A DNA stretch of 64,000 nt from positions 62,001 through 126,000 of the forward strand of contig JAKQIY010000085.1 in assembly GCA_029561455.1 (NCBI GenBank). The letters run 5' to 3'. A program made the translations under genes and the position numbers. The stretch's first letter is position 1. Every line of letters starts with the position of its first letter. This document shows, piece by piece, positions 1 through 64,000 of this stretch. The stretch comes from a bacterium (lineage in GTDB: Bacteria; Zhuqueibacterota; Zhuqueibacteria; Residuimicrobiales; Krinioviventaceae). Under the pieces are notes generated by a model, which saw nothing but the letters and a program-made list of their open reading frames with translations, made no database searches and was not told the DNA's origin.

Positions 1-173
1 TTGTTAATGGATAAATAGGGGCTGTCAATGGCCCCGGTTCCGGTCTGGTCGCTACCTAGTTTGGCGACGTAAATTTTATTGCCGGTTGCAGCGCCGGCAC
101 CAGACTGTAAAACAAGCAACAAAAGGCAGATATGAAATACCCATACCATTTTTATAACATTATAATTTTTCAT
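1..173 (-). CDS. N-terminal fragment of a secreted parallel beta-helix protein
   Basis: Partial gene: it starts at the ATG at 173 and runs off the left edge after 57 codons. The first 28 or so residues are a signal peptide (hydrophobic run ICLLLLVL, then small residues around GAGAA). The mature start reads IYVAKLGSDQTGTG followed by a DSPYLSI-like stretch. This 'YVA..GSD..GTG....P..SI' pattern is the usual opening of right-handed parallel beta-helix (PbH1/DUF1565, pectate-lyase-like) surface proteins. The ribosome site is weak (GGA about 6 nt upstream). The gene is divergent from the GH5 gene at 377, and the roughly 200 bp between them must hold both promoters. The fold is inferred from the opening only; enzymatic function cannot be judged. 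Confidence 0.7.
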   Translation of the reverse strand, partial: MKNYNVIKMVWVFHICLLLLVLQSGAGAATGNKIYVAKLGSDQTGTGAIDSPYLSIN

Positions 174-376
174 TTACTGTCCATGTTTGTATTTATCCTC
201 AGCACATCCGAATTTTACTTTTAACAATCCCGGCACACTAACAAAAACCTGGTTTTGTTTATGAAAATTCCGGGATTATTTAGTCTCCCGGAAACTGAAT
301 TGAAAAAAAATATAATGAATTGTATTTTAAATTATTAAATTAGTCGGTACATAAAACACATTACAGGAAGATCATC

Positions 377-2539
377 ATGAAAAAAATAACCTGGCATACG
401 ATACGCAATCTGGTTATCAGCGTAATTATTTTCTTTACTCCCAGCCTGACAACCGCACAATCAGGAATCATAACCTTTAGCGGCATCAATTCACAAACTC
501 TTGAACCTCTGGCGCTGGACAGCATCCAGATTTATAACAAAACCCAAAACCAAGCCACCACCCTGACCGGGGCAACGAGTTTTGACCTGGCTTATTTTAC
601 CAGTATATCAATACGGCAAAGCGCGGTAATTGCTGATTTTCATCTTTCTGAAAATTATCCAAACAGTTTTCAAAACCATACCCGGTTCAATGTCTTTTTA
701 ACAGGCCGTCAGGAGGTTACTTTTACCTTGTACAATATCCTGGGGAGAAGGGTTCTGGAAAAAACCATAACATTGCATTCCGGCGGCCATACCTTTACTT
801 TACAGGGCGGCAGTCTGGCGACCGGTCTGTATTTTCTTTCCGCGCGGCTGGGTAATGAAATCAGGACAATAAAAATCCTCAAAACCGGTGTATATACAGC
901 CGGCGATCTGGGACTGGAATACGCCGGAGCCGGCGCAATGTTACCAGGTAATTTACAAAAATCCCGGCTCAATCCCGGTGATGCCTATAAATTTACCGGT
1001 TTCTCCACCGGCTACCCCCGCTGCACCCTGGACAATCAAACTCCGGCAGGCGGCGAAAATTTCCAGTTTGCGTTTATTCCTTACAGCGCCGTTCTGCCGG
1101 AACGCTGGCGGGGCTTTAACCTGCTGGGCAAGTTCACCGTGGAATGGAATAACGAGGGCTATGTTGAAGACGATTTTATCATGATCGCCGACCTCGGATT
1201 CAATTTTGTGCGGCTGCCTATCGATTACCGCACCTATTGCGAACCAGGTGACTGGTATACTTTTAATGCTGCCGGGCTCGATGACATTGATAACGCTGTG
1301 CTGTGGGGTCAGGAATACGGTATACATGTATGCATCAACCTGCACCGGGCGCCGGGCTATTGCGTCAACCCGCCTTCTACCCCGCTGCCCGCTTCTGAAA
1401 ATAAAAGCTTATGGTCTGATGAAGAAGTGCAACAAGTTTTTGCCGACCACTGGGCCATGTTTGCGGAACGCTATAAAAATGTACCGCGCGAGGCGCTCAG
1501 TTTCAACCTGGTCAACGAACCGGCGGATATTACGGGTGAACAATACTATAACGCCATGAAGCCGGCTATAGATGCCATCAGGGCAATCTCCCCGGAAAGA
1601 CTGATCATCATCGACGGCCTGAACTGGGCGAATGATCCGGCGCCGGAGTTTTACGCGGACGGCATTGTCCAGTCCCCGCATTTTTACCAGCCGTTCAACA
1701 TTACCCATTACAAAGCTGAATGGGTGGATGGTTCAGATAGCTGGCCGGAACCAACCTGGCCGGTGCACCTGGTTCCCAATACCCTGTACGGCTATTCGAA
1801 AAGTTCATACCAATCGCCGTTTATATTAAAAGCAAACCTGGCCGCCGGAACCACTGTTTCTATTCATGTTTACCAGGTTTCTACGCGGTTCGATATGGAT
1901 ATTCGGGCGGACAAAACCAAAATATTCACAAAATCTTTTATTCCGGGTCCCGGCGAGGGCGAATGGGAACAGGTTATCTACAGCGAAGAATGGAAAATTT
2001 ACCAGAACATTTATAATAAAACCTACTCTGCACAGGTGGCAACGGATGCGCAGGAAATCTCCATCCGGGGAACGACCGGCGACTGGATGACCTTTACTGA
2101 AATTCGCATAACCCCGCCGCCCGGTTCCGGCGAAGACGAACTGGTGATCATTCCGGCGATCAAGGATTGGGGCATTAAACAAGCCGGTTATTATATCCAA
2201 ACGGCAAACGGTAGTTTGCAGGCCGTCAATCCTCCGGTAGGTGCGGAAGCGCTGTTTGCACCGGACGGCTATGTAACCAAATGGCAGGCAGTGGATGCGC
2301 AGGGAATTCCTGTGTTTGTCGGCGAATGGGGCGTATACCGTTTTACACCCCACGATGTAACGCTGGCGTTTATGGAAGACCGGCTCAAAGCCATGCAGGC
2401 CGCAGGACTTGGCTGGGCGTTGTGGAATTTCCGCGGCTCCTTTGGTATACTGGACAGCGACCGCGAGGATGTTGATTATATAAATTATAACGGTCATCAA
2501 CTGGATGCGGATATGCTGGATTTACTGCAACAATATTAA
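377..2539 (+). CDS. Secreted GH5-family glycoside hydrolase (cellulase-like) with internal sorting-type domain
   Basis: Endo-beta-glucanase-like enzyme for extracellular polysaccharide. A signal peptide covers residues 1-28 (ends TTAQ). Residues 90-170 (SENYPN, TLYNILGRRV, TGLYFLSARL, TIKILKTG) match the FlgD-like/Por sorting domain, which here lies before the catalytic domain instead of at the C-terminus. The GH5 barrel begins near residue 240 (RGFNLLGKF) and shows FVRLPIDY, the acid/base Glu381 in FNLVNEP and the nucleophile Glu650 in VFVGEWG, ending with ALWNFRG. About 150 residues between the two catalytic glutamates (roughly 465-615, ending MTFTEIRITPP) look like an inserted beta-sandwich, perhaps carbohydrate binding. 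A hairpin terminator follows the gene. The GH5 assignment is firm; the substrate (cellulose, mannan or xyloglucan) is not determinable. Confidence 0.88.
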   Translation: MKKITWHTIRNLVISVIIFFTPSLTTAQSGIITFSGINSQTLEPLALDSIQIYNKTQNQATTLTGATSFDLAYFTSISIRQSAVIADFHLSENYPNSFQNHTRFNVFLTGRQEVTFTLYNILGRRVLEKTITLHSGGHTFTLQGGSLATGLYFLSARLGNEIRTIKILKTGVYTAGDLGLEYAGAGAMLPGNLQKSRLNPGDAYKFTGFSTGYPRCTLDNQTPAGGENFQFAFIPYSAVLPERWRGFNLLGKFTVEWNNEGYVEDDFIMIADLGFNFVRLPIDYRTYCEPGDWYTFNAAGLDDIDNAVLWGQEYGIHVCINLHRAPGYCVNPPSTPLPASENKSLWSDEEVQQVFADHWAMFAERYKNVPREALSFNLVNEPADITGEQYYNAMKPAIDAIRAISPERLIIIDGLNWANDPAPEFYADGIVQSPHFYQPFNITHYKAEWVDGSDSWPEPTWPVHLVPNTLYGYSKSSYQSPFILKANLAAGTTVSIHVYQVSTRFDMDIRADKTKIFTKSFIPGPGEGEWEQVIYSEEWKIYQNIYNKTYSAQVATDAQEISIRGTTGDWMTFTEIRITPPPGSGEDELVIIPAIKDWGIKQAGYYIQTANGSLQAVNPPVGAEALFAPDGYVTKWQAVDAQGIPVFVGEWGVYRFTPHDVTLAFMEDRLKAMQAAGLGWALWNFRGSFGILDSDREDVDYINYNGHQLDADMLDLLQQY

Positions 2540-2560
2540 TATTAAAATTACAATAAATAA

Positions 2561-2600
2561 ACCCGGTATAAGAAAAAAATACCGGGTTAAAAATTTTTTT
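2561..2600 (+). terminator. Rho-independent terminator after the GH5 gene
   Basis: ACCCGGTA and TACCGGGT form a stem around an A-rich loop. A run of seven T residues follows at 2594-2600, about 22 nt after the stop codon. Confidence 0.8.
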
Positions 2601-2748
2601 GCAGAAAACTAATTTTTTAGTATATTTAAATAAAAATCATTTTCCCAATACACCTCGTTCCAAATAACCGGGAAAGTCAAGATTATACGTCGGCAACCAG
2701 GGGAAAAATGATGGTATTTGATATGATCGTATCCAATTCAGGAGTATA

Positions 2749-5700
2749 ATGATTATGAATAAAATCGTGTTTATGCTGTTAATGATGCTAGTCATTATGA
2801 CTAGTTTCCTCCAGGCAAGGTCGGTGGAAAAACTGTTCCTGGAAACAAACGCTACGCGTATGAATGGTACAACCACTATCGATGTTACCGACGCCAACCG
2901 CTATCGCATGGCGCCTGTCAAATTTGATATGCTGCAAAAGGCGGACGGTACCCCTGCCCTGAATATTGGCGATCAGTTCATTCTCAATCTCTTTACCGAT
3001 GTTACCGACACTGTTATTATAGATAAAGTCTTTAATTACCTGCCCGGCACCTACACATTGCGTGGTTGCGTGCCGGGTAAAGGAATGACGCGGCTGTTTC
3101 TTACTTTTACCGGCGAAAAGTTGATCGCATTATATTCCGTTCCGGAACAGGGGCGGGATTATCATATTATTTATGATATTGCCAACAACAGGTGCTGCAT
3201 AAAACAGATGCGAACCGATGCCGGTACCGTTATGGATGATGCTCCCGCCCTGCTGCCGCCGGATGTAAAGCCGGATGACTCTAATTATGATGCTTTAATT
3301 AAAAACAACAAAGACACTACCAATGTTTTTCAAACCGATGCTGACGCCTATACTACAGTGGATGTGATGATTGTATATACACCAGCAGCCAAAACCTGGG
3401 CGTCAAGTTCCGATAACGGTATCAATAACACCATATCACAGGCTATGGCTCTCGGCCAAACCGCACTTAATAACAGTGAAATTAACATTATTCTTAACCT
3501 GGTGTTAGCGCAGGAAGTCAGTTATACTGAAAGCGGCTCCAGTACCAAAGATTTGTACCGTATCACCTACTCGGCGAATTATGATCCCTGGAACCAGGAG
3601 GGTACGCCGCATTACATGGATGAGGTACATGGATGGCGTGATGCATATAAAGCCGATTTGGTAGCGATATTAACTAACTGCACCGATACCGGTGGCGTTG
3701 GCTGGCTGCTGAACTGGACTATAGGACGTCCTGAATTTGGTTTTTGCCTGGCGCGCGTACAACAAACCTCATGGACATATACGCTTATACATGAATGGGG
3801 GCATAATATGGGCGCGCATCATCGTAAAGACCAGGCCGTGCAACCGGGGCCGGGGTTGTATACCTATTCCGCGGGCTGGCGCTGGATAGGACAAAACGGA
3901 TCTCGCTACTGTTCGGTAATGTCATACCAGGATTCGTGGGACGGTAACTATGTCAGTCAGGTAGGTTATTTTTCCAACCCCTTAATTCAACATCAGGCAA
4001 CGCCAACAGGGAATATTGTAGATGGCGATAATGTCCGTGGTTTAAACCAGATCAGCAATGTCATCGGTGCATATCGGGATAGGGGATCCTCCACAAATCC
4101 GATCATTTCGGGATTTTTAAAAACAATCGGCGGAACAGCTTTTAACAATATCCAGATTGTTTTTAGTAACGGCGCGGGTTCCACAACATCAGACATTAAC
4201 GGTTATTATGCTAAAATAGTTCCCAATAACTGGAGTGGTACTGCTACCCCGGTGAATGCTTATCCTCTGTTCAACCCGGTTTTTCTCAGTTACAAAAACG
4301 TAACAAGTGATCAAAGCAATAAAAATTATACCGGTTACAAGAAAGGAAGTAATAATAATTTCTGGGTTTTAAGTCCTCAGGGTGGTGAAAAGTGGAAACA
4401 GGGTGAACAGCATATCATAACATGGGCTGCCCGTCCGGATGATGAAAATGTGTATGTGGATTTATATAATAAAGACGGTTTTGTCCAAAGGCTCAAAGCG
4501 AACGGTACCAGAAACGACGGTAATTTTACCTGGGATATTGGCCAGAACATTCCGCCTGACTCTACTTATAAAATAAGGATTACCGGAATAACTACCAAAA
4601 CATACCATGAAAACTATTATGTTTTTACAATCAGGAAACAAATCATTCCCGATCCCCCAGCTTTATTATCACCGGCTAACAATGCCGTAGATATCACAAC
4701 TACTCCACGTCTGGAATGGAGTTATGAAACCAATGCTTCGTACCGGGTGCAAATTGCCGGGGATGCCGCCTTTAATAATATGTTGGCGGAAGACTCGATT
4801 GTACTGACATCACACTATAACGTGCCTGCATGGTTATTACCCGTTAATTCAACCTGCTACTGGCGGGCTCAAACAAGTTTGGATGGCGAAAGCAGTGACT
4901 GGTCTGAAAACTTTAAGTTTCAAACAACTGCCGTTGCGGATACGTTAAAACTATTTATTGAAAACCTTGAACCGGCAAAATACCAGGCCGTATATATTGA
5001 TGAGTGGGAAAAATATTATACGGATCGCAATTACCAGGTCATGGCAATACCGGACTCTTTGAAGCATCTGCTATGGATTCGCACCGCCAATGATGATAAA
5101 AACAATGCCGCAGCGAATATGATAAGCTTTCAGTTACTCAAGGGCGCTACCATTTATATAGCCTATGACAGCCGGGCTACGGCGCCGCCGGACTGGCTGA
5201 ATAATGATTTTACTTTGACAAATTCAATTATTAATGTTAACGACAAATTTGAATACTTTACTCTCTGGAAAAAACATGCCCCCGCCGGGCCGATTGCCCT
5301 GGGAGGAAATATGGCGCACGGCGCGGCCGGCGCAAAAACTAATTTTGTGGTACTGCTTAAACCGGATGAAATTCCTGCCCAAATTGTTGTTTCATCTCCG
5401 AATGGCGGTGAGACCTGGTATAAAGGCGCAACCCAGGTTATATCCTGGTCTTGTACCGGGAATGTCGGCAATAATGTAAAAATTGAACTGTATCAAGCCG
5501 GCAGTTCCTCCAATATTATTTGTGATACGACCGCCAATAATAATTTTTATACCTGGACAATCCCCGACTCTCTTGCTCCCGGAAATGATTATAAAGTACG
5601 GATCACCTCGGTAGCGAACAACACGGTATGGGATGAAGGCAATGCGCCCTTTACAATTGCGGATAAACCTGCAATCATTGTGACCGCTCCAAACGGCGGT

Positions 5701-7413
5701 GAAACCTGGCTGAAAAAATCTCTACAGGTTATTTCCTGGAGCAGCGTCGGCGAGGTTGGCGAACAGGTAAAAATTGACCTCTATAAAGACGGCAGCTTGC
5801 TCACTACCGTTCATGAAGCCACGACAAATGACGACTCCCTGGTCTGGATTGTGCCCGATACGCTCGTTGCCGGGGACGATTACCGGATTCGGATTACCGC
5901 CCTTGACGATAACGCCGTGTGGGATGAAAGCGACGCCCTCTTTACTATAACGGATATTCCACAACTCTCTCTCACTTCGCCCAATGGTGGCGAATACTGG
6001 TTGAAAGGCTCGCCGCAAACGATTACCTGGAACAGCCTGGGGAATGTCAGCGCCAATCTGAAAATCGATCTGTATAAAAACGGCAATTTCGACCGGCTGA
6101 TCAATATGAACGCCGCCAATACCGGGTCACTCAACTGGACTGTTCCGGCTAATGTAAGTTCCGGAAAGTATTATCAGGTCAAGATCACTTCCATTGCCGA
6201 TAAAACCCTGTGGGATGCCAGCGACAGCCTGTTTACCATTACCGACCACCCGAAGCTCACAATCACTTCTCCGAACGGCGGCGAAACCTGGTACAAAAAT
6301 TCAATGCAGACGATTACCTGGCAAAACACCGGACTGGTTGGCGATGAGGTCAAAATAGAGCTCTATAAAAACGGCACTTTAACAACAACTATTAGTGAAA
6401 CTACGGTCAATGATGATTCCCTTCTCTGGACGATACCGCCCGCGCTGGCATCCGGCGATGATTATAAAATCCATATTACATCAACCAGCAATGATACGGT
6501 ATGGGATGAAAGCGATTCTCAGTTTAGCATAATTGAACGACCTTCGATCACGCTGATTGAGCCGACCGGCGGCGAAACCCTGATAAAGGGGACAATGCAA
6601 ATAATCGCCTGGAACAAAACCGGCGATATCGGATCGTTAGTTAAAATCGAACTGTTTAAAAGCGGAACGCTAAATTCCATGATCCGGGCAGCCACTGCTA
6701 ATGACGATTCACTGGCATGGGACGTACCGTTCACCCTGCCCTCCGCAGCGGATTACACGATCAAGATCACCTCGTTGGTCAATCCTGACTGGCACGACAG
6801 CAGTGACAGAACTTTTGCAATCCGCAATCCGCAGCCAGTTGCCGTCAATCTGCTTACCCCGGCTGACGCGGTCATCATCACTAATCCCATCCCACAGTTT
6901 AGCTGGACGAGTTCGGAATTCGCTACGAGTTACCGTTTGCAGGTGGCGGGCGATCCCCTGTTCACCATGCCCGCAATCGATGTGGAAACCGATTCGTGTT
7001 CCTTCACTCCGGCGGCAGAACTGACTAGCGGCGTCTGGCGCTGGCGGGTACAGGCCGGCAATGAAACCGGTACAAGCCAATGGTCGGCGGTGTTCACATT
7101 CCACCTGGAAAGCTCCGGCATTCTGGATTACGATTCACAGGCAATACCTGAACATTATTTCCTGGCGCAGAATTATCCCAATCCGTTCAATCCGGTAACA
7201 ACCATCAAATGCGGACTACCGCAAGCCGGTTATGTAGAAGTTAAAGTATTCAACCTGGCAGGACAATTGCTCGATGTTTTATTGGAACGGCAATTGCCGC
7301 CAGGCACAGCCACATTAACTTTTAACGCCTCTCACTATCCCAGCGGTATTTATTACTATGTGATGTCCGCGGGTGAATTTCGGGATGTGAAAAAAATGCT
7401 ACTGGTCAAATAA
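2749..7413 (+). CDS. Large secreted reprolysin-type zinc metalloprotease with six Kre9/KNH-like repeats and a sorting domain
   Basis: A signal peptide (MLLMMLVIMTSFLQA) leads a pro-region. The catalytic domain carries HEWGHNMGAHH (first His at residue 348), matching HExxHNxGxxH of M12B/reprolysin-type metzincins, with a Met-turn SVMSY about 40 residues later. The C-terminal two thirds are adhesion-like. Six copies of a 95-residue module with the signature SPNGGETW..G..Q.I.W begin near residues 543, 883, 981, 1076, 1174 and 1271; they resemble the Ser-Thr-rich Kre9/KNH domain. Fibronectin-like units lie at about 640-735 and 1365-1455. The last 80 residues are the sorting domain (QNYPNPFNPVTTI, then MLLVK). 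Start: ATG at 2749 or 2755; GGAG at 2741 gives spacing 4 or 10, so the choice is open. It probably degrades or binds extracellular protein. Confidence 0.88.
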   Translation: MIMNKIVFMLLMMLVIMTSFLQARSVEKLFLETNATRMNGTTTIDVTDANRYRMAPVKFDMLQKADGTPALNIGDQFILNLFTDVTDTVIIDKVFNYLPGTYTLRGCVPGKGMTRLFLTFTGEKLIALYSVPEQGRDYHIIYDIANNRCCIKQMRTDAGTVMDDAPALLPPDVKPDDSNYDALIKNNKDTTNVFQTDADAYTTVDVMIVYTPAAKTWASSSDNGINNTISQAMALGQTALNNSEINIILNLVLAQEVSYTESGSSTKDLYRITYSANYDPWNQEGTPHYMDEVHGWRDAYKADLVAILTNCTDTGGVGWLLNWTIGRPEFGFCLARVQQTSWTYTLIHEWGHNMGAHHRKDQAVQPGPGLYTYSAGWRWIGQNGSRYCSVMSYQDSWDGNYVSQVGYFSNPLIQHQATPTGNIVDGDNVRGLNQISNVIGAYRDRGSSTNPIISGFLKTIGGTAFNNIQIVFSNGAGSTTSDINGYYAKIVPNNWSGTATPVNAYPLFNPVFLSYKNVTSDQSNKNYTGYKKGSNNNFWVLSPQGGEKWKQGEQHIITWAARPDDENVYVDLYNKDGFVQRLKANGTRNDGNFTWDIGQNIPPDSTYKIRITGITTKTYHENYYVFTIRKQIIPDPPALLSPANNAVDITTTPRLEWSYETNASYRVQIAGDAAFNNMLAEDSIVLTSHYNVPAWLLPVNSTCYWRAQTSLDGESSDWSENFKFQTTAVADTLKLFIENLEPAKYQAVYIDEWEKYYTDRNYQVMAIPDSLKHLLWIRTANDDKNNAAANMISFQLLKGATIYIAYDSRATAPPDWLNNDFTLTNSIINVNDKFEYFTLWKKHAPAGPIALGGNMAHGAAGAKTNFVVLLKPDEIPAQIVVSSPNGGETWYKGATQVISWSCTGNVGNNVKIELYQAGSSSNIICDTTANNNFYTWTIPDSLAPGNDYKVRITSVANNTVWDEGNAPFTIADKPAIIVTAPNGGETWLKKSLQVISWSSVGEVGEQVKIDLYKDGSLLTTVHEATTNDDSLVWIVPDTLVAGDDYRIRITALDDNAVWDESDALFTITDIPQLSLTSPNGGEYWLKGSPQTITWNSLGNVSANLKIDLYKNGNFDRLINMNAANTGSLNWTVPANVSSGKYYQVKITSIADKTLWDASDSLFTITDHPKLTITSPNGGETWYKNSMQTITWQNTGLVGDEVKIELYKNGTLTTTISETTVNDDSLLWTIPPALASGDDYKIHITSTSNDTVWDESDSQFSIIERPSITLIEPTGGETLIKGTMQIIAWNKTGDIGSLVKIELFKSGTLNSMIRAATANDDSLAWDVPFTLPSAADYTIKITSLVNPDWHDSSDRTFAIRNPQPVAVNLLTPADAVIITNPIPQFSWTSSEFATSYRLQVAGDPLFTMPAIDVETDSCSFTPAAELTSGVWRWRVQAGNETGTSQWSAVFTFHLESSGILDYDSQAIPEHYFLAQNYPNPFNPVTTIKCGLPQAGYVEVKVFNLAGQLLDVLLERQLPPGTATLTFNASHYPSGIYYYVMSAGEFRDVKKMLLVK

Positions 7414-7440
7414 AGAGATATAAAATATCAACCCCTAAAA

Positions 7441-7490
7441 AAACAAACCCGGTGAGCGAATTTCTCAAACGCCAACCGGGTTTGTTTTTA
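7441..7490. terminator. Bidirectional terminator between convergent genes
   Basis: AAACAAACCCGGT (7441-7453) pairs with ACCGGGTTTGTTT (7475-7487). T-rich tails occur on both strands, so it can stop the protease gene (+) and the lipoprotein gene at 7526-8221 (-). Confidence 0.8.
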
Positions 7491-7525
7491 TTACGATCGT
7501 GTTATCGTATAAATACTAACTTGGT

Positions 7526-8221
7526 TTACTCACGATAAAGATAAAAATTGACATACTGGACCGAATCCGGGTAGACATGGACAACTTTACCGGTGCTTTT
7601 ATAGCCTTCACAGGTCGCTTTTAAATAATAGGTGCCTTGCTGTAATTCAAACCAGTATTGGGCAAAATCATCGGTTACTTTTAATACGCTGTCGCCCAAA
7701 ATCACTCTGCGTTCCGGAACCAGGTATTGCAGGGTTTGGGATTGCAGAGTAGCGCCGGTAACACTTTCCCAAATTTCCTTACCGTTCCAGGTATTTAATT
7801 CCGGTTTGGCGGCGGCTTTTTCCACAAACAAATTCATATCCTGGAATTCGCCGTAAATCCGGCCCTTACGGGTATCGGGAGTTAATGTAAAATTATAAAT
7901 CGTGGTTTTTCCGCCATTGACCTCGACCTGCGCGGTAGCATCCAGGTAACCCAAAGATGAACACAACAGGTGGTATGTACCATCTTTAGTAATTGAAACT
8001 GAAAAACTGCCGTCATTAGTGGTGGTGGCCACCAAGCTATCGTCGCAAAAAATAAAACATTCATGATTGATAATTATCTGGCTGGATGTGGAATTATTGA
8101 CAACACCGTTGATCTTGCCGCCGGTTGGTTTCGGTGCGGTTGTGGCTTTATCACTACAGCTCATATTAATTATAATAAAACTAAACAAAATCATAAAAGT
8201 GATCAATGTTCTGTTACGCAA
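7526..8221 (-). CDS. Carboxypeptidase-regulatory-like (CarboxypepD_reg) lipoprotein
   Basis: Unrecognised surface or periplasmic lipoprotein of 231 residues. I place the start at the TTG at 8221: a full ACCTCCT complement (SD AGGAGGT, 8228-8234) sits 6 nt upstream, while the more distal ATG at 8257 has no such site. From this TTG the N-terminus is a hydrophobic helix ending NMSC followed by SDKATTAPKP, a lipoprotein-like signal, although Asn at -3 is unusual. Two beta-sandwich units follow, resembling carboxypeptidase regulatory/transthyretin-like folds: KINGVVNN...NDGSFSVSI...GTYHLLC, then KGRIYGEF...GTYYLKATCEGY...VNFYLYRE. It is convergent with the protease gene and shares its terminator. 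Function is unknown; such domains often sit in outer-membrane or surface proteins of this group. Confidence 0.75.
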   Translation of the reverse strand: MRNRTLITFMILFSFIIINMSCSDKATTAPKPTGGKINGVVNNSTSSQIIINHECFIFCDDSLVATTTNDGSFSVSITKDGTYHLLCSSLGYLDATAQVEVNGGKTTIYNFTLTPDTRKGRIYGEFQDMNLFVEKAAAKPELNTWNGKEIWESVTGATLQSQTLQYLVPERRVILGDSVLKVTDDFAQYWFELQQGTYYLKATCEGYKSTGKVVHVYPDSVQYVNFYLYRE

Positions 8222-8575
8222 AATGTTACCTCCTGAAAGTAATGAATAGTGATTCAATTTTTATAATTTAATAAATTTCGCAACAAACAACAATTAATTA
8301 TTTCGCAACCGGTCAGGCTGAATGAACAGTTATAAGAGCTATCAATAACCAACCGGTTTATGTTTGTCGTTTTTTTAATGTACTGTCATACCCTTTTATT
8401 GCAGAATTGTTTTTTCCGGATCGAATTAGGGGTTGCTTGTTTACTGCGTTGGTTACCGGTAATTAATTGGCGGGATTGGAATTTTTCTGGTTATGAAGGC
8501 ACAGGTAAAGGATTACCCATGCCTTCCGGTACTACATTGACTGACAACAAAAATCCAGGGACGAACCCTGTATTG

Positions 8576-11500
8576 CTATTTCAGCAACACCATTTTTTTC
8601 ACAGCCGTAAAAGTGCGTTCTTTGCTTTGCGCTGTGATCTTGTAAAAATAAACGCCGCCGGCAACCGGCAGACCGGTATCCGAGGCGCCGTCCCATACAA
8701 AATGGTATTCTCCCGGTTCCACTGCCGGTTTCATAAAGGATTTAACTCGCTTTCCCAAAACATTAAATATCTCCAACTTGACCTGGGCTCGTTGCGGAAC
8801 TGAAAAGTTTATAGTGGTTACCGGGTTAAAGGGATTGGGATAGTTTTGCCGTAATGCAAAGGTCTGCGGCAATGCATTATCATCGTCTGTAACACGGTCA
8901 AAATCCTGTGGCATGGTCATTTCGAAAACATCAGCGGATGTAAATGGCTTGTTAAGGTACAAATCTATTACATCGCCGGGCTCAGGATTGCGTTTAAACT
9001 CATCATTCTCGCCATGAACCAGCTCAAACATCCAGGTAACAGCCAACGTATCGTCAAAGAACAAAATGCGGTCGGAAAGAGTTCCGTCGGTGAATCCCGT
9101 AAAACATCCTTCCGGTGCATCATCCTTTGTATCTTGTACCCATAAACCGACATGGATGTATTGATCGGTGGTGAGGTTTTTAACCCGGAAATTAACCGGC
9201 TGAGCTTTAAAAGTTTTTGCTTTTACTTTGTACATAATAGATGTATCGATGCCTATCTCATCAAACTCGATGCGGTAATCGGCCGCTTCCGGGTAGCCCC
9301 GAACCGTTGAATAGCGGAAAGGTAGCAGATTGTAATCATACAGGGAATCGCTAGTCCAATTCGATTTACTTTTATCCACACAAAACGTAAACGGATTATC
9401 AAACGAAATACGAAAGCCGTCGGTAATAAAAGCTAGCGGCAGCAAGGTGCTATCATTAATCAGGGGCTGATTTGCCAATAAAAGACTACCAGTGGTCACA
9501 TCCGTCAGGGTGAAAGATTCTGTCTGTTTATTACCATCTTGTAAAACGTCATCTTTGAATGTGACACTATAAGTGTGTCCTGTTTTCATCTCATCGCCAT
9601 CGACAATCATGGTATGAATAGCGCCGGTTGCCCTGCCTTGCACATGCCGCGCCAGGTCGGATTCGGTAAAAGCCGGGTCGCGGGGCATGCAACTGACAAC
9701 ATTTATCCCATGTACTACAGAGCCATCGGCATTCACAACCAGGGAAACCGGGCACTCCATGGGCGGCGCCTGCAATTCCGCCGATCCATGATCGTAAGCG
9801 GTTAGGGCATAATAATAGGTATACCCATTTTGGACGTCATTATCAATGAATTCGTGTACAAGTCCGGAATTATTGCCCAGATAAAATTGCCGGCCATCAA
9901 CCGGTAATGTCGAATACCCGGAATACTCATTTACCAGGTCATATTGCGCCAGGGAAGCCTGTTTATCAAAATTTGTTGTTGTTGTTGTCCGGAACAAGCG
10001 ATAGCCTTCGAAATCCTGCCCCAGGGCAGGATCGGTATAGTGTTCTACCGCATCATTCCACTGCAGCGTTACCCGGTTATCTCCGGCAATGGCAGTTAAT
10101 TTGGGATATGGCGGCGCCTGGGGTAACCGGAAATAAGTTTTAAACGCTTCGGCGGCAGTAGCTTTCGAGTCCTGTAATTCGTCGAGAGTATAACTGCACA
10201 TTAAATTCAGCCACATCTGCTGCTTGTCACCGGGCGACATGGGGAAAAAGCCGCTGCCAATGACTATGGACGGATCGTATTCTATAGAATAGTTATTAAA
10301 AAATCCGGGGATTAGATATTCCCACATAGTTTTATCAAAATATATTGAATATGGATTCGAAAGGAACATATTAATACTGGATATCCCGATCTGGTCTACC
10401 TCATTATTATCCTGGTTTTCAAAATTAGGTTCACCAATTGTCGGAATTCCATCTCCCTCTCCCCAATCGCCACTACCGGCAATACCATCCGCGCCCACAT
10501 CGTCGTTCATTGCTTTCCAGTCGCCGTCATTATCTATACCGTCATTAGTGCGCTCTTCAATTAAAGGATTATTCAATCCTTCCCCGGTTAAATAGTCAAT
10601 GTACTTGCAGCCGATAAACTGGTAAATAATTGTTTGATCAGGATTATACTCCCAGGCAACGCCGTTGTTTTCATCAATAATCCCATTCAGGTTATCATCA
10701 ATAAGGTTGGCTGGAACCTCCTCTACTACCTGGCCTGGGTTAATATGCAGAACAGAATCATCATAATGAATATCAATACCGGTATTGGGCATGGCGCTTA
10801 GCTTTCGCTGCATGTTTGTATAATCAATCAGCACCACCGGGTCGCCTGCGGCATAGGTTTTAGGGGCAAACATTTCCTCGTTAATTACCTTGCCACTACC
10901 GGCGGCGCCATCGTTATCATTATCGATGCCGTCGATACTATTACCGGGAGTTACGAGCAAGGCGGCGCCCAAATATCCCACCGGAAATAGTCCGCCTACA
11001 CCCGTATTGTCACTGTCGTAACTATACACCCAATCTTCATTGCTATCAAACACACAATCGTCATCACTATCGAGTTCAAAATTTTTACCATCACTTTGAC
11101 ACATAAGACTGTTAATAAGGTGACCCAATACCATTTTATTATAAAAATAATCGCTGATATTCTCAAATTCATACATAATGAAAAGCATGTCCTGCACGGC
11201 AGGCGCAGACCATTGCAAAGTTCGAACAGCCATACGAATACCCAACCCGGCCCGGCTTAAATTTGAACTGTCCGGATAAAATTTGTATTTACGATAATTA
11301 TAATCATCAGCCATATAAAAAGTCTCAACATTGGCATTAAACATATTTTTGCCGAAATAGCTGTTCCATGCGCCCGGCCAGCCGGGATCGATCGGATCGT
11401 CGGTTTTATCGGGCCAGAAATCGGGCCAACTCCCCGGTATATTACTGGATGCAATTTTCCCATATTCAGGGTTATAAAATCCCGGTAACGGTAAAAAAGT

Positions 11501-11878
11501 CCAGGATTCATCTATTGGCTCCGCAAAGTCTTCTATGGTATGTAAAGGTGATGGCCCCGGCGCATGGATGACAATAGTTTGTTTTTTACCATCAATGTCC
11601 GTTACCTGGGTACCGATAAATGGCATGCCGTTATACAAGTACAAATGCCCGGAATTAATCGGCCATTCCCCCGCGAATACCGTCATCTTGGCAGTCAAAC
11701 CTTTAGTGCCCAAAGTGCCGTCGTTATAAATAGAAAGCCGTAGCCGATTCCCGTCCGCAACCCCGGTAGTAACTGCCGATTTTTCGCCATGCAAATGCTC
11801 AAGCTGTGCATACACGCTGGTAACCAGGATTGCCGGCAAGGCAATGAGCAGAACCTGTAAAAAAGAATACTTTTTCAT
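8576..11878 (-). CDS. Large secreted surface protein with Fn3 domain and C-terminal sorting domain
   Basis: 1100-residue protein with signal peptide (ALPAILVTSVYAQ). No catalytic motif is evident. The middle third contains several Asp/Asn-rich turns of the type DNDNDG, DDDVGADG and DLNGIIDE (DDNLNGIIDENNG), typical of calcium-binding loops seen in multi-domain surface proteins of FCB bacteria. A fibronectin type III unit lies near residues 590-690 (AGDNRVTLQWND, GYRLFRTTT, YYYALTAYD). The last 85 residues are the sorting domain (LRQNYPNPFNPVTTINFSVP, VYFYKITAQ, KKMVLLK). SD GGGAGGT lies 4-5 nt before the ATG. It is encoded just downstream of the PL14-like lyase gene on the same strand (30 nt gap), so the two may be co-transcribed. 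It may be a surface scaffold; the function is unknown. Confidence 0.8.
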   Translation of the reverse strand: MKKYSFLQVLLIALPAILVTSVYAQLEHLHGEKSAVTTGVADGNRLRLSIYNDGTLGTKGLTAKMTVFAGEWPINSGHLYLYNGMPFIGTQVTDIDGKKQTIVIHAPGPSPLHTIEDFAEPIDESWTFLPLPGFYNPEYGKIASSNIPGSWPDFWPDKTDDPIDPGWPGAWNSYFGKNMFNANVETFYMADDYNYRKYKFYPDSSNLSRAGLGIRMAVRTLQWSAPAVQDMLFIMYEFENISDYFYNKMVLGHLINSLMCQSDGKNFELDSDDDCVFDSNEDWVYSYDSDNTGVGGLFPVGYLGAALLVTPGNSIDGIDNDNDGAAGSGKVINEEMFAPKTYAAGDPVVLIDYTNMQRKLSAMPNTGIDIHYDDSVLHINPGQVVEEVPANLIDDNLNGIIDENNGVAWEYNPDQTIIYQFIGCKYIDYLTGEGLNNPLIEERTNDGIDNDGDWKAMNDDVGADGIAGSGDWGEGDGIPTIGEPNFENQDNNEVDQIGISSINMFLSNPYSIYFDKTMWEYLIPGFFNNYSIEYDPSIVIGSGFFPMSPGDKQQMWLNLMCSYTLDELQDSKATAAEAFKTYFRLPQAPPYPKLTAIAGDNRVTLQWNDAVEHYTDPALGQDFEGYRLFRTTTTTNFDKQASLAQYDLVNEYSGYSTLPVDGRQFYLGNNSGLVHEFIDNDVQNGYTYYYALTAYDHGSAELQAPPMECPVSLVVNADGSVVHGINVVSCMPRDPAFTESDLARHVQGRATGAIHTMIVDGDEMKTGHTYSVTFKDDVLQDGNKQTESFTLTDVTTGSLLLANQPLINDSTLLPLAFITDGFRISFDNPFTFCVDKSKSNWTSDSLYDYNLLPFRYSTVRGYPEAADYRIEFDEIGIDTSIMYKVKAKTFKAQPVNFRVKNLTTDQYIHVGLWVQDTKDDAPEGCFTGFTDGTLSDRILFFDDTLAVTWMFELVHGENDEFKRNPEPGDVIDLYLNKPFTSADVFEMTMPQDFDRVTDDDNALPQTFALRQNYPNPFNPVTTINFSVPQRAQVKLEIFNVLGKRVKSFMKPAVEPGEYHFVWDGASDTGLPVAGGVYFYKITAQSKERTFTAVKKMVLLK

Positions 11879-11908
11879 TATTACCTCCCCGTAATAAGAT
11901 TCAACAAA

Positions 11909-12880
11909 TTACTCCACTAACAGCTCGCAGGCCATTCCCGGCGGACAATAGAGACCAGTCGACAGAATAAAATCGTCAAACAAAATATATTCATCTTTTA
12001 CCGGCATATAACTTTCATCCCGGCCGCCGAAAAAGGTGGAAAAGTACATACCGTCAATTAAAAGTTGCTCGGGATTGCACAAGCTGTCGCGGAATTCCAA
12101 ACCGCGCACATCCACGGCAAGTTTGCCGTCGTACCAGGCCTGGGCTTGCCCATCTCTCTGGCCTGGCGTATTGACGAACACGCGCATGATTATATGATGC
12201 CATTTGCCGGTTTCGATACGGATTCTGCCCTCTTGCGGATGCGCCGGCGGCGTTCCGGGGGTAATGGTGATAATACCCGGTTTATCGGTGAAATAAAACA
12301 CATCGCCCCATTGGCCGGCCTGATCCTTGTGATAGATATATAATTTGATAAAATCATTTTCACCCCAGTGCACGCGACAACTCCAGCCGTCGTGACCATT
12401 GGGTTTATCGCCGCCGGTATTGCCCTTGCCGCCCACCAGGCCGTGCAGCTTGCCGCCTTGCCGAAAGACGAATGAATCCGGGAATAGCGTCCAAAAGCTG
12501 AAATAGACTTCTTGCCGGGGTGCAAAAACCTGCCAGCGCCAGGAACCGCCGGAAGCAAAGGATCGTACTTTACCTTTTGGATATTGTACCTGCAATACTT
12601 TATCATGAATACTGTCGGCCTGTACAACCCGCAGCCGTCGCACTGGCCAGTATGTGCCCCACGATTTATTGGTGCCAAAATCCTGCTTCACATCACGGTT
12701 ACCGTAATGTTCACCGGGAGAACGCTCATCAAATGTTACCCTGGCAAGAATTTCCGGCACACTACCGGGCCGGTCTGCATCCTGAGCCCGGCAGTTAATT
12801 GTGTTACTGCCACTTCCTGCGGAAAGAATAGTAATAGCAACTATCCATAAATGGAAAAAATACCGTTTATAATCAGTCAT
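11909..12880 (-). CDS. Polysaccharide lyase family 14-like secreted enzyme
   Basis: 323 residues from the ATG at 12880; a TTG two codons upstream is possible. GGTGGG precedes it. A hydrophobic export signal covers about residues 8-25. The mature part is a beta-jelly-roll with features that match PL14 (alginate/glucuronan lyases) and similar LamG-like folds: the strand VYFSFWTLFPDSFVF, then the characteristic GGKLHGLVGG, a GWSCRVHW strand, YIYHKDQ, WHHIIMRVFVNTPG (the usual 'GKWH.I...V..N' strand), and YFSTFFGG with a following FDDF strand. In PL14 enzymes the GGKLPG-type loop and the arginine/tyrosine strands line the cleft. It lacks the sorting domain carried by its neighbours, so it may act in the periplasm or exit another way. 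Substrate inferred: uronic-acid polymer. Confidence 0.75.
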   Translation of the reverse strand: MTDYKRYFFHLWIVAITILSAGSGSNTINCRAQDADRPGSVPEILARVTFDERSPGEHYGNRDVKQDFGTNKSWGTYWPVRRLRVVQADSIHDKVLQVQYPKGKVRSFASGGSWRWQVFAPRQEVYFSFWTLFPDSFVFRQGGKLHGLVGGKGNTGGDKPNGHDGWSCRVHWGENDFIKLYIYHKDQAGQWGDVFYFTDKPGIITITPGTPPAHPQEGRIRIETGKWHHIIMRVFVNTPGQRDGQAQAWYDGKLAVDVRGLEFRDSLCNPEQLLIDGMYFSTFFGGRDESYMPVKDEYILFDDFILSTGLYCPPGMACELLVE

Positions 12881-13269
12881 ACCCAACCCACCAGTATTTG
12901 TAATGTAATACTATCCGGCCTAACCCAAGTTATTCACCCAATATTTACCTGCCGATATTAGCAATATATTCTTTTTTTAATGAATGTCAATACTTTTTCG
13001 ACATTTTATCCTGGAAGAACTTACAATTTCCGGCCAAGTTACATGGAATTTTACTGCCATTATAATTGTTGATTCAGTATTTAAAACCGGAAACCATAAT
13101 CAATAAAAGTTGAACAGTAAATTTTCTTGCTTTACAATTTAGATTATTATACATTATACTATATCTCATTGAAATAAAATCCTATTTCCCGGTGTAAAGG
13201 GGTTGTAATGCTGACAAATAACCGGTATTTTACTATACCTATTAATCAAACCAAAACAGGAGACATTTC
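12881..13269. other. Divergent intergenic region upstream of the PL14-like and barrel genes
   Basis: AT-rich, about 390 bp, and must carry promoters in both directions. A TTGCTT box near 13127 and TATACT-like boxes near 13155-13162 are plausible for the + strand gene but were chosen by eye. SD AGGAG lies 7 nt before the ATG at 13270. No repeat or RNA was recognised. Confidence 0.4.
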
Positions 13270-14496
13270 ATGAAAAAAGTTAACCTGACCATTCGGATCG
13301 TTGTTGTGCTGTTAACGGTCGTTTCGTCCTTATGGGCGAGCGGGACCAGACTGGAAACTCTGGGATATATGACCAACTTTTACCTGGTTGACAGTTATAA
13401 TATCTGGATTTTCCCATCCACTATCGTTCAATACAATAATAATGTATTCCTGGAATCCGAAATCGGTTATCCACTCTATGAAGGCGGTGTAAATTTACCT
13501 ATAACTCCGCAAATGACAATGGGCTTGTATATGTCCAACAGCACCATGTCGATCAATTACTCGGATGTAATTGATCCGTCGAATCCCAACAATGTTATGG
13601 ATCAAGCCCAGGAACAACTTGACCTGTTTGGCGGCTATTCCGCAGAACAATACGATATTGGCTTACACCTGGCGCGTTACGCCAACAGCCTGGAATACAC
13701 CAATCCAGATGATAACAATGATAATTTTTCCGCCGGAGTCAGTAGTTTTTCAATTGACGCCGGTTTGTCCTATAAACCGGATAACCGCAGTCGTATCGAA
13801 GGCACTATTTCTTTCACCACCCGCAGTTTCAAATTGGAAGCCGTAGGACAGGACCCGGATCAGGCGACCGAACCTTATGGTCATCACACCATTGCCCTGG
13901 CCGCACGATACCTGTACTCGATGACGGATAAAGTTGTATTGGCGCCGTTTTTAGGTTTTTCCTCCCAGGGTGAAGGATTTAAAACCCTGGTTGCTAATGC
14001 TAATCCCGTATCTGTTCTCGACAAGGAAACCAGTTTTATTTTGGGCGTCGGCTTTAACATTATCCCCCGTGATCGCGTATTAGTTACTTGTGCGACCGGT
14101 ATGGCTTCAACATCGAGCACTACAGAAATATCCCTTACTTCGGGAACCGCCCCGGTTCAACCCGAATCCGGTTACTTGGCGCTGCCATTCGTTAATATCG
14201 GTTTGGAAGCGGAATTATGCAAATGGATGGGATTCCGGCTTTCCATGTATAAATTAATGGAAAGAATGACCAGCAGTTCGGCAGTCGATAATAACACCCT
14301 GGATGAATACAAGGCAACCTCGAATCCGTATAGCGCCAATATGGGTGTATATTTCCGTATCGGCAGGTTGAAAATTGACACTCTTATCGATACCGACAGC
14401 AATGCCGACTTTTTACATAACGGCCCCTACCTGTTGAGTGGACATCAATATACCGGCAACCTGTTCAAGCGGGTATCGGTGATCTATAGCTTTTAA
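13270..14496 (+). CDS. Putative outer-membrane beta-barrel protein
   Basis: 408 residues with signal peptide (VVVLLTVVSSLWAS, cleavage after the SLWA region). The rest is a series of alternating hydrophobic strands ending at turns (GYMTNFYLVD, RIEGTISFTTRSFKLEA, KVVLAPFLGFSSQ, TSFILGVGFNIIP, RVLVTCATGMAS, FVNIGLEAEL). The chain ends in an aromatic residue (RVSVIYSF), the classical BAM-type C-terminal signal of an outer-membrane barrel. The pattern resembles the generic porin/PorV-like barrels common in FCB genomes but I do not recognise the family. The next gene (14641) follows in the same direction after a hairpin, suggesting possible co-expression. The role may be transport or surface anchoring; this is inference. 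Confidence 0.75.
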   Translation: MKKVNLTIRIVVVLLTVVSSLWASGTRLETLGYMTNFYLVDSYNIWIFPSTIVQYNNNVFLESEIGYPLYEGGVNLPITPQMTMGLYMSNSTMSINYSDVIDPSNPNNVMDQAQEQLDLFGGYSAEQYDIGLHLARYANSLEYTNPDDNNDNFSAGVSSFSIDAGLSYKPDNRSRIEGTISFTTRSFKLEAVGQDPDQATEPYGHHTIALAARYLYSMTDKVVLAPFLGFSSQGEGFKTLVANANPVSVLDKETSFILGVGFNIIPRDRVLVTCATGMASTSSTTEISLTSGTAPVQPESGYLALPFVNIGLEAELCKWMGFRLSMYKLMERMTSSSAVDNNTLDEYKATSNPYSANMGVYFRIGRLKIDTLIDTDSNADFLHNGPYLLSGHQYTGNLFKRVSVIYSF

Positions 14497-14528
14497 ATAT
14501 TTTTCAACCACTTGTTGCCGTTCATAAT

Positions 14529-14558
14529 ACCCGGTGACTTTAAAAAATATCACCGGGT
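14529..14558 (+). repeat. Inverted repeat between two genes
   Basis: ACCCGGTGA and TCACCGGGT flank a 12-nt loop. No T-run follows, so it may stabilise mRNA rather than terminate. The ACCCGGT/ACCGGGT core recurs in terminators at 2561 and 7441. Confidence 0.6.
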
Positions 14559-14640
14559 TGAATACCGAAACACAGTAACGTAAAGTAACAAAGAAATACA
14601 ACAATTGTAATAATAACAGCATAAATTTCAGAGGATCAAG

Positions 14641-15093
14641 ATGAAAATATTCATGTATATTTTTACAGCCCTCATGTTCATAGCCAACCTGGTCCAGGCC
14701 AGTCCCGAAATAGCTACGGTAGAAAGAGTAAAAGATAATTATGTATTACTCAAAAACAATACCTATATCGGCGAAAAAGGCGATAATCTCGAAGTCTACC
14801 GTCTGGAAGGCCTCGATTACCGTAAAGTCGGCAGGATAGAAATAGTTAAAGAACTCAACAACGGTGTGGCTGCCAAGGTTGTAAAAAGCTATAACGGCGA
14901 TACTGTTACTGCCGGCGATGTGTTGTTACCCAAAGGGTACGCATCGGGCGGCAACAGCAGTGATGAAGATTTCCTGAGCGGCACCGCCCTGGAACGTTTG
15001 CAGGGTTTGGAATTCAAATCGTTTGCCGATGATTCATACAGCGATTCATCGCCGCTGGAAGCGCTTTCGAAACTGGATTGCCCGGTAGAGTAA
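14641..15093 (+). CDS. Small exported protein of unknown function (FlgT-C-like fold possible)
   Basis: 150 residues; ATG with a GAGGATCAAG ribosome site. Signal peptide MKIFMYIFTALMFIANLVQA. The mature protein is a short beta-rich unit (IATVERVKDNYVLLKN, GDNLEVYRLEG, KVGRIEIVKELNNGVAAKVV, GDTVTAGDVLLPKG) followed by an acidic low-complexity tail (NSSDEDF, DDSYSDSSPLE). The strand order 'V..V..N.V.L....GD...VYR...G..VG.I.V.....G.A.A.V......I..GD.V' resembles the C-terminal domain of flagellar assembly protein T and related periplasmic adaptors. The partial protein at 63851-64000 ends in a similar way (GNIQPGDLIVVKF). It probably sits in the periplasm; the function is unassigned. Confidence 0.65.
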   Translation: MKIFMYIFTALMFIANLVQASPEIATVERVKDNYVLLKNNTYIGEKGDNLEVYRLEGLDYRKVGRIEIVKELNNGVAAKVVKSYNGDTVTAGDVLLPKGYASGGNSSDEDFLSGTALERLQGLEFKSFADDSYSDSSPLEALSKLDCPVE

Positions 15094-15131
15094 ACCGGAA
15101 TTACCTTACCTCACTTTTTAAACCTTTATAT

Positions 15132-15199
15132 GATGGGGTATTTTACCTTTTGTATCATAAAACTTGTAAAAATCAGGTTGCCAGGTAAAATACCCCATC
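15132..15199. repeat. MITE/REP-like element, copy 1: perfect 17-bp inverted repeat
   Basis: GATGGGGTATTTTACCT (15132-15148) is the exact reverse complement of 15183-15199, with a 34-nt AT-rich loop. A diverged copy lies about 240 bp downstream at 15367-15448, and the GATGGGGT tip also occurs at 34308 and 50784. Confidence 0.75.
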
Positions 15200-15366
15200 C
15201 TGCTTTCTGCATATTTGAAAAATGAAAGCGGTCGTCGAGTAGGGCCGTAAATGTTAAAAAAAAAACACAATGCGGTCGTCATGCAGGGAATTATAGTAAT
15301 TACTTTATCGGCCCGTATTGAGACGCGCGCTTTAGCCAGGAAATTTGCCTTATTCAATATATTACA

Positions 15367-15448
15367 ATAACGTGGTATTTTACCTTTCAAAACATTAAAA
15401 TTTGTTCAAACCAGGTTACCAGGAAAAATATCCCCCACCCAACGTTAT
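15367..15448. repeat. MITE/REP-like element, copy 2 (diverged)
   Basis: GTGGTATTTTACCT (15372-15385) and AGGAAAAATATCCCC (15421-15435) are an imperfect version of the copy at 15132, with the same internal 'CAGGTT.CCAGG' junction. Outer ends AATAACGT and ACGTTATT are also inverted. Between the two copies (15200-15366) are two GCGGTCGTC words and no supportable gene. The right end reaches the last codons of the gene at 15448. Confidence 0.55.
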
Positions 15449-16317
15449 TATTCCAGGACACACTCTAACAACACCGGCATGTGATCGGAGGGGAAACGGC
15501 CGTCAAAGCTATCGGACAAGGTGCCATGCAAAAGCACCTGTACATTGTTACGAATGAAAATATAATCAATCGGTTGGCCATCCGGCTGCCAGGCCGCAAT
15601 AAAACCGCTCCAGGTAGTGGTGGGGCCATGATGTTGAAATTTTGATACTGTTTTGCTGTCTATTAGCTTATTTCCCTGTTCTCCGGTGGTTAAAATTTTA
15701 TAGGGTTCGGAATCCGGGGTACTGTTAAAATCACCGGTGACCAACACCGGCATATCGCCGGCTATTTTTGCCACACTGTACAGCAGTAAGCGGGCGCTTT
15801 CCCGGCGCGCCACCTGGCCTATATGGTCAAAATGGGTGTTGAACAGGAAAAACTTGGCGCCGGTTTTATTGTCTTTAAATTTGCCCAGGGTAACCACCCG
15901 CTTGCAGGCGGCGTCCCAGCCCAATTCCGGCTTTAAAGGCGTTTCGGAAAGCCAAAAGGTCGAATCGGCGAGCAGGGTTAACCTGTCCTTCCGGTAAAAG
16001 ACTGCGGAAAACTCTCCGGCATCCTTGCCGTCATCCCTGCCGACTCCAAACCAGCCAAATTCAGGAAGACGGACAACCAGGTCGTCGATTTGCCCGCGCA
16101 ATGCTTCCTGCAGGCCGATAATATCAGCTTTATGAAAACGGATCATACTGGCGGCTTGATCTTTACGGTTAGGCCAGGCATTGAGACTGTCGTTTTTCTC
16201 ATTATAGCGGATATTAAAAGTCATTACCCGTAATGAACTTTCAACGGCCAATACCGGCTGTAGCAACAGGAATAGTAATACAATTACTTGCATACTGATA
16301 ATTACTTTTTTCAACAT
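15448..16317 (-). CDS. Endonuclease/exonuclease/phosphatase family protein, exported
   Basis: 289 residues, signal peptide (VIVLLFLLLQPVLA). EEP-fold metal-dependent phosphoesterase (DNase I/sphingomyelinase-like). The hallmark motifs are all present in order: RVMTFNIRYN, IIGLQEA (metal-binding Glu), the FNTHFDHIG strand with catalytic His, VLVTGDFNSTPDS (catalytic Asp/Asn), IDYIFIRNN and the C-terminal SDHMPVL (general base Asp-His pair). The family acts on phosphodiesters of nucleic acid, phospholipid or sugar phosphate. The YN.KND.L..W..RK.Q..S.I pattern near the N-terminus is typical of secreted members often found with glycan-degradation genes. SD GGAGGAAAA lies before the ATG. It sits downstream of the receiver genes on the same strand but apparently as its own unit. 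Confidence 0.88.
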   Translation of the reverse strand: MLKKVIISMQVIVLLFLLLQPVLAVESSLRVMTFNIRYNEKNDSLNAWPNRKDQAASMIRFHKADIIGLQEALRGQIDDLVVRLPEFGWFGVGRDDGKDAGEFSAVFYRKDRLTLLADSTFWLSETPLKPELGWDAACKRVVTLGKFKDNKTGAKFFLFNTHFDHIGQVARRESARLLLYSVAKIAGDMPVLVTGDFNSTPDSEPYKILTTGEQGNKLIDSKTVSKFQHHGPTTTWSGFIAAWQPDGQPIDYIFIRNNVQVLLHGTLSDSFDGRFPSDHMPVLLECVLE

Positions 16318-16348
16318 TTTCCTCCCGTGTAAATCAGGTTACAGAAAA

Positions 16349-17311
16349 TTATATCCCCAGTAAATCGGAAGTGGTAAAATCAAAATTCGGATCTTCTTCA
16401 GGCGGTGGTTGCATACTTTTTTTAACCTCGGCAGGCGGCGGTTGCACACTTTTTTTAATCTCGACAGGCGGGTTTGGTGCAATTTCCTGATCTTTATTAT
16501 TTGCTGATAAAATGCCGGCTTTAACCAAAACATTGTTATTTAACGATAATTTAATATTTCTGTCAAAAATCGGCAGCAGCTTATTTTCATGCAGATATTT
16601 AAGCATCTCCACCTTGGGGACGACGAATATTTTCAAAGGCGAGCGCGCCAGGAATATTACCTGGGCATTCTCATCATTTTGATCGACAAGCGATTCCTGA
16701 CCGATGGATTCGCCGCTATTGATAACGCCGATGTTCTTTTGCATATAGATGCAATCCGCAGTGCCGGAGATGACGGTAGTGATATAGCGGGTATAATTGA
16801 TCTTGCACTTTTCATCGGGTTCAAAATTATATACTTTACCCAGTTTGATCAGATTAACCAGGGTATCGCGGCTAAAACCATTAAAAAGTTCGGGCATCGA
16901 GCCCTTGTCCACTTTTGGTTCTTCTTCAACTTGAACTACCGGATCACTCGATTTTTTTTTCGCCAGCAGGCTTTCCGCTTCATCGACAAGTTTTTCCGGT
17001 TTGAACGGTTTGGGAATGAACAAGTCTGCACCGGCTTTATAAGTTTTCTGGATGAGGGATTGATTCCCATAACCGGAAATAGCAATTATACGGGTGCTGG
17101 GTGTATGCAACTTGATTTTTTTTATCACATCCAGGCCATTCATCGGTCCGGGAAGCACCAGGTCAATAATGGCTAGTGTATAATTTTTTTTCTCCAGGTT
17201 TTTCAATGCCTGGTATCCATCTGTAGCAATATCAATGGACATGCCGAGCACCTGGAGCATTTCAGTTATGGTAGAACGGAAAACCGGTTCATCTTCAACT
17301 ATTAGAATCAT
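16349..17311 (-). CDS. Response regulator receiver fused to a cyclic-nucleotide-binding-like domain (paralogue A)
   Basis: Residues 1-118 form a CheY-like receiver: acidic pocket Glu6/Asp7, phospho-acceptor Asp50 in LAIIDLVLPG, switch Ser in IIAISGYG, and the Lys of PKPFKP. Residues 140-280 look like a degenerate cNMP-binding/Crp-type beta-roll (FEPDEKCKINYTRYITTVISG, then INSGESIGQESL, IFVVPKVEMLKYL), without a clear phosphate-binding arginine. The tail carries two copies of a Pro-rich unit (EIKKSVQPPP, EVKKSMQPPP). No HTH or enzymatic output is present, so it may signal by protein contact. It is a tandem paralogue of the gene at 17516-18442, in the same orientation. It has its own start after about 200 bp of AT-rich spacer. 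Confidence 0.85.
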   Translation of the reverse strand: MILIVEDEPVFRSTITEMLQVLGMSIDIATDGYQALKNLEKKNYTLAIIDLVLPGPMNGLDVIKKIKLHTPSTRIIAISGYGNQSLIQKTYKAGADLFIPKPFKPEKLVDEAESLLAKKKSSDPVVQVEEEPKVDKGSMPELFNGFSRDTLVNLIKLGKVYNFEPDEKCKINYTRYITTVISGTADCIYMQKNIGVINSGESIGQESLVDQNDENAQVIFLARSPLKIFVVPKVEMLKYLHENKLLPIFDRNIKLSLNNNVLVKAGILSANNKDQEIAPNPPVEIKKSVQPPPAEVKKSMQPPPEEDPNFDFTTSDLLGI

Positions 17312-17515
17312 AACAAATCAGTCAAATTATAATACAGGTATATCATTACATATCGGATATATATTACAGTAATTTAATAAATTTGCGCTGCTAATCAATA
17401 TTTATATTTTCCATTCCGCTACAGTATGTATATAGATTCGGGTAATTAAATATTTAATCAATTTACATAATAACACATACATGACCAAAATAAGAATTAT
17501 CTAGAGAAAATACTA

Positions 17516-18442
17516 TTATTTTTTGTAATAATCTGTATTGAGCAGAGGGTTTTGGGGTAGAATTTTTCTTACATTCTTTTCGAGCACAGAAATATAATCA
17601 TCCTGACGGCTGCAAAAATATTTTAAAAATTCAATTTTGGAAATAATACACAACCGGGTTTCTTCGGCTGCTTCAAGTTCGATATATGCCATTGGATCAA
17701 TGTTTTTCATCAGGGATTCATAACCAATAGCATCGCCAGTTTTAAGCGAACCGATAGCCAATTCATCATAATAACAATCTGCCTGGCCGGTCAGAACAAA
17801 AGTTATTGATTCTGTAAAATTAATGGTTTGCCGTTCCTGCGCCTGCAATTCATAAATTATTCCCAATTGCATAACATCGTCAACGATCTCTTCCGGCAAA
17901 TTGGCGAGCATGTCGGGCGCTAAATATTCGGCCTGTGGTTTGGCATCTGCCGGTTCCGGAACAGCCGCTTCAACAGCCAAAGGTTGGGGTACGGTTGTTA
18001 TGAGCGTGGCTTCCACTGGAGCCGATGACGGCGCGGGAATTGTAATTAACTTTCTGGCGGCAGCAGCCGCTTCCAGCTTTTTCTTAAATTCGGGCACAAG
18101 CAAGGCAACTTTTTGCTGCAATTGCTCCGGGTTAAAAGGTTTTAATAAATGGGTATCGGCTCCCGCTTTTTCAGTTTTAGATAATATGGATTGATTGGCA
18201 TAACCTGTGCACACAATAACCGCAGTATCCGGGTTGATTTTTTTGATGCGTTTGATAATATCATTGCCATTAACCGGACCAGGCAATACCAGGTCGACAA
18301 TGGCAAGTAGATACTTGTTTTTCTGGATTTTATCAATCGCCGCATAACCGTCATCGGCAACATCAAAGTCCTCACCCGTTTCTTTCAGGGCATTGGTTAT
18401 TAATTTCTGGTAAATAGGTTCATCATCAACCACAAGTATCAT
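17516..18442 (-). CDS. Response regulator receiver fused to a cyclic-nucleotide-binding-like domain (paralogue B)
   Basis: Same architecture as the gene at 16349-17311 and plainly its paralogue: receiver at residues 1-118 (VVDDEPI, phospho-acceptor Asp50 in LAIVDLVLPG, VIVCTGYANQS, LLKPFNPEQ), an Ala/Pro-rich linker at about 125-185, and a beta-roll at about 190-295 (LQAQERQTINFTESITFVLTG, GSLKTGDAIGYESLM, LCIISKIEFLKYF). The GDAIGYE loop corresponds to the GE-x-x-GE phosphate cassette of cNMP-binding domains but lacks the usual downstream R-x-A, so ligand binding is doubtful. The partner kinase is not in the window. The divergence of the linkers against near-identical receiver motifs points to an old tandem duplication. 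Confidence 0.85.
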   Translation of the reverse strand: MILVVDDEPIYQKLITNALKETGEDFDVADDGYAAIDKIQKNKYLLAIVDLVLPGPVNGNDIIKRIKKINPDTAVIVCTGYANQSILSKTEKAGADTHLLKPFNPEQLQQKVALLVPEFKKKLEAAAAARKLITIPAPSSAPVEATLITTVPQPLAVEAAVPEPADAKPQAEYLAPDMLANLPEEIVDDVMQLGIIYELQAQERQTINFTESITFVLTGQADCYYDELAIGSLKTGDAIGYESLMKNIDPMAYIELEAAEETRLCIISKIEFLKYFCSRQDDYISVLEKNVRKILPQNPLLNTDYYKK

Positions 18443-18735
18443 TTATTACCCCTTGCAAAAAATAAAAAAATGTGTAAATTTATATGCCTTTTACCCGGTT
18501 GTGCACTCACTGATATTTTGTTTTTACCGGTACAATTTTAAATTCCGCATTTATCATAAAATGAACTATGTATTATTTAAACCAATTTTCATATTTTTTT
18601 TCTGGAAGAAAAAAATATTAATAATTTAAAGAAAAAATCCTTAAATTCAAGTACTATTTTATTTTTACAAGCGGTTCATTCAAAGTAAAATTGTAAATGC
18701 TTGATAATAATTTCCTTCCGGGAGACTAGGCAAAT

Positions 18736-18759
18736 ATTATTCAGTCTAGAATGAATAAT
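18736..18759. promoter_or_regulatory. Perfect 8-bp inverted repeat, possible operator
   Basis: ATTATTCA, an 8-nt spacer, then TGAATAAT, located about 105-125 bp upstream of the DUF362 start. No T-run follows, so an operator is more likely than a terminator. Confidence 0.4.
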
Positions 18760-18777
18760 AAAAACTTTTTTACAACT

Positions 18778-18789
18778 AGAACGTTTAAA
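18778..18789. promoter_or_regulatory. AACGTTTAA-type motif (LacI-family-like operator candidate)
   Basis: AGAACGTTTAAA, a half-degenerate version of the perfect palindrome at 28140, about 75 bp upstream of the DUF362 gene. Confidence 0.3.
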
Positions 18790-18862
18790 TAAATGAACCC
18801 CCCGTTTTAAATCAATACGATTGTAATAATTAACTATAAGAGTAATATAAAAGGAGTAAAAA

Positions 18863-20779
18863 ATGAAACAACTGGTAAAAAAGTTATTCTTTCCTGTCAT
18901 TGGTCTTGCTTCACTGCTTTGGTTTCTGGTTCGGGTAGTCCCAAAACCTTCCCGCGCCTCATATCCCTGTATGCGGGTTGCCTTTCCGGTAGCATCTTCC
19001 TTTATAATTTATCTTGCAGGGTTGTTCGCATCTGTTGTTGTCTTTAAAAAAGCACAAAAATACCTGCACGAATCGCGATATTTCCTTTTTACACTTGCCA
19101 TTATTTTGGGCACTTTTCTCGGACTCGCCGCTTATTTACACACCAATTACAAAGCGATAGCCAATTACCAGTCCACTACCGAAGGTCCCAATATGCCAAT
19201 GGGTGAAGGTAAAGGTATTTTCCCGGGTCGGGTGGTCTGGATCCATAATCCGGATGCAACAGATGCAACATGTAAAAATTCTACTAATGACTATTGGTGT
19301 GATGACGGCAACACCAATCAAGCGGAAGTTAATGAAATGGTTTCGCAGGCAATACAATGGTTGACCGGAACGACTACCGACCCGGCCGCCTGGGATGCTA
19401 TATTCCGCTTTTACAATAAAAATCATGGTAAAGGCGATGTCGGTTATACCAGCGGAGAAAAAATTGTTATCAAGATCAACCTCAATTCCGGGGTCAGCGG
19501 CTCTACAAATACAAGGTGGAATAAAACAAACATTGACACTTCGCCGCATATTGTCGAAGCTATTCTGGATCAATTGGTCAATAAAGCCGGGGTGCCGCAG
19601 GCCAATATCGGTTTTGGCGACCCAGGTAAAAATGTAGACAATATTTTCTGGGATAAATTTCATTCCAAATTCCCCAACGTCAAATACTGGGGTGAAGGTT
19701 CGGGTCGCACTCCCATAGTCCAATCACAAAACCTGGTATTATTTGCCAGCAATGGTGAAATGGATGACTGGCTGCCGCAATGTTACCTCGATGCAGATTA
19801 CATGATCAATATTCCGGTATTTAAAAAACATCACCGCGCCGGTATTTCAATGTGTAGTAAAAATCATTTTGGTTCTATTGTCCCATTCCGTGGCAGCGCT
19901 TTTCACTGGCATTTTAGTTTGCCCTGCTCCGAAGGCGGTGGCGATGTAAATAACCCCGATTATGGCCAATATCGTTGTTTTGTCGATATTATGGGTCATA
20001 AAGACCTGGGCGGGAAAACCATCTTATTTCTTGTTGATGGTATCTGGAGTTCCACTAACTGGGCGCACCCGCCAATCAAATGGCGAATGGAACCTTTTAA
20101 TAACGACTGGCCGTCATCCATATTTGCTTCACTGGACCCGGTAGCTATTGAATCGGTCGGCTTTGACTTTTTGTTTTATGAATTCGACGAAAACCATCCT
20201 ACCGAAGGCCAATATGATCCTGCGGATAACAAAGGACCGTTCCCGCATTACGCCGGAACTCAGGATTTCCTGCACCAGGCAGCCGATGCCGCCAACCGTC
20301 CCGCAGGTCTTACTTATGATCCGGAAGATGACGGCACTCCCCTGCCCAACAGTATGGGCGTTCATGAACACTGGAATAATGTTACAGAAAAGAAATATTC
20401 CCGTAATTTGGGCCTTAATACCGGCATTGAACTGGTTTCTACATACAATCCACCCACAGGTGTCGATCCGCGGCCGGCAAGACTCGTAGAAAATTTCAAC
20501 CTCGAACAAAATTACCCGAATCCTTTTAATGCTACAACGGTTATTCAATATTCTTTACACTCCCCATCGCGGGTTACTTTGGCAATTTATAATACTACAG
20601 GCCAATTGCTAAGAACCCTGGTTGATGAGTACCAAAATGCCGGTTCTCATGTGCAGAACTGGGATGGCTATACCGAACAGGGACATCAGGCGCCATCGGG
20701 TATATATTTTTATAAAATCACTGCTCAAAACAATGCTAAAATTTTCAATGATACCAAAGCTATGGTACTGGCAAAATAA
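18863..20779 (+). CDS. Membrane-anchored DUF362 protein with C-terminal sorting domain
   Basis: 638 residues; SD AGGAG 6 nt before the ATG. Three hydrophobic segments open the protein (about residues 9-25, 41-62 and 75-95), followed by a large soluble domain matching DUF362: VVKIKINL-type strand (KIVIKINLNSG), TDTSPHIVEAILDQLV-type helix, NIGFGDPG, DYMINIPVFKKHHRAGISMCSKNHFG and DPVAIESVGFDFL. DUF362 is widespread, often iron-sulfur-associated, and of poorly defined function; no ferredoxin-type CxxCxxC is visible here. The last 80 residues are a complete sorting domain (EQNYPNPFNATTVIQYS, IYFYKITAQN, KAMVLAK). Combining three N-terminal membrane helices with a secretion tag is topologically odd. 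A strong terminator follows at 20803. Confidence 0.82.
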   Translation: MKQLVKKLFFPVIGLASLLWFLVRVVPKPSRASYPCMRVAFPVASSFIIYLAGLFASVVVFKKAQKYLHESRYFLFTLAIILGTFLGLAAYLHTNYKAIANYQSTTEGPNMPMGEGKGIFPGRVVWIHNPDATDATCKNSTNDYWCDDGNTNQAEVNEMVSQAIQWLTGTTTDPAAWDAIFRFYNKNHGKGDVGYTSGEKIVIKINLNSGVSGSTNTRWNKTNIDTSPHIVEAILDQLVNKAGVPQANIGFGDPGKNVDNIFWDKFHSKFPNVKYWGEGSGRTPIVQSQNLVLFASNGEMDDWLPQCYLDADYMINIPVFKKHHRAGISMCSKNHFGSIVPFRGSAFHWHFSLPCSEGGGDVNNPDYGQYRCFVDIMGHKDLGGKTILFLVDGIWSSTNWAHPPIKWRMEPFNNDWPSSIFASLDPVAIESVGFDFLFYEFDENHPTEGQYDPADNKGPFPHYAGTQDFLHQAADAANRPAGLTYDPEDDGTPLPNSMGVHEHWNNVTEKKYSRNLGLNTGIELVSTYNPPTGVDPRPARLVENFNLEQNYPNPFNATTVIQYSLHSPSRVTLAIYNTTGQLLRTLVDEYQNAGSHVQNWDGYTEQGHQAPSGIYFYKITAQNNAKIFNDTKAMVLAK

Positions 20780-20802
20780 TTCATTAATCCGGCAATAATT
20801 AT

Positions 20803-20840
20803 TAAGAGGAGTGTAATGCTATTTTACGCTCCTCTTTTTA
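20803..20840 (+). terminator. Rho-independent terminator after the DUF362 gene
   Basis: AAGAGGAGTGTAA pairs with TTTACGCTCCTCTT (one G-T/bulge) and is followed by TTTTTATT. Confidence 0.85.
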
Positions 20841-20946
20841 TTAAAAGAGCCGGTAACAGTAATGATCCTTGTGTTACAATTATTAATTTTCAATAAATTC
20901 ACCCTTGTAATTTTTAAGTAACCTCTATATCGTAAAAGGATTGATC

Positions 20947-21309
20947 ATGGCGCAAAAAATCACCTCACCATCTATTATCCAGGCAGCGGGAAACAAACCG
21001 AAAGAAATTGCCGAATACATCGGACTGGTTAACAGCGCAACAGTGCAGGCTAGTATTGCCCGCATGAAAAGTCCATCCGGCTGGGTTGAACCGGGACAAA
21101 CACCGGAATTTACCGAATATACTCTGGTCCTGAACGGAATGTTACGAACAGTTACCAAGACCGGCACATTTGATGTTATGGCAGGAGAAGCAGTCATCGT
21201 TAATGCCGGCGAATGGGTTCAATATAGCAGTCCCGGCCCGGAAGGCGCTGATTATATATCTGTATGCATACCGGCTTTTTCTCCGCGTACGGTACACAGG
21301 GATGAATAA
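20947..21309 (+). CDS. Cupin-domain protein
   Basis: 120 residues from the ATG at 20947, chosen because AAGGA ends 6 nt upstream; a TTG two codons earlier is the alternative. Small soluble single-domain beta-barrel. The cupin core runs from GWVEPGQTPEFTEYTLVLNG (motif 1 region, where the metal-binding residues would be) to TFDVMAGEAVIVNAGEWVQYSSP (motif 2: G..V.....E.....P). Canonical histidines of motif 1 are replaced (TPEFTEYT), and only Glu/Gln-type ligands are available, so metal binding may be altered. Similar stand-alone cupins relate to EutQ-like or ethanolamine/sugar proteins. It is flanked by terminators and spacers on both sides, so it is probably monocistronic. Substrate unknown. 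Confidence 0.75.
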   Translation: MAQKITSPSIIQAAGNKPKEIAEYIGLVNSATVQASIARMKSPSGWVEPGQTPEFTEYTLVLNGMLRTVTKTGTFDVMAGEAVIVNAGEWVQYSSPGPEGADYISVCIPAFSPRTVHRDE

Positions 21310-21503
21310 TTATAATTTTTTATACTTTTCCACAGTAAATATTAATTCCCTTTAACAATCCCCAAAGCTTTATTATCTCCCGGTAATTCATGAAACACGC
21401 AAAATCTTTATTTGAATTTACCATATTCCTCTTGTATTAGAAAAAAAAAATAATTACTATAAAGCCTAATCCACCGAACAGCTCGCAAAAACAGGACTAG
21501 TCT

Positions 21504-24332
21504 ATGAAAACATACAGACAAGGACTTGTATTATTATTAATATTGATAATTACAAGTATTCTAATGGCGCAAAATGAGAATGCCGGAGAACAGAACCAGT
21601 TTAAGATTTTACCTGATGGAAAAATCACAGTCGGAGAGCAAATTTTTAATAACTATTCTGAATATTTTCAATCTGACTATTTCAAGCGAACCGGTAAGCG
21701 CTGTCTGGTAAAATGGCGTAACCAGGAGAACCGTACCGCTGCATTATTACGGACAAGTGATTGTTCATTATCCAGAACATTAATAAAAAATGAATATTGG
21801 CCTCAGCAAACATGGGTTATTCCGGTGGTCGTTCATAATATTACAGATAAGTATAATAATGGCTACTTATCTGACCAGCGAATCAACGATCAGATTGCTG
21901 TTTTAAATGAAGATTACCGGGCTCTGACCGGTACTATGGGCGAATTGGGCTTTGATACTAATATTCAATTTGAACTGGCAGGCATTAACAGGGTTAAGAA
22001 CGATAACTGGTTTGAAGACCGGGATGAGGAAGGTTATAAAAGCGCCCTGGGCTGGGATCAGAACCTATACCTGAACATATATACCAATACCGCCAGCGGT
22101 TACCTGGGATATAGTTATTTACCTCAGGAAGACGCCGGCGATATTTGGGACGGCGTAGTTATGCTTTATGAATCTATAGGCGGCAGAAACAACGGGTATG
22201 ATGTGTATGACCAGGGCCGAACGCTGGTTCACGAAATCGGGCATTATTTGGGCTTGCTGCATACTTTTGAAGGTGAAAGTTGCTATACAGGTTACACAGA
22301 GGGCGATCTGATCGATGATACTTTTCCGGAGGACCGGGAACACTATGGATGTACCGAAACAAACACTTGTGGCGATCCCGATAATATTCATAATTATATG
22401 AATTATACCGATGATATTTGCATGTCCGAATTCACTCCGGAACAGGGTAACCGCATGGTCTGTTCACTTTTTAATTTCCGCCCGCAATTGGCCCATATAG
22501 CCAATGAAGCGCCGCAGATCACTTCCACACCGGTAACAGAATGCCCGGCAGAACAACTTTATACTTACCAGGTCGAAACTGCTGATGCGGAGAACGATAC
22601 AATTACTTTTTCATTAACTGAAAGCCCAGCTGGAATGACCATCAATGCGGTAACCGGTTTGCTTTCCTGGACTCCCAGGTTAGCGGATACCGGCCAGCAT
22701 AATGTCACCATCAAGGCGGCAGACCGTTATGGCGAAGATATACAATCTTTTATCCTGACAGTAATCAATACAACTCCGGCGCCGGTTGCCATGTTTATAG
22801 CCGATACCACTAGTGGAGTAATACCGTTAACTGTCAATTTTACAGATTTGTCAACAGGCGACATTACTGCCTGGTTGTGGGATTTTGGAGATTTAACCTC
22901 CTCCTCTATCCAAAACCCGCAGCATATTTATATAAATTCCGGTGAATATTCGGTTACCCTGGTAGTATCGGGTTCTGGTGGCCAGGATTCGTTGATTCAA
23001 AACAACTATATCCAGGCGTTACCGGTTCCACCGCAAGCTGATTTTGCAGCAGATATTTTGTCAGGCCCTATACCTTTGGTGGTGCAGTTTGCCGATTCCT
23101 CAACCGGGGAAATTTCCAACTGGTTATGGAATTTTGGCGATGACTCGACAAGCGTGGAGCAAAATCCCCTCCATGTTTTCTATGAACCGGGAGAGTATAG
23201 TGTGCAATTAAAAGTTACCGGCCCCAGCGGCAGCGACAGTCTGACTAAAGAAAATTATATCCACGTTGTTGAGGGTACAGTTATCGCCAGCTTTGACGCC
23301 TTGCCCCGGTCGGGTGTTGCTCCCCTGCAGGTTCAGTTTACCAATTCTTCAACAGGTGATATAACCCAATGGGTGTGGAATTTTGGGGATAGCAGCAACA
23401 GCGATGAGCAGAATCCGTTACATGAATTTCGGAATGCCGGGCTTTACAGTGTCAGCTTGATCGCTAGCGGCCCTACAGATAGCGATACCCTGACCATGAT
23501 TGACTATATTACAGTTTTCGACACTACGCCGGTTGCCGAGTATAGCGCCGAACCACGCAGCGGGGTTTGGCCATTGCAGGTGCAATTTGCAGATCTATCG
23601 ACAGGAATTGTGGAAAATTGGTTGTGGGATTTTGGCGATAGCACATATAGCACTGAACACAACCCTGTCCACGAATATCAGCAACCGGGCCTGTTCTCAA
23701 CCAGTCTCATCGTTACCGGGCCGGGGGGGGCAGATACCCTGAAAAAAGTGGATTATATTCAGGTTCTGGAACACTCGCCGCTGGCCTATTTTGCTGGCGA
23801 ACCGCTTTCCGGGCGGGCGCCTTTGACCGTTCAATTCGCCGATTCTTCCAGCGGGATTATTACTTCATGGTTGTGGGACTTTGGCGACAGCACGACCAGT
23901 ACCAATAAAAATCCGCAACATGAATACATGTCGGTCGGCCTGTATACTGTAACTTTACAGGTAACCGGACCGGGAGGTGTTAACTCTTTTAGCCGACCCA
24001 ACTATATCGATGTGCAAACCCCGCTGGATATTGCCCAAGCTAAACAATTACCGGACAAATTTGCACTAAGACAAAATTATCCGAATCCATTCAACCTGAC
24101 AACCACAATAAATTACCAGTTACCGGAAAGAACCGATGTATGGCTGGCCATTTATGATATGAATGGAAAAATTGCCAGAATTCTGGAAAACAACAGTAAA
24201 CCGGCTGGCGATTACCAGGTTTTATGGGATGGCAAAGATGCCAATGGCCAGATAGCCGCTTCGGGGATTTATCTGGTCCAGTTAAAATGCGCAAAATTCA
24301 GGGACAATATAAAGATCATTCTACTAAAATAA
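21504..24332 (+). CDS. Secreted M43-family zinc metalloprotease with five PKD domains and sorting domain
   Basis: 942 residues, signal peptide (LLLILIITSILMAQ), SD AGGA 7 nt upstream. The catalytic domain is pappalysin/cytophagalysin-like (M43B): HEIGHYLGLLHTF with first His at residue 243 fits HExxHxxGLxH; a Cys-rich loop follows (ESCYTG, YGCTETNTCGDP) and a Met-turn in NYMNYTDDICMSEFT. A putative Ig/cadherin-like unit covers about 335-425 (GMTINAVTGLLSWTP). Five PKD repeats of about 82 residues run from 427 to 837, each with P..V.F.D.STG....W.W.FGD and a ...NP.H.Y...G.Y.V.L.V.G tail. The C-terminal sorting domain starts at RQNYPNPFNLTTTI. PKD units commonly bind polymeric substrate such as collagen or cell-wall glycans. 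Expected to be exported and surface-attached. Confidence 0.92.
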   Translation: MKTYRQGLVLLLILIITSILMAQNENAGEQNQFKILPDGKITVGEQIFNNYSEYFQSDYFKRTGKRCLVKWRNQENRTAALLRTSDCSLSRTLIKNEYWPQQTWVIPVVVHNITDKYNNGYLSDQRINDQIAVLNEDYRALTGTMGELGFDTNIQFELAGINRVKNDNWFEDRDEEGYKSALGWDQNLYLNIYTNTASGYLGYSYLPQEDAGDIWDGVVMLYESIGGRNNGYDVYDQGRTLVHEIGHYLGLLHTFEGESCYTGYTEGDLIDDTFPEDREHYGCTETNTCGDPDNIHNYMNYTDDICMSEFTPEQGNRMVCSLFNFRPQLAHIANEAPQITSTPVTECPAEQLYTYQVETADAENDTITFSLTESPAGMTINAVTGLLSWTPRLADTGQHNVTIKAADRYGEDIQSFILTVINTTPAPVAMFIADTTSGVIPLTVNFTDLSTGDITAWLWDFGDLTSSSIQNPQHIYINSGEYSVTLVVSGSGGQDSLIQNNYIQALPVPPQADFAADILSGPIPLVVQFADSSTGEISNWLWNFGDDSTSVEQNPLHVFYEPGEYSVQLKVTGPSGSDSLTKENYIHVVEGTVIASFDALPRSGVAPLQVQFTNSSTGDITQWVWNFGDSSNSDEQNPLHEFRNAGLYSVSLIASGPTDSDTLTMIDYITVFDTTPVAEYSAEPRSGVWPLQVQFADLSTGIVENWLWDFGDSTYSTEHNPVHEYQQPGLFSTSLIVTGPGGADTLKKVDYIQVLEHSPLAYFAGEPLSGRAPLTVQFADSSSGIITSWLWDFGDSTTSTNKNPQHEYMSVGLYTVTLQVTGPGGVNSFSRPNYIDVQTPLDIAQAKQLPDKFALRQNYPNPFNLTTTINYQLPERTDVWLAIYDMNGKIARILENNSKPAGDYQVLWDGKDANGQIAASGIYLVQLKCAKFRDNIKIILLK

Positions 24333-24357
24333 GTATATACCCCATATTACTGAAATA

Positions 24358-24390
24358 GCCCCGGAGTATATTACTCCGGGGCTTTTTTTT
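24358..24390 (+). terminator. Rho-independent terminator after the M43 protease gene
   Basis: GCCCCGGAGTA pairs with TACTCCGGGGC (4-nt AT loop), then eight T residues. Its T-run overlaps the stop codon of the convergent CBM9 gene at 24389. Confidence 0.9.
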
Positions 24391-27300
24391 ACTTGATCAG
24401 CATCATCTTTTTAATAAAGACATTATTGCCGGCTTGTAATTTGTAGAAATAAAGACCACTGGGGAATTGAGCAGCATTAAATGTTACACTGTGTACGCCC
24501 GCTTGAACACGTTTATCAACCAGGTTGATTAATTCCCGACCGAGTATATCATAAACCACCAGTTTCACATTGCTATCCACAGGCAACGAGAAATTGATTG
24601 TGGTTGTCGGATTAAACGGATTCGGATAATTCTGGAACAGATCAAAGGTAGAGGCAACTTTAGCTTCCTGTTTAATATCGGAAACAATCGGCGAGCCCAG
24701 GAAACGCGCTACACCCATCAAGCTGGGATTTGACCAACTCATATCGGTTCCATCATAGGTTTTCAGTTTGGTATCTTTTTCGCCGCCATCATCATCATCA
24801 TTCCAATCCACTTCAATACCAATCAATGTACCGGCACCGGGTTCCATACCCAACGCTGCCAGCGGAAATGACAATTCGAGAATAATTCCATCAGCAGTTA
24901 ACTTTTGCGCCTGCTTGATGGCAGCTAATAAAGTGGCATTAATTGCCGGACCGTTACTCTTGGTAATAGCTTCAAGTATTGTTTCAGCATTATAAGGCAT
25001 TTTGAAACCGAAATCATTTATACCGTCATAGGTGGTTTTGTCGCTATGATCGCCGTCGAACCACAGTTCAACGCCGTCATCTTGCCATGTCGATGTGCCA
25101 CTGTCACGGATAAATGTCTCATCTTTTATATTGATTAAAAGATACAGGTTAGTCATATCCCATAATGTTTTCCAGGTCACTTCAAGATCATTCGGTCCAG
25201 ACACTTTGGCAAAATCAGCCATACGCTGGTTACCGAAAATTAACGGCACATTTGCCCAGGCGTAATCTTCTTCGGCATCGACGACTATTGGATAAGCGGT
25301 AAAATGAATATCCAGGACATCGGAAGTTTCGCGGGTATTTAATTTGGCAGTGCCGAACACGCTTGGGTCGGTACCGGCATCGGGACTAGCCGACCACCAA
25401 TGACCCATAGTATTACGAACGCCTGTATCGTTATCGTTGATTTGTACTTCCAAACCGATAAGGCGGTCTGCCAGAGCAGTGAAGGTTAAGCCTTTCGAGT
25501 AAGGAAGTTTTATTTCTACATTATAACCAAAATCTGTCGGCAAATAAGCAACTTCAGCTTTGGTTAACTTGACATTATCATGTACTGCAACCGGGGCTTG
25601 TCCGTAAACAAATAGCACCTGATCATCCTTAACATCATACCCTGTTGCGGCATCGTTTTTCGTATTATCGCCGTCAAAATAAAGTACAATACCATCGTTT
25701 TGCAACGGATCGGCATTAGTGGCAATTATGGTATCATCCTGAACTTCTACAAAAATATACAGGTTCTTGGAATCCCATTTCATCCGGAAACGGCTGTAAA
25801 AATCAAACCAGTCCGTTGCTGCTTCACCGGTATAGATGCCAATATTATTATTACGTACATTAAACCAGGTGGAATCCAGTACGCCGTCAATTACTACAGC
25901 TGCTGTGGTTTTATCGATCAATAATGGCAGAGGTTGAACCGGTACTACTCCACCGGGCCCACCCAGGAATTTACCGGAACCAAAAGTGCTGGGATTGGTA
26001 TAAGATAAATCCTGATCGGAAAAAGTTTTACACTTTGTATCCCTTTCTTTACCACCACCGGTATCATCATCATTATAATCTACTTCATGACCAACCATCC
26101 AGCCATTGGTCGGGGAAATGCCCAAAGAGTCCAGGGGCAATGCAAATTCAAGATAAATACCTTCCGCAGTTTGAGTTGCCGCCCATGGAATCGATTCAAT
26201 GGCAAACACCGCAGTACCGCCAAATGCCATAGAAACAGAATCAATCGGTGAGCCCGGCACATACGGGAATGATAAGCCTATATCATTGATACCATCATAA
26301 GCAGTTTTCCGGCTGTTATTTCCATCAAACCAGAATTCAATACCGTCATCTTGCCAGGCGAATGTTCCATCCTGGATCAATTTATCATCGACTACATTGA
26401 TACCATAATAGAGATAGGTACTATCCCAGGCAACATTAAAATCAAGAGCTAAATCTTGAAAACTGTTGAGACTGTCTGGTAAATTCATATATTGATTGAG
26501 CACGTATGTCGGGTATGCTTCCCATGTCGCATCCTTGACGCCATCAATAACCGGCGCTGTTTCAGCATACCAGATTTCGGTAAAATCATTTTGTACTTTA
26601 TCAGTTAATTGAATATTACCCAGGGTGCTCGGATTTTGCCATGATTCATCCTCATCGGAAAAATATTTGATTTTGGTTTCTTTAGCGCCGCCATCATCAT
26701 CATCATTCCAATCCACTTCCAGGCCAACCAGTGTTCCGGGAACCGGTGTGATTTTTAACAATGTCATGGGTATAGCAACTTCCAGATTAGTGCCCAGACC
26801 GGTATAGGTTGCGCCTTGCAGTATACCGGAGAAATCACCGGCCAGACCATTACCCGATTTAGTGACTTTGTTAAAAATTAGCGGGTTTTCAGCGTCACCT
26901 GAATACAGGAATTGAAAACCAAAATCATCGACGCCGTCAAAAGTGGTTCCTTTGCTGTTATTGCCGTCAATCCAAATTTCGTAGCTATCATCGTTCCAGG
27001 TTTCCGTGCCGCTGTCTTTGACCAGCGTATCATCAAAAGCCTGTACAAACAGGTACAGATAATTGTCATCGTACATTCCGCGCCAGCTTACCGCCGCATC
27101 GCTAAAATTAGCTACAAATTCAGCGCCCAGCTGCACTCTGTAATCGCGGTACCAGGGGCCGGTTTTCCAGATATCATCCAGTACACCATCAATGGCCGGT
27201 GGGTGAGCAGCTATATTGATCGGAACAGAGGGCGGCGGCGGGGGCAATAACGCTTCAGAACCCAGCCGGAAATCTTTTAGCCACACCGTGCCCTGAAAAA

Positions 27301-27871
27301 CACCGGCGGCTGCCCAACCCGGTTTAAAATTAAGGTAACATTTGGCTATACGATTTTGCGCCTGTTTACCGTCAAACATACCGGTAAAATCAAGGTACAA
27401 TTGGGTATATTCATCACCGGCAGTAATTACATTACTAATAGTTACATTATTGCCGCCAGTCGTATCATCTGCAACGCCAAATTCAAAAGGCACATTTTTA
27501 TCCGTTTTTATCATAACGCTGGCATAGGGATGTTCAGTCATATCCAGTAAAAAATCAGCAGAGATATTAAATAATACAGCTGAAAAGCCATAGGTTCCTT
27601 TTCCAGCTTCAGCGGCCATGGATTTATCAATTACTATCTGCAGAGCATTATCCGCTTCTGTTAAAACAAACGGAGGAACAGCATCTTCTGCATGCTCCGG
27701 TTGCCAAAATGGTGAAACTACTCCATCGCTAAAATCATCAAATAATCCGATAAGAACGGTTTGTGCAAATGCCTTGCTGCCATTATTGCTGCCCGGTAAA
27801 GCATCAATTCCAAACGCGCCAGCCAAAATATAAAACAAAATAATGGCGTACAACCAGAATACTTTTTTCAT
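24389..27871 (-). CDS. Secreted protein with four CBM9-like sugar-binding domains and sorting domain
   Basis: 1160 residues. I use the ATG at 27871 because TGGGAGA sits 6 nt upstream and MKKVFWLYAIILFYILAGAF is a proper signal sequence; a longer frame to 27928 adds 19 residues with no ribosome site. After an N-terminal beta-jelly-roll (about 40-205; FDDFSDGVVSPFW) come four CBM9-like units at roughly 218-430, 445-640, 645-845 and 850-1055. Each has the signature of this family: a strand 'P.IDGVLD..W', a central 'W...YLY..V...DD', a 'W.DD..E.W.DG.NS' acidic loop and a 'GLEV..NDDD.GG...' strand. CBM9 binds reducing ends of glucans and xylans. No catalytic domain is present, so it is probably a surface glycan-binding scaffold. 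Sorting domain at 1080-1160 (QNYPNPFNPTTTINFSLP, KKMMLIK). Confidence 0.88.
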   Translation of the reverse strand: MKKVFWLYAIILFYILAGAFGIDALPGSNNGSKAFAQTVLIGLFDDFSDGVVSPFWQPEHAEDAVPPFVLTEADNALQIVIDKSMAAEAGKGTYGFSAVLFNISADFLLDMTEHPYASVMIKTDKNVPFEFGVADDTTGGNNVTISNVITAGDEYTQLYLDFTGMFDGKQAQNRIAKCYLNFKPGWAAAGVFQGTVWLKDFRLGSEALLPPPPPSVPINIAAHPPAIDGVLDDIWKTGPWYRDYRVQLGAEFVANFSDAAVSWRGMYDDNYLYLFVQAFDDTLVKDSGTETWNDDSYEIWIDGNNSKGTTFDGVDDFGFQFLYSGDAENPLIFNKVTKSGNGLAGDFSGILQGATYTGLGTNLEVAIPMTLLKITPVPGTLVGLEVDWNDDDDGGAKETKIKYFSDEDESWQNPSTLGNIQLTDKVQNDFTEIWYAETAPVIDGVKDATWEAYPTYVLNQYMNLPDSLNSFQDLALDFNVAWDSTYLYYGINVVDDKLIQDGTFAWQDDGIEFWFDGNNSRKTAYDGINDIGLSFPYVPGSPIDSVSMAFGGTAVFAIESIPWAATQTAEGIYLEFALPLDSLGISPTNGWMVGHEVDYNDDDTGGGKERDTKCKTFSDQDLSYTNPSTFGSGKFLGGPGGVVPVQPLPLLIDKTTAAVVIDGVLDSTWFNVRNNNIGIYTGEAATDWFDFYSRFRMKWDSKNLYIFVEVQDDTIIATNADPLQNDGIVLYFDGDNTKNDAATGYDVKDDQVLFVYGQAPVAVHDNVKLTKAEVAYLPTDFGYNVEIKLPYSKGLTFTALADRLIGLEVQINDNDTGVRNTMGHWWSASPDAGTDPSVFGTAKLNTRETSDVLDIHFTAYPIVVDAEEDYAWANVPLIFGNQRMADFAKVSGPNDLEVTWKTLWDMTNLYLLINIKDETFIRDSGTSTWQDDGVELWFDGDHSDKTTYDGINDFGFKMPYNAETILEAITKSNGPAINATLLAAIKQAQKLTADGIILELSFPLAALGMEPGAGTLIGIEVDWNDDDDGGEKDTKLKTYDGTDMSWSNPSLMGVARFLGSPIVSDIKQEAKVASTFDLFQNYPNPFNPTTTINFSLPVDSNVKLVVYDILGRELINLVDKRVQAGVHSVTFNAAQFPSGLYFYKLQAGNNVFIKKMMLIK

Positions 27872-28139
27872 AACATTTCTCCCATAAATTAAAATCTGCA
27901 ATAACTGTTTACAAACCCAAGTATTCATTTCGATTCCCGGAAGCGCCTTTTTCCCCGCCGTTATAGAACTGGGAAAAAGGCCTGGTCAGCCGAATTGGAG
28001 TGTCATTAATAACAGGATAAGATAGGATAGTATTTGCATTTTTAAATCCAACTTTTTTAAATTGTAAAAAAGAGATTTAATAAAATCAAAGACTTTAATC
28101 AGTGCATGCAAAATAATGGGGTTAAATGTTTATTGCAAC

Positions 28140-28151
28140 TTAAACGTTTAA
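28140..28151. promoter_or_regulatory. Perfect palindrome TTAAACGTTTAA, LacI-family-like operator candidate
   Basis: A 12-bp perfect palindrome centred on CG, the usual layout of LacI/GalR-family operators, in the divergent control region of two carbohydrate-related genes. Confidence 0.45.
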
Positions 28152-28361
28152 TTCATAAATTGCAAATTAATTCATGGAATGAAAATATAATTTTATTTAG
28201 ATTTTGTCAAGAGATATTTTATTCAATTGTTGAATATTTAAGAAATATGTTGTTTTTTTTGTGTTTCCAATCTCATGTAATACTACAAAACTCTATGCTT
28301 AACCTTTTTTATTGAATACTCTTAACCTGCTTTATAACATTTATGTGATACAAATATTTGC

Positions 28362-28373
28362 TTAACGTTTAAA
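28362..28373. promoter_or_regulatory. Imperfect TTAACGTTTAAA motif
   Basis: A second AACGTTTAA-type site about 220 bp from the first, about 100 bp before the start of the DUF5060/GH5-like gene. Confidence 0.35.
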
Positions 28374-28472
28374 TAATTTTCACATATACATTTTTTAAAT
28401 TTCTCCCATTACCGCATTGTAGTTAACATAACAATTATTTATATTAATGATCACATAACAAGGATAAATGAA

Positions 28473-30206
28473 ATGATCAGGACAGACTCACCATTACGGG
28501 TATTGATTTTGTTTATTGTATTTTTGCTTGCCGGAAATTTACAGGCTAAAATCATGCAATTCCATCCATTGACAAAAGAAATTCGTCAATATGAAAAGGC
28601 AGAATGGGATATTACCTTGCAGGCGGATTGGGACGACCCCTTTCATGCACCAGATGTTGCTCTGGATATGGCGCTGCTCTCGCCAGCGGGACGGGAACTG
28701 ATCCTGCCCTGTTTTTATGTGTCCGGCGAAAGCGGTGGCGAATCACACTGGCAGGCCCGCTTCACTCCCCGCGAAGCCGGCGCTTACCAGTATTTTTTCC
28801 GTTTGAGCGATAACAGTCGTATTGTCGATGCAACAGCAGTTATGGTCTTTTCCTGTACTACTAGCGGAAAAAGGGGATTCCTTAATAATCGCGATCTATG
28901 GTCATTGCAATTCGATAACGGCGAAATCTACCGGGGCATCGGTGAAAATATATGCTGGGAAGCGCGCAGTAATGACGATTCCAAATATTTCCGGGAATTA
29001 CACGAAAATAAAAAATTTAATTATCGTGATATGCTCATCACCCTAAAAACTAATGGCGGTGATTTTTTCCGCACCTGGATGATTTACTGGAACCTGCCGG
29101 TGGACTGGAAGACTGTACGCAATTCCGACCGTTATCAAAACAGTACGGCCCGTTTTAATGAAAGCGGCATAAAACGTATGGATGAACTGGTAAACCTGTG
29201 CGATTCCCTGGGCGTCTATCTCATGCTGGCGCTGGACAGCCATGCGGGCTATACAGGATACGGCTGGGATATGAACAATTACAATATTAAAAACGGCGGT
29301 TATGCCGCCACACCGGCAGAGTTTTTCATTTTGCAACCAGCCCGCGAACAATACAAGGACAAACTGCGCTATATGGTGGCGCGCTGGGGGTACAGTCCCG
29401 CTATTGCCGCCTGGGAATTTTTTAATGAAATCGACAACGTCATGTATGCAGGACCGGCGGAAAATCGCATTCCCGATGCCGTCATTACCGAATGGCATCG
29501 CGAAATGAGCGAATATTTAAAAGACATCGATCCCTACCAACACCTGGTGACCACCAGCATTTCGCACCGCGATGTGCAGGGACTGAATGACATTGAATAT
29601 ATTGATGTGAATCAGAAACATATTTATAAAAATACCGCCGCCATTCCCGCAACCATCAATGAATATACCCGCAAGCACGGCAAGCCTTATATTATCGGCG
29701 AGTTTGGCTATGAATGGGACTGGCAAAAGAACTTTGACGATTTCGGCGCGGAAATGGACAGCGATTTTAAACGCGGTCTGTGGTATGGCCTGTTCTCCCC
29801 CACACCAGTTCTGCCCATGTCCTGGTGGTGGGAGTATTTTGATTATCGCGGTATGAACAGTTATTTTGCAAGGGTACGGGAAATACATAATCATATGTTG
29901 AATATGGGCAAGGGCGATTACCGGCAAACGGCAGTGACCGTTTCCTCTTCCGACATTCAGGCTTTGGGGGTGCAATGCGGCAGCGCCTCGTATGTATATC
30001 TCTTTAATCCACAAGACAAAGAGTTCACCACTACCGTAACACTCGACAATCCATTTCCCGGCATAATTCATTTACAATATTACGATTGCGAGACGGGTAC
30101 ATATCAAAAGATGAGCGATCTCCGTCCCGTTAACGAAAAAATGGTGGTCAAAGATTTTACCCTAAAGGCGAAAACAGATGTGGTATTGATTGGGATTACA
30201 CGGTAA
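28473..30206 (+). CDS. Exported glycoside hydrolase: DUF5060 N-terminal domain plus GH5-like barrel
   Basis: 577 residues, signal peptide (LFIVFLLAGNLQA), AAGGA about 8 nt before the ATG. Residues 25-130 form a beta-sandwich typical of DUF5060 (YEKAEWDITLQADWDDPF, WQARFTPREAGAYQYFF), which precedes GH5 or GH-like barrels in polysaccharide-degrading bacteria. The barrel shows GGDFFRTWMIYWN, YLMLALDSHAGY, the acid/base Glu319 in WEFFNEID and the nucleophile Glu410 in YIIGEFGYE, then MSWWWEYFD. A small beta domain ends the protein (VYLFNPQD, MVVKDFTLKAKTDVVLI). There is no sorting domain, so the location may be periplasmic or outer-membrane. The following GH28 gene suggests pectic or mixed plant polysaccharide as a target. 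Exact substrate uncertain (mannan, glucan or rhamnogalacturonan side chains). Confidence 0.85.
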   Translation: MIRTDSPLRVLILFIVFLLAGNLQAKIMQFHPLTKEIRQYEKAEWDITLQADWDDPFHAPDVALDMALLSPAGRELILPCFYVSGESGGESHWQARFTPREAGAYQYFFRLSDNSRIVDATAVMVFSCTTSGKRGFLNNRDLWSLQFDNGEIYRGIGENICWEARSNDDSKYFRELHENKKFNYRDMLITLKTNGGDFFRTWMIYWNLPVDWKTVRNSDRYQNSTARFNESGIKRMDELVNLCDSLGVYLMLALDSHAGYTGYGWDMNNYNIKNGGYAATPAEFFILQPAREQYKDKLRYMVARWGYSPAIAAWEFFNEIDNVMYAGPAENRIPDAVITEWHREMSEYLKDIDPYQHLVTTSISHRDVQGLNDIEYIDVNQKHIYKNTAAIPATINEYTRKHGKPYIIGEFGYEWDWQKNFDDFGAEMDSDFKRGLWYGLFSPTPVLPMSWWWEYFDYRGMNSYFARVREIHNHMLNMGKGDYRQTAVTVSSSDIQALGVQCGSASYVYLFNPQDKEFTTTVTLDNPFPGIIHLQYYDCETGTYQKMSDLRPVNEKMVVKDFTLKAKTDVVLIGITR

Positions 30207-30208
30207 TG

Positions 30209-30268
30209 TGGCAGGGGCGCAGACCTGCGTGTCTGCCTGGAAAATGGGCAAATACACAGGTTCGCCCA
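30209..30268. repeat. Paired REP-like hairpins next to a transposase remnant
   Basis: GCAGACctgcgtGTCTGC is a perfect 6-bp hairpin inside a wider imperfect stem (30209-30237). A second imperfect stem GGGC...GCCC follows at 30246-30267. Such hairpins are the known substrates of REP-associated tyrosine transposases. Confidence 0.65.
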
Positions 30269-30465
30269 TATCACGGATTGTACAATGGTTTAAAACCATG
30301 ACAACCAATGATTATATCCAAAATGTAAAAAACAATGGTTGGCAACGTTTTGAAAATAAATTATAGCAACGAAATTATTATAAACACATTATCCGTGATG
30401 AAAATGATTACAACAGGATTCGGGCATACATTATCAATAATCCTTTAAAATGGTCAAAACAATGA
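30265..30465 (+). pseudogene. REP-associated tyrosine transposase (Y1/RAYT, TnpA_REP) C-terminal remnant with nonsense codon
   Basis: Reading this frame gives ISRIVQWFKTM, then ENKL-stop-QRNYYKHIIRDE, NRIRAYIINNPLKW and a TGA at 30463. The order 'I...FK....WQRNYY.HIIRDE..Y.RI..YI.NNP..W' is the C-terminal end of the DUF1568/Y1 transposase family (single-strand transposase, HUH type, with the tail motif intact). The TAG at 30364-30366 stands where the conserved Trp (TGG) is expected, a single-base nonsense change. The N-terminal half with the HUH motif and catalytic Tyr is missing. It is a dead fragment lying between two glycoside-hydrolase genes. Confidence 0.85.
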
Positions 30466-30492
30466 ACCGTTTCTAATATAGAGGGCGCTATA

Positions 30493-32043
30493 ATGAAAAA
30501 AACATTAACTATATTTATTTGGCTATTGTGCAGCGGCCTGCACGCCCGGTCTTACAATATAATGGATTATGGCGCCGTGCCGGACGGTGTAACTCTAAAC
30601 ACGATATTTCTGCAAAATGCCATCGATTTCTGTGCGGAACATGGCGGCGGCACAGTGTATGTGCCGGCGGGGAAATACATTACCGGCACACTCTATCTGA
30701 AATCTAATGTTAACCTGCATCTGGAGACCGGCGCGGAACTGATTGGCAGTCCCAATATGGATGATTATGCCGATTATCAGGCCCCCCTGTATCCGGTTGC
30801 CGCGCATTTTGGTATTATCTATGCTCACAAAGCTGATAATGTTTCCATCACCGGGCAGGGCGCTATTAATGGCAACGAAGAGGCGTTTTTCGATTGGGAC
30901 AAGCCGAAAATCATTGAATGGGGCGGCACCCAATTTACCAGACAAAAGGACTTTTTCCGCGAAGTGACCGCAGGGATCGGCGACGGCCCGGTAGCGTCCA
31001 AAGAACGCCCCCGGCAAATGGTGATCTTTTCCGAATGTAAGAATGTGCTGGTGCGGGATGTACAACTCATCAAGTCCCCTTTTTGGACGCTGCACTTTGC
31101 CGATTGTGACGGGGTCATTGCCTCCGGCCTGAAAATATGGGCCAGTCTCGCCACCCCCAACAGCGACGGTATGGATATTACTTCCTGTAATAACGTGTCG
31201 GTCTCCGATTGCGACATCCGCACCGGCGACGACGCTATTGCCATCACCGGTTACGCCTTTCATTTCGAACTGCCGGGTTATCATAATCTGCGCCACAAGG
31301 CGGACAACATCGTTATAACCAACTGCAACCTGCAATCCCGCTCCAGCGGTATCCGCATCGGTTTTATGGATCAAAACACCATCCGCAACATCCACATTAA
31401 TAACGTCAATATCACGAACTCCAATCGCGGCATCGGCATATTCGTCCGCGATATGGGCTCTGTGGAAAATGTTACCATATCGCAAGTGACTATTGAAACG
31501 CGCCTGCATACAGGGGACTGGTGGGGCAACGGCGAGCCGATTCACATTTCCGCAGTACGCGGTGTGCCAGAGTTACCATTGGGACAGATCCGCAACGTTA
31601 CGTTCCGGGATATTACCTGCAAGAGCGAAAACGGCATCCTGCTGTACGGCTCGGAAGAAAGCCGCCTCAAGGACATTCGTTTTGAGAATATCCGTTTTGA
31701 ATTGACGGATAGTGATTTGAATGACATAGCCGGGGGCAATATCGATCTGCGCGGCGCGTATGGCGATCGGCAGTTGTTCGCAGCCGATATTTCCGCGTTC
31801 TATGCGCAATATGTTGACAGACTTGGCTTGAATAATGTAGCCATAAAATGGGGCGATGTGGATAAGGATTACTTTAAATACGGTATGCACATTACTGAAT
31901 TTAAAGATGTTACGTTGACAGGTACAGATGCGGCGCCTTCCCCGGAACATCCGGAACTGCCGGCGATAATGCTGGAAAACGGGTCGGGTTACAAGACTGA
32001 TCTGAATACGAAATCAATCGGAAAAAGGAATGTGCAAAAATAA
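30493..32043 (+). CDS. Exported GH28-family glycoside hydrolase (polygalacturonase-like)
   Basis: 516 residues, signal peptide ending LHARS, SD GAGGG 7 nt before the ATG. Right-handed parallel beta-helix with the GH28 opening (YNIMDYGAVPDGVTLNTIFLQ-type start, GGGTVYVPAGKYITGTL, SNVNLHLETGAELIGS). Catalytic aspartates lie in NSDGMD (223-228) and GDDAIAI (Asp246, Asp247). The third motif GHG is replaced by SRSSGIRIG and the RIK position is RIG, as in variant GH28 subfamilies (rhamnogalacturonan or xylogalacturonan type), so substrate may not be plain polygalacturonate. No sorting domain. It lies downstream of the DUF5060/GH5-like gene with the transposase remnant in between; both are + strand and probably work on pectin-rich material. 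Confidence 0.88.
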   Translation: MKKTLTIFIWLLCSGLHARSYNIMDYGAVPDGVTLNTIFLQNAIDFCAEHGGGTVYVPAGKYITGTLYLKSNVNLHLETGAELIGSPNMDDYADYQAPLYPVAAHFGIIYAHKADNVSITGQGAINGNEEAFFDWDKPKIIEWGGTQFTRQKDFFREVTAGIGDGPVASKERPRQMVIFSECKNVLVRDVQLIKSPFWTLHFADCDGVIASGLKIWASLATPNSDGMDITSCNNVSVSDCDIRTGDDAIAITGYAFHFELPGYHNLRHKADNIVITNCNLQSRSSGIRIGFMDQNTIRNIHINNVNITNSNRGIGIFVRDMGSVENVTISQVTIETRLHTGDWWGNGEPIHISAVRGVPELPLGQIRNVTFRDITCKSENGILLYGSEESRLKDIRFENIRFELTDSDLNDIAGGNIDLRGAYGDRQLFAADISAFYAQYVDRLGLNNVAIKWGDVDKDYFKYGMHITEFKDVTLTGTDAAPSPEHPELPAIMLENGSGYKTDLNTKSIGKRNVQK

Positions 32044-32156
32044 CTGACTTATACAAATATTGAGCGGGCAAAAATATAGTATATAATTCAAAAAATTCTT
32101 GAAATTTGTAAAATGTTTTAGTACATTATAAAGCTTTGGCGGAAATGACAAAGCAG

Positions 32157-32228
32157 GGGCCTGTAGCTCAAGGGTAGAGCAACGGACTCATAATCCGCAG
32201 GTTGTAGGTTCAAATCCTACCGGGCCCA
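32157..32228 (+). tRNA. tRNA with anticodon CAT (elongator Met or Ile2)
   Basis: Full cloverleaf by eye: acceptor GGGCCTG/CGGGCCC, D-stem GCTC/GAGC, anticodon loop CTCATAA in stem CGGA/TCCG with an A-C at the base (27-43), T-arm GTAGG-TTCAAAT-CCTAC, discriminator A. CCA is not encoded. Without synthetase identity elements I cannot separate elongator Met from lysidine Ile2; the three G-C pairs of an initiator anticodon stem are absent. Confidence 0.9.
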
Positions 32229-32237
32229 CAGATAATG

Positions 32238-32265
32238 AAAAAGCCCCAGATTTTGGGGCTTTTTG
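32238..32265 (+). terminator. Terminator after tRNA(CAT)
   Basis: AAAAAGCCCC and GGGGCTTTTT form a stem around agatttt, followed by GCGTTTT. Confidence 0.85.
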
Positions 32266-32302
32266 CGTTTTATTGGGGTGGGATGGGATTCTATCCCGCC
32301 TT

Positions 32303-33373
32303 TTATTCTGAAAATCCTATTGAATAGCGCTTTTTTACTATTGATTGAGCATTAACAAGCTTTTCTATGAGATCAGATATATCCTGGACAAAAACCTTCA
32401 GATAATCCTTTCCCAGATATATAGAGTCATCTGCCAATAGCAGTCCCAAACCGGACAATTCAATTTTGGGACGAATAATTTTCATCAATTGCCGTAATTC
32501 CGAGGATTGTAATAACTCATCCAGGTTTACAAATTCCTGATCGCTTAATTTCGCCCATATCTTTTCCAATGCGCTGAATAATAACGGCCAGTTAAGCCAG
32601 ATTGGAGCAGGTTCTGTAATCTGTAATAATTGAAACCAGTCCTCCCGCGCCAGTTGATAGTGCTTTTCCTTGCCACGGGATTGTACCCGGACGATCCCCG
32701 AAGCGGCCATTTCGACCAGGGCATCCTGGACTGTCTTTTGAAAATAATAGCACTCGCGCGCGATTCTGCGCGGATGCCCTGTTTTATGAGTCAGCAAATA
32801 GAGAATAATATCTGCCCTGGCGTTATTGCCAAACAAAGCCCGCAACCTGAATAACAGTCCGCTATGCTTCATAATTTGAACTGCCAGGGTATGGTCTCTG
32901 GCTCGCCAGGGGGGGCGCAGAAATCCGTATTTAGCAAAGACCGGATCGGTAGCGCCGAAATGAGCAATTGGCAGACCATCTTGACTATAAAACAAATTTT
33001 CCGGCTTTTCCAGGACCGGGGCAACCGCAGCCAGTCTGCCCCATTTGGATGCTTTGCCCTGCTCCGCCATAACAGCAGCAACAGCGGACAGCAATTGTTG
33101 CGCAGAAAAGAATTCTTCCGCTTGCATTCGTTTTAGATGCTGAATATTGATATAATCACCATGCCGCGCCAGCCAGTCCATTATTTCATCGAATAAACGG
33201 GCATCATAACGGGAAACAGTTAAGGAGAATAAGAGCAATGCTTCCGGGTCTATTATCCGGGGATCATCGCCATCGCTGTATCCCGGCGCTCCCAAAGTGG
33301 ACCATTGCCGCCAGAGGAAGGTAAGCATAGAGTCCAGGAAATCGTTTCTAAAGTTTTGCAATAATGGATTCAT
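32303..33373 (-). CDS. Winged-helix protein paired with a nucleotidyltransferase (AbiEi-like partner candidate)
   Basis: 356 residues, unrecognised at family level. It overlaps the preceding gene (33348-33950) by 26 nt, so they form one transcription unit. Residues about 195-255 read as a winged helix: ALFGNNARADIILYLLTHKTGHPRRIARECYYFQKTVQDALVEMAASGIVRVQ, followed by a basic beta-wing (RGKEKHYQLAREDW). N-terminal and C-terminal parts are helical with no enzymatic motif. The pairing of an NTase with a wHTH protein in an overlapping operon recalls type IV AbiE systems (AbiEi wHTH antitoxin plus AbiEii NTase toxin), but here the order is NTase first and sizes differ. Function remains inference: a regulator or antitoxin is the likeliest reading. 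Confidence 0.6.
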   Translation of the reverse strand: MNPLLQNFRNDFLDSMLTFLWRQWSTLGAPGYSDGDDPRIIDPEALLLFSLTVSRYDARLFDEIMDWLARHGDYINIQHLKRMQAEEFFSAQQLLSAVAAVMAEQGKASKWGRLAAVAPVLEKPENLFYSQDGLPIAHFGATDPVFAKYGFLRPPWRARDHTLAVQIMKHSGLLFRLRALFGNNARADIILYLLTHKTGHPRRIARECYYFQKTVQDALVEMAASGIVRVQSRGKEKHYQLAREDWFQLLQITEPAPIWLNWPLLFSALEKIWAKLSDQEFVNLDELLQSSELRQLMKIIRPKIELSGLGLLLADDSIYLGKDYLKVFVQDISDLIEKLVNAQSIVKKRYSIGFSE

Positions 33374-33950
33374 AGTGTAAGGCTTTTAACATATCGGTTA
33401 ATATTTCTTTAAATACCGGCGATGTATCTTGCAAAAGGGTCCATTTGGCGGCGAGTTCAACTTCTTCCAGGGTTGGTTGCAACGCCAGCAAATCGTTAAC
33501 ATGGCGCCCCGGCCCGGAATCTACTGCGGCATACATTTTGAAATGGATTTGATCTAAACGGTCAATAAAGGAAACCGTTAGTTTTTCTCCATAGGCTTTT
33601 GAATACAACCGATCAATAAAGCCCTCCGGCAATCCGAATTGCAGTAAATTCCTGGGACCGGTATTCAGCCAGTTTTCATCAAGCCCCAAATCAGCCGCCA
33701 CCCGCTTGGCAGCGTTGACCAAAAAATCAGGCATGGCGCTTGCATATTGTAATGTTCCGGGTGTGTGATGTTCTGTAGAAATATAGGCAATGATATCTAC
33801 ATCGCGGGTGGTGCGGGTAACCAGTCCCATCATAAGCAGTGAAGAGCCGCTGCAGACTACAAAATGGATTGGTTTTGCCAGTTTATCGCGATCAAGAATA
33901 CCACCCAGCAATTGCAGGGCTTGGGTTAAAATGGTTTGATTGATATTCAT
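33348..33950 (-). CDS. DUF6036-type nucleotidyltransferase
   Basis: 200 residues. Nucleotidyltransferase fold with the signature VVCSGSSLLMMGLV...RTTRDVDIIAYI: the GS..L motif followed by the DxD metal site (Asp-Val-Asp), as in minimal NTases and the AbiEii/DUF6036 families. Later residues include RDLLxP-like helices (NWLNTGPRNLLQFGLPEGF), GEKLTVSFIDRLDQIHFKMYAAVD and a conserved 'D..D' helix (VNDLLALQPTLEEV), matching the usual second half of this family. The ribosome site is weak. It is the first gene of the overlapping pair with the winged-helix gene. In known toxin-antitoxin NTases the toxin modifies tRNA or GTP-binding targets; whether this one is toxic cannot be read from sequence. Confidence 0.7.
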   Translation of the reverse strand: MNINQTILTQALQLLGGILDRDKLAKPIHFVVCSGSSLLMMGLVTRTTRDVDIIAYISTEHHTPGTLQYASAMPDFLVNAAKRVAADLGLDENWLNTGPRNLLQFGLPEGFIDRLYSKAYGEKLTVSFIDRLDQIHFKMYAAVDSGPGRHVNDLLALQPTLEEVELAAKWTLLQDTSPVFKEILTDMLKALHYESIIAKL

Positions 33951-34202
33951 TTGTATTTATTCCACTCAAAATGAGTACAACAACTATAATTAATAAAATT
34001 CTGATGAAAAATGCAAGGATTATTTTCTCAACAATAGTAATAGTTCCATCGCTACGAGATTCGATGCTGCTTTTTTTTCAAGAAAAATTTTACCCCTTAC
34101 GGGGGTTGAAAATAAGCCAACTATTACCAGCGCCTAAAAATTTTTTGCTCCACTAGTTCGCAAGATGAGCTTTTGCTTTCTCCTGTGTTCTTTTCCCCTA
34201 CC

Positions 34203-34268
34203 TCACAATACCAGCTTTTTCGTCTCAGAGAACACCCCGGCGCGTAGATTACAAAAGAAGACAGGACT
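34203..34268 (-). pseudogene. Decayed C-terminal sorting-domain tail of a lost secreted protein
   Basis: In frame with a TGA at 34205-34203 the reverse strand reads SPVFFCNLRAG and then VFSETKKLVL, the end of a NYPNPFNP-type sorting domain (compare LYFCDLRAGEYAEMKKLVLLR-like ends at 35281). Upstream sequence (34269 on) loses the frame and homology fades. It is a relic of a gene that has otherwise disappeared. Confidence 0.75.
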
Positions 34269-34307
34269 GGGTATTTGTCCCATTGCTTTTATTAAACTTT
34301 ATTTTAT

Positions 34308-34371
34308 GATGGGGTAAGACCCACTCGGCGAGGTAGAATGTATTGAGACTAACTTAAATTATTATACCCCA
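34308..34371. repeat. Decayed GATGGGGTA element
   Basis: GATGGGGTAAGACCC (34308-34322) and TACCCCA (34365-34371) form an inverted TGGGGTA/TACCCCA pair related to the elements at 15132 and 50784. The surrounding 33951-34434 spacer holds no supportable intact gene. Confidence 0.4.
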
Positions 34372-34434
34372 GCCGTGCTTGAGAGCTTGTATACCTGTGC
34401 AAAGACGTGATACAAGTTGTATAGCTATGCTTAC

Positions 34435-35190
34435 CTAATCCTTCACACAGCGTACGGATAATCCATAATTCGTCATAAATGTGCCATAAAAAATATCGGA
34501 TCTTCTGTAACTAAAATTGCGGCACCAGGCAAAATCATTGCTATCATAATTAAAAGACCAAAAGCAAGCATAAGCGCCCATATCGAAAAAACCGCCATTG
34601 GCGCTATACCGGGAACCACCGGGCAGAACCTTGAAACCGCTTTCATTCGTAGCGCCACTATTGGGCTCCGTCCAATGTTCCGTACCTGCTTCTTTTAACA
34701 TTCCGCCTTCATTGGTACCCCGCCACCCTCTTTTATCCGCAAGGGATTGCTCCATACCCAAAGTTTTTTCCAAAAGCTTCCAGTCCGCATCGGTAGGCAC
34801 ATGCCACCCATCGGGCGCTATATTACGGCTATCGTTAACAGCATACCAATTATATAAAGCGCCATAAAGTTTACTATTATCAGTATTGTTGTTGTAATAA
34901 CAAAAAGCCCCGGATTTAAGGCTTTTCCATTCGCTATTTTCATTAATATTAGGAATAGGCTCACCATTCCGGTAATGAGTTACCTTTAGATTTTCCGCCA
35001 TCCACCACTGTTCGCCAAGTTTAATAATTTTATACCTGTTGCCGTCAATATCTGTAATTGTATTGGCGTCATTCTTTTTTGCTTCGGTCGGTGAATCTTT
35101 TGCACAGGAAAAAAGGGCTAAGGTAATTAAATTTAATAGTAGAACACTATATACAATGGTATGAAAAAAATTTTTATATTTTATTCTCAT
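34435..35190 (-). CDS. FISUMP-domain lipoprotein
   Basis: 251 residues, SD AAGGA before the ATG. Lipoprotein signal: basic start, hydrophobic core, lipobox LFSC at about residues 26-29, then a charged linker (AKDSPTEAKKND). The rest is one FISUMP domain ('Fibrobacter succinogenes major paralogous', related to the C-type-lectin-like fold): DIDGNRYKIIKLGEQWWMAENL, THYRNGEPIP, GALYNWYAVNDSRNIAPDGWHVPTDADW, GMLKEAG, NESGFKVLPGG, SVRCVKD. The domain is believed to mediate binding at the cell surface. The second FISUMP gene in the window (50924) has the same repeat unit twice. It sits between decayed repeats and a secreted Ntn hydrolase, all minus strand. Confidence 0.88.
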   Translation of the reverse strand: MRIKYKNFFHTIVYSVLLLNLITLALFSCAKDSPTEAKKNDANTITDIDGNRYKIIKLGEQWWMAENLKVTHYRNGEPIPNINENSEWKSLKSGAFCYYNNNTDNSKLYGALYNWYAVNDSRNIAPDGWHVPTDADWKLLEKTLGMEQSLADKRGWRGTNEGGMLKEAGTEHWTEPNSGATNESGFKVLPGGSRYSANGGFFDMGAYACFWSFNYDSNDFAWCRNFSYRRSDIFYGTFMTNYGLSVRCVKD

Positions 35191-35280
35191 CTGTTTCCTT
35201 TGCAGAGTATAATTTATTAAAATTACTTTCCTGTGATTGAAATTAATTCTTTCATAATGAAACTACTCATATTAACAAAA

Positions 35281-36624
35281 TTAGCGTAAAAGAACAAGTT
35301 TTTTCATCTCCGCATACTCCCCGGCGCGCAGGTCGCAAAAATACAGGCCGTTAGGCAGGCCGGAGGCCAGCCATCGTTCATGGTACTCGCCGGGCGGCTG
35401 GAATTCATCTACCAATAGATCAACTTTTTGTCCGTTGAGATTGTAAATACTCACTATCACATGACTCGTCTCCGCAATGGTCCAGGATATGGTTGTAGCG
35501 GGATTGAACGGATTGGGATAGTTTTGGTGCAAGCGGAACACCCCGGCTTTGCCGCCGGGCTCGCCAGTCCCATCCGATAACGGTACGGTGGTATCGGGAT
35601 AATTGGCCATATCGTTTTTCACCCGGTCCGACACTTCACCGAACGAAGCGCGGATATCATTATAGGTGGCATAGATCGAAGCGCGGTTGATGTTATAATC
35701 ATAATCGATAAAATACTGTCGCACATCTCCGGCGTACTGGTTATCCAGTTGAAAAATTTTCACCTGCGTCGAGGGTGAAAAATCGCAAGCGCTGAAATCA
35801 ACATAGCGGATATTGCTGTTGAGATTGGTGCGGAAATGAAAGCGCCGGTTCTTGATATCAAACACCAGGCTCCATTTGGTCCAATCTCCGGCGCCGACGC
35901 TGCGCAATATGCTGAATGCATAGTTGACCGCCCCGCCATGCTGTTGCGGATTATAATCTTTCATCATGGCAGCGGCGCGGACAAATCGGGCCGGCGAAGA
36001 ATTGCCGGTGGGCACCGGAAAAGGATTGGTATTGTAATAATCCAGGCAACTGCTATAGGTTTCATTGGCCAGCGCTTTTACCGGCAGGGTTTCGCGGCTA
36101 TGATATACCAGTTGCCCGTTCAGCCACTCCATGGTAACGCAGTTGCCGGTGCTGTCGGCGACCAGGAAATGGCTGTGGTACTCTTCATGGTCGATGCGGA
36201 TCACTTTATCGGTGGCGATGACCTCTTCGATAGTGGCGCAGTTATCCAGTTGGTATTGAATCCATTGCAACAGGGATATGGCGGGCCGGATATCCGGGTT
36301 CGGGAACTGCGTAGCCGTCAGCGTCATTTCGCCAATAGCCAGGCCCGCTTCGTTCATACCGCGCGAGGGGAATTCCCTGCCGAACTGGTTGATGGTAATG
36401 CTGCCGTATTTGGAAATCCATGACGGTTTGTTCATATACCAGCAGCCGGTTTTGGAGACATTGCGTTTGTTCACCACCACCAGGCCGTTGCCGGTATACC
36501 AGTCCAGGTTATTGCCGAACAGGAGCGAATCCCCGGCGGTAAAACAGAACGAGGTGCATTCGGCAAGGCAGTTGGCGGCGAGGAAAAGGGAAAGGGCGAA
36601 AAAAAGATTGCGAATTATTTTCAT
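35281..36624 (-). CDS. Secreted Ntn-type amidohydrolase (choloylglycine hydrolase/penicillin acylase-like) with sorting domain
   Basis: 447 residues from the ATG at 36624 (GAGGA 4 nt upstream); the upstream frame to 36768 is AT-rich and lacks a ribosome site. Signal peptide LFFALSLFLAANCLAE is followed at once by CTSFCF: the Cys is where the N-terminal nucleophile of linear-amide Ntn hydrolases (C45/PVA family) stands. LLFGNNLDWY (the Asn-Leu-Asp active-site strand) and FPSRGMNEAGLAIGEMTL (the GMNE-A-G-L motif) agree with that family. A C-terminal NYPNPFNP sorting domain follows a short linker (GEPGGKAGV). The enzyme would hydrolyse an amide outside the cell, for example bile-salt, acyl-homoserine-lactone or peptide bonds; substrate is not readable. 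Confidence 0.82.
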   Translation of the reverse strand: MKIIRNLFFALSLFLAANCLAECTSFCFTAGDSLLFGNNLDWYTGNGLVVVNKRNVSKTGCWYMNKPSWISKYGSITINQFGREFPSRGMNEAGLAIGEMTLTATQFPNPDIRPAISLLQWIQYQLDNCATIEEVIATDKVIRIDHEEYHSHFLVADSTGNCVTMEWLNGQLVYHSRETLPVKALANETYSSCLDYYNTNPFPVPTGNSSPARFVRAAAMMKDYNPQQHGGAVNYAFSILRSVGAGDWTKWSLVFDIKNRRFHFRTNLNSNIRYVDFSACDFSPSTQVKIFQLDNQYAGDVRQYFIDYDYNINRASIYATYNDIRASFGEVSDRVKNDMANYPDTTVPLSDGTGEPGGKAGVFRLHQNYPNPFNPATTISWTIAETSHVIVSIYNLNGQKVDLLVDEFQPPGEYHERWLASGLPNGLYFCDLRAGEYAEMKKLVLLR

Positions 36625-36919
36625 ATAGTCCTCATAAAAACTAACCCGGTAAAAACCATTATCATATATATTTACAATTTTATGTAAAAACAAGCAAGAA
36701 AAAATATTTATCACAATCAAATTTTTATGTAACACTGATTTAAAAAAATCTAACGCAAAAAAATTCATATAAACAAAAATATTTCTTGATTATTTCAATG
36801 AAATGATTTAATTATAATAATCAAATTTCAAATATGATGCGATGATTCCGGGGCAGGGTATAGAATATTATAATTTTCAGGGAAGGTAAGTTAAAAAATG
36901 TAAAAATAAGGAGGTCCTT

Positions 36920-37807
36920 ATGGAAATTCAATTCAGATGTTCATCTTGTGGAGCTAAATACCAAGAGAATGAGCAAATGGCAGGACAAAAAGGTAAATGC
37001 AAACACTGTGGGGCAAATATAGAAGTTCCTATTATTATTCATGATAACACACCTTTACCAGAAACAATTGATAATAAGTCAAATGATATTAAAAATAAAA
37101 AAAGTGAAAAAATTTTTAAGTTGGGAAAGATTTTTAAAGTTACCTCATTATCAATAGTAATAATAGCAATTCTTATTTTGGGTACTAAATTTGGTTATAA
37201 TTATTATCGTGTTTTTCAATTAAAACATAAATTAGAAGAAGCTATAGGTAAAAATGCTGGATATACAGAAACAATTTTAAAAGTGGAATCGGAAGCTTCG
37301 GGAATGACTTTTAAAGAATTATTTGATCTATGTGAAAAATCTATAGCTGACAGAACTAATTTAATAATTGAGTTGCGTGGTTTATATCCTGATATCAATT
37401 TTGAATTGAAGGAGAAATTAATAATATTTTTGAATGATGAAAATGAACTGATAAGAGCAAAAAGGGCATTTTATAACCACCAACTTGATTTTACTAGTTC
37501 AGTTGAACTATTTCAAAACCATATTTCAGATACACCTACATCACTCTATGGATGGGATTATTATACAAAAAGAACCAACTTATTGAAAAGTGAACTTATT
37601 CAGGAAATCACAAAGATTATAAATAGTGCAGATAATTTTAAATCTAACTATGTGAAACTTGTTGAGCAGGAGAATATATTAACCAATTCTATGAATAATG
37701 AGAATATTAGATTTCCTACTATTTTTAAGCAATATGAAGAATCTAATATCAAACTTGCTGACGATAGCATAACAACAGCTAAAGAAATTGAAAAAAATTT
37801 GATTTAA
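36920..37807 (+). CDS. Zinc-ribbon, membrane-anchored coiled-coil protein of unknown function
   Basis: 295 residues; excellent SD AAGGAGG 5-6 nt before the ATG. Not recognised. Residues 7-34 hold a zinc ribbon with two CxxC knuckles (CSSCGAKY, then CKHCGA), a common cytosolic N-terminal 'MJ0042-like' module. One transmembrane helix lies at about 74-94 (VTSLSIVIIAILILGTKFGY). The remaining 200 residues are charged, helical and likely coiled-coil, presumably on the outer face. The gene and its two neighbours are strikingly AT-rich compared with the flanks, which suggests recent acquisition. Zinc-ribbon/TM/helical proteins of this kind occur in defence or stress islands, but no function is assigned. 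Confidence 0.65.
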   Translation: MEIQFRCSSCGAKYQENEQMAGQKGKCKHCGANIEVPIIIHDNTPLPETIDNKSNDIKNKKSEKIFKLGKIFKVTSLSIVIIAILILGTKFGYNYYRVFQLKHKLEEAIGKNAGYTETILKVESEASGMTFKELFDLCEKSIADRTNLIIELRGLYPDINFELKEKLIIFLNDENELIRAKRAFYNHQLDFTSSVELFQNHISDTPTSLYGWDYYTKRTNLLKSELIQEITKIINSADNFKSNYVKLVEQENILTNSMNNENIRFPTIFKQYEESNIKLADDSITTAKEIEKNLI

Positions 37808-37945
37808 ATTTCAAAAATCTAATTTTATATTGAATAATCGAAGCACTTTTTTTTTAACATCAGTGGTATTTACTTAAAATATCAATATAAATTAAAAATT
37901 TTTCCTAAGTTCCACTTTGCTATCAAATTATAGGAAATAAAGTCA

Positions 37946-38422
37946 ATGAAACATAATAACAATTTTCTTTTATTTATAATTGATGATGATAAAAAATTAT
38001 TCTCAATTATTGGTCCAATGGCTGATGATAGATACTGGACTCATAAAATACATGAATTAATACAAAGCGGAAGAAATGTAAGATGTATGAGTTCAGAAAA
38101 TTATGATTCTATTAATATTGAAGCATCAAAATTTTCACAGATATCAGGCTATACCTATTCAAAAGAAAATATTGTTGAAGAACCAGAATCGCATTCGTTA
38201 AGTTTTGAAGGATATTTACCTGTATATGCTTCAAGAGCTAATAGAAAAAGAGTTATAAAATTAATATGTAGAGGTAAATGTAGAAGTGCAACAAGATGGG
38301 GGGAAATGAATCAAGATTATCCAGGTCAAGATATTTTAAAAAAAACTGAATTCGGTGTTTATCAAGCACAATGTCTTAAATGTGGATATTTAGCACAGGA
38401 TTCATATAATTGGTATCGATAA
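37946..38422 (+). CDS. Unrecognised small protein with two CxxC/CxxxC knuckles
   Basis: 158 residues, AT-rich, weak AGGA site. The first 100 residues contain an N-terminal strand-helix unit (NNNFLLFIIDDDKKLFSII) with no known motif. The C-terminal 60 residues bear cysteine pairs that could bind one zinc: KLICRGKCRSATRWGE and QAQCLKCGYLAQDSYNWY. It follows the membrane zinc-ribbon gene in the same direction after 138 bp and converges with the SIR2-like gene. Spacing does not require co-transcription. It has no signal peptide. It could be an accessory factor of the adjacent genes; this is speculative. Confidence 0.55.
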   Translation: MKHNNNFLLFIIDDDKKLFSIIGPMADDRYWTHKIHELIQSGRNVRCMSSENYDSINIEASKFSQISGYTYSKENIVEEPESHSLSFEGYLPVYASRANRKRVIKLICRGKCRSATRWGEMNQDYPGQDILKKTEFGVYQAQCLKCGYLAQDSYNWYR

Positions 38423-38511
38423 AATAATGGTAAATTGTAAGGATGATTCTATCTTCCATTTTAAAACCTAATACTCCTTATTTAAAAGTTTTGTTCTAGT
38501 GGGACAAATTC

Positions 38512-39582
38512 TTATCGGACTTCATCCTCTCTGTGCCAAGTGGTAAATTCAGGGTAAAATTCCTCAAAATTTTTATACTCTTTAATTAGTTGAGGATTGG
38601 TTTGTTGTTTAAATAGTAGTTTTATCCTCTTTCTATGTCGACGATCAGGATTAATTATATAAATATTTTTCAAATTATCAGAATTACGGGTTTGACGAAT
38701 CAACCATTCAGTATTAAAATCTGTTGGTGGTAACCCGTACCCCCAGAAAACTAATTTTTCGGCTAATTTTAATTCCTCAATTGCTATATTCCATTGTTTT
38801 CTAATCAAAGGTTCGCTAGAAATTGATTTATTAAGGGTAGGTGGTATCAACTCTGTATTGGTAGGTTCTAAACATTCATCACATAACCTCTCTTTGAGTG
38901 GAAATAAAGTTGGAAATACTTTATTAAAAGATTTACATTCAGAATTTTCACATTTGTGCCAATCAACTGATCCATGAAGTTTCAAATAAAATCCAAAGTT
39001 GCCATTTTGTGATAAATCTTTATACCTATAATTATCATTTTTTAGTGCTGTTATAAAAAATGAATAACTATTTGGACCATTTGGATTAACAGATTTAGAG
39101 CTGTTATTTTTGGGATAAAAAGTTTTATTTAGAAAAAATTCCCTTCCTAAAGTATCATCTAACAACACATCCCAATTATATGTAATTATTGTATCTTGGG
39201 GATTAATAGCTTTGATAAAACGGCCGTATTCAGATTCCTGATCGGGGTCCAATTTATTTTTTAATTTCATAAATACAGATTCTAAAATGGTTAGCAAATT
39301 CTGTTTTAATAAACCAAATTTCAAGTAACCTTTATCATACTCTATGTCAACGAATGTAAATACTTTTTCATAGTCAAGTTTTTTATATCTATCAGAAATA
39401 GATAATCCAAAAGTTTTCCTTAAATAATTATCAAGTTCCTTATATTCTGATAAAACATGCTTATTTATAGATGTTATTTCAAGTTCCCAGGCTTTTTTAA
39501 ATATTCCAAAAATACTTGGATATAAATTCTTAGTACTACTAATAGAACTTCCAGCTCCTAATATATAAACAGTTTTTCCCAT
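38512..39582 (-). CDS. SIR2-like (sirtuin-fold) NAD-dependent protein
   Basis: 356 residues. Sirtuin-fold signature elements in order: VYILGAGSSIS (Rossmann NAD loop), TIITYNWDVLLDDT (in place of the usual TxNxD), LKLHGSVDWHKC (catalytic His in HGS), two Cys pairs (CENSECKSF, CDECLEP) consistent with a zinc site, and a late LVFWGYGLPPTD strand. It lacks the GIPDFR segment of classical protein deacetylases, as is typical of SIR2-like NADases used in anti-phage systems (Thoeris-, DSR- or pAgo-associated). There is no TIR, HerA or Argonaute gene next to it. Low GC and an orphan context agree with a mobile defence gene. A GGTG site precedes the ATG. The fold is well supported; the defence role is inference. 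Confidence 0.75.
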   Translation of the reverse strand: MGKTVYILGAGSSISSTKNLYPSIFGIFKKAWELEITSINKHVLSEYKELDNYLRKTFGLSISDRYKKLDYEKVFTFVDIEYDKGYLKFGLLKQNLLTILESVFMKLKNKLDPDQESEYGRFIKAINPQDTIITYNWDVLLDDTLGREFFLNKTFYPKNNSSKSVNPNGPNSYSFFITALKNDNYRYKDLSQNGNFGFYLKLHGSVDWHKCENSECKSFNKVFPTLFPLKERLCDECLEPTNTELIPPTLNKSISSEPLIRKQWNIAIEELKLAEKLVFWGYGLPPTDFNTEWLIRQTRNSDNLKNIYIINPDRRHRKRIKLLFKQQTNPQLIKEYKNFEEFYPEFTTWHREDEVR

Positions 39583-39679
39583 TTTTCACCCACTATTTAA
39601 TAATTTTTCACTTAACATTCAGCCTTGATAGGAATTAATTTTCATATTAAAAATATATTGTATTGCTATTACAACTATT

Positions 39680-40201
39680 TTATTTGTTTATCCCCCTCCC
39701 CACCTCTTCCGCCCAGGCGCGGATGGCCGGCCAGTCGCGGTGGTCGCCCTCGCGCCACACACCAAACAGCACGCTGAGGCGGAATTTTAGCTTGTCGCCC
39801 CAGCCGGGGATTTTGCGAATATCCAGCGCCCCGGCAAACAGTCCCTCGTGCATAGGATGTACTATTTCCCGCACGGGAGCAAGCCAGGCGGAAACGCCGT
39901 CCCGGTATTTTTCACCATTACGCATAGCCAGGGTCATACACACCAGGAAGGCGGCAAATGGTTTGGCGGCCAGGGCAGGGCGATGCGTTTGTAAAAACTG
40001 CATAGCCTCCGGCAGCCACTTGGCAGATTGTATAGCGATGCCGGCGATCACCGCCCGGTACGGCGACATGTCCGTAACTTCCTTCATGGAACGAACTTCT
40101 GTGGGCAATCCCATATCGGTCATGGTCTTGCCAATCGCCTCGGCTACGCCGGCCGTGACGCCGGTGCGACTGGCATAGGTAACCAGGATTTTATCCACCA
40201 T
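39680..40201 (-). CDS. Flavodoxin-domain protein (HemG-like)
   Basis: 173 residues. Flavodoxin fold: KILVTYASRTGVTAGVAEAIG (phosphate-binding loop of FMN: T-S-R-T-G-type, here ASRTG), then PYRAVIAGIAIQSAKWLPE, FAAFLVCMTLAM and a C-terminal helix RDWPAIRAWAEEVGR. This is the protoporphyrinogen-oxidase-like 'flavodoxin_5' pattern seen in HemG and in stand-alone regulatory flavodoxins. It is the second gene of a pair: its ATG shares one base with the TAA of the DUF4386-like gene upstream (TAATG), so translation is coupled. It has no signal peptide and therefore is cytosolic. The membrane partner suggests an electron-transfer job, but this is inference. Confidence 0.82.
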   Translation of the reverse strand: MVDKILVTYASRTGVTAGVAEAIGKTMTDMGLPTEVRSMKEVTDMSPYRAVIAGIAIQSAKWLPEAMQFLQTHRPALAAKPFAAFLVCMTLAMRNGEKYRDGVSAWLAPVREIVHPMHEGLFAGALDIRKIPGWGDKLKFRLSVLFGVWREGDHRDWPAIRAWAEEVGRGINK

Positions 40202-40959
40202 TATCGACCCTCCTGTTCTTGTCCGGCAGTTCGCGCCAGCCTGAACAACCGCCGCCCGGTCAAGGCAAACCAGGCCAACGCCAGCATGCCGCCGGTCATG
40301 CCAAAGCCATAAAAAGTAATAATATACAGCTCCGGTTTAAAAGTCGCCAGGATGGTGAAAAGGGACAGGAACGCAAAACCAACCAGGCCGATCCAGGCGT
40401 TGACCTTGCCAAATACGCCGCCGCGCAGCATGACAAACGACATGATGAGCGCGGCAATGCCGCCCATAATGAGCCCGGGAAACGCGCCGGGAGTAAAATC
40501 CTCACCGCGCGCCAGGATTCGTTCTCCGGCGGTAGCTAAAATTGCCCGTTCCGCATCGGTCGTGGCCGCTGCAAATTTATCCGCCAGCACAGCCATAGGG
40601 ATGGCGGCGCTTCGTTCCACATACAACGCAAAACCGATGAAAAACAGCGCCAAAGCAACGGTAGCCAGTTTGCGGTAACGGCGATGCGCCTGCACCAGCA
40701 CATAATACAACGGCGCCAGGCACGCCTGGTAAACGAGATTGAGAACGCCCAGCATATACAGTCCATGAAACCGGCTTGCATTAAACAACGCAAACCACTC
40801 GCGGGCGGATTTTGAACCATAGGCGGTAACATCCGCACTGCCGAAACCAAGAACTATATCCAGCAGGTTGGCCGCCATCGCCAAAAAAGCGGCCATCCCG
40901 CCGATCAGGTATAGCATCTTGAAGTTGGCAACCTTGTCCGAATCGGTATTATGCAGCAT
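40201..40959 (-). CDS. DUF4386-like integral membrane protein
   Basis: 252 residues from the ATG at 40959 (AAGGA 8 nt upstream); an in-frame ATG seven codons earlier is possible. Six to seven hydrophobic helices with few polar residues: LYLIGGMAAFLAMAANLLDIV, LYMLGVLNLVYQACLAPLYYVL, LATVALALFFIGFALYV, FPGLIMGGIAALIMSFVML, WIGLVGFAFLSLFTILA and a last ITFYGFGMTGGMLALAWFAL. The pattern follows the DUF4386/transmembrane YrrC-like families; no catalytic or transport motif is visible. It is translationally coupled with the flavodoxin gene. A TTTAACGTTAAA palindrome (40983-40994) lies just upstream and may be its operator. Confidence 0.65.
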   Translation of the reverse strand: MLHNTDSDKVANFKMLYLIGGMAAFLAMAANLLDIVLGFGSADVTAYGSKSAREWFALFNASRFHGLYMLGVLNLVYQACLAPLYYVLVQAHRRYRKLATVALALFFIGFALYVERSAAIPMAVLADKFAAATTDAERAILATAGERILARGEDFTPGAFPGLIMGGIAALIMSFVMLRGGVFGKVNAWIGLVGFAFLSLFTILATFKPELYIITFYGFGMTGGMLALAWFALTGRRLFRLARTAGQEQEGR

Positions 40960-40982
40960 GGTAAATTTCCTTTCCGGCATAT

Positions 40983-40994
40983 TTTAACGTTAAA
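40983..40994. promoter_or_regulatory. Perfect palindrome TTTAACGTTAAA upstream of the membrane/flavodoxin pair
   Basis: A 12-bp palindrome 23-34 nt before the start codon on the minus strand; possible operator. Confidence 0.35.
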
Positions 40995-41039
40995 TAATTT
41001 GATGCGCACATAATAAAAGATAAAATTGAAAAAAACTTG

Positions 41040-41633
41040 CTAAAATCGCACTCCCAAAAAGAACATGGGCGGAAAATAGAAAAATGGATGGTCTTTGGCA
41101 TGATCTTTAAAGGATTGCGGTTTGGCGCTGTCATCGGTTACCAGGATGAACCCAAACGGCCATTGCACATTAATAAAAGCCGGCACCGATGCCACTTTAA
41201 AATCCCACACATAACCCAGGCGGAATTCATTCCACAGGTCAAAGCCCAGCGGATAGGTTTTGTTCTCGTTCTTTTCATAAAAATGATCCCATTGCGGCAT
41301 AAGCTGATAATCCATGTGTAGCGCTTTCCAGAAATAATGCCGGTATCCGACAATAAAGCCCGGCGCATCGGTATTACCGATATCCTTGTAATGGATATTG
41401 GCATAATAAGGCCCCATGATGAGTTCACTATGATCGGTAATTTTGCGACAATAATGAATGGCGTAAATTTTAAACATCGGCGACATGGGACACGTATCAA
41501 TGGAATTTTTATATTCCCTGGGTGTTGGCGTATCCGAGGTTTGAGCGTACAAGTTTGATCCAATTACCCCAAACATAACAAACAAAAGGGGGAAAATCAG
41601 GACCAGGCGAATGCGCGCAGTACTATTCTTCAT
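41040..41633 (-). CDS. Small exported protein, probably outer-membrane barrel
   Basis: 197 residues with signal peptide (VLIFPLLFVMFGVIGSNLYA) and a good AGGAG site 8 nt before the ATG. Not recognised. The chain alternates hydrophobic and aromatic residues (IMGPYYANIHYKD, PGFIVGYRHYFWKALHMDYQL, EFRLGYVWDFK, PAFINVQWPFGFILV) and ends in a phenylalanine preceded by a strand (PPMFFLGVRF), the usual outer-membrane insertion signal. Two internal Cys residues near the start (DTCPM, HYCRK) could form a disulfide. Size and ending suggest an 8-stranded barrel. It is encoded just downstream of a long spacer and upstream of the membrane/flavodoxin pair. Confidence 0.65.
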   Translation of the reverse strand: MKNSTARIRLVLIFPLLFVMFGVIGSNLYAQTSDTPTPREYKNSIDTCPMSPMFKIYAIHYCRKITDHSELIMGPYYANIHYKDIGNTDAPGFIVGYRHYFWKALHMDYQLMPQWDHFYEKNENKTYPLGFDLWNEFRLGYVWDFKVASVPAFINVQWPFGFILVTDDSAKPQSFKDHAKDHPFFYFPPMFFLGVRF

Positions 41634-41970
41634 CTTTATGACTCCTTTTGTTAAGCTTTTAATTAACCTTTTTCCCGGTAAATCAGGGTAGTTTCAATTC
41701 CACCTCGTAAAAATAATACTAAAAACAAAATTGTTGCCCGGTTATATTAAATAATTCCTATTTCTCCCTATATCCACCATCAAAATGTAAAGTTAATATT
41801 TACTACATTTCACAGAGATATACAAGAAAAATCTTCTTTAAGACAATAATTACCACTAAAATCATTAATACTATAATGGTTCAGGGGAAAAAATGCCTGG
41901 GGTAAATACAATCTAGTCATAAACCGGTCATGAAAAAATAATCAGCTCATACATTGAGAAAAACCACCGG
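41634..41970. other. AT-rich spacer with no gene
   Basis: About 340 bp between the barrel gene and the radical SAM gene, both on the minus strand. A loose inverted AAACCGGT/ACCGGTT pair near 41920-41974 could end the radical SAM transcript but lacks a clear T-run. Nothing else seen. Confidence 0.35.
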
Positions 41971-43257
41971 TTATTTTTTATTCATAGCCGTTTCGGCCTT
42001 GCTCCATTCCCCGGTGTATGGGTTGTACGTACAGGTTGGGGATTTGGCAATCAAATCACCAGTATAACCAAAGGCCCAAGGCCGGCAATCTTTGCACAGA
42101 TAACGATATTCACAGTCCTTGCACACGGTTATTTTATCCCTGGATAGCTGCCAGCAAGATAACAGTCCGTTATTTAGAATCTCTTGTAAAGTATGTGTGT
42201 TCAGGTTACCGGCAACCTGTTCCCGGGCAAATACACAAGGTATAACATTACCGGTTGCAGTTATAGCGGCTTTACCGAACCAGCAATTATTCCAGTACAA
42301 ACTCGTATCATATAATTGCTTATCGACTATCAAGTCGGGCGTTGTCCGCATAAAAGTTAATCCATAATCCGATGGCCAGTTCGTCATATCGAGTCCTCTG
42401 CCGCAGGGTCTGATAGGATCGGCCGGGCCGGAGGGAACACCCAATTGCTCAAGGAACACCCTGGTGGCATTCACCTCTTTTTCATTTTGCTTCAGGGCAA
42501 TAATGGAGCCCCGCACCTGAACATTATATGCCAGTATATATTTCAAACTGGACATTGTTTTTTCATAGCTACCGGGTATACCGGTAATCCGATCATGGGT
42601 GGCGGCATTAAAAGAATATAAAGAAAGAGCGACATGAATTGAATTTTCGGCTAAAAAGCGGATCAGGTTTTCATTCAGACCAATGCCATTGGTAAAAATT
42701 TCTATCGTCTCGAATCCTGTTTGTTTTGCATATTTAAACAGTTCTATCAGGTCATGCCGCAAAGTGCATTCTCCACCGGTAAACTGCACTTTACGGCAAC
42801 CCAGTGCAGCAGCCTGATCCAGCCATGAACAGATCTGCTCAGCATCGGGTTGATTACCGGGGCCGGATAATGCCTGTGCATAACAATGAATACAATGCAA
42901 ATTACAGTGGTTGGTTACTTCAATCCAGATAAAGGACAATTCAGGCCGGGCAGCAACCACATCTTTATCCGGTGCTTTCCCGGGTTTTACGGTAAAATCG
43001 ATCAATTTCAGATTGTGTAATTCATCCAACAGGCATTTCACATCATCAATATTGGTATGAATATGTTGCAGAACCTGCTCGATACTTGATCCACTTAAAA
43101 ATAATTTCATAATTTCACTGGCGGATTGATTAAGATGATGCAATCCGCCAGTTTTAAAATTGATCAAAAGTGAAAATTGAGCACCCAAAACCACTTCTAT
43201 ATTGTCTCTCAGGGTTACGTATCTTTCGGCAGGATGTAGATATGTTTTCCTCTCCAC
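41971..43257 (-). CDS. Radical SAM/SPASM peptide maturase with N-terminal PqqD/RRE-like domain
   Basis: 428 residues, GTG start with AAGGTG 5 nt upstream. Residues 1-90 resemble a PqqD-type recognition element that binds precursor leaders (HPAERYVTLRDNIEVVLG, LINFKTGGLHHLNQSASEIMKLF, VKCLLDELHNLKLI). The radical SAM core has the 4Fe-4S/SAM motif CNLHCIHC (Cys118, 122, 125), a GGECTLRHD loop (the GGEP-type SAM contact) and EIFTNGIGL. A SPASM-type set follows: Cys325, Cys341 (ATGNVIPC), then Cys379-x2-Cys382-x5-Cys388-x2-Cys391 and Cys409, enough for auxiliary clusters. The gene sits 9 nt downstream of the Cys-rich precursor-like gene on the same strand. The expected chemistry is C-S or C-C bond formation on that peptide, by analogy with ranthipeptide or SCIFF maturases. 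Confidence 0.88.
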   Translation of the reverse strand: MERKTYLHPAERYVTLRDNIEVVLGAQFSLLINFKTGGLHHLNQSASEIMKLFLSGSSIEQVLQHIHTNIDDVKCLLDELHNLKLIDFTVKPGKAPDKDVVAARPELSFIWIEVTNHCNLHCIHCYAQALSGPGNQPDAEQICSWLDQAAALGCRKVQFTGGECTLRHDLIELFKYAKQTGFETIEIFTNGIGLNENLIRFLAENSIHVALSLYSFNAATHDRITGIPGSYEKTMSSLKYILAYNVQVRGSIIALKQNEKEVNATRVFLEQLGVPSGPADPIRPCGRGLDMTNWPSDYGLTFMRTTPDLIVDKQLYDTSLYWNNCWFGKAAITATGNVIPCVFAREQVAGNLNTHTLQEILNNGLLSCWQLSRDKITVCKDCEYRYLCKDCRPWAFGYTGDLIAKSPTCTYNPYTGEWSKAETAMNKK

Positions 43258-43266
43258 GTTTTCACC

Positions 43267-43752
43267 TTATTTTATTTTTTTTCTTATTTCCACGATCTCG
43301 GCTTTAACTTTTTCAAGTTCCTGTATCATTTCCTTTAGTTCTACAGCCACTTCCCTGACCAGAACTTGTTCAGCAGGGTTTATATATATATCCTCAAAGT
43401 CTGGTATTGTATAGTTTACAGGGGCACACATTGAACCCGGTCCGCAATAGATTTCCGGTTTACAGGGTACTAACGGTACACATTTTGTCACTGGTACACA
43501 AAAAATGTCTGGTTTGCAATAATACATCGGCCGGCAAATTGATGCAGGTTTACATAAATCAGGCCGGCAGAAACGTTGCGGAATACACTCTATATCCGGG
43601 AGACAAGATGAAATATCAGGCAAACAGACTTTGATCTGATCAATTTTATCTTTAATTGGATTGCACACCTCCAATTTAAGTAGATCTGATATTTTGAATC
43701 CCTCTTTTAGTGTTTCCACGAGTGGTTTTTGTTTAGCTTTTTCATCAGCCAT
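43267..43752 (-). CDS. Cys-periodic RiPP precursor-like protein (13 C-x-P motifs) with C-terminal coiled coil
   Basis: 161 residues from the ATG at 43752; AGGAGG ends 7 nt upstream, whereas the ATG two codons earlier has no room. Residues 1-29 are leader-like (LVETLKEGFKISDLLKLE), helical and hydrophobic. The core has 13 Cys at 30, 43, 50, 56, 62, 67, 73, 79, 85, 91, 97, 103 and 109, and every one is in C-x-P. From 50 to 109 the spacing is six residues except one step of five. Several have Asp or Glu at +3 (CLPD, CRPD, CKPD, CKPE), a possible acceptor for a thioether. The last 40 residues form a heptad-like charged helix (LVREVAVELKEMIQELEKVKAE). There is no export signal and no repeat of this kind elsewhere in the window. 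Function inferred: substrate of the adjacent radical SAM enzyme, perhaps with a structural end product. Confidence 0.72.
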   Translation of the reverse strand: MADEKAKQKPLVETLKEGFKISDLLKLEVCNPIKDKIDQIKVCLPDISSCLPDIECIPQRFCRPDLCKPASICRPMYYCKPDIFCVPVTKCVPLVPCKPEIYCGPGSMCAPVNYTIPDFEDIYINPAEQVLVREVAVELKEMIQELEKVKAEIVEIRKKIK

Positions 43753-43819
43753 TTTCATTCCTCCTTTTAGTAGTAAAAGATGCCTGGCTTAATGCTTCTT
43801 TTCCATTTGTCTTGTTCAT
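43745..43819 (-). CDS. Possible 24-residue leader ORF overlapping the precursor start
   Basis: ATG at 43819 after AAAGGAGTG reads MNKTNGKEALSQASFTTKRR and ends NENG at a TGA that overlaps the second and third codons of the precursor gene. The ribosome site is very close to the ATG (2 nt). It may be real and couple translation, or be an accident of the strong downstream AGGAGG. Confidence 0.25.
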   Translation of the reverse strand: MNKTNGKEALSQASFTTKRRNENG

Positions 43820-43836
43820 CACTCCTTTCAATGTTT

Positions 43837-43848
43837 GATAATGATAAT
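43837..43848. promoter_or_regulatory. GATAATGATAAT word upstream of the precursor gene
   Basis: Two direct GATAAT hexamers match the first 12 positions of the classical Fur box, but the inverted second half is missing. It sits 85-96 nt before the start of the Cys-rich gene. Weak, recorded because a better Fur-like box is at 46438. Confidence 0.2.
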
Positions 43849-44386
43849 TGCCTTTTTTATTCAAGGCTTATAGATAGGGTTATATAGAATTAAGGTATCA
43901 ATGTGTAATTGACCAGATAAATTTTTAATAATCATTTCACTCTTTTCCTTTCTGTCGGAACCGGTATACATAAATTATTTGAGAATTATATCCCGGTAAC
44001 CGGCAAAAGAGATTTTTTTGTAAAACTGGTGTATTATGGCTGAAGTAGTGCGTATCCGGGAGCAGAGAGGTCAATAGATGGTTATGAATACAGCGCAATA
44101 AGCAGAAACAGTAGTAAAAAAACTGCCGGTTATTATGTAAATAATAATTTCATAGGAGGAATACAGGATCGGTTTTCAGAGATAGACTGTAGATTTTTAT
44201 TCAACTATATATACAAAAATTTTTTTATATATGCAAGACAAATATGTATTGAAACAAAAAAAATAACGACTATTAATGTTTTAAAATAATTAATAATTGG
44301 TAATTATTAAAAAAATACAAAAAAAGTAAAAAAGAATACGGATTACTTTTATGTAGGTTATCGATCATATTTTTTTCTTACAACCA
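43849..44386. other. Spacer upstream of the RiPP-like operon, no gene seen
   Basis: About 540 bp of AT-rich DNA between the Cys-rich gene and the terminator at 44387. It should contain the promoter of the minus-strand pair; no unambiguous -35/-10 or sigma-54 site could be chosen by eye. Confidence 0.4.
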
Positions 44387-44429
44387 ACAAAAAAGCGCGC
44401 CGGGCCGGACACCTGACGCGCTTTTTTTA
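44387..44429. terminator. Bidirectional-looking terminator downstream of the carbohydrate-binding protein gene
   Basis: AAAAAAGCGCG and CGCGCTTTTTTT flank a GC-rich loop; T-runs on both strands. It lies 30 nt past the stop of the minus-strand gene at 44460. Confidence 0.8.
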
Positions 44430-44459
44430 AGAGTTACAAATTATATAAACAGCAAAACA

Positions 44460-45389
44460 TTACTTTTGTAAAACCAGCTTTTTGGTTTCGGAATAAGAAC
44501 CGGCCTGCAGTTTATAAAAATAAATCCCACTGGCAAGTCCTGTGGCATTCCACTGAGCGCTATATACGCCGGCAGTCTGGTATTCATTGACCAGGGTTGC
44601 TACGTGCTTGCCGGTTACATCGTATATAGCCAGGTTTACATTCTCAGCATTGGGTAGTGCATAGCCGATCGTGGTAACCGGGTTGAACGGATTGGGATAA
44701 TTCTGCGCCAGGGTAAAATCCGCTGCTACAACATTTTTATTCTTTTCTACTGCGGTAGCGGATAAAGTTTCGGCTGGGCCTTCACCTTCCGGGGTATAAT
44801 CGACATTGGTGGTGATGACGATTTTATCGATCCTGTAGCTGGGTTCGCGCATATACACTTCAAAAATATGCACGCCGGCTTCAGTAACATTGACAACGGC
44901 TCTTGTTTGATCCATCATTGTGCCAACCCAGAACCAGGCATCAAGTGTGTTTTGATCAATAAAAGACCAGGGCGAGGTGCCTTCAATGGCGCTATCCATA
45001 CCGAACCAAACGGAATCATCATAACCATCGTGATGAGCGGAACGCGCCCATACATAATGTGTACCGGAATTTATAAAATTGACGGAGAATTCTATTACCG
45101 GGGCATTTTGCTGGGCAAAATCGATTGGTTTACAATCATTGTTACCGGCCGGAAAAGCCTGCATATAACCGGTACCGGAGAAATCAACCGGAGCATCGGC
45201 AAGCAATTCCCAGGCGTATTCGCCCGCTGATTCTCTGTAAGCAGAATAATTTTCAGCTTCCATACATACCAGGCCGTCAGCTTCCAATTGCTGAAATTTA
45301 GCGCCATCGGCAAAGGTATTAATGGAAAACATAAATATCAGAACAAAAAGTAATGATAATACACGTGTATTATGTTTGCTTTGCAACAT
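44460..45389 (-). CDS. Secreted carbohydrate-binding protein (GH115 C-terminal/CBM-like) with sorting domain
   Basis: 309 residues, signal peptide (LSLLFVLIFMFSINTFA) and a GGGAGA site before the ATG. Residues 33-200 match the C-terminal domain of GH115 and related galactose-binding folds: CMEAENYSAYRESAGEYAWE, FSGTGYMQAFP, PVIEFSVNFINSGTHYVWARSA and HIFEVYMREPSYRIDKIVITT. These modules bind sugars (often xylan or glucuronyl chains) by a jelly roll. No catalytic residue is expected. The last 85 residues are the sorting domain (QNYPNPFNPVTTIGYALP, IYFYKLQAGSYSETKKLVLQK). A LacI-like AAAACGTTTAAG motif is in its upstream region (45590). Likely a surface glycan-binding protein. Confidence 0.85.
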   Translation of the reverse strand: MLQSKHNTRVLSLLFVLIFMFSINTFADGAKFQQLEADGLVCMEAENYSAYRESAGEYAWELLADAPVDFSGTGYMQAFPAGNNDCKPIDFAQQNAPVIEFSVNFINSGTHYVWARSAHHDGYDDSVWFGMDSAIEGTSPWSFIDQNTLDAWFWVGTMMDQTRAVVNVTEAGVHIFEVYMREPSYRIDKIVITTNVDYTPEGEGPAETLSATAVEKNKNVVAADFTLAQNYPNPFNPVTTIGYALPNAENVNLAIYDVTGKHVATLVNEYQTAGVYSAQWNATGLASGIYFYKLQAGSYSETKKLVLQK

Positions 45390-45854
45390 CTTTACTCTCC
45401 CGTTTTTGTAAGTTATTGTTGACTAGACGTTAAATGACACCTGTAATTAGCCAGCAAGTCACCTCCTTTCATCATTAACCAAAGCAAGCCCCGCACACAT
45501 CTGCGCTTACTTTTTCCTTAAAATTATGGTTCAAAATGCAGGTAAAAAAAAACTTGTACTCTAGATTTCGCAACCGGACGTGTTTTACGAAAACGTTTAA
45601 GTATTTTCAAGTTGAATTTTATTCTCTCGAAAATTTGAACCGGTTTATATTTTTTATGCTATATATATATAATATTTAAAATGAAAAAAAGCAAGGGATT
45701 TTTTACATTTTTTTACATTTTTATCAACATTACTCTTCTTGGTTCAATGTTACATTTTTTTAATTGAAAAGACATTAATGAAAAGGTGAAAAAAGGGATA
45801 TTCTATTTTACAGATAAATTTTTTTAAAATGATAGAAATATCAAAAAATATTGA
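45390..45854. other. Regulatory spacer upstream of the carbohydrate-binding protein gene
   Basis: 465 bp, AT-rich, no gene. It contains AGACGTTAAATG (45426) and AAAACGTTTAAG (45590-45601), both of the AACGTT family described elsewhere. Confidence 0.4.
45590..45601. promoter_or_regulatory. AAAACGTTTAAG motif, LacI-family-like operator candidate
   Basis: Central AAACGTTT is a perfect 8-bp palindrome; about 200 bp upstream of the start at 45389. Confidence 0.35.
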
Positions 45855-46406
45855 TCATATTAAGGTAGCCAATTTATACAGCTCTTTCACAGTGTTCCAG
45901 TTACGTGTTGTCACCGGTAGTTTGTATTTTCGTTCGAAATAATTATTATTCAATTTCGTACGTCCATAACCATTGGGACAAAACAGGAATATTTCACGAT
46001 CCACCCGTATATATTCTTCGCCACTTTGGGAGGTTATTTTCACATTCCTCGGTTCCTCTACCACGGGTTGGGTTTGAAGAAAAGTAATATAAATATTCTT
46101 ATTTGTCTCATTTTCTTGTTTTGAAAATGGATTGGTAGTGATAATATGCGCCATTTCCGGAACGGTTCGGATGAATACGGAAACGGAATAGCCAAAGTGA
46201 TTATGGATTTGCTCCTCTATCATGGTTGTCAATGAGGCAATATCCTGTTTTGCACAGGAAAAGACGACATTGCCGCTCTGAATAAAAGTGCTTACATTAG
46301 TAAAGCCCAAAGTTTTATACATAGCTACCAACTCTTGCATCCGTATCATTTTTTGACCGCTGACATTAATGCCCCGCAACATTGAAATATAGGCAGCTAA
46401 ACTCAT
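45855..46406 (-). CDS. DUF1697 family protein
   Basis: 183 residues, AGGAG 8 nt before the ATG. The whole length matches the DUF1697 family: YISMLRGINVSGQKMIRMQEL, FTNVSTFIQSGNVVFSC, SVSVFIRTVPEMAHIITTNPF, and a late YGRTKLNNNYFERKY with TTRNWNTVKEL. The family is widespread, compact, cytosolic and without an established reaction (structures show a nucleotide-like pocket). Intact and of normal length. A good Fur-like box lies at 46438-46456, 30-50 nt upstream of the ATG. Confidence 0.9.
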   Translation of the reverse strand: MSLAAYISMLRGINVSGQKMIRMQELVAMYKTLGFTNVSTFIQSGNVVFSCAKQDIASLTTMIEEQIHNHFGYSVSVFIRTVPEMAHIITTNPFSKQENETNKNIYITFLQTQPVVEEPRNVKITSQSGEEYIRVDREIFLFCPNGYGRTKLNNNYFERKYKLPVTTRNWNTVKELYKLATLI

Positions 46407-46437
46407 CTACAAAGCTCCTGTATTGTGCTTGTTTGCC

Positions 46438-46456
46438 GATAATGATTTTCATTACC
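46438..46456. promoter_or_regulatory. Fur-box-like sequence upstream of DUF1697 gene
   Basis: GATAATGATTTTCATTACC agrees with the 19-bp Fur consensus GATAATGATAATCATTATC at 16 of 19 positions. It overlaps the expected promoter of the minus-strand gene. Confidence 0.45.
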
Positions 46457-46533
46457 CTGCTAAATAAAACAATGCAACAAGAGGAATTTAATTATTAATC
46501 CGTAATGGGAAATCGGTAAGGTTGAATTTTTAC

Positions 46534-46875
46534 TCATTCATATTTGCCATACTGCCTGATCCATTGATCTGCAATTGCTATAAATTGTGCATACCCCTGT
46601 TTGCGAATGAACTCCAGTGCCTGGCGGTATTTTTGGTATTTATAACCGTTCTTGCCAAGAAATTCTTGCAACACTGTGCACGTCGCAAACAGTTCACACT
46701 CTGCGCATGAATTATAGTCTCTACCAATACAACACACCTTCATTTTGCATTTGGCTTTGGCAAGATCCCTTTCCCCGGTTTTATAGCCGATTTTACACCC
46801 CTTGCACAATTGTTCCGCAAAAACCGGACAGGTTTTACAATAGGCCCCGCAGCAGCCAAGTTCTTCAACACACAT
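46534..46875 (-). CDS. DUF3795 family Cys-rich protein
   Basis: 113 residues from the ATG at 46875 (AGGA 5 nt upstream); a TTG at 46890 would add five residues. Eleven cysteines with the DUF3795 layout: CGAYCKTCPVF, LCKGCKIG, KCKMKVCC, SCAECELFATC, then a helical tail (NGYKYQKYRQALEFIRKQG). The family binds zinc or an iron-sulfur cluster and has no known reaction. Intact. It is upstream of the DUF1697 gene on the same strand but 130 bp away, with the Fur-like box in between, so they are probably separate units. Confidence 0.88.
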   Translation of the reverse strand: MCVEELGCCGAYCKTCPVFAEQLCKGCKIGYKTGERDLAKAKCKMKVCCIGRDYNSCAECELFATCTVLQEFLGKNGYKYQKYRQALEFIRKQGYAQFIAIADQWIRQYGKYE

Positions 46876-47050
46876 AATTATCCTGTACAATTAAATTACT
46901 CTACAAAAATTATTAAATAATATGAAAGAATTCAAGTTGAAATTGAAATTGAAATTCAGAATATTTACAAATTCTTAAAAAAAACATTGTTTATAGAGAA
47001 ATAGAATTTTATATTGTAAGTATAAATGTACTAACCTTTATGGAGTTTGT

Positions 47051-47326
47051 ATGAAATTTATTAATATAAAAGAATTGAGCAAATCACCTTCAAAATATAT
47101 TAAAAGCGCTAATGAAGAAGGAGATATAATTATAACACGCAACGGACAACCTTATGCATTACTATCCAAAATTGATGGCGACGAACTTGAAGACTATATT
47201 CTGGCCCGTCATTATGACCTTGAGAAACAATTCGATAATGCCCAACAAGAATACGAATCGGGCGCTACGATTCCGGCAAAGGAATTATTAGAAAAGCTTT
47301 CCCGGAAATCAGTTAATGACATTTAA
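47051..47326 (+). CDS. Phd/YefM-type antitoxin
   Basis: 91 residues, GGAG 5 nt upstream. N-terminal DNA-binding half typical of Phd/YefM: MKFINIKELSKSPSKYIK, then EGDIIITRNGQPYALLSK, in the expected order of strand-helix-strand. The C-terminal half is an acidic flexible helix (DYILARHYDLEKQFDN) that would wrap the toxin. It overlaps the toxin gene by 11 nt (47316-47326), the usual arrangement. Antitoxins of this family repress their own promoter. Confidence 0.85.
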   Translation: MKFINIKELSKSPSKYIKSANEEGDIIITRNGQPYALLSKIDGDELEDYILARHYDLEKQFDNAQQEYESGATIPAKELLEKLSRKSVNDI

Positions 47327-47636
47327 GGTTGAATACACTCAAAGAGCTGTCAGGGATTTGTCAAGTCTATCCACTGATGTGCAAAAAAAAATTGTGCAAG
47401 AGACAATTGAACTTGAAACAAAGCCGTTTCCTTTCAAGAACAAAATAAAAAGTATTCAGGGTATTAAATTCCCTTGCTATAGATTAAGATTTGAAAGTGA
47501 AACCGACTCGTTTCGGATATTTTATGGTATTGAAAAAAATGTTATATTTATATTACGAATTGTATCCAAAAAAGATGCGGACAAAATCATCAAGAGTTTG
47601 AAAAAAATTGAATTTCCCCCCAACATTCATAATTAA
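47316..47636 (+). CDS. RelE/ParE-superfamily toxin
   Basis: 106 residues. Compact RelE-fold pattern: FKVEYTQRAVRDLSSLSTDVQKKIVQ (strand-helix-helix), IKSIQGIKFPCYRLRF, DSFRIFYGIEKNVIFILRIVSKKDADKI. The FRIFY and VI.ILR...K.D.DK strands are the hallmarks of mRNase-type (RelE) or gyrase-type (ParE) members. Terminal catalytic residues cannot settle which; RelE-like is a little more likely. Partner antitoxin is directly upstream and overlapping, so this is a complete type II toxin-antitoxin pair. Confidence 0.85.
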   Translation: MTFKVEYTQRAVRDLSSLSTDVQKKIVQETIELETKPFPFKNKIKSIQGIKFPCYRLRFESETDSFRIFYGIEKNVIFILRIVSKKDADKIIKSLKKIEFPPNIHN

Positions 47637-47705
47637 ATATAACTTGAATTACATACATAAAGATTGGAATACTATTTATTCCAGCTTTATAATTTATTTA
47701 ATTTT

Positions 47706-48572
47706 TCAAGCACTCTCAACATTCTTTAAAAAAATTACCATCATACCAATATCAACCAGCGCCAGGGTCGGGAACATGACCATCTCGCCGATTGCAACAT
47801 GAACGCCTGCCAACATCATATTCACCGCCATTGCCGAAACCGCCATCGCCAGGGTAAATCCTTTTATCAGCACAATCGCCGTTAGCATATAGCCCCAGGG
47901 ACGGCGCCGCCAGAGCAATATACCGGCCAGAATTGCTAACGGTATAACCAGTCCCAAATCCAGCGCCTGGATAACCAGGGTGGTTGATGATTCCAGACCA
48001 AGCGGCGGCCGGTTATTCACCAAAGCCGGAACAATACGCCCCAACCAGGCCATGATAAGGAATAAACCGACAGCAAACATAAAAACAGCAATCGCGCGGC
48101 GTGGCAGCTTTGGGCTGAATTGCACCGCTAAACCTGAAACATCTATTGCCATTATTGACAGGATGAACGCAAACAGGCTGAGCGAGAACAGGGCCACATA
48201 CAGCAGAAACAGGACATTATACGCTGCGCCAAAGACAAACGAAGCATACGTATACAGGAAATAGGCCAGTGTGCCGGAAAGCAATAACTGTCCCCGCAAA
48301 CTGCCTTTTAGGGATAGTACCAATGCGATAATGAGTAAGGGTACGCCTAATATCAGGGTTACAGCATCCTGGGCGATAGCCTGCGCTGCTGTGGAAACAG
48401 TTTCGTAATAGTACAGTCCGTGCCCCTGCATCATTATGGTTTCGCCGCGCAGGGACTGGAATGCAAAAGCCTCGCCCTCGCCCTGCCAAAACACGCCCAG
48501 ACCGGCGGCGATGATGACCAGAATAATGATGAGGCTTGATATAAATACCAGGGTGGTGGTTGGTTTGCGCAT
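47706..48572 (-). CDS. Integral membrane protein of unknown function
   Basis: 288 residues from the ATG at 48572 with AGGAG 6 nt upstream; the longer frame to 48617 adds 15 residues without a ribosome site. About eight membrane helices with little else: TLVFISSLIIILVIIAAGLGVF, AVTLILGVPLLIIALVLSLKG, LLLSGTLAYFLYTYASFVFG, VLFLLYVALFSLSLFAFILS, AVFMFAVGLFLIMAWLG, ALDLGLVIPLAILAGILLW, MLTAIVLIKGFTLAMAVSAM and a last FPTLALVDIGMMVIFL. No transporter signature is visible. The gene is monocistronic-looking, upstream of a lone AbrB-like gene on the same strand. Confidence 0.65.
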   Translation of the reverse strand: MRKPTTTLVFISSLIIILVIIAAGLGVFWQGEGEAFAFQSLRGETIMMQGHGLYYYETVSTAAQAIAQDAVTLILGVPLLIIALVLSLKGSLRGQLLLSGTLAYFLYTYASFVFGAAYNVLFLLYVALFSLSLFAFILSIMAIDVSGLAVQFSPKLPRRAIAVFMFAVGLFLIMAWLGRIVPALVNNRPPLGLESSTTLVIQALDLGLVIPLAILAGILLWRRRPWGYMLTAIVLIKGFTLAMAVSAMAVNMMLAGVHVAIGEMVMFPTLALVDIGMMVIFLKNVESA

Positions 48573-48716
48573 AAAAAGCTCCTGATTATTGATATTCGGG
48601 TTTTTGATACCTTTCAATTATTGATGTTTTATCAAAGCATCAAGTAGCTGGTAATGATGTTTTTTATTTAAGCAGGGAGTTGCACCAAGTGATTTCTCAT
48701 TAGTTTTTATTAAGTG

Positions 48717-48938
48717 TTACAGCCTGTCCTCATCACGGTCAATTTGGGGATTAATTCCTTTTAAAAAACCCCGCCTAGCGGTTATACTTTTCACCGGTAC
48801 TAATTCAATTCTATCCTCGTATTGAAATACCTGCATTTTTTGACCCGGTGTTAATGTCATATTATCCACAATCTCGCGGGGAATGCATACCTGAAATCGG
48901 GATGATATTGTTACGGTTTTAATAAAAGCCTCTCTCAT
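48717..48938 (-). CDS. AbrB/MazE-like DNA-binding protein (orphan antitoxin-like)
   Basis: 73 residues from the ATG at 48938; earlier in-frame ATGs exist at 48953 and 48986 and the ribosome site is poor, so the start is uncertain. The SpoVT/AbrB swapped-hairpin domain is clear: IKTVTISSRFQVCIPREIVDNMTLTPGQKMQVFQYEDRIELVPV (pattern 'T.....Q..IP..I......G....V....D.I.L.P'). A short basic/acidic tail (ARRGFLKG, QIDRDEDR) resembles antitoxin C-termini of the VapB type. No PIN or other toxin gene is next to it, so it may be orphaned. Confidence 0.75.
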   Translation of the reverse strand: MREAFIKTVTISSRFQVCIPREIVDNMTLTPGQKMQVFQYEDRIELVPVKSITARRGFLKGINPQIDRDEDRL

Positions 48939-49001
48939 TCTACATGTAATCATTAATATAATACAATTTTTATATAGAAATTGCAATTTTTAAAATTGCA
49001 T

Positions 49002-50333
49002 CTACAATCTGCCGTTTTTCTCTTTAATCCACCCCGCCAGTAGCAGCATGGCAAGTGCGGCAAGCGCTGCGCCAAAGCCAAACGCCGCCATAGCGCCGAA
49101 CTCTTTGTACAGCAGCCCGAAAATGATGCTGGCCGGCAGCGCGCCCAGGCCAACAGTAAAATTAAACAAGCCAAAAGCGCTGCCGAGCTGCTCCGGTTTT
49201 ACCAGGTCGGCCACAAACGCTTTTTCCGCGCCTTCAGTAAAGGCATAATACAGGGCATAGATGGCAAACAGGATGAAGGTGGCAATGATCTGCCACGAAC
49301 CCGGCAGGCGGTCGAGGAATGCGAACGCCAGGTACACCAGGGCATAGATGCCCCAGCCGATGTTGATGACGATCTTGCGGCCGATCTTGTCCGACAGCGC
49401 GCCCATTGGGGTAGAAAAAGCGACTTTGATGATGTGGAAAAAAGCCCACACCAGCGGAATGAACAGAATATCTACCAGTTTGCGCTGCGCCTCGCTATCC
49501 CCAAATCCCCGAATCATATCGCCGATGACCGGCGCGGCATAAACTGTGTTATACAGGGATTGGCTGTTGTGAATGGCCTCCTGCACGCGCAGCAGCAAAA
49601 AAGCATCCGATGAGTTGCCCAGGGTGAACAACAACACCACCGCCAGATAAGTGAGAAAATTTTTATCGAACTGTTTTATGGAAAGAGAAAACTTTTTCCC
49701 GGTCGGGGTCGGCGCGGCTTTTTCCTGCACAAACAAGATCAGCGCCAGTAGCGCCAGGACTCCCGGTATGATCGCCAGGATAAACGTCCAGCGCAGAATG
49801 GACATGGTATCGCGCATGTTAAAGCCGAGGATAAGAATCGTCAATGTCAGCAGAGCGAGAACCGGCCCAGCGACGGCCCCGGCGTGATCCATGGCGCGGT
49901 GAAAGCCATACGCTTTGCCGCGTATTTTGTCGTCCACCGAAGTGGCGATCAGCGCGTCGCGCGGCGCGGTGCGGATGCCCTTGCCGATGCGGTCGGTCAT
50001 GCGTACCAGCACAATCTGCCAGGCGGCGGAGACAATCCCGGTAAACGGCCGGGCCAGGGTGGATATGCCATAGCCAATGACTACCAGCAATTTGCGCTTG
50101 CCGATCTTGTCCGATATGATGCCGCTGACCAGTTTGAGCATAGCCGCGGTGGTTTCCGCAACACCTTCGATGACTCCCAGCAGTAATGCGCCGGAGCCGA
50201 GCAGAGTAACGAATATCGGTACTAATGGATAGATCATTTCCGTGGCCGCGTCGGTACAGAGACTGACGATACCGAGGGCAATGACGTTGCGGGTGATTTT
50301 GGCGGATTTCGGATTTGAATGCGGGTTTTGCAT
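49002..50333 (-). CDS. Major facilitator superfamily transporter
   Basis: 443 residues from the ATG at 50333 (GGAG 6 nt upstream). Twelve helices. MFS loop signature between helices 2 and 3: SGIISDKIGKRKLLVVIGYG (G-x-x-x-D-K-x-G-x-R-K), and its half-repeat GALSDKIGRKIVINIG between 8 and 9. Helix 4 carries RMTDRIGKGIRTAPRDALI (R-x-G-x-x-x-R-x-x-x), a pattern typical of the 'nodulin/Yxl' and of some drug or sugar efflux subfamilies. Substrate not readable. Long A-rich palindromic DNA lies upstream. Confidence 0.88.
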   Translation of the reverse strand: MQNPHSNPKSAKITRNVIALGIVSLCTDAATEMIYPLVPIFVTLLGSGALLLGVIEGVAETTAAMLKLVSGIISDKIGKRKLLVVIGYGISTLARPFTGIVSAAWQIVLVRMTDRIGKGIRTAPRDALIATSVDDKIRGKAYGFHRAMDHAGAVAGPVLALLTLTILILGFNMRDTMSILRWTFILAIIPGVLALLALILFVQEKAAPTPTGKKFSLSIKQFDKNFLTYLAVVLLFTLGNSSDAFLLLRVQEAIHNSQSLYNTVYAAPVIGDMIRGFGDSEAQRKLVDILFIPLVWAFFHIIKVAFSTPMGALSDKIGRKIVINIGWGIYALVYLAFAFLDRLPGSWQIIATFILFAIYALYYAFTEGAEKAFVADLVKPEQLGSAFGLFNFTVGLGALPASIIFGLLYKEFGAMAAFGFGAALAALAMLLLAGWIKEKNGRL

Positions 50334-50428
50334 CGGTCGCTCCAATAATGCAATTACAGGGATTATCAAACAGGTTCAGTGGGTAATATAATTGAATGAA
50401 TGCAGAAAAAAAAGAAATTTATGTGTAG

Positions 50429-50449
50429 GGGCATCCCTTACGGATGCCC
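50429..50449. repeat. REP-like hairpin GGGCATCC-cttac-GGATGCCC
   Basis: Perfect 8-bp stem. First element of a palindrome cluster running to 50896. Confidence 0.8.
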
Positions 50450-50463
50450 ATTTTGTTAATCAA

Positions 50464-50564
50464 TGTGCTACGCACCTCAGATTCGCTCTTTTTTATGAAA
50501 ATAATTAATTGCCTAAAATTACATGATTATTTTATAATATAGTAAATGCCAGGTGCGTAGCACA
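50464..50564. repeat. 14-bp perfect inverted repeat (MITE-like)
   Basis: TGTGCTACGCACCT (50464-50477) and its exact complement AGGTGCGTAGCACA (50551-50564), 73 bp apart with AT-rich filler. Confidence 0.75.
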
Positions 50565-50579
50565 GGAAAATTTTTAGAT

Positions 50580-50727
50580 CGCACCGGGATTCATATCCTG
50601 TTTGCTCTTTATTAGCGTTCATTCGTGTGTATTCGCGGTTTAAATAATATTAAACCAGAGTTTAACCGCTAATGGACGCTAATAAACGCGAATGGAAAAA
50701 CATAATCTTGCTCGCACCGGGATTCAT
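50580..50727. repeat. Element bounded by 15-bp direct repeats and holding a long inverted repeat
   Basis: CGCACCGGGATTCAT occurs at 50580-50594 and 50713-50727. Between them are two imperfectly inverted blocks: a left one with attagcgttcattcg and gcggtttaa, and a right one with ttaaccgctaatggacgctaa (the classic 'GCGTT/AACGC' mirrored unit). Confidence 0.7.
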
Positions 50728-50750
50728 TTTCTAGTGCGAAAAATTGGTAG

Positions 50751-50776
50751 AATGGGGCCTCTGCCCCATTGTTTTT
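50751..50776 (+). terminator. Hairpin with T-run inside the repeat cluster
   Basis: AATGGGGC-ctct-GCCCCATT followed by GTTTTTTT. Could act as a terminator or be one of the REP elements. Confidence 0.55.
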
Positions 50777-50783
50777 TTATTTT

Positions 50784-50802
50784 GATGGGGTACGACCCCA
50801 TC
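50784..50802. repeat. Hairpin GATGGGGT-acg-ACCCCATC
   Basis: Perfect 8-bp stem; same tip as the elements at 15132 and 34308. Confidence 0.8.
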
Positions 50803-50870
50803 CTATGCCTGTTATACCATTACCGATACCAAAACATGCACGTAAATGGGTTTACATCCTTTTTCTTCAA

Positions 50871-50896
50871 CGCACCGGGTAATGAAACCCGGTGCG
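50871..50896. repeat. Perfect 10-bp hairpin CGCACCGGGT/ACCCGGTGCG
   Basis: Loop aatgaa. It shares CGCACCGGG with the direct repeats at 50580 and 50713 and lies just downstream of the FISUMP gene stop, so it may end that transcript. Confidence 0.75.
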
Positions 50897-50923
50897 ATAA
50901 GAGGTACTTCTTAATGGATGTAA

Positions 50924-53203
50924 TCAATCTTTTACCAACCGAACCGATAATCCATCTTTTTTAACCGCAGTAGCGCGGTAAATCATGGAAGTAGTGGCAG
51001 CCAGACTGCGTATCCATGCAAAATCGCGTTGTTCCTTTTCTGTTGCGGTCCAAAATTCAACCCCCTCTCCTTTACTCAGGAAAATGCCATCAAAATCCAA
51101 ACCCCAACGGTAGCCACCAGCCCGGGCTGAAAACCCGGTTGCATTGGTCGCCCCGGTATTGGGACTGTCCCAGTGCAATAATCCGATTTCTTTCAGCATA
51201 CCGCCTTCAACAGTACCACGCCAGTCAAATATCTCTAACTGGGATTTAGGAATACCTAAAAATTCTTCCATCTCCATCCACTCATCATCCGTAGGCACAT
51301 GCCAGCCTGCCGGGGCAATTTTGCGGCTGTCATGCACAGCAAGCCAGTTGTACAATGCGCCATACTCAATACCATTTTCGGGGTCATTATTATAATAACA
51401 ATAAGCGCCATACTTGGGGTCCCGCCATTCTTTCCCATCAGTAACATAAGTAATTGGGTCGCCGTTGCGATAATGGGTTACATTGAGATTTTCCGCCATC
51501 CATACCTGCTCGCCGATCTGGACGGTTCGGTAAATGTTGCCATCAATATCAGTAATATTTTCCGTTTCATGTGTTGTCGTTGTAAAACTCCAGGTTTCAG
51601 ACCAGTCGCTGGTTCCATCAGCATTAATTGCATTGATGCGCCAATAATAGGTCGTTCCCAAATTGAGATTACTTAACTGAAATTTTGTTGTTGTGACCGG
51701 AATATCGTTCTCTTCATAGATTATATTCGTAAATAGCGAATCACTGGCAACCTGCAGATTATAAGAGCTTGTAATTACATTAAACTTCCAGTACAACAGC
51801 AGAGTAGTCCCCATTTCCGTACTGCCATTCATTGGTAAATAAAGTTTTGGTGCAGCCGGTCGGCTGTCTTTAACACAGCGAATAGAACCACCCTCAAGTT
51901 TATATGTTACAAAACGTCGTATAGTGGGATAGAAACAAGTGAGTCCCCGATCCCAGGTAGTATCATTTTCTATATTTTGAGCGGAGCGTAAAATGACTAA
52001 AAGTCCCATATATTCGAATTCGCCATTATTGTCATTCCGTGATCCTGCTCCCCGGGCGGTAAAACCGGTTTCATTGGTAGCGCCGCCATTGGGGTTGTTC
52101 CAATGCTCGGTTCCGGTCTCCTTTAATTTTCCGCCGGCATCCGGCCCCCGGTAATCAATAGTATCTGCATCGGACTCGCTCATACCAAGAAACATTTCCA
52201 GTTGTTTCCATTCGCCATCTACAGGCACATGCCAGCCGGCAGGGGCTAGAATGCGGCTGTCGTTTGCGGCGTACCAGTTATAATAGGCCCCATAATCGAC
52301 AGCGGTTGTTATATCGTTATTATAATAACAATAGGCGCCATCGGTAAGAGTCGTCCATTCTGTATTATCAGTAACATTGGGTATCGGATCACCATTCCGG
52401 TAATGAGTCACTTGCAGGTTTTCCGCCATCCACCACTGCTCGCCGATTTTTACTGTTTTATAAATATTACCATCAATATCGGTAACAATAAGTTCAACAT
52501 CAACATTGATAGTGGTATTTGAAACAATTTGCACATCCTGCTGAATATATGTTGCGATATCCTCACCGCTTACCTGTAATGTATACAAACCAGAAGTCGC
52601 TTTAAACAAAACATCTTTTGCGATTGACATTTTATGTGCAGATTCAGAACTTAAAACATTTACAGCGCCAGCATGGCCGTCCAATAATAACATTTTCCTG
52701 TTTATTCTTGTATCTTTAGTGCGCAGCGTATAAATATACACGCCAGCCGAAACACCCTGGTTCTGTTCATTGGTCGCATCCCAAATCAACCGGCCATACA
52801 GATCGGTTTGAAAACCCTCATATAAAACTTTAATCCTTTGCCCAAGAACATTATAAATTTCAATACTTATATGGGCAGGATAGGGAATTTGATAACTGAT
52901 CACAGTAGCCGGATTAAATGGATTGGGATAATTTTGTAAAAGATTAAATACACCAGGTCTCTTTGTGGCAACATCTCCAATTGCTGTTCCGGGGATTTGA
53001 ATAGTATAAAGTCCTGCGGCATTAGTAGAACTACTGAAGACCGTGTTAGTATCAGCTTGATCTATCAATTCCACTAATGCATTCTTAACTGGCTCAGCAC
53101 CGTTATTCTGTACAATGCCCTGGACAATAATTTGTGCTAATAGATTATGGCAGACAAACAGGAGAATAATTGAAATAATAGTAACGAATCTGGAATATAA
53201 CAT
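50924..53203 (-). CDS. Surface protein: N-terminal CarboxypepD_reg and sorting-type domains, two FISUMP domains, Fn3
   Basis: 759 residues, signal peptide (ISIILLFVCHNLLAQ), GAGGG before the ATG. Order: carboxypeptidase-regulatory-like unit at 25-80 (ALVELIDQAD, GLYTIQIPG), a complete NYPNPFNP sorting-type domain at about 85-175 (YNVLGQRIKVLYEG, AGVYIYTLRT, KMLLLDG) placed near the N-terminus, a short beta unit, FISUMP domain 1 at about 243-450 (DIDGNIYKTVKIGEQWWMAENL, YNWYAANDSRILAPAGWHVP), an Fn3-like unit at 455-545 (YWRINAINADGTSDWSETW) and FISUMP domain 2 at about 550-759 (EQVWMAENLNV, YNWLAVHDSRKIAPAGWHVP, LSVRLVKD). It is most likely exported or surface-bound. Having the sorting-type domain N-terminal, as also in the GH5 at 377, is unusual. 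Confidence 0.85.
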   Translation of the reverse strand: MLYSRFVTIISIILLFVCHNLLAQIIVQGIVQNNGAEPVKNALVELIDQADTNTVFSSSTNAAGLYTIQIPGTAIGDVATKRPGVFNLLQNYPNPFNPATVISYQIPYPAHISIEIYNVLGQRIKVLYEGFQTDLYGRLIWDATNEQNQGVSAGVYIYTLRTKDTRINRKMLLLDGHAGAVNVLSSESAHKMSIAKDVLFKATSGLYTLQVSGEDIATYIQQDVQIVSNTTINVDVELIVTDIDGNIYKTVKIGEQWWMAENLQVTHYRNGDPIPNVTDNTEWTTLTDGAYCYYNNDITTAVDYGAYYNWYAANDSRILAPAGWHVPVDGEWKQLEMFLGMSESDADTIDYRGPDAGGKLKETGTEHWNNPNGGATNETGFTARGAGSRNDNNGEFEYMGLLVILRSAQNIENDTTWDRGLTCFYPTIRRFVTYKLEGGSIRCVKDSRPAAPKLYLPMNGSTEMGTTLLLYWKFNVITSSYNLQVASDSLFTNIIYEENDIPVTTTKFQLSNLNLGTTYYWRINAINADGTSDWSETWSFTTTTHETENITDIDGNIYRTVQIGEQVWMAENLNVTHYRNGDPITYVTDGKEWRDPKYGAYCYYNNDPENGIEYGALYNWLAVHDSRKIAPAGWHVPTDDEWMEMEEFLGIPKSQLEIFDWRGTVEGGMLKEIGLLHWDSPNTGATNATGFSARAGGYRWGLDFDGIFLSKGEGVEFWTATEKEQRDFAWIRSLAATTSMIYRATAVKKDGLSVRLVKD

Positions 53204-53343
53204 AAACCCTCTCTAAAGGAAAGTCATGTTGAAAAAAATATTATTTGAATGGATATGTATAAAACATAAACAAATTATAATTAATTCATTATTGATGAGA
53301 TTTTGTTCTGTGAAAAAGTATATTGGTGGGAAAGACTTCTTTG

Positions 53344-53380
53344 CCCCAAAACAAAACAGGCCCCGTAAAAGAGGCCTGTT
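53344..53380 (-). terminator. Terminator after the minus-strand tRNA
   Basis: On the minus strand AACAGGCC and GGCCTGTT form a stem, followed by TTGTTTTG. Positioned 5 nt beyond the tRNA 3' end. Confidence 0.75.
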
Positions 53381-53384
53381 AAAG

Positions 53385-53458
53385 TAGCGGCGCAGGGATT
53401 TGAACCCCGGACACTCGGATTATGATTCCGATGCTCTGACCAGCTGAGCTACGCCGCC
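53385..53458 (-). tRNA. tRNA with anticodon CAT (second copy-type; Met or Ile2)
   Basis: Cloverleaf on the minus strand: acceptor GGCGGCG/CGCCGCT with a G1-U72 wobble at the end, D-stem GCTC/GAGC, anticodon stem TCGGA/TCCGA around loop ATCATAA, T-arm with TTCAAAT and discriminator A. CCA not encoded. It differs from the tRNA at 32157 at many positions, so the two probably have different identities (for example elongator Met and Ile2). Confidence 0.9.
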
Positions 53459-53545
53459 AAAAAATAATTCCTGTAAAGCCTGATAATTTATAAATTTTTT
53501 CTTATAATGGCAAGAAAAAAATCATCACGATGTCAGGAAATTACC

Positions 53546-54199
53546 TTAAATCGAATAACCATTTTGCAGCAAATACTTGCGCAGCGGTTCCAGGCTGAAC
53601 TCGGACCAGCTTTCCACGGACTTGTCCGCTGCCATGACAATTTCGGCAAGTTCCGCGTATGGTTTGAATCCCCCCCAGTGGATTTCCGCATCTTGAGGTT
53701 TTACGTGGGCAATAGTTTTTACCAGGAACAACAACCCGAAATGCACCTGTCCAACCGGGGTTTCATCGTCATTAATATAGCCGAGGATCTCCGGGGGGGC
53801 ATAATGCGGCATGGTTACCTCTTCCTCTATCTCCCGCTCCATGCTGGTCAGAATCGGGTCATCGCCGTCGGCGTCGATCTTGTCAATATGTCCGCCAATG
53901 CCCCACGACCATTTGCCGCGCAGCCGCGCTTCGTGGTAATCTTCCTGCGCGGCGCGCTGGTACGCAAAAATGTGTCCGGTTTCGGAATGGATGATCAGAC
54001 AATAAGCAATCGGCTGTTTAAATTCCGGTCGTTCTTCGGCAATGCCCCGTTTGATATAATGGTAATTTTCCACGATAATCTTTTTATAATCAATTTCCCC
54101 GGCCGGGGCAAATCCCTGAAAATAACCGTCGGCAAACAGGGTTGACCGGTCAACTACCATGATCTCTTTTTCAAACTTGTTCAAAAAATCTCCAATCAT
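53546..54199 (-). CDS. NUDIX hydrolase
   Basis: 217 residues. NUDIX box G-x5-E-x7-R-E-U-x-E-E: GGHIDKIDADGDDPILTSMEREIEEEV has a stretched N-terminal part but keeps the REIEEE catalytic helix. The preceding strands (PIAYCLIIHSETGHIFAYQR, GKWSWGIGGH) fit the usual fold. The substrate could be a nucleoside-diphosphate derivative, a sugar nucleotide or a phosphoesterase-type substrate. It is the last gene of a minus-strand run cstA-pgi-NUDIX (9 nt after pgi). Confidence 0.85.
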   Translation of the reverse strand: MIGDFLNKFEKEIMVVDRSTLFADGYFQGFAPAGEIDYKKIIVENYHYIKRGIAEERPEFKQPIAYCLIIHSETGHIFAYQRAAQEDYHEARLRGKWSWGIGGHIDKIDADGDDPILTSMEREIEEEVTMPHYAPPEILGYINDDETPVGQVHFGLLFLVKTIAHVKPQDAEIHWGGFKPYAELAEIVMAADKSVESWSEFSLEPLRKYLLQNGYSI

Positions 54200-54208
54200 A
54201 TATTCTGC

Positions 54209-55549
54209 TTACTTGCCGGTCAATTGCTTTTTCAGGTCTTCATAACCGGGCTTGCCGAGCAGGGCAAACATATTTTGCTTGTAGGCTTCCACACCCGGCT
54301 GGTTAAAAGGATTGATGCCCAGCAGCAAACCGCTGACCGCCACGGCGTATTCGAACATAAAAAATAACTGTCCTAAATAATACTCGTCTTTTTTCGGCAA
54401 GGTAATGGTCATATTGGGCACATCGCCGGCAAAATGCGCCAGGGCGGTGCCGCGGTACGCCTGGTGATTCACTTGAGCCAAATCCATGCCGGCCAAATAA
54501 TTCATGCCGTCCTTGTTGCCGGCCAGTTCCGGTATGGTTACTTTACGTTTCATCTTTTTAACGGTAACAAATGTTTCGAACAGGTTGCGTTCGCCCTCTT
54601 GTATATACTGTCCCATCGAGTGTAAATCAGTAGTAAAGATAGTAGAGGCCGGGAAAATACCCTTGCCTTCCTTGCCTTCGCTCTCGCCATACAACTGTTT
54701 CCACCACTCGCCCACATACTGCACGCCGGGATCGAAAGCGGAGAGAATCTCTATCTCTTTATTCTTATTGTACAGCAAATAACGGGCGGCGGCATACGTC
54801 AACGCCGGATTATCCAGTACATTGTCATTATCGCGGCATAGTTGGGCCATGGATTTGGCGCCTTCCAGCAGGGCATGCGTATCGAATCCCGCGGCGGCAA
54901 TCGGCAGCAACCCTACCGGCGTAAGCACAGAAAACCGCCCGCCGACATTATCGGGAATGACAAACATGCGGTATTTTTCCGCCACCGCCATATCGTGCAG
55001 CGCGCCTTTTTTAGCATCGGTCGTGGCTATAATACGTTCCGCCAGGGTTTTGGCATCCACTTTATTCTTAAGGTAATCCAGAACAATGCGGAATACCACG
55101 CCCGGTTCGGTGGTAGTGCCGGATTTGGAAATGACATTAATATATACTTTTTTGTTTTTAATCATCCGTAACAGGTCATAAACATAATCGGTACTTAACT
55201 GGTGGCCCAGATAAATGATCTTGTTTTTACGATTCAGTTTATCAAACGGCGAAGAAAGAAAATCAATGGCCGCGCGCGCGCCGAGGTAACTGCCGCCAAT
55301 ACCGATGCACACCAGGTGGTCGGCATTGGCACGGATTTCATTGGCGACTTTATCCAGGTTTCTTAATTCGGCGCTATCGCCGGCAAAAGGTAAGTCCAGC
55401 CAGCCGAGGAAATCGTTACCGGCGCAGGTTTTATTGCGAATGGATTTAATGACACGGTCGATTTCCGGCTGCAAGGCCAGCAGCGCTTTTTTATCAACAT
55501 AATTTTTGAGTAAGCCAATATCAACGCGAATATTATCGGTGTGCTTCAT
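54209..55549 (-). CDS. pgi: Glucose-6-phosphate isomerase
   Basis: 446 residues, typical of the shorter bacterial type. Interconverts glucose-6-phosphate and fructose-6-phosphate. Motifs: VCIGIGGSYLGARAAIDFLSS (phosphosugar loop), VISKSGTTTEPG (SKSGTT hallmark), NVGGRFSVLTPVGLLP (PGI signature 1), DLHSMGQYIQEG and a late GINPFNQPGVEAYK with catalytic Lys (PGI signature 2). AGGAG about 8 nt before the ATG. It is second in the cstA-pgi-NUDIX run (32 nt after cstA), so sugar and amino-acid or pyruvate uptake may be co-regulated with central metabolism. Confidence 0.96.
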   Translation of the reverse strand: MKHTDNIRVDIGLLKNYVDKKALLALQPEIDRVIKSIRNKTCAGNDFLGWLDLPFAGDSAELRNLDKVANEIRANADHLVCIGIGGSYLGARAAIDFLSSPFDKLNRKNKIIYLGHQLSTDYVYDLLRMIKNKKVYINVISKSGTTTEPGVVFRIVLDYLKNKVDAKTLAERIIATTDAKKGALHDMAVAEKYRMFVIPDNVGGRFSVLTPVGLLPIAAAGFDTHALLEGAKSMAQLCRDNDNVLDNPALTYAAARYLLYNKNKEIEILSAFDPGVQYVGEWWKQLYGESEGKEGKGIFPASTIFTTDLHSMGQYIQEGERNLFETFVTVKKMKRKVTIPELAGNKDGMNYLAGMDLAQVNHQAYRGTALAHFAGDVPNMTITLPKKDEYYLGQLFFMFEYAVAVSGLLLGINPFNQPGVEAYKQNMFALLGKPGYEDLKKQLTGK

Positions 55550-55581
55550 GTGTACTTCTCCTGATGAAAAAAATTGAATGA

Positions 55582-57372
55582 TTAAATTTCAACCGGCGGT
55601 AAACCCTTACCGGTTTTGGTAAAACAACGAATAGCTTCAATTAATAATAAAATTGAAATAACGATTAAAAACAAGCCGACTGCAACCAGCGTATAATGCC
55701 CGGCCAGGAAATTTTGATATACCAGGGTTGCCAGGGCAGCCAGGGTAACTGCATACATGAAATACATGGGGTACCTGACAAACCAGGTTGATTTTCCAAG
55801 ATGCGAGAGCCAGGCAGTTACCGCCAGCAAGGCCAGGGCGGCCAGCAACTGGTTGGCGGAACCGAACACCGGCCACAAGGCGCTCGACGAACCTGAAAAG
55901 ATAAACACCGCGCTGCATACAATGGTAATGACCGTGCCGATATAGCGGTTGCGGGAAAGCAGGCTTTTTTTCTCACCTCTAATATCAAAAAATTCCTGAA
56001 AAGTAAAACGCGCCAGGCGGGTACAGGTATCCAATGTGGTCAGCGCAAAAGCGGAAACAGCCAGGCCGGAGAAGGTAATGCCGGCATGGGGATTAACATT
56101 TAACAAGGGGATTTTAGCAATAAACTGACCAATCCCTTCGGAAAACAGGGCAATATAATCTTTGCTGTCCGTTAATGCTGTATAACGATCTTTAAGCATG
56201 GTAGCTGCGGCAACCAGCGCCAGAATCGCGAGCATGGATTCAATCAACATGCCGCCATAACCGATAATTTTGGCATCGCCCTCTTTATTGAGTTGCTTGG
56301 AGGTTGTGCCGCTGGCAACCAGGGAATGAAAGCCGGAAATAGCGCCGCAGGCAACAGTAACAAACAACACCGGGAACAGGTAGCCAATGTTGGTATGGAA
56401 CTGGGTAATCTGGGGTAAAACAATATGCGCATCTGCAAAAAACACCCCGATTAGCCCGCCCAGGATCAGGGCATATAACAGAAAGGAATTGAGATAATCA
56501 CGGGGCTGCAATAAAATCCACACCGGCACTATTGCGGCGATCATGATATAGACCAGGATGAACAGAACCCAAAAATTATAAGTATTATTTTCAGCGGCTT
56601 TTACTTCAGCAGCCTGGGTCGGCAAGTTATTAGCTATCAGCGCCTGATGAACTACCGCAGGTGCGGTTGTATCCTGCAAAATATTATCGCTTTTTAATTG
56701 TGTAACAGCCGCCCTGGTATCCGGCTGCAGAAACCGTTCATAAAGAACTAGCGGATTGCTTGCTCCCAGGTGAATACATAAAAATAACAGTACAACGCCA
56801 ATAATTGAAGCGATGGATAACGGCAGCCGGGTTCTGTATATGCCCAATCCGAAAACAATTGCCAGAATGATAAACAGAATAGAAGAAGTGGCTACCGAAG
56901 GCACGGTAACAAAGGTAGTTGCTACTATTTTTGTAAACACGGCAATGACCAGGATCATCGTTAAATAAGCAAAGATCATAAATAATACTTTACCGCGAAT
57001 GCCAAGATAGGCCTCGATGATTTTACCAATAGACTGCCCTTTGTGACGGGTAGAGGCAATGATTGAGGTAAAATCATGTACTCCGCCCATGAAAATACCG
57101 CCAATTACAATCCACAAGAACACTGGCAGCCAGCCAAAAGCGGATGCGATTATTGGTCCCAGGATTGGCCCAGCTCCGGCAATCGATGCAAAATGATGCC
57201 CCAGCAGTACGGGCGCCCTGGCCGGCACATAATCTATATCATCCCTCTGTTCATGCGCCGGAGTTTTACGGTTCGGATCTATGCCCAGTTTTTTGGCGAG
57301 AAACGCGCCGTAACCGATATAAGCAATGACAAATAGAATAAAACCGGTAATAACCAATACAATGGCATTCAT
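55582..57372 (-). CDS. cstA: CstA-family carbon-starvation/pyruvate-peptide transporter
   Basis: 596 residues and about 16 membrane helices, SD GAGGA 6 nt before the ATG. Signature segments of CstA: the N-terminal GYGAFLAKKLGIDPNRKTPA, DDIDYVPARAPVLLGHHFASIAGAGPILGPIIA, GGVHDFTSIIASTRHKGQSIG, VACGAISGFHSLVASGTTSKQL and FALTTLDTCTRLARFTFQEF. The family imports pyruvate or peptides in starvation. It leads the run cstA-pgi-NUDIX. Note two charged loops (QPDTRAAVTQLK, NLPTQAAEVKAAENN) that are longer than in Escherichia coli CstA. Confidence 0.93.
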   Translation of the reverse strand: MNAIVLVITGFILFVIAYIGYGAFLAKKLGIDPNRKTPAHEQRDDIDYVPARAPVLLGHHFASIAGAGPILGPIIASAFGWLPVFLWIVIGGIFMGGVHDFTSIIASTRHKGQSIGKIIEAYLGIRGKVLFMIFAYLTMILVIAVFTKIVATTFVTVPSVATSSILFIILAIVFGLGIYRTRLPLSIASIIGVVLLFLCIHLGASNPLVLYERFLQPDTRAAVTQLKSDNILQDTTAPAVVHQALIANNLPTQAAEVKAAENNTYNFWVLFILVYIMIAAIVPVWILLQPRDYLNSFLLYALILGGLIGVFFADAHIVLPQITQFHTNIGYLFPVLFVTVACGAISGFHSLVASGTTSKQLNKEGDAKIIGYGGMLIESMLAILALVAAATMLKDRYTALTDSKDYIALFSEGIGQFIAKIPLLNVNPHAGITFSGLAVSAFALTTLDTCTRLARFTFQEFFDIRGEKKSLLSRNRYIGTVITIVCSAVFIFSGSSSALWPVFGSANQLLAALALLAVTAWLSHLGKSTWFVRYPMYFMYAVTLAALATLVYQNFLAGHYTLVAVGLFLIVISILLLIEAIRCFTKTGKGLPPVEI

Positions 57373-57597
57373 AAAGATATCCTCATAATAACCAAGTCGG
57401 AAATCACTAGAGAATCACATGAAATAAAAAATGTAATTTAATACTTATTGTCTTTTTTACAATATAAAAATAGTGTAAAACATAATGAAATTAACAAAAT
57501 TTAAATCAGCACCCCCTGGCTTTAATAGTTCCCCTTTTATAATCAATATCCGATGATTGTGAATGATTTATTTGTCACCACAAATCAGCATTATTCA

Positions 57598-58524
57598 TTA
57601 TGACTGAAAGGCATTTTTAACAATTTCTTTAATATACTTTAAATTTTCATCCAACCTGGTAATGTGCATACCAATATTAAATGAACTATTGGGCGAAAAC
57701 TCGTTTTTCAATAATTCCCAGCTATAGTTCATTTCAAAATTATATTTAACATCCTTGCTTATGCCAAAACCAAGTTCATTATTCTGGCAATATAAACCGG
57801 CCAAATGGACAATCGCCACCAGGTGTCTCTCAAAAACAGCCGTTTCCGGTTTATGGTGACGTGATACAACATGAGCGATTTCGCCAAAATAATTCCATTG
57901 CTCCAGGAGCCAGGGTCCAAAATCCGTATGACTTAGTCCCAGTTCCTCGATTTCAGCTTCTTCAAAGGTGCAATTGGTTTGTTCCACCCGCTTGATAATT
58001 TTCCCAAACTCTTCCGGGAAATTATGGATGAGGATTATCTCACCAATGTCGTGTAGTAAACCGGCCAGGTAGGCGCGCTCATGATCTTTGTACTTTAGAC
58101 TCTTGGCCAATAATTTACTGACCACTGCGGTGGCAAATGAATATTCCCAGAATGCTCTGAATATCTGGGCGTTTTTGGGGCTGCTATAAGTATTGAGCAA
58201 GGTTGTTGTCAGAACAACATTATTGATTTCCTTGGCTCCTAAAAAAACCAGCGCTTCACGCAAAGAGTCTACTCTTCTGCCAAGACCGAAATAGACTGAA
58301 TTGACTACCCGCACCATTTTCGCGGTCAAAACCTGATCCATCAGGATCATATCAATCAATTCATCAATGCCAAATTCCGGGTCTTTGGTTCTTTCCATAA
58401 TTTTAATTGCCAAAGGCGGCAGCACCGGTAATTTATCAATTTTACTCAACAGCGCAATCAATTCAGGATTTTTGGAATTTTGAATTTTTTGCGTCTCTTC
58501 GGTTTTTACTACATTAGCAATCAC
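57598..58524 (-). CDS. HDOD-domain signalling protein
   Basis: 308 residues, GTG start with GAGGG upstream. The N-terminal half is an HDOD (HD-related output) domain: LPVLPPLAIKIMERTKDPEFGIDELIDMILMD, VRVVNSVYFGLGRR, LREALVFLGAKEINNVVLTT and AGLLHDIGEIILIHNFPEEF (HD-type residues His-Asp kept in LLHDIGE). A C-terminal tail of about 100 residues has a helical, non-enzymatic look. HDOD proteins act in signalling and stress pathways, often without phosphodiesterase activity. It is the last gene in the minus-strand operon that begins beyond the right edge and includes the pilin-like genes. Confidence 0.87.
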   Translation of the reverse strand: MIANVVKTEETQKIQNSKNPELIALLSKIDKLPVLPPLAIKIMERTKDPEFGIDELIDMILMDQVLTAKMVRVVNSVYFGLGRRVDSLREALVFLGAKEINNVVLTTTLLNTYSSPKNAQIFRAFWEYSFATAVVSKLLAKSLKYKDHERAYLAGLLHDIGEIILIHNFPEEFGKIIKRVEQTNCTFEEAEIEELGLSHTDFGPWLLEQWNYFGEIAHVVSRHHKPETAVFERHLVAIVHLAGLYCQNNELGFGISKDVKYNFEMNYSWELLKNEFSPNSSFNIGMHITRLDENLKYIKEIVKNAFQS

Positions 58525-58550
58525 GTGTGCTTTCCCTCAAAAAAATTTAA

Positions 58551-59828
58551 TCAGTCATACCATGCAATTTTACGTAATGCCAGTAACATTGGAAAATAGG
58601 GCGGTTTGGTATCTTTTAAACGCGGATCCCATTTGTAATCCTTTAAATAACCCTTGTGTGGAGTTCCAAGCTGCCCGACAGCGCCGCGCGCATACTGAAT
58701 GATCCCTCCGTACACATGCAAATACCCATAGGTATTGGTAGAATAATTTTCCACATAAAAATTTCGTGAATAAGTTGCAGTGGTTGGATTCATGGTCATC
58801 ATCGTCGCCTGGATTGTACGGTCGGCAAGATACGTATTATTTGCGACCACAACATCTTTTGTAGCCACAAGACCGACAATATCCGTTGAATTGGGGTTGG
58901 CTGCCGGATTATCATTACATACCAGGTTGCCGGTCACTTTAATGATTCCCTCTGAGGCAACTGTTACCTTGCCGCTTACCGTGCCCTGAACGTGCACAAC
59001 TGTACTGGTGGGACTGGTAGCATATTTAGCATAAATAACCCCATTTCTACCCGACAAATTATAGGTAGTATATTCGGCGGCGGTAGGGGTGGTTGAAGTA
59101 CTTTTACTGCAAATCAACGCCGTGGAATCATTCTGAAACTTGATCCAGGTATAACGGTTACCAAAGGTAATACCATCGGCAGTGGCGGCGTTTACGACAT
59201 CCATCGGAATGGAACTGGGCATTTTTAATTCAGGCACCAGCCACTCCGTACCGGCTTGAAATTCGGGACTGGAGGTGCTGTAATATTTTTCATAAGGCTG
59301 CGTTGAAGAATATACTTTTGTGCTGGTCACCTTGCCTTTGAAAACAACCTGGTTGCCGGTTGTGCCGCTCATATGAAAATAATCATTGGTGTGCGTAGGA
59401 CCGGTCAAGGTATCCCCGCCTTGAAACCAGATTGTTCCTTCAGTATTGGTAAAATAGGCAAAGCGGGAAAAAGATGGCCGGGTTAACAGTACGGATATAG
59501 TATCTTTTTGGCCAAGGTATTCCGCTATTGAAGTAACGCGGATCATAGTCGGCCCCAGCCGGGCATCTTCAGTTCTGCGTTCAAAAAAATAGGAGAATTT
59601 TCCGTTTGACCAGGGACGATTATTTACCCCTGTAGTAGATTCAACATTGAGCATCAAAGCGTTCAGGGCGGCATTAGCGCCGCTGTTGGCTATATTGCGC
59701 AATACATATTGGTTATACTTGTCGACATAATTATCCATTCCCCGCCGCAAAGAGTTCTGGGTCTGCAGACGTATAAACAATATGCTGATAAACAAACCCA
59801 ACACGATAATAATTGAATATTTGCCCAT
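58551..59828 (-). CDS. DUF4900-type pilus-associated protein
   Basis: 425 residues with an N-terminal membrane helix (YSIIIVLGLFISILFIRL), followed by a polar helix (QNSLRRGMDNYVDKYNQYVLRN) as in PilX-like or other non-canonical pilin helpers. The body is beta-rich with a repeating strand-turn unit (TEGTIWFQGGDTLTGPTHTNDYFHMSG, GNQVVFKGKVTSTKVY, VVHVQGTVSGKVTVAS, EGIIKVTGNLVC); the G-x-G spacing suggests a parallel beta solenoid, the usual DUF4900 reading. No prepilin peptidase site (G-F-x3-E) is seen. It is co-oriented and nearly abutting two small pilin-like genes. Confidence 0.78.
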   Translation of the reverse strand: MGKYSIIIVLGLFISILFIRLQTQNSLRRGMDNYVDKYNQYVLRNIANSGANAALNALMLNVESTTGVNNRPWSNGKFSYFFERRTEDARLGPTMIRVTSIAEYLGQKDTISVLLTRPSFSRFAYFTNTEGTIWFQGGDTLTGPTHTNDYFHMSGTTGNQVVFKGKVTSTKVYSSTQPYEKYYSTSSPEFQAGTEWLVPELKMPSSIPMDVVNAATADGITFGNRYTWIKFQNDSTALICSKSTSTTPTAAEYTTYNLSGRNGVIYAKYATSPTSTVVHVQGTVSGKVTVASEGIIKVTGNLVCNDNPAANPNSTDIVGLVATKDVVVANNTYLADRTIQATMMTMNPTTATYSRNFYVENYSTNTYGYLHVYGGIIQYARGAVGQLGTPHKGYLKDYKWDPRLKDTKPPYFPMLLALRKIAWYD

Positions 59829-59854
59829 AATAATACTCTTGTTTCATTATGATT

Positions 59855-60451
59855 TTATACACCCAACAAGTTTTTGGGTGTAATTCGCATCGAATAAATA
59901 AACCGGGAATACTCTTCTTTGAAAGGCTCTTTGCTTTCAATCTCCAGGTTTACACGGATGGTTTTAATCTTTCTCAGGGAATCGGCGCAAACCGGTGTAG
60001 CTAACAGAGTTCCCTGCTTGTTGTAATATTGCATAAAAACCCGGGTCAAACCCAGGCTGTAACCATTATGTGAAGCGCCATCAATCTTGCGAATAAATTT
60101 TTTATCGCGTGGATTAGGGGTAGTTTCATCCAATACATTAAAAAGATACTCGATCCTGGTTGAATCACCGTTATTGAATCCCAGCACTGCGCGGGGATTT
60201 TTGTTATAATCAAATACTATTCGTGAAGTGTCGGCGACCCTGATTGCCCGTTCCGGCTTTGCCAGGCAGTGACCAATCTTGCGCAGTTCCCAGTTCATAA
60301 CATCAGCGGTTAATTTCATATATTCCTGGGCATGGAGATCCTGCTCGATAAAAATAGAACTGGATTTCACATTCGAGTCCACCTGGATGACGATTAAAAT
60401 AATCATCCCGGCAATAACAAAAGATATAATTACATCCATCATACTGTTCAT
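59855..60451 (-). CDS. Pilin-like (PilW-type) protein without canonical prepilin site
   Basis: 198 residues from the ATG at 60451; the longer frame to 60544 overlaps the neighbour and has no ribosome site. N-terminal helix DVIISFVIAGMIILIVIQ then amphipathic HAQEYMKLTADVMNWELRKIG, the 'lollipop' helix of type IV pilin-like proteins, but without a G/A-x4-E cleavage motif. The globular part is beta-rich (RIVFDYNKN, STRIEYLFNVLDET, LTRVFMQYYNKQGTLLAT, IRVNLEIESKEPF). It overlaps the end of the 60474 gene frame by upstream codons only and is coupled with it. Minor pilin or pseudopilin is the most likely reading. Confidence 0.68.
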   Translation of the reverse strand: MNSMMDVIISFVIAGMIILIVIQVDSNVKSSSIFIEQDLHAQEYMKLTADVMNWELRKIGHCLAKPERAIRVADTSRIVFDYNKNPRAVLGFNNGDSTRIEYLFNVLDETTPNPRDKKFIRKIDGASHNGYSLGLTRVFMQYYNKQGTLLATPVCADSLRKIKTIRVNLEIESKEPFKEEYSRFIYSMRITPKNLLGV

Positions 60452-60473
60452 AACATATACCTGCTTATTAACA

Positions 60474-60977
60474 TTAATCCGAGAAGAAATAATGGTAAGC
60501 AAAAAGCTTGCGTAAAACAATCGTTCCTTCCACTGGTCCGGCAAACGCTTCGGAATGAATAGATACCGTCATTTCTTTATAATAAGTATTGCTGCTTGTC
60601 GGTGTATAAGCATAATCGGGGTCCACATAATACACAGAAACATTGATAGTAAACAGAATAGAGTTTGTCAGACTATCTTCTATGCTGTAACCATCATAAT
60701 CATCAATATCATCAAATGTGCCATACGATTCTCCGGTATCGGGACCCAGATTGGCCGACGAGGTAAATGATGCGATGGCAGAAGCATCTTTACGCTCGTC
60801 AAATCTCAGCACTTCCGCCTGTTCAATAAACCGCTGGGCGGAGCCTATCGCTTCCAGGTATTGTTCACTTTGGAACATGGCCGCACGATCCTTCACCATG
60901 TGTGAATTGAGAGTCAGAGTAAACATGGAAAGCAGGATCAAAGCGCCAATTGTTAATAATACTTCGGTTGAGGCCAT
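60474..60977 (-). CDS. Pilin-like (PilV-type) minor protein
   Basis: 167 residues. Starts MASTEVLLTIGALILLSMFT, a single membrane helix, followed by an extended helix (MFQSEQYLEAIGSAQRFIEQAEVLRF). A short beta domain with Tyr/Asp-rich loops ends the chain (DIDDYDGYSIED, TINVSVYYVDPDYAY, MTVSIHSEAF, GTIVLRKLF). It has the same non-canonical pilin design as the gene downstream. Gap to the Big_1 gene upstream is 12 nt, so they are one operon. Confidence 0.65.
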   Translation of the reverse strand: MASTEVLLTIGALILLSMFTLTLNSHMVKDRAAMFQSEQYLEAIGSAQRFIEQAEVLRFDERKDASAIASFTSSANLGPDTGESYGTFDDIDDYDGYSIEDSLTNSILFTINVSVYYVDPDYAYTPTSSNTYYKEMTVSIHSEAFAGPVEGTIVLRKLFAYHYFFSD

Positions 60978-60989
60978 AATACATTCACA

Positions 60990-63827
60990 CTATTCGGGTT
61001 CATCAAGTGACAAATAAATAAAGATCGTTTGAGTGGCGCTGCCGTTGGGACTTTCAAGATTAAAAGTGATTTCCGCAGTACCAGCCTTGTCGTCAACAGG
61101 ATCAAGATTATTCAATAAATAAGTAGCATAATAAGTACTGCCCTGACCATATTTTTCGGGACTGGGCATAAAGTTGGTCTGCGCCAGCCGGCCTTTGGAA
61201 CTGGTGGCCGTCAGGGTTGAGCCTTGCGATACAGGGTTGCCATTAATATCGTAAACCCGTATTATAATTGCAGCAGCCTGACCAATCGCCAGGGAATCCT
61301 TGTTGGTTGTAACCTCAAATTTATATAACGGCCCGCTAAATATGACACTACCATAGGTATAAACAATTACCGTTGAATCGGACTGGTCGGCCTGGTGTAA
61401 GTTCTGGTCGCAGCCATGAGTTCTGGCAAGCACATAGGTTATACCGTCATTTTCACCCAGGCTACCGAGGCTGTTCATAACTTCCGAGCCCTCAAAGTCG
61501 GGAACGTTTATATCCAACATGATATCCGAATCATTCGGATTAGGGATACGATGCGGCGCCAGCACAAAAGGATCGGAAGGATTTAAATACGGCCTGGGAT
61601 TTGCCGACATGAGCAGCGCATGCCCTACGCCTTTGGAATCGGTTACAATATCGGTTGTAATGATACCGGCGGTTGAAGTAAGATACACTGCAGTACCTGC
61701 TTCGACCGGGTTATTATAACGATCACCGACATATACGGTTACTTCATAGTTACGCACATTATGCCAGCCATCCTGGTTTACGTAATCAAAAGCAATGGTC
61801 ATGTGGCTTTCGACATGATTCTTATCGTTCGGATCGATCCACATATATGGCGGGCCGGAGCGGATAACTACATTGGTAATACGCGCCATAATATCATACT
61901 CGCCCACTGCTTCAGCCTGGATTCGCACCGTTCCTGAACGGGTGCCGGACTTTAAAGTAACTTTAGCTTCTCCATTGACTGTTTTTATCGGTACAGATTC
62001 TGTCGATGAACCAGCCCTGGCCGGGAAAATCGATTCCCCGCCGCCGGGTCCGCTTAAAATAGTAAACTTGACGGATACATCATTTGAGACCGGGGTTCCC
62101 GTTTGCGATAATACCCGTGCAGTGATGGTTGTTTGTTCAAGATTTCCGGTTTCCTTGACCCAAATAAAATTGGGATCAGCCAATAATAATATCGTTGTCG
62201 GTTTCTCGGATGCAAAAATCACCGGCACTGATTTCATCAACTTGCCATAAAAAACATTAACCATTGCTGTGCCGGCCTGGTTTTCGGAAATCAATTGGAC
62301 TTTGGCGGTGCCCAGTAAATCTGTTGTTGCCAGGTTGGGAATATTACCCAAACTGGAATTAAAACTTAACTCGGCATGCGGTATGACTTCACGGGAGCCG
62401 GATAACTTTAACTGTACGGTTATTTGCGAGGTGGAAATACCGTCCGCCTGAATGGAATCGGGATTGGCGGCGATTTGCATTGAAACACCGAGCAAATCGA
62501 CCGGTAAAGTAGCTATCAGGCTGCCGAACTGGGCAGTAACTACATCTGTTGCATCAAGAGTATCAACATCGGCGGTAAACGTTACTTCGGTTTCACCTTG
62601 CTCATCGGTAACGCCAACACTATCAATTTTGCCATAATTTGCCCGGAAACGGATCTTGGTATCTTTGACCGGCATTTGCTGTTCATCATATAAAGTAGCT
62701 TTAAAATTGATCGTTGCAATTCCATTACGAATTACGCTTTGTGCACCGGTCAGGGTAAACAATGTTTGCCCGGCGGACTCGATGAAATGCACTTGCGAAG
62801 TATCTGCAACCTCATAAAAACTGGCAATAACCCGGACATTATTATTTTGCATTTCAGAGCTGACCAGTTCAGCCAGGGCGTCGCCCATGTCATTGGTCGT
62901 AGCCGTGGCGGTGATCGAACCGTCGTTGGTTATAAAACTGATCCGCGCGCCAGGGACCGGGTTATTTTTAAAGGTCGTCAGCCTGCCGGTAAGTATTAAT
63001 TTACTTTTTCCGTCCGCAGAAATTTGTCCTTCGTCCGGAAACAGGATCAATTTCGGTGAGATGAAATTCATATATATGGGAATACTGGTAAAAGTACCGT
63101 AATCGACAAATATGGTATCAACACCCGGACGGGTCATGGATGTGATATTGACAGTGGCAACACCTTTATTATCAGTTAAAATTTGTCCGGGAATATTATT
63201 ATGAATTGCCCGCAGATAGACAGTAGCATTCGATATTGCTTTTTTACTGGATGTTTCTTTAACAACAACCTCCAGCCTGGCGCTGTTTATGCCATCCGCC
63301 GATATATCATTTTCATCAATGGCAGCGGTAAAAGACAGGCCGACAAAAGTCAGTTGAACAGTGCCGGAAATTGCTCGGACTGCCTGGGCTTTTTTCAGAG
63401 TTTTGGATTCGGCTGCGCCCTGGAGTTTAACAACAAGGTGATTTTTATTCGGCATGGATTTGTTCAGAGAACCGCTGTCCTGCAGAGTGGCTTTGACAAC
63501 AACATTCAGGTCGGTTTGACTGGCTGCGCTGGTTAAAATACCAAAAGCCTCGCCGGCAATATTACTTTTAGCGGAACCGGTAATAGTTCCATGAGTCGTT
63601 TCAAATTTCACATTAATACCCTCAACCGGGTAACCACTGGTATCATAGACTGCCGCTATTATAGTGGTTGTAGAAATACCATCGGCCGGAAGGTATGGAG
63701 TATCAAGGATTTCAACCTTTTCAAGACGATTAGGGCCTAATACCTTTTCCTCATCTTTACCACAATAGATAACCAAAAACAAGGTGAAAAAGAGGAGCGT
63801 AGCAAGCGATTTATAATTTATTTTCAT
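60990..63827 (-). CDS. Lipoprotein with about eight Big_1/Ig-like adhesin repeats
   Basis: 945 residues, AAGGT 7 nt before the ATG. Lipoprotein signal ends VIYC (Cys22). The remaining chain is a string of invasin-type (Big_1) immunoglobulin-like units: around residues 34-115, 165-255, 255-345, 355-450, 452-540, 545-645, 680-780 and 850-945. Most show 'L....D....ADG.S...I...V.D..G.PV.....V.F....G.......T...G.A...L'. Such repeats build extended adhesins or surface stalks. In this operon it precedes pilin-like genes and a DUF4900 protein and follows a partial periplasmic-type gene, so it is likely part of the same surface structure. No catalytic residues. Confidence 0.85.
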   Translation of the reverse strand: MKINYKSLATLLFFTLFLVIYCGKDEEKVLGPNRLEKVEILDTPYLPADGISTTTIIAAVYDTSGYPVEGINVKFETTHGTITGSAKSNIAGEAFGILTSAASQTDLNVVVKATLQDSGSLNKSMPNKNHLVVKLQGAAESKTLKKAQAVRAISGTVQLTFVGLSFTAAIDENDISADGINSARLEVVVKETSSKKAISNATVYLRAIHNNIPGQILTDNKGVATVNITSMTRPGVDTIFVDYGTFTSIPIYMNFISPKLILFPDEGQISADGKSKLILTGRLTTFKNNPVPGARISFITNDGSITATATTNDMGDALAELVSSEMQNNNVRVIASFYEVADTSQVHFIESAGQTLFTLTGAQSVIRNGIATINFKATLYDEQQMPVKDTKIRFRANYGKIDSVGVTDEQGETEVTFTADVDTLDATDVVTAQFGSLIATLPVDLLGVSMQIAANPDSIQADGISTSQITVQLKLSGSREVIPHAELSFNSSLGNIPNLATTDLLGTAKVQLISENQAGTAMVNVFYGKLMKSVPVIFASEKPTTILLLADPNFIWVKETGNLEQTTITARVLSQTGTPVSNDVSVKFTILSGPGGGESIFPARAGSSTESVPIKTVNGEAKVTLKSGTRSGTVRIQAEAVGEYDIMARITNVVIRSGPPYMWIDPNDKNHVESHMTIAFDYVNQDGWHNVRNYEVTVYVGDRYNNPVEAGTAVYLTSTAGIITTDIVTDSKGVGHALLMSANPRPYLNPSDPFVLAPHRIPNPNDSDIMLDINVPDFEGSEVMNSLGSLGENDGITYVLARTHGCDQNLHQADQSDSTVIVYTYGSVIFSGPLYKFEVTTNKDSLAIGQAAAIIIRVYDINGNPVSQGSTLTATSSKGRLAQTNFMPSPEKYGQGSTYYATYLLNNLDPVDDKAGTAEITFNLESPNGSATQTIFIYLSLDEPE

Positions 63828-63850
63828 GACAATTACCTTCTCAATGCACT

Positions 63851-64000
63851 TTATACCTGTGAACTAAATTTGACAACAATTAAATCGCCGGGCTGAATAT
63901 TACCCTTAATTTTCCTGGCGATGGTACGGTCATACTTGGTCTCCTGAATTAACGCCTGCCCCACAGTGACCGCTTTTTTTGTATCATTCACACGTACAAT
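63851..64000 (-). CDS. C-terminal end of an exported-type protein, partial at right edge
   Basis: The frame is open from base 64000 to a TAA at 63853-63851, giving 49 residues (IVRVNDTKKAVTVGQALIQ, then YDRTIARKIKGNIQPGDLIV and VKFSSQV). Strand pattern 'V..G........R........I..GD.I..K' resembles the C-terminal domain of flagellar assembly protein T/CsgG-type periplasmic proteins and the protein at 14641. Only the end is visible; 23 nt separate it from the start of the Big_1 gene, so they are probably co-transcribed. Confidence 0.65.
   Translation of the reverse strand: MVRVNDTKKAVTVGQALIQETKYDRTIARKIKGNIQPGDLIVVKFSSQV

Follow-up and report, generated by a model that had tools for sequence, protein, structure and literature searches.

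The window, a stretch of 64,000 nucleotides (contig JAKQIY010000085.1, Zhuqueibacterota), contains two adjacent genes that probably form a RiPP cassette in which a radical SAM enzyme would modify its peptide separately at each C-x-P site. The C-x-P peptide is very probably the substrate of the adjoining enzyme, and the pair looks like a representative of an undescribed class of enzyme-modified peptides. Nature of the modification is less certain; a thioether is the likeliest chemistry, although we rate its probability slightly short of even.

The precursor gene and the enzyme gene are listed with their parts in Table 1. At its full extent the open reading frame of the precursor covers 163 codons of the minus strand (43267-43758), and its in-frame ATG at 43758 would yield a protein of 163 residues. 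The ATG at 43752 is the likelier start, because the spacing to GGAGG is 7 nt there and 1 nt at 43758. Counting confirms what the sequence-only reading had reported: all 13 cysteines stand in C-x-P, the last ten intervals comprise nine of six residues and one of five (whole series 13, 7, 6, 6, 5, 6, 6, 6, 6, 6, 6, 6), and several units, namely 5 of 13, carry Asp or Glu at +3. Shuffled versions of the precursor protein contained at most 8 C-x-P motifs in 200,000 trials. At the DNA level, the window has seven matches to a pattern of three six-spaced C-x-P units, all of them within the precursor gene, against an expectation of zero. The codons for Cys and Pro vary synonymously from unit to unit, which points to a diverged coding repeat kept at the protein level and speaks against recent duplication of DNA.

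Table 1. Features of the precursor and enzyme genes, in window coordinates.
Feature	Position	Strand	Basis and remarks
C-x-P precursor gene	43267..43752	minus	161 aa, ATG at 43752; ORF call
Shine-Dalgarno sequence AAGGAGG	43759..43765	minus	read from sequence; 7 nt from ATG 43752, 1 nt from ATG 43758
Leader-like N-terminal segment, residues 1-29, MADEKAKQKPLVETLKEGFKISDLLKLEV	43666..43752	minus	placed by analogy with leaders of relatives
C-x-P block, 13 units, presumed core	43420..43665	minus	C-x-P at 13 of 13 Cys; motif conserved in relatives
Predicted long C-terminal helix, residues 126-160	43273..43377	minus	AlphaFold2, single sequence; block pLDDT up to 92
Radical SAM/SPASM putative maturase, 428 aa, GTG start	41971..43257	minus	PF04055, E 1.4e-21; PF13186 (SPASM), E 2.8e-8
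N-terminal PqqD-like (RRE-like) domain, residues 13-89	42991..43221	minus	PF05402, E 0.0029, below cut-off
Radical SAM core, C118-x3-C122-x2-C125, residues 110-270	42448..42930	minus	Pfam match and alignment
SPASM domain, C325, C341, C379, C382, C388, C391, C409	42010..42306	minus	alignment of 12

The segments flanking the Cys block are less distinctive. The leader-like segment shows weak similarity to P-[TE]-I-x-L-V-T, the consensus of the leaders of the relatives described below. The C-terminal part is modelled as one long helix, which makes the coiled coil proposed from the sequence plausible, and the Cys block itself was modelled without confidence (mean pLDDT 48.8, AlphaFold2, precursor alone). 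A match to an established non-RiPP family had been named beforehand as evidence against a RiPP; comparison of the precursor with Pfam and NCBIfam gave no match above chance. Used as query, the precursor found no true homologue in its own phylum (matches had E 0.002 or worse), nor in genome contigs, viral contigs or plasmids.

The enzyme gene lies directly 3´ of the precursor gene, and its ribosome binding site, AAGGTG, overlaps the precursor stop codon. The radical SAM and SPASM domains and the catalytic cysteines of the enzyme are established at the level of sequence, and its scores remain under every equivalog cut-off of NCBIfam. Seven SPASM cysteines are invariant in the alignment of 12 members, the eighth cysteine of anSME being absent; the SPASM motif C-x9-15-G-x4-C, C-x2-C-x5-C-x3-C, C is present, with one gap of x2 instead of x3. 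The PqqD family (PF05402) gives any score in a single member of 12, and that under the Pfam cut-off. In the AlphaFold2 model (mean pLDDT 81) the N-terminal domain is composed of strands and three helices, and CteB aligns over residues 19-419, both in keeping with a domain of the PqqD type. The sactisynthase SkfB is first both by sequence profile (E 8e-24) and by fold (Z 24.5), with an rmsd of 10.3 over 304 residues, so the placement of domains differs. SuiB, CteB and anSME follow at Z about 22 (anSME with bound peptide, 4k38, Z 22.0); EpeE, an epimerase, and the cyclopropylglycine-forming TigE are also among the fold matches.

The other neighbours of the pair, an upstream protein with a secretion tail and an unnamed downstream protein of 197 aa, have no visible link to it, and no protease or exporter was found beside it. 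Contamination or an artefact of a rare gene is unlikely, given the 182 kb contig, the GC content of the enzyme gene (0.43, equal to that of the window) and neighbours bearing secretion tails. By eye, two other loci of the window stand out. At 47051-47636 a gene for a Phd/YefM-like antitoxin overlaps one for a RelE-like toxin, and 50924-53203 encodes a protein of 759 aa that holds two FISUMP-like domains and, internally, a segment resembling a secretion tail of the NYPNPFNP type.

The enzyme, used as query against 388 diverse genomes, found two relatives passing E 1e-32. One of them belongs to a single-contig genome of 0.79 Mb (G139) from a phylum other than that of the window; genome sizes and gene content suggest that this phylum is Patescibacteria. 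Relatives were present in 10 of 380 genomes of that phylum, and an order-level search added 2 more. The genomes of these 12 relatives measure 0.7-1.2 Mb. In all 12 a C-x-P peptide gene is adjacent to the enzyme gene or one gene away, within about 1 kb, which bears out the proposed radical SAM link. The least certain pair is that of genome G482, whose peptide has a single C-D-P. At about 3005-3150 of locus L159 stands the smallest possible precursor, directly after the enzyme gene: a single C-D-P ahead of an acidic tail, MESTKANILLMGSGTSENNSCDPEVDENTEDMEQDEDKTGDHQHDDDG.

Taken over the 13 peptides, 84 of 90 cysteines have Pro at +2, against a mean of 13.4 and a maximum of 27 in shuffled sequences; three of the 6 exceptions lie within N-terminal parts of peptides. 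Besides Cys, Pro at +2 is the only constant residue, and no acceptor residue is conserved at a fixed distance. In 36 of 83 units the residue at +3 is D, N or E, and in 7 units Gly stands at +1. The peptides contain 1-14 C-x-P motifs at variable intervals, mostly of 3-7 residues. The six-residue period, taken in the sequence-only reading for a trait of the class, is therefore peculiar to the window member. The long helix at residues 126-160 is likewise predicted in that member only, so that the proposed coiled-coil tail holds for this protein and not for its relatives. C-x-P defines the class; the period and the tail do not. Variable cysteine spacing had been put forward as an argument against the whole proposal. 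Such spacing does occur and speaks against the period as a defining feature, but the RiPP reading survives it, because C-x-P gene and radical SAM gene are paired in 12 of 12 relatives.

The background of such genes was estimated from 1025 ORFs in 138 kb around the loci, with a filter demanding at least three C-x-P that amount to half of the cysteines. Thirteen ORFs pass, comprising 12 radical SAM-linked genes (the window gene included) and one spurious short ORF. The six-residue period was also tried as a search probe and rejected: at least 118 DNA stretches fit five six-spaced C-x-P units, and most of those inspected are simple repeats, wrong frames or the antisense of collagen-like repeats, which makes the period alone a poor probe. 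The same scan brought up two Cys-Pro-rich frames, one from Syntrophomonadaceae with PPCPP repeats (L056, 5081-5621) and one Planctomycetaceae-like with CCxP repeats (L097, 1948-2287).

In 9 of the 12 relatives an HExxH protein is encoded close to the pair; two types occur, and family libraries gave no named match for either. These proteins of about 240-270 aa are of type A at L143, L145, L146, L147, L148 and L174 and of type B at L144, L149 and L172. The two families are possible candidates for leader or maturation proteases. No relative of type A was found in the window genome.

A different arrangement came from a plasmid search with the enzyme, which retrieved related proteins in Streptomyces, Amycolatopsis, Embleya, Rhizobium and Paraburkholderia. 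In these proteins the PqqD-like domain is absent and the SPASM domain is reduced to its first half, and C-x-P repeats form the C-terminal end in all 16 inspected (3 to 8 units where counted); in the first nine, 44 of 50 tail cysteines are in C-x-P. The tail occupies the place of the missing SPASM part, so cluster ligands are possible there. Downstream of most annotated Streptomyces copies lies a gene annotated as protein-isoaspartate methyltransferase or methyltransferase. Two of these neighbours were compared with TIGR04188, a RiPP methyltransferase family, and matched it at E 1e-75 to 1e-77, below cut-off. Streptomyces plasmid loci where the methyltransferase gene directly follows the tailed enzyme are L165, L166, L168, L169, L183, L184, L185, L187 and L189. 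A 2023 paper described 249 two-gene clusters of a radical SAM enzyme and a PAMT for which no precursor was found (PMC10787088). The fused Streptomyces enzymes likewise adjoin a TIGR04188-like methyltransferase, and pairs of the L165 type are likely to be these orphan clusters, which would make the C-x-P tails candidate substrates; the tails hold C-x-P-D and D-E-D stretches, suited to an Asp-modifying enzyme. In contrast, the window and the Patescibacteria-like members have a separate peptide and no methyltransferase. The plasmid material also included a Thiodictyon cluster (L188), possibly another RiPP cluster, where a distant, PqqD-containing relative is accompanied by a further radical SAM gene and by genes for an amidohydrolase and a YcaO protein.

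The window enzyme, the 12 Patescibacteria-like enzymes, nine fused ones and that of genome G129 form one clade with support 100/100, set against the four nearest radical SAM proteins of the window's own class. G129 encodes a 35% relative with a C-terminal extension, and its 8 kb contig contains no C-x-P gene. Within the clade, the window enzyme is nearest to the fused group, on a long branch and with weak support (84/84). Searches for orthologues of the enzyme found none among 82 genomes of the window's phylum (E 1e-24), none among 241 genomes of the phylum to which L020, a Chloroflexi MAG, belongs (1e-38), and none in viral contigs. Absence from the 81 other genomes of its phylum suggests that the window pair was gained by transfer. 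In genome G006, compared in search of an empty site, a single neighbouring gene is shared. The class appears to be undescribed, as had been supposed: no library names the precursor or the enzyme clade, and open-licence papers on C-x-P with radical SAM enzymes and on RiPPs in Patescibacteria do not describe it.

In its design the cassette would work like a RiPP maturation system. SkfB, CteB, AlbA and StsB likewise combine a radical SAM core and a SPASM or Twitch domain, their PqqD/RRE-like domain has a putative counterpart here, and a precursor containing Cys is likewise encoded beside each of them. From the sactipeptide and ranthipeptide maturases the window enzyme is set apart by its scores under the NCBIfam equivalog cut-offs and by a presumed substrate that is an array of C-x-P with no conserved acceptor. 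CefA/CefB pairs a peptide having Cys at every fifth residue with a radical SAM partner, and regular Cys spacing and such a partner recur here; unlike in CefA, the period is six or variable, Pro stands at +2, and no NCBIfam model matches the window peptide. In freyrasin biosynthesis, PapB forms thioethers in the six Cys-X3-Asp motifs of PapA, handling each separately and tolerating changes of spacing (PMC9413430). PapB provides a precedent for a SPASM enzyme that works on individual Cys sites whose spacing is loose. PapA resembles the window peptide in its several repeated Cys units, often with an acidic residue near; the latter has no C-X3-D/E, however, and its invariant residue is Pro at +2. 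Judged by the features compared, the window system belongs to neither the PapB nor the anSME family.

We infer the following course of maturation. The precursor would be translated first and the enzyme next, by coupled translation, and the PqqD-like domain of the enzyme would bind the leader part. The enzyme would then work through the core, where every C-x-P would count as a site of its own, recognized by its Pro at +2, whatever the distance to other sites. If each site is handled on its own, spacing and number are free, and cores of 1 to 14 sites can be accommodated. The likeliest reaction would be an oxidative thioether joining Cys to a carbon of its own C-x-P-(D/N/E) unit or to one adjoining that unit, with a loss of 2 Da per Cys. 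It is favoured because the nearest characterised enzymes form thioethers and because the SPASM cysteines of the window enzyme number seven, as they do in the thioether enzyme AlbA, anSME having eight (PMC5682303, PMC6231123). It is held low because no conserved acceptor is visible.

The same lack of an acceptor brings other Cys-centred radical changes into consideration. Since conservation is limited to Cys and Pro, the simplest reading would confine the chemistry to the C-x-P itself, in the form of an S-Pro ring bond, loss of sulfur or epimerisation. The units with Gly at +1 exclude a side-chain acceptor at that position, and EpeE and TigE belong to the fold matches. Against this, no RiPP with an S-Pro bond is known to us, and we regard a change of this kind as rather unlikely.

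Formylglycine deserves similar attention. The sulfatase-maturating enzyme anSME oxidises Cys of C-x-P-x-R to formylglycine, the sulfatase motif being built around C-x-P. Accordingly, an anSME-like enzyme might turn each C-x-P into an aldehyde (about -18 Da). A reaction confined to one residue needs no acceptor and would suit the variable spacing and the single-site G482 precursor, and both systems share a SPASM radical enzyme and a Cys with Pro at +2. However, Arg is present at +4 in just 1 of 13 units, so C/S-x-P-x-R is not generally kept, and the enzyme has one SPASM Cys fewer. The catalytic Asp of anSME stands after the Aux I Cys, while here the motif at that site is P-C-V/I-F. The C-x-P system further differs in its many sites per peptide and its separate precursor, and the fold match to peptide-bound anSME is equalled by those of many other SPASM enzymes. 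We consider arrays of formylglycine quite unlikely.

The fused tails, lying where the second SPASM half would be, could supply cluster ligands, and C-x-P segments might then generally be metal or Fe-S ligands for the enzyme, or metal stores, and not substrates. The two-gene enzymes retain a full seven-Cys SPASM domain, though, Cys number and spacing vary freely as ligands would not, and the peptides come with a leader-like segment and with candidate proteases nearby, so this is very unlikely. Finally, it is extremely improbable that the peptide is a structural Cys-rich repeat protein beside an unrelated enzyme, as its regular period and C-terminal helix might suggest, given a C-x-P gene beside 12 of 12 enzyme relatives over a background near zero; a structural role, mooted in the sequence-only reading, found no support.

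Returning to site-by-site modification, we tentatively extend it to the whole clade, in a reading that we hold possible, though distinctly less than even in probability. C-x-P would mark the substrates, and the radical SAM chemistry, a class in its own right, would act on one site at a time, either in a peptide whose leader is read by an RRE-like domain (Patescibacteria-like members and the window) or in the fused tail of the enzyme itself (Actinomycetota, Proteobacteria), and the orphan rSAM-PAMT pairs would have their missing substrate in that tail.

If true, radical SAM enzymes would modify an undescribed class of peptides set by a two-residue code, and this class would be present in bacteria with very small genomes, from which few natural products are known. 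The 249 substrate-less pairs of radical SAM enzyme and methyltransferase would receive a testable answer, as the enzyme's own tail may be what is modified. Precursors with one site, among them that of G482, would make the chemistry easy to read out.
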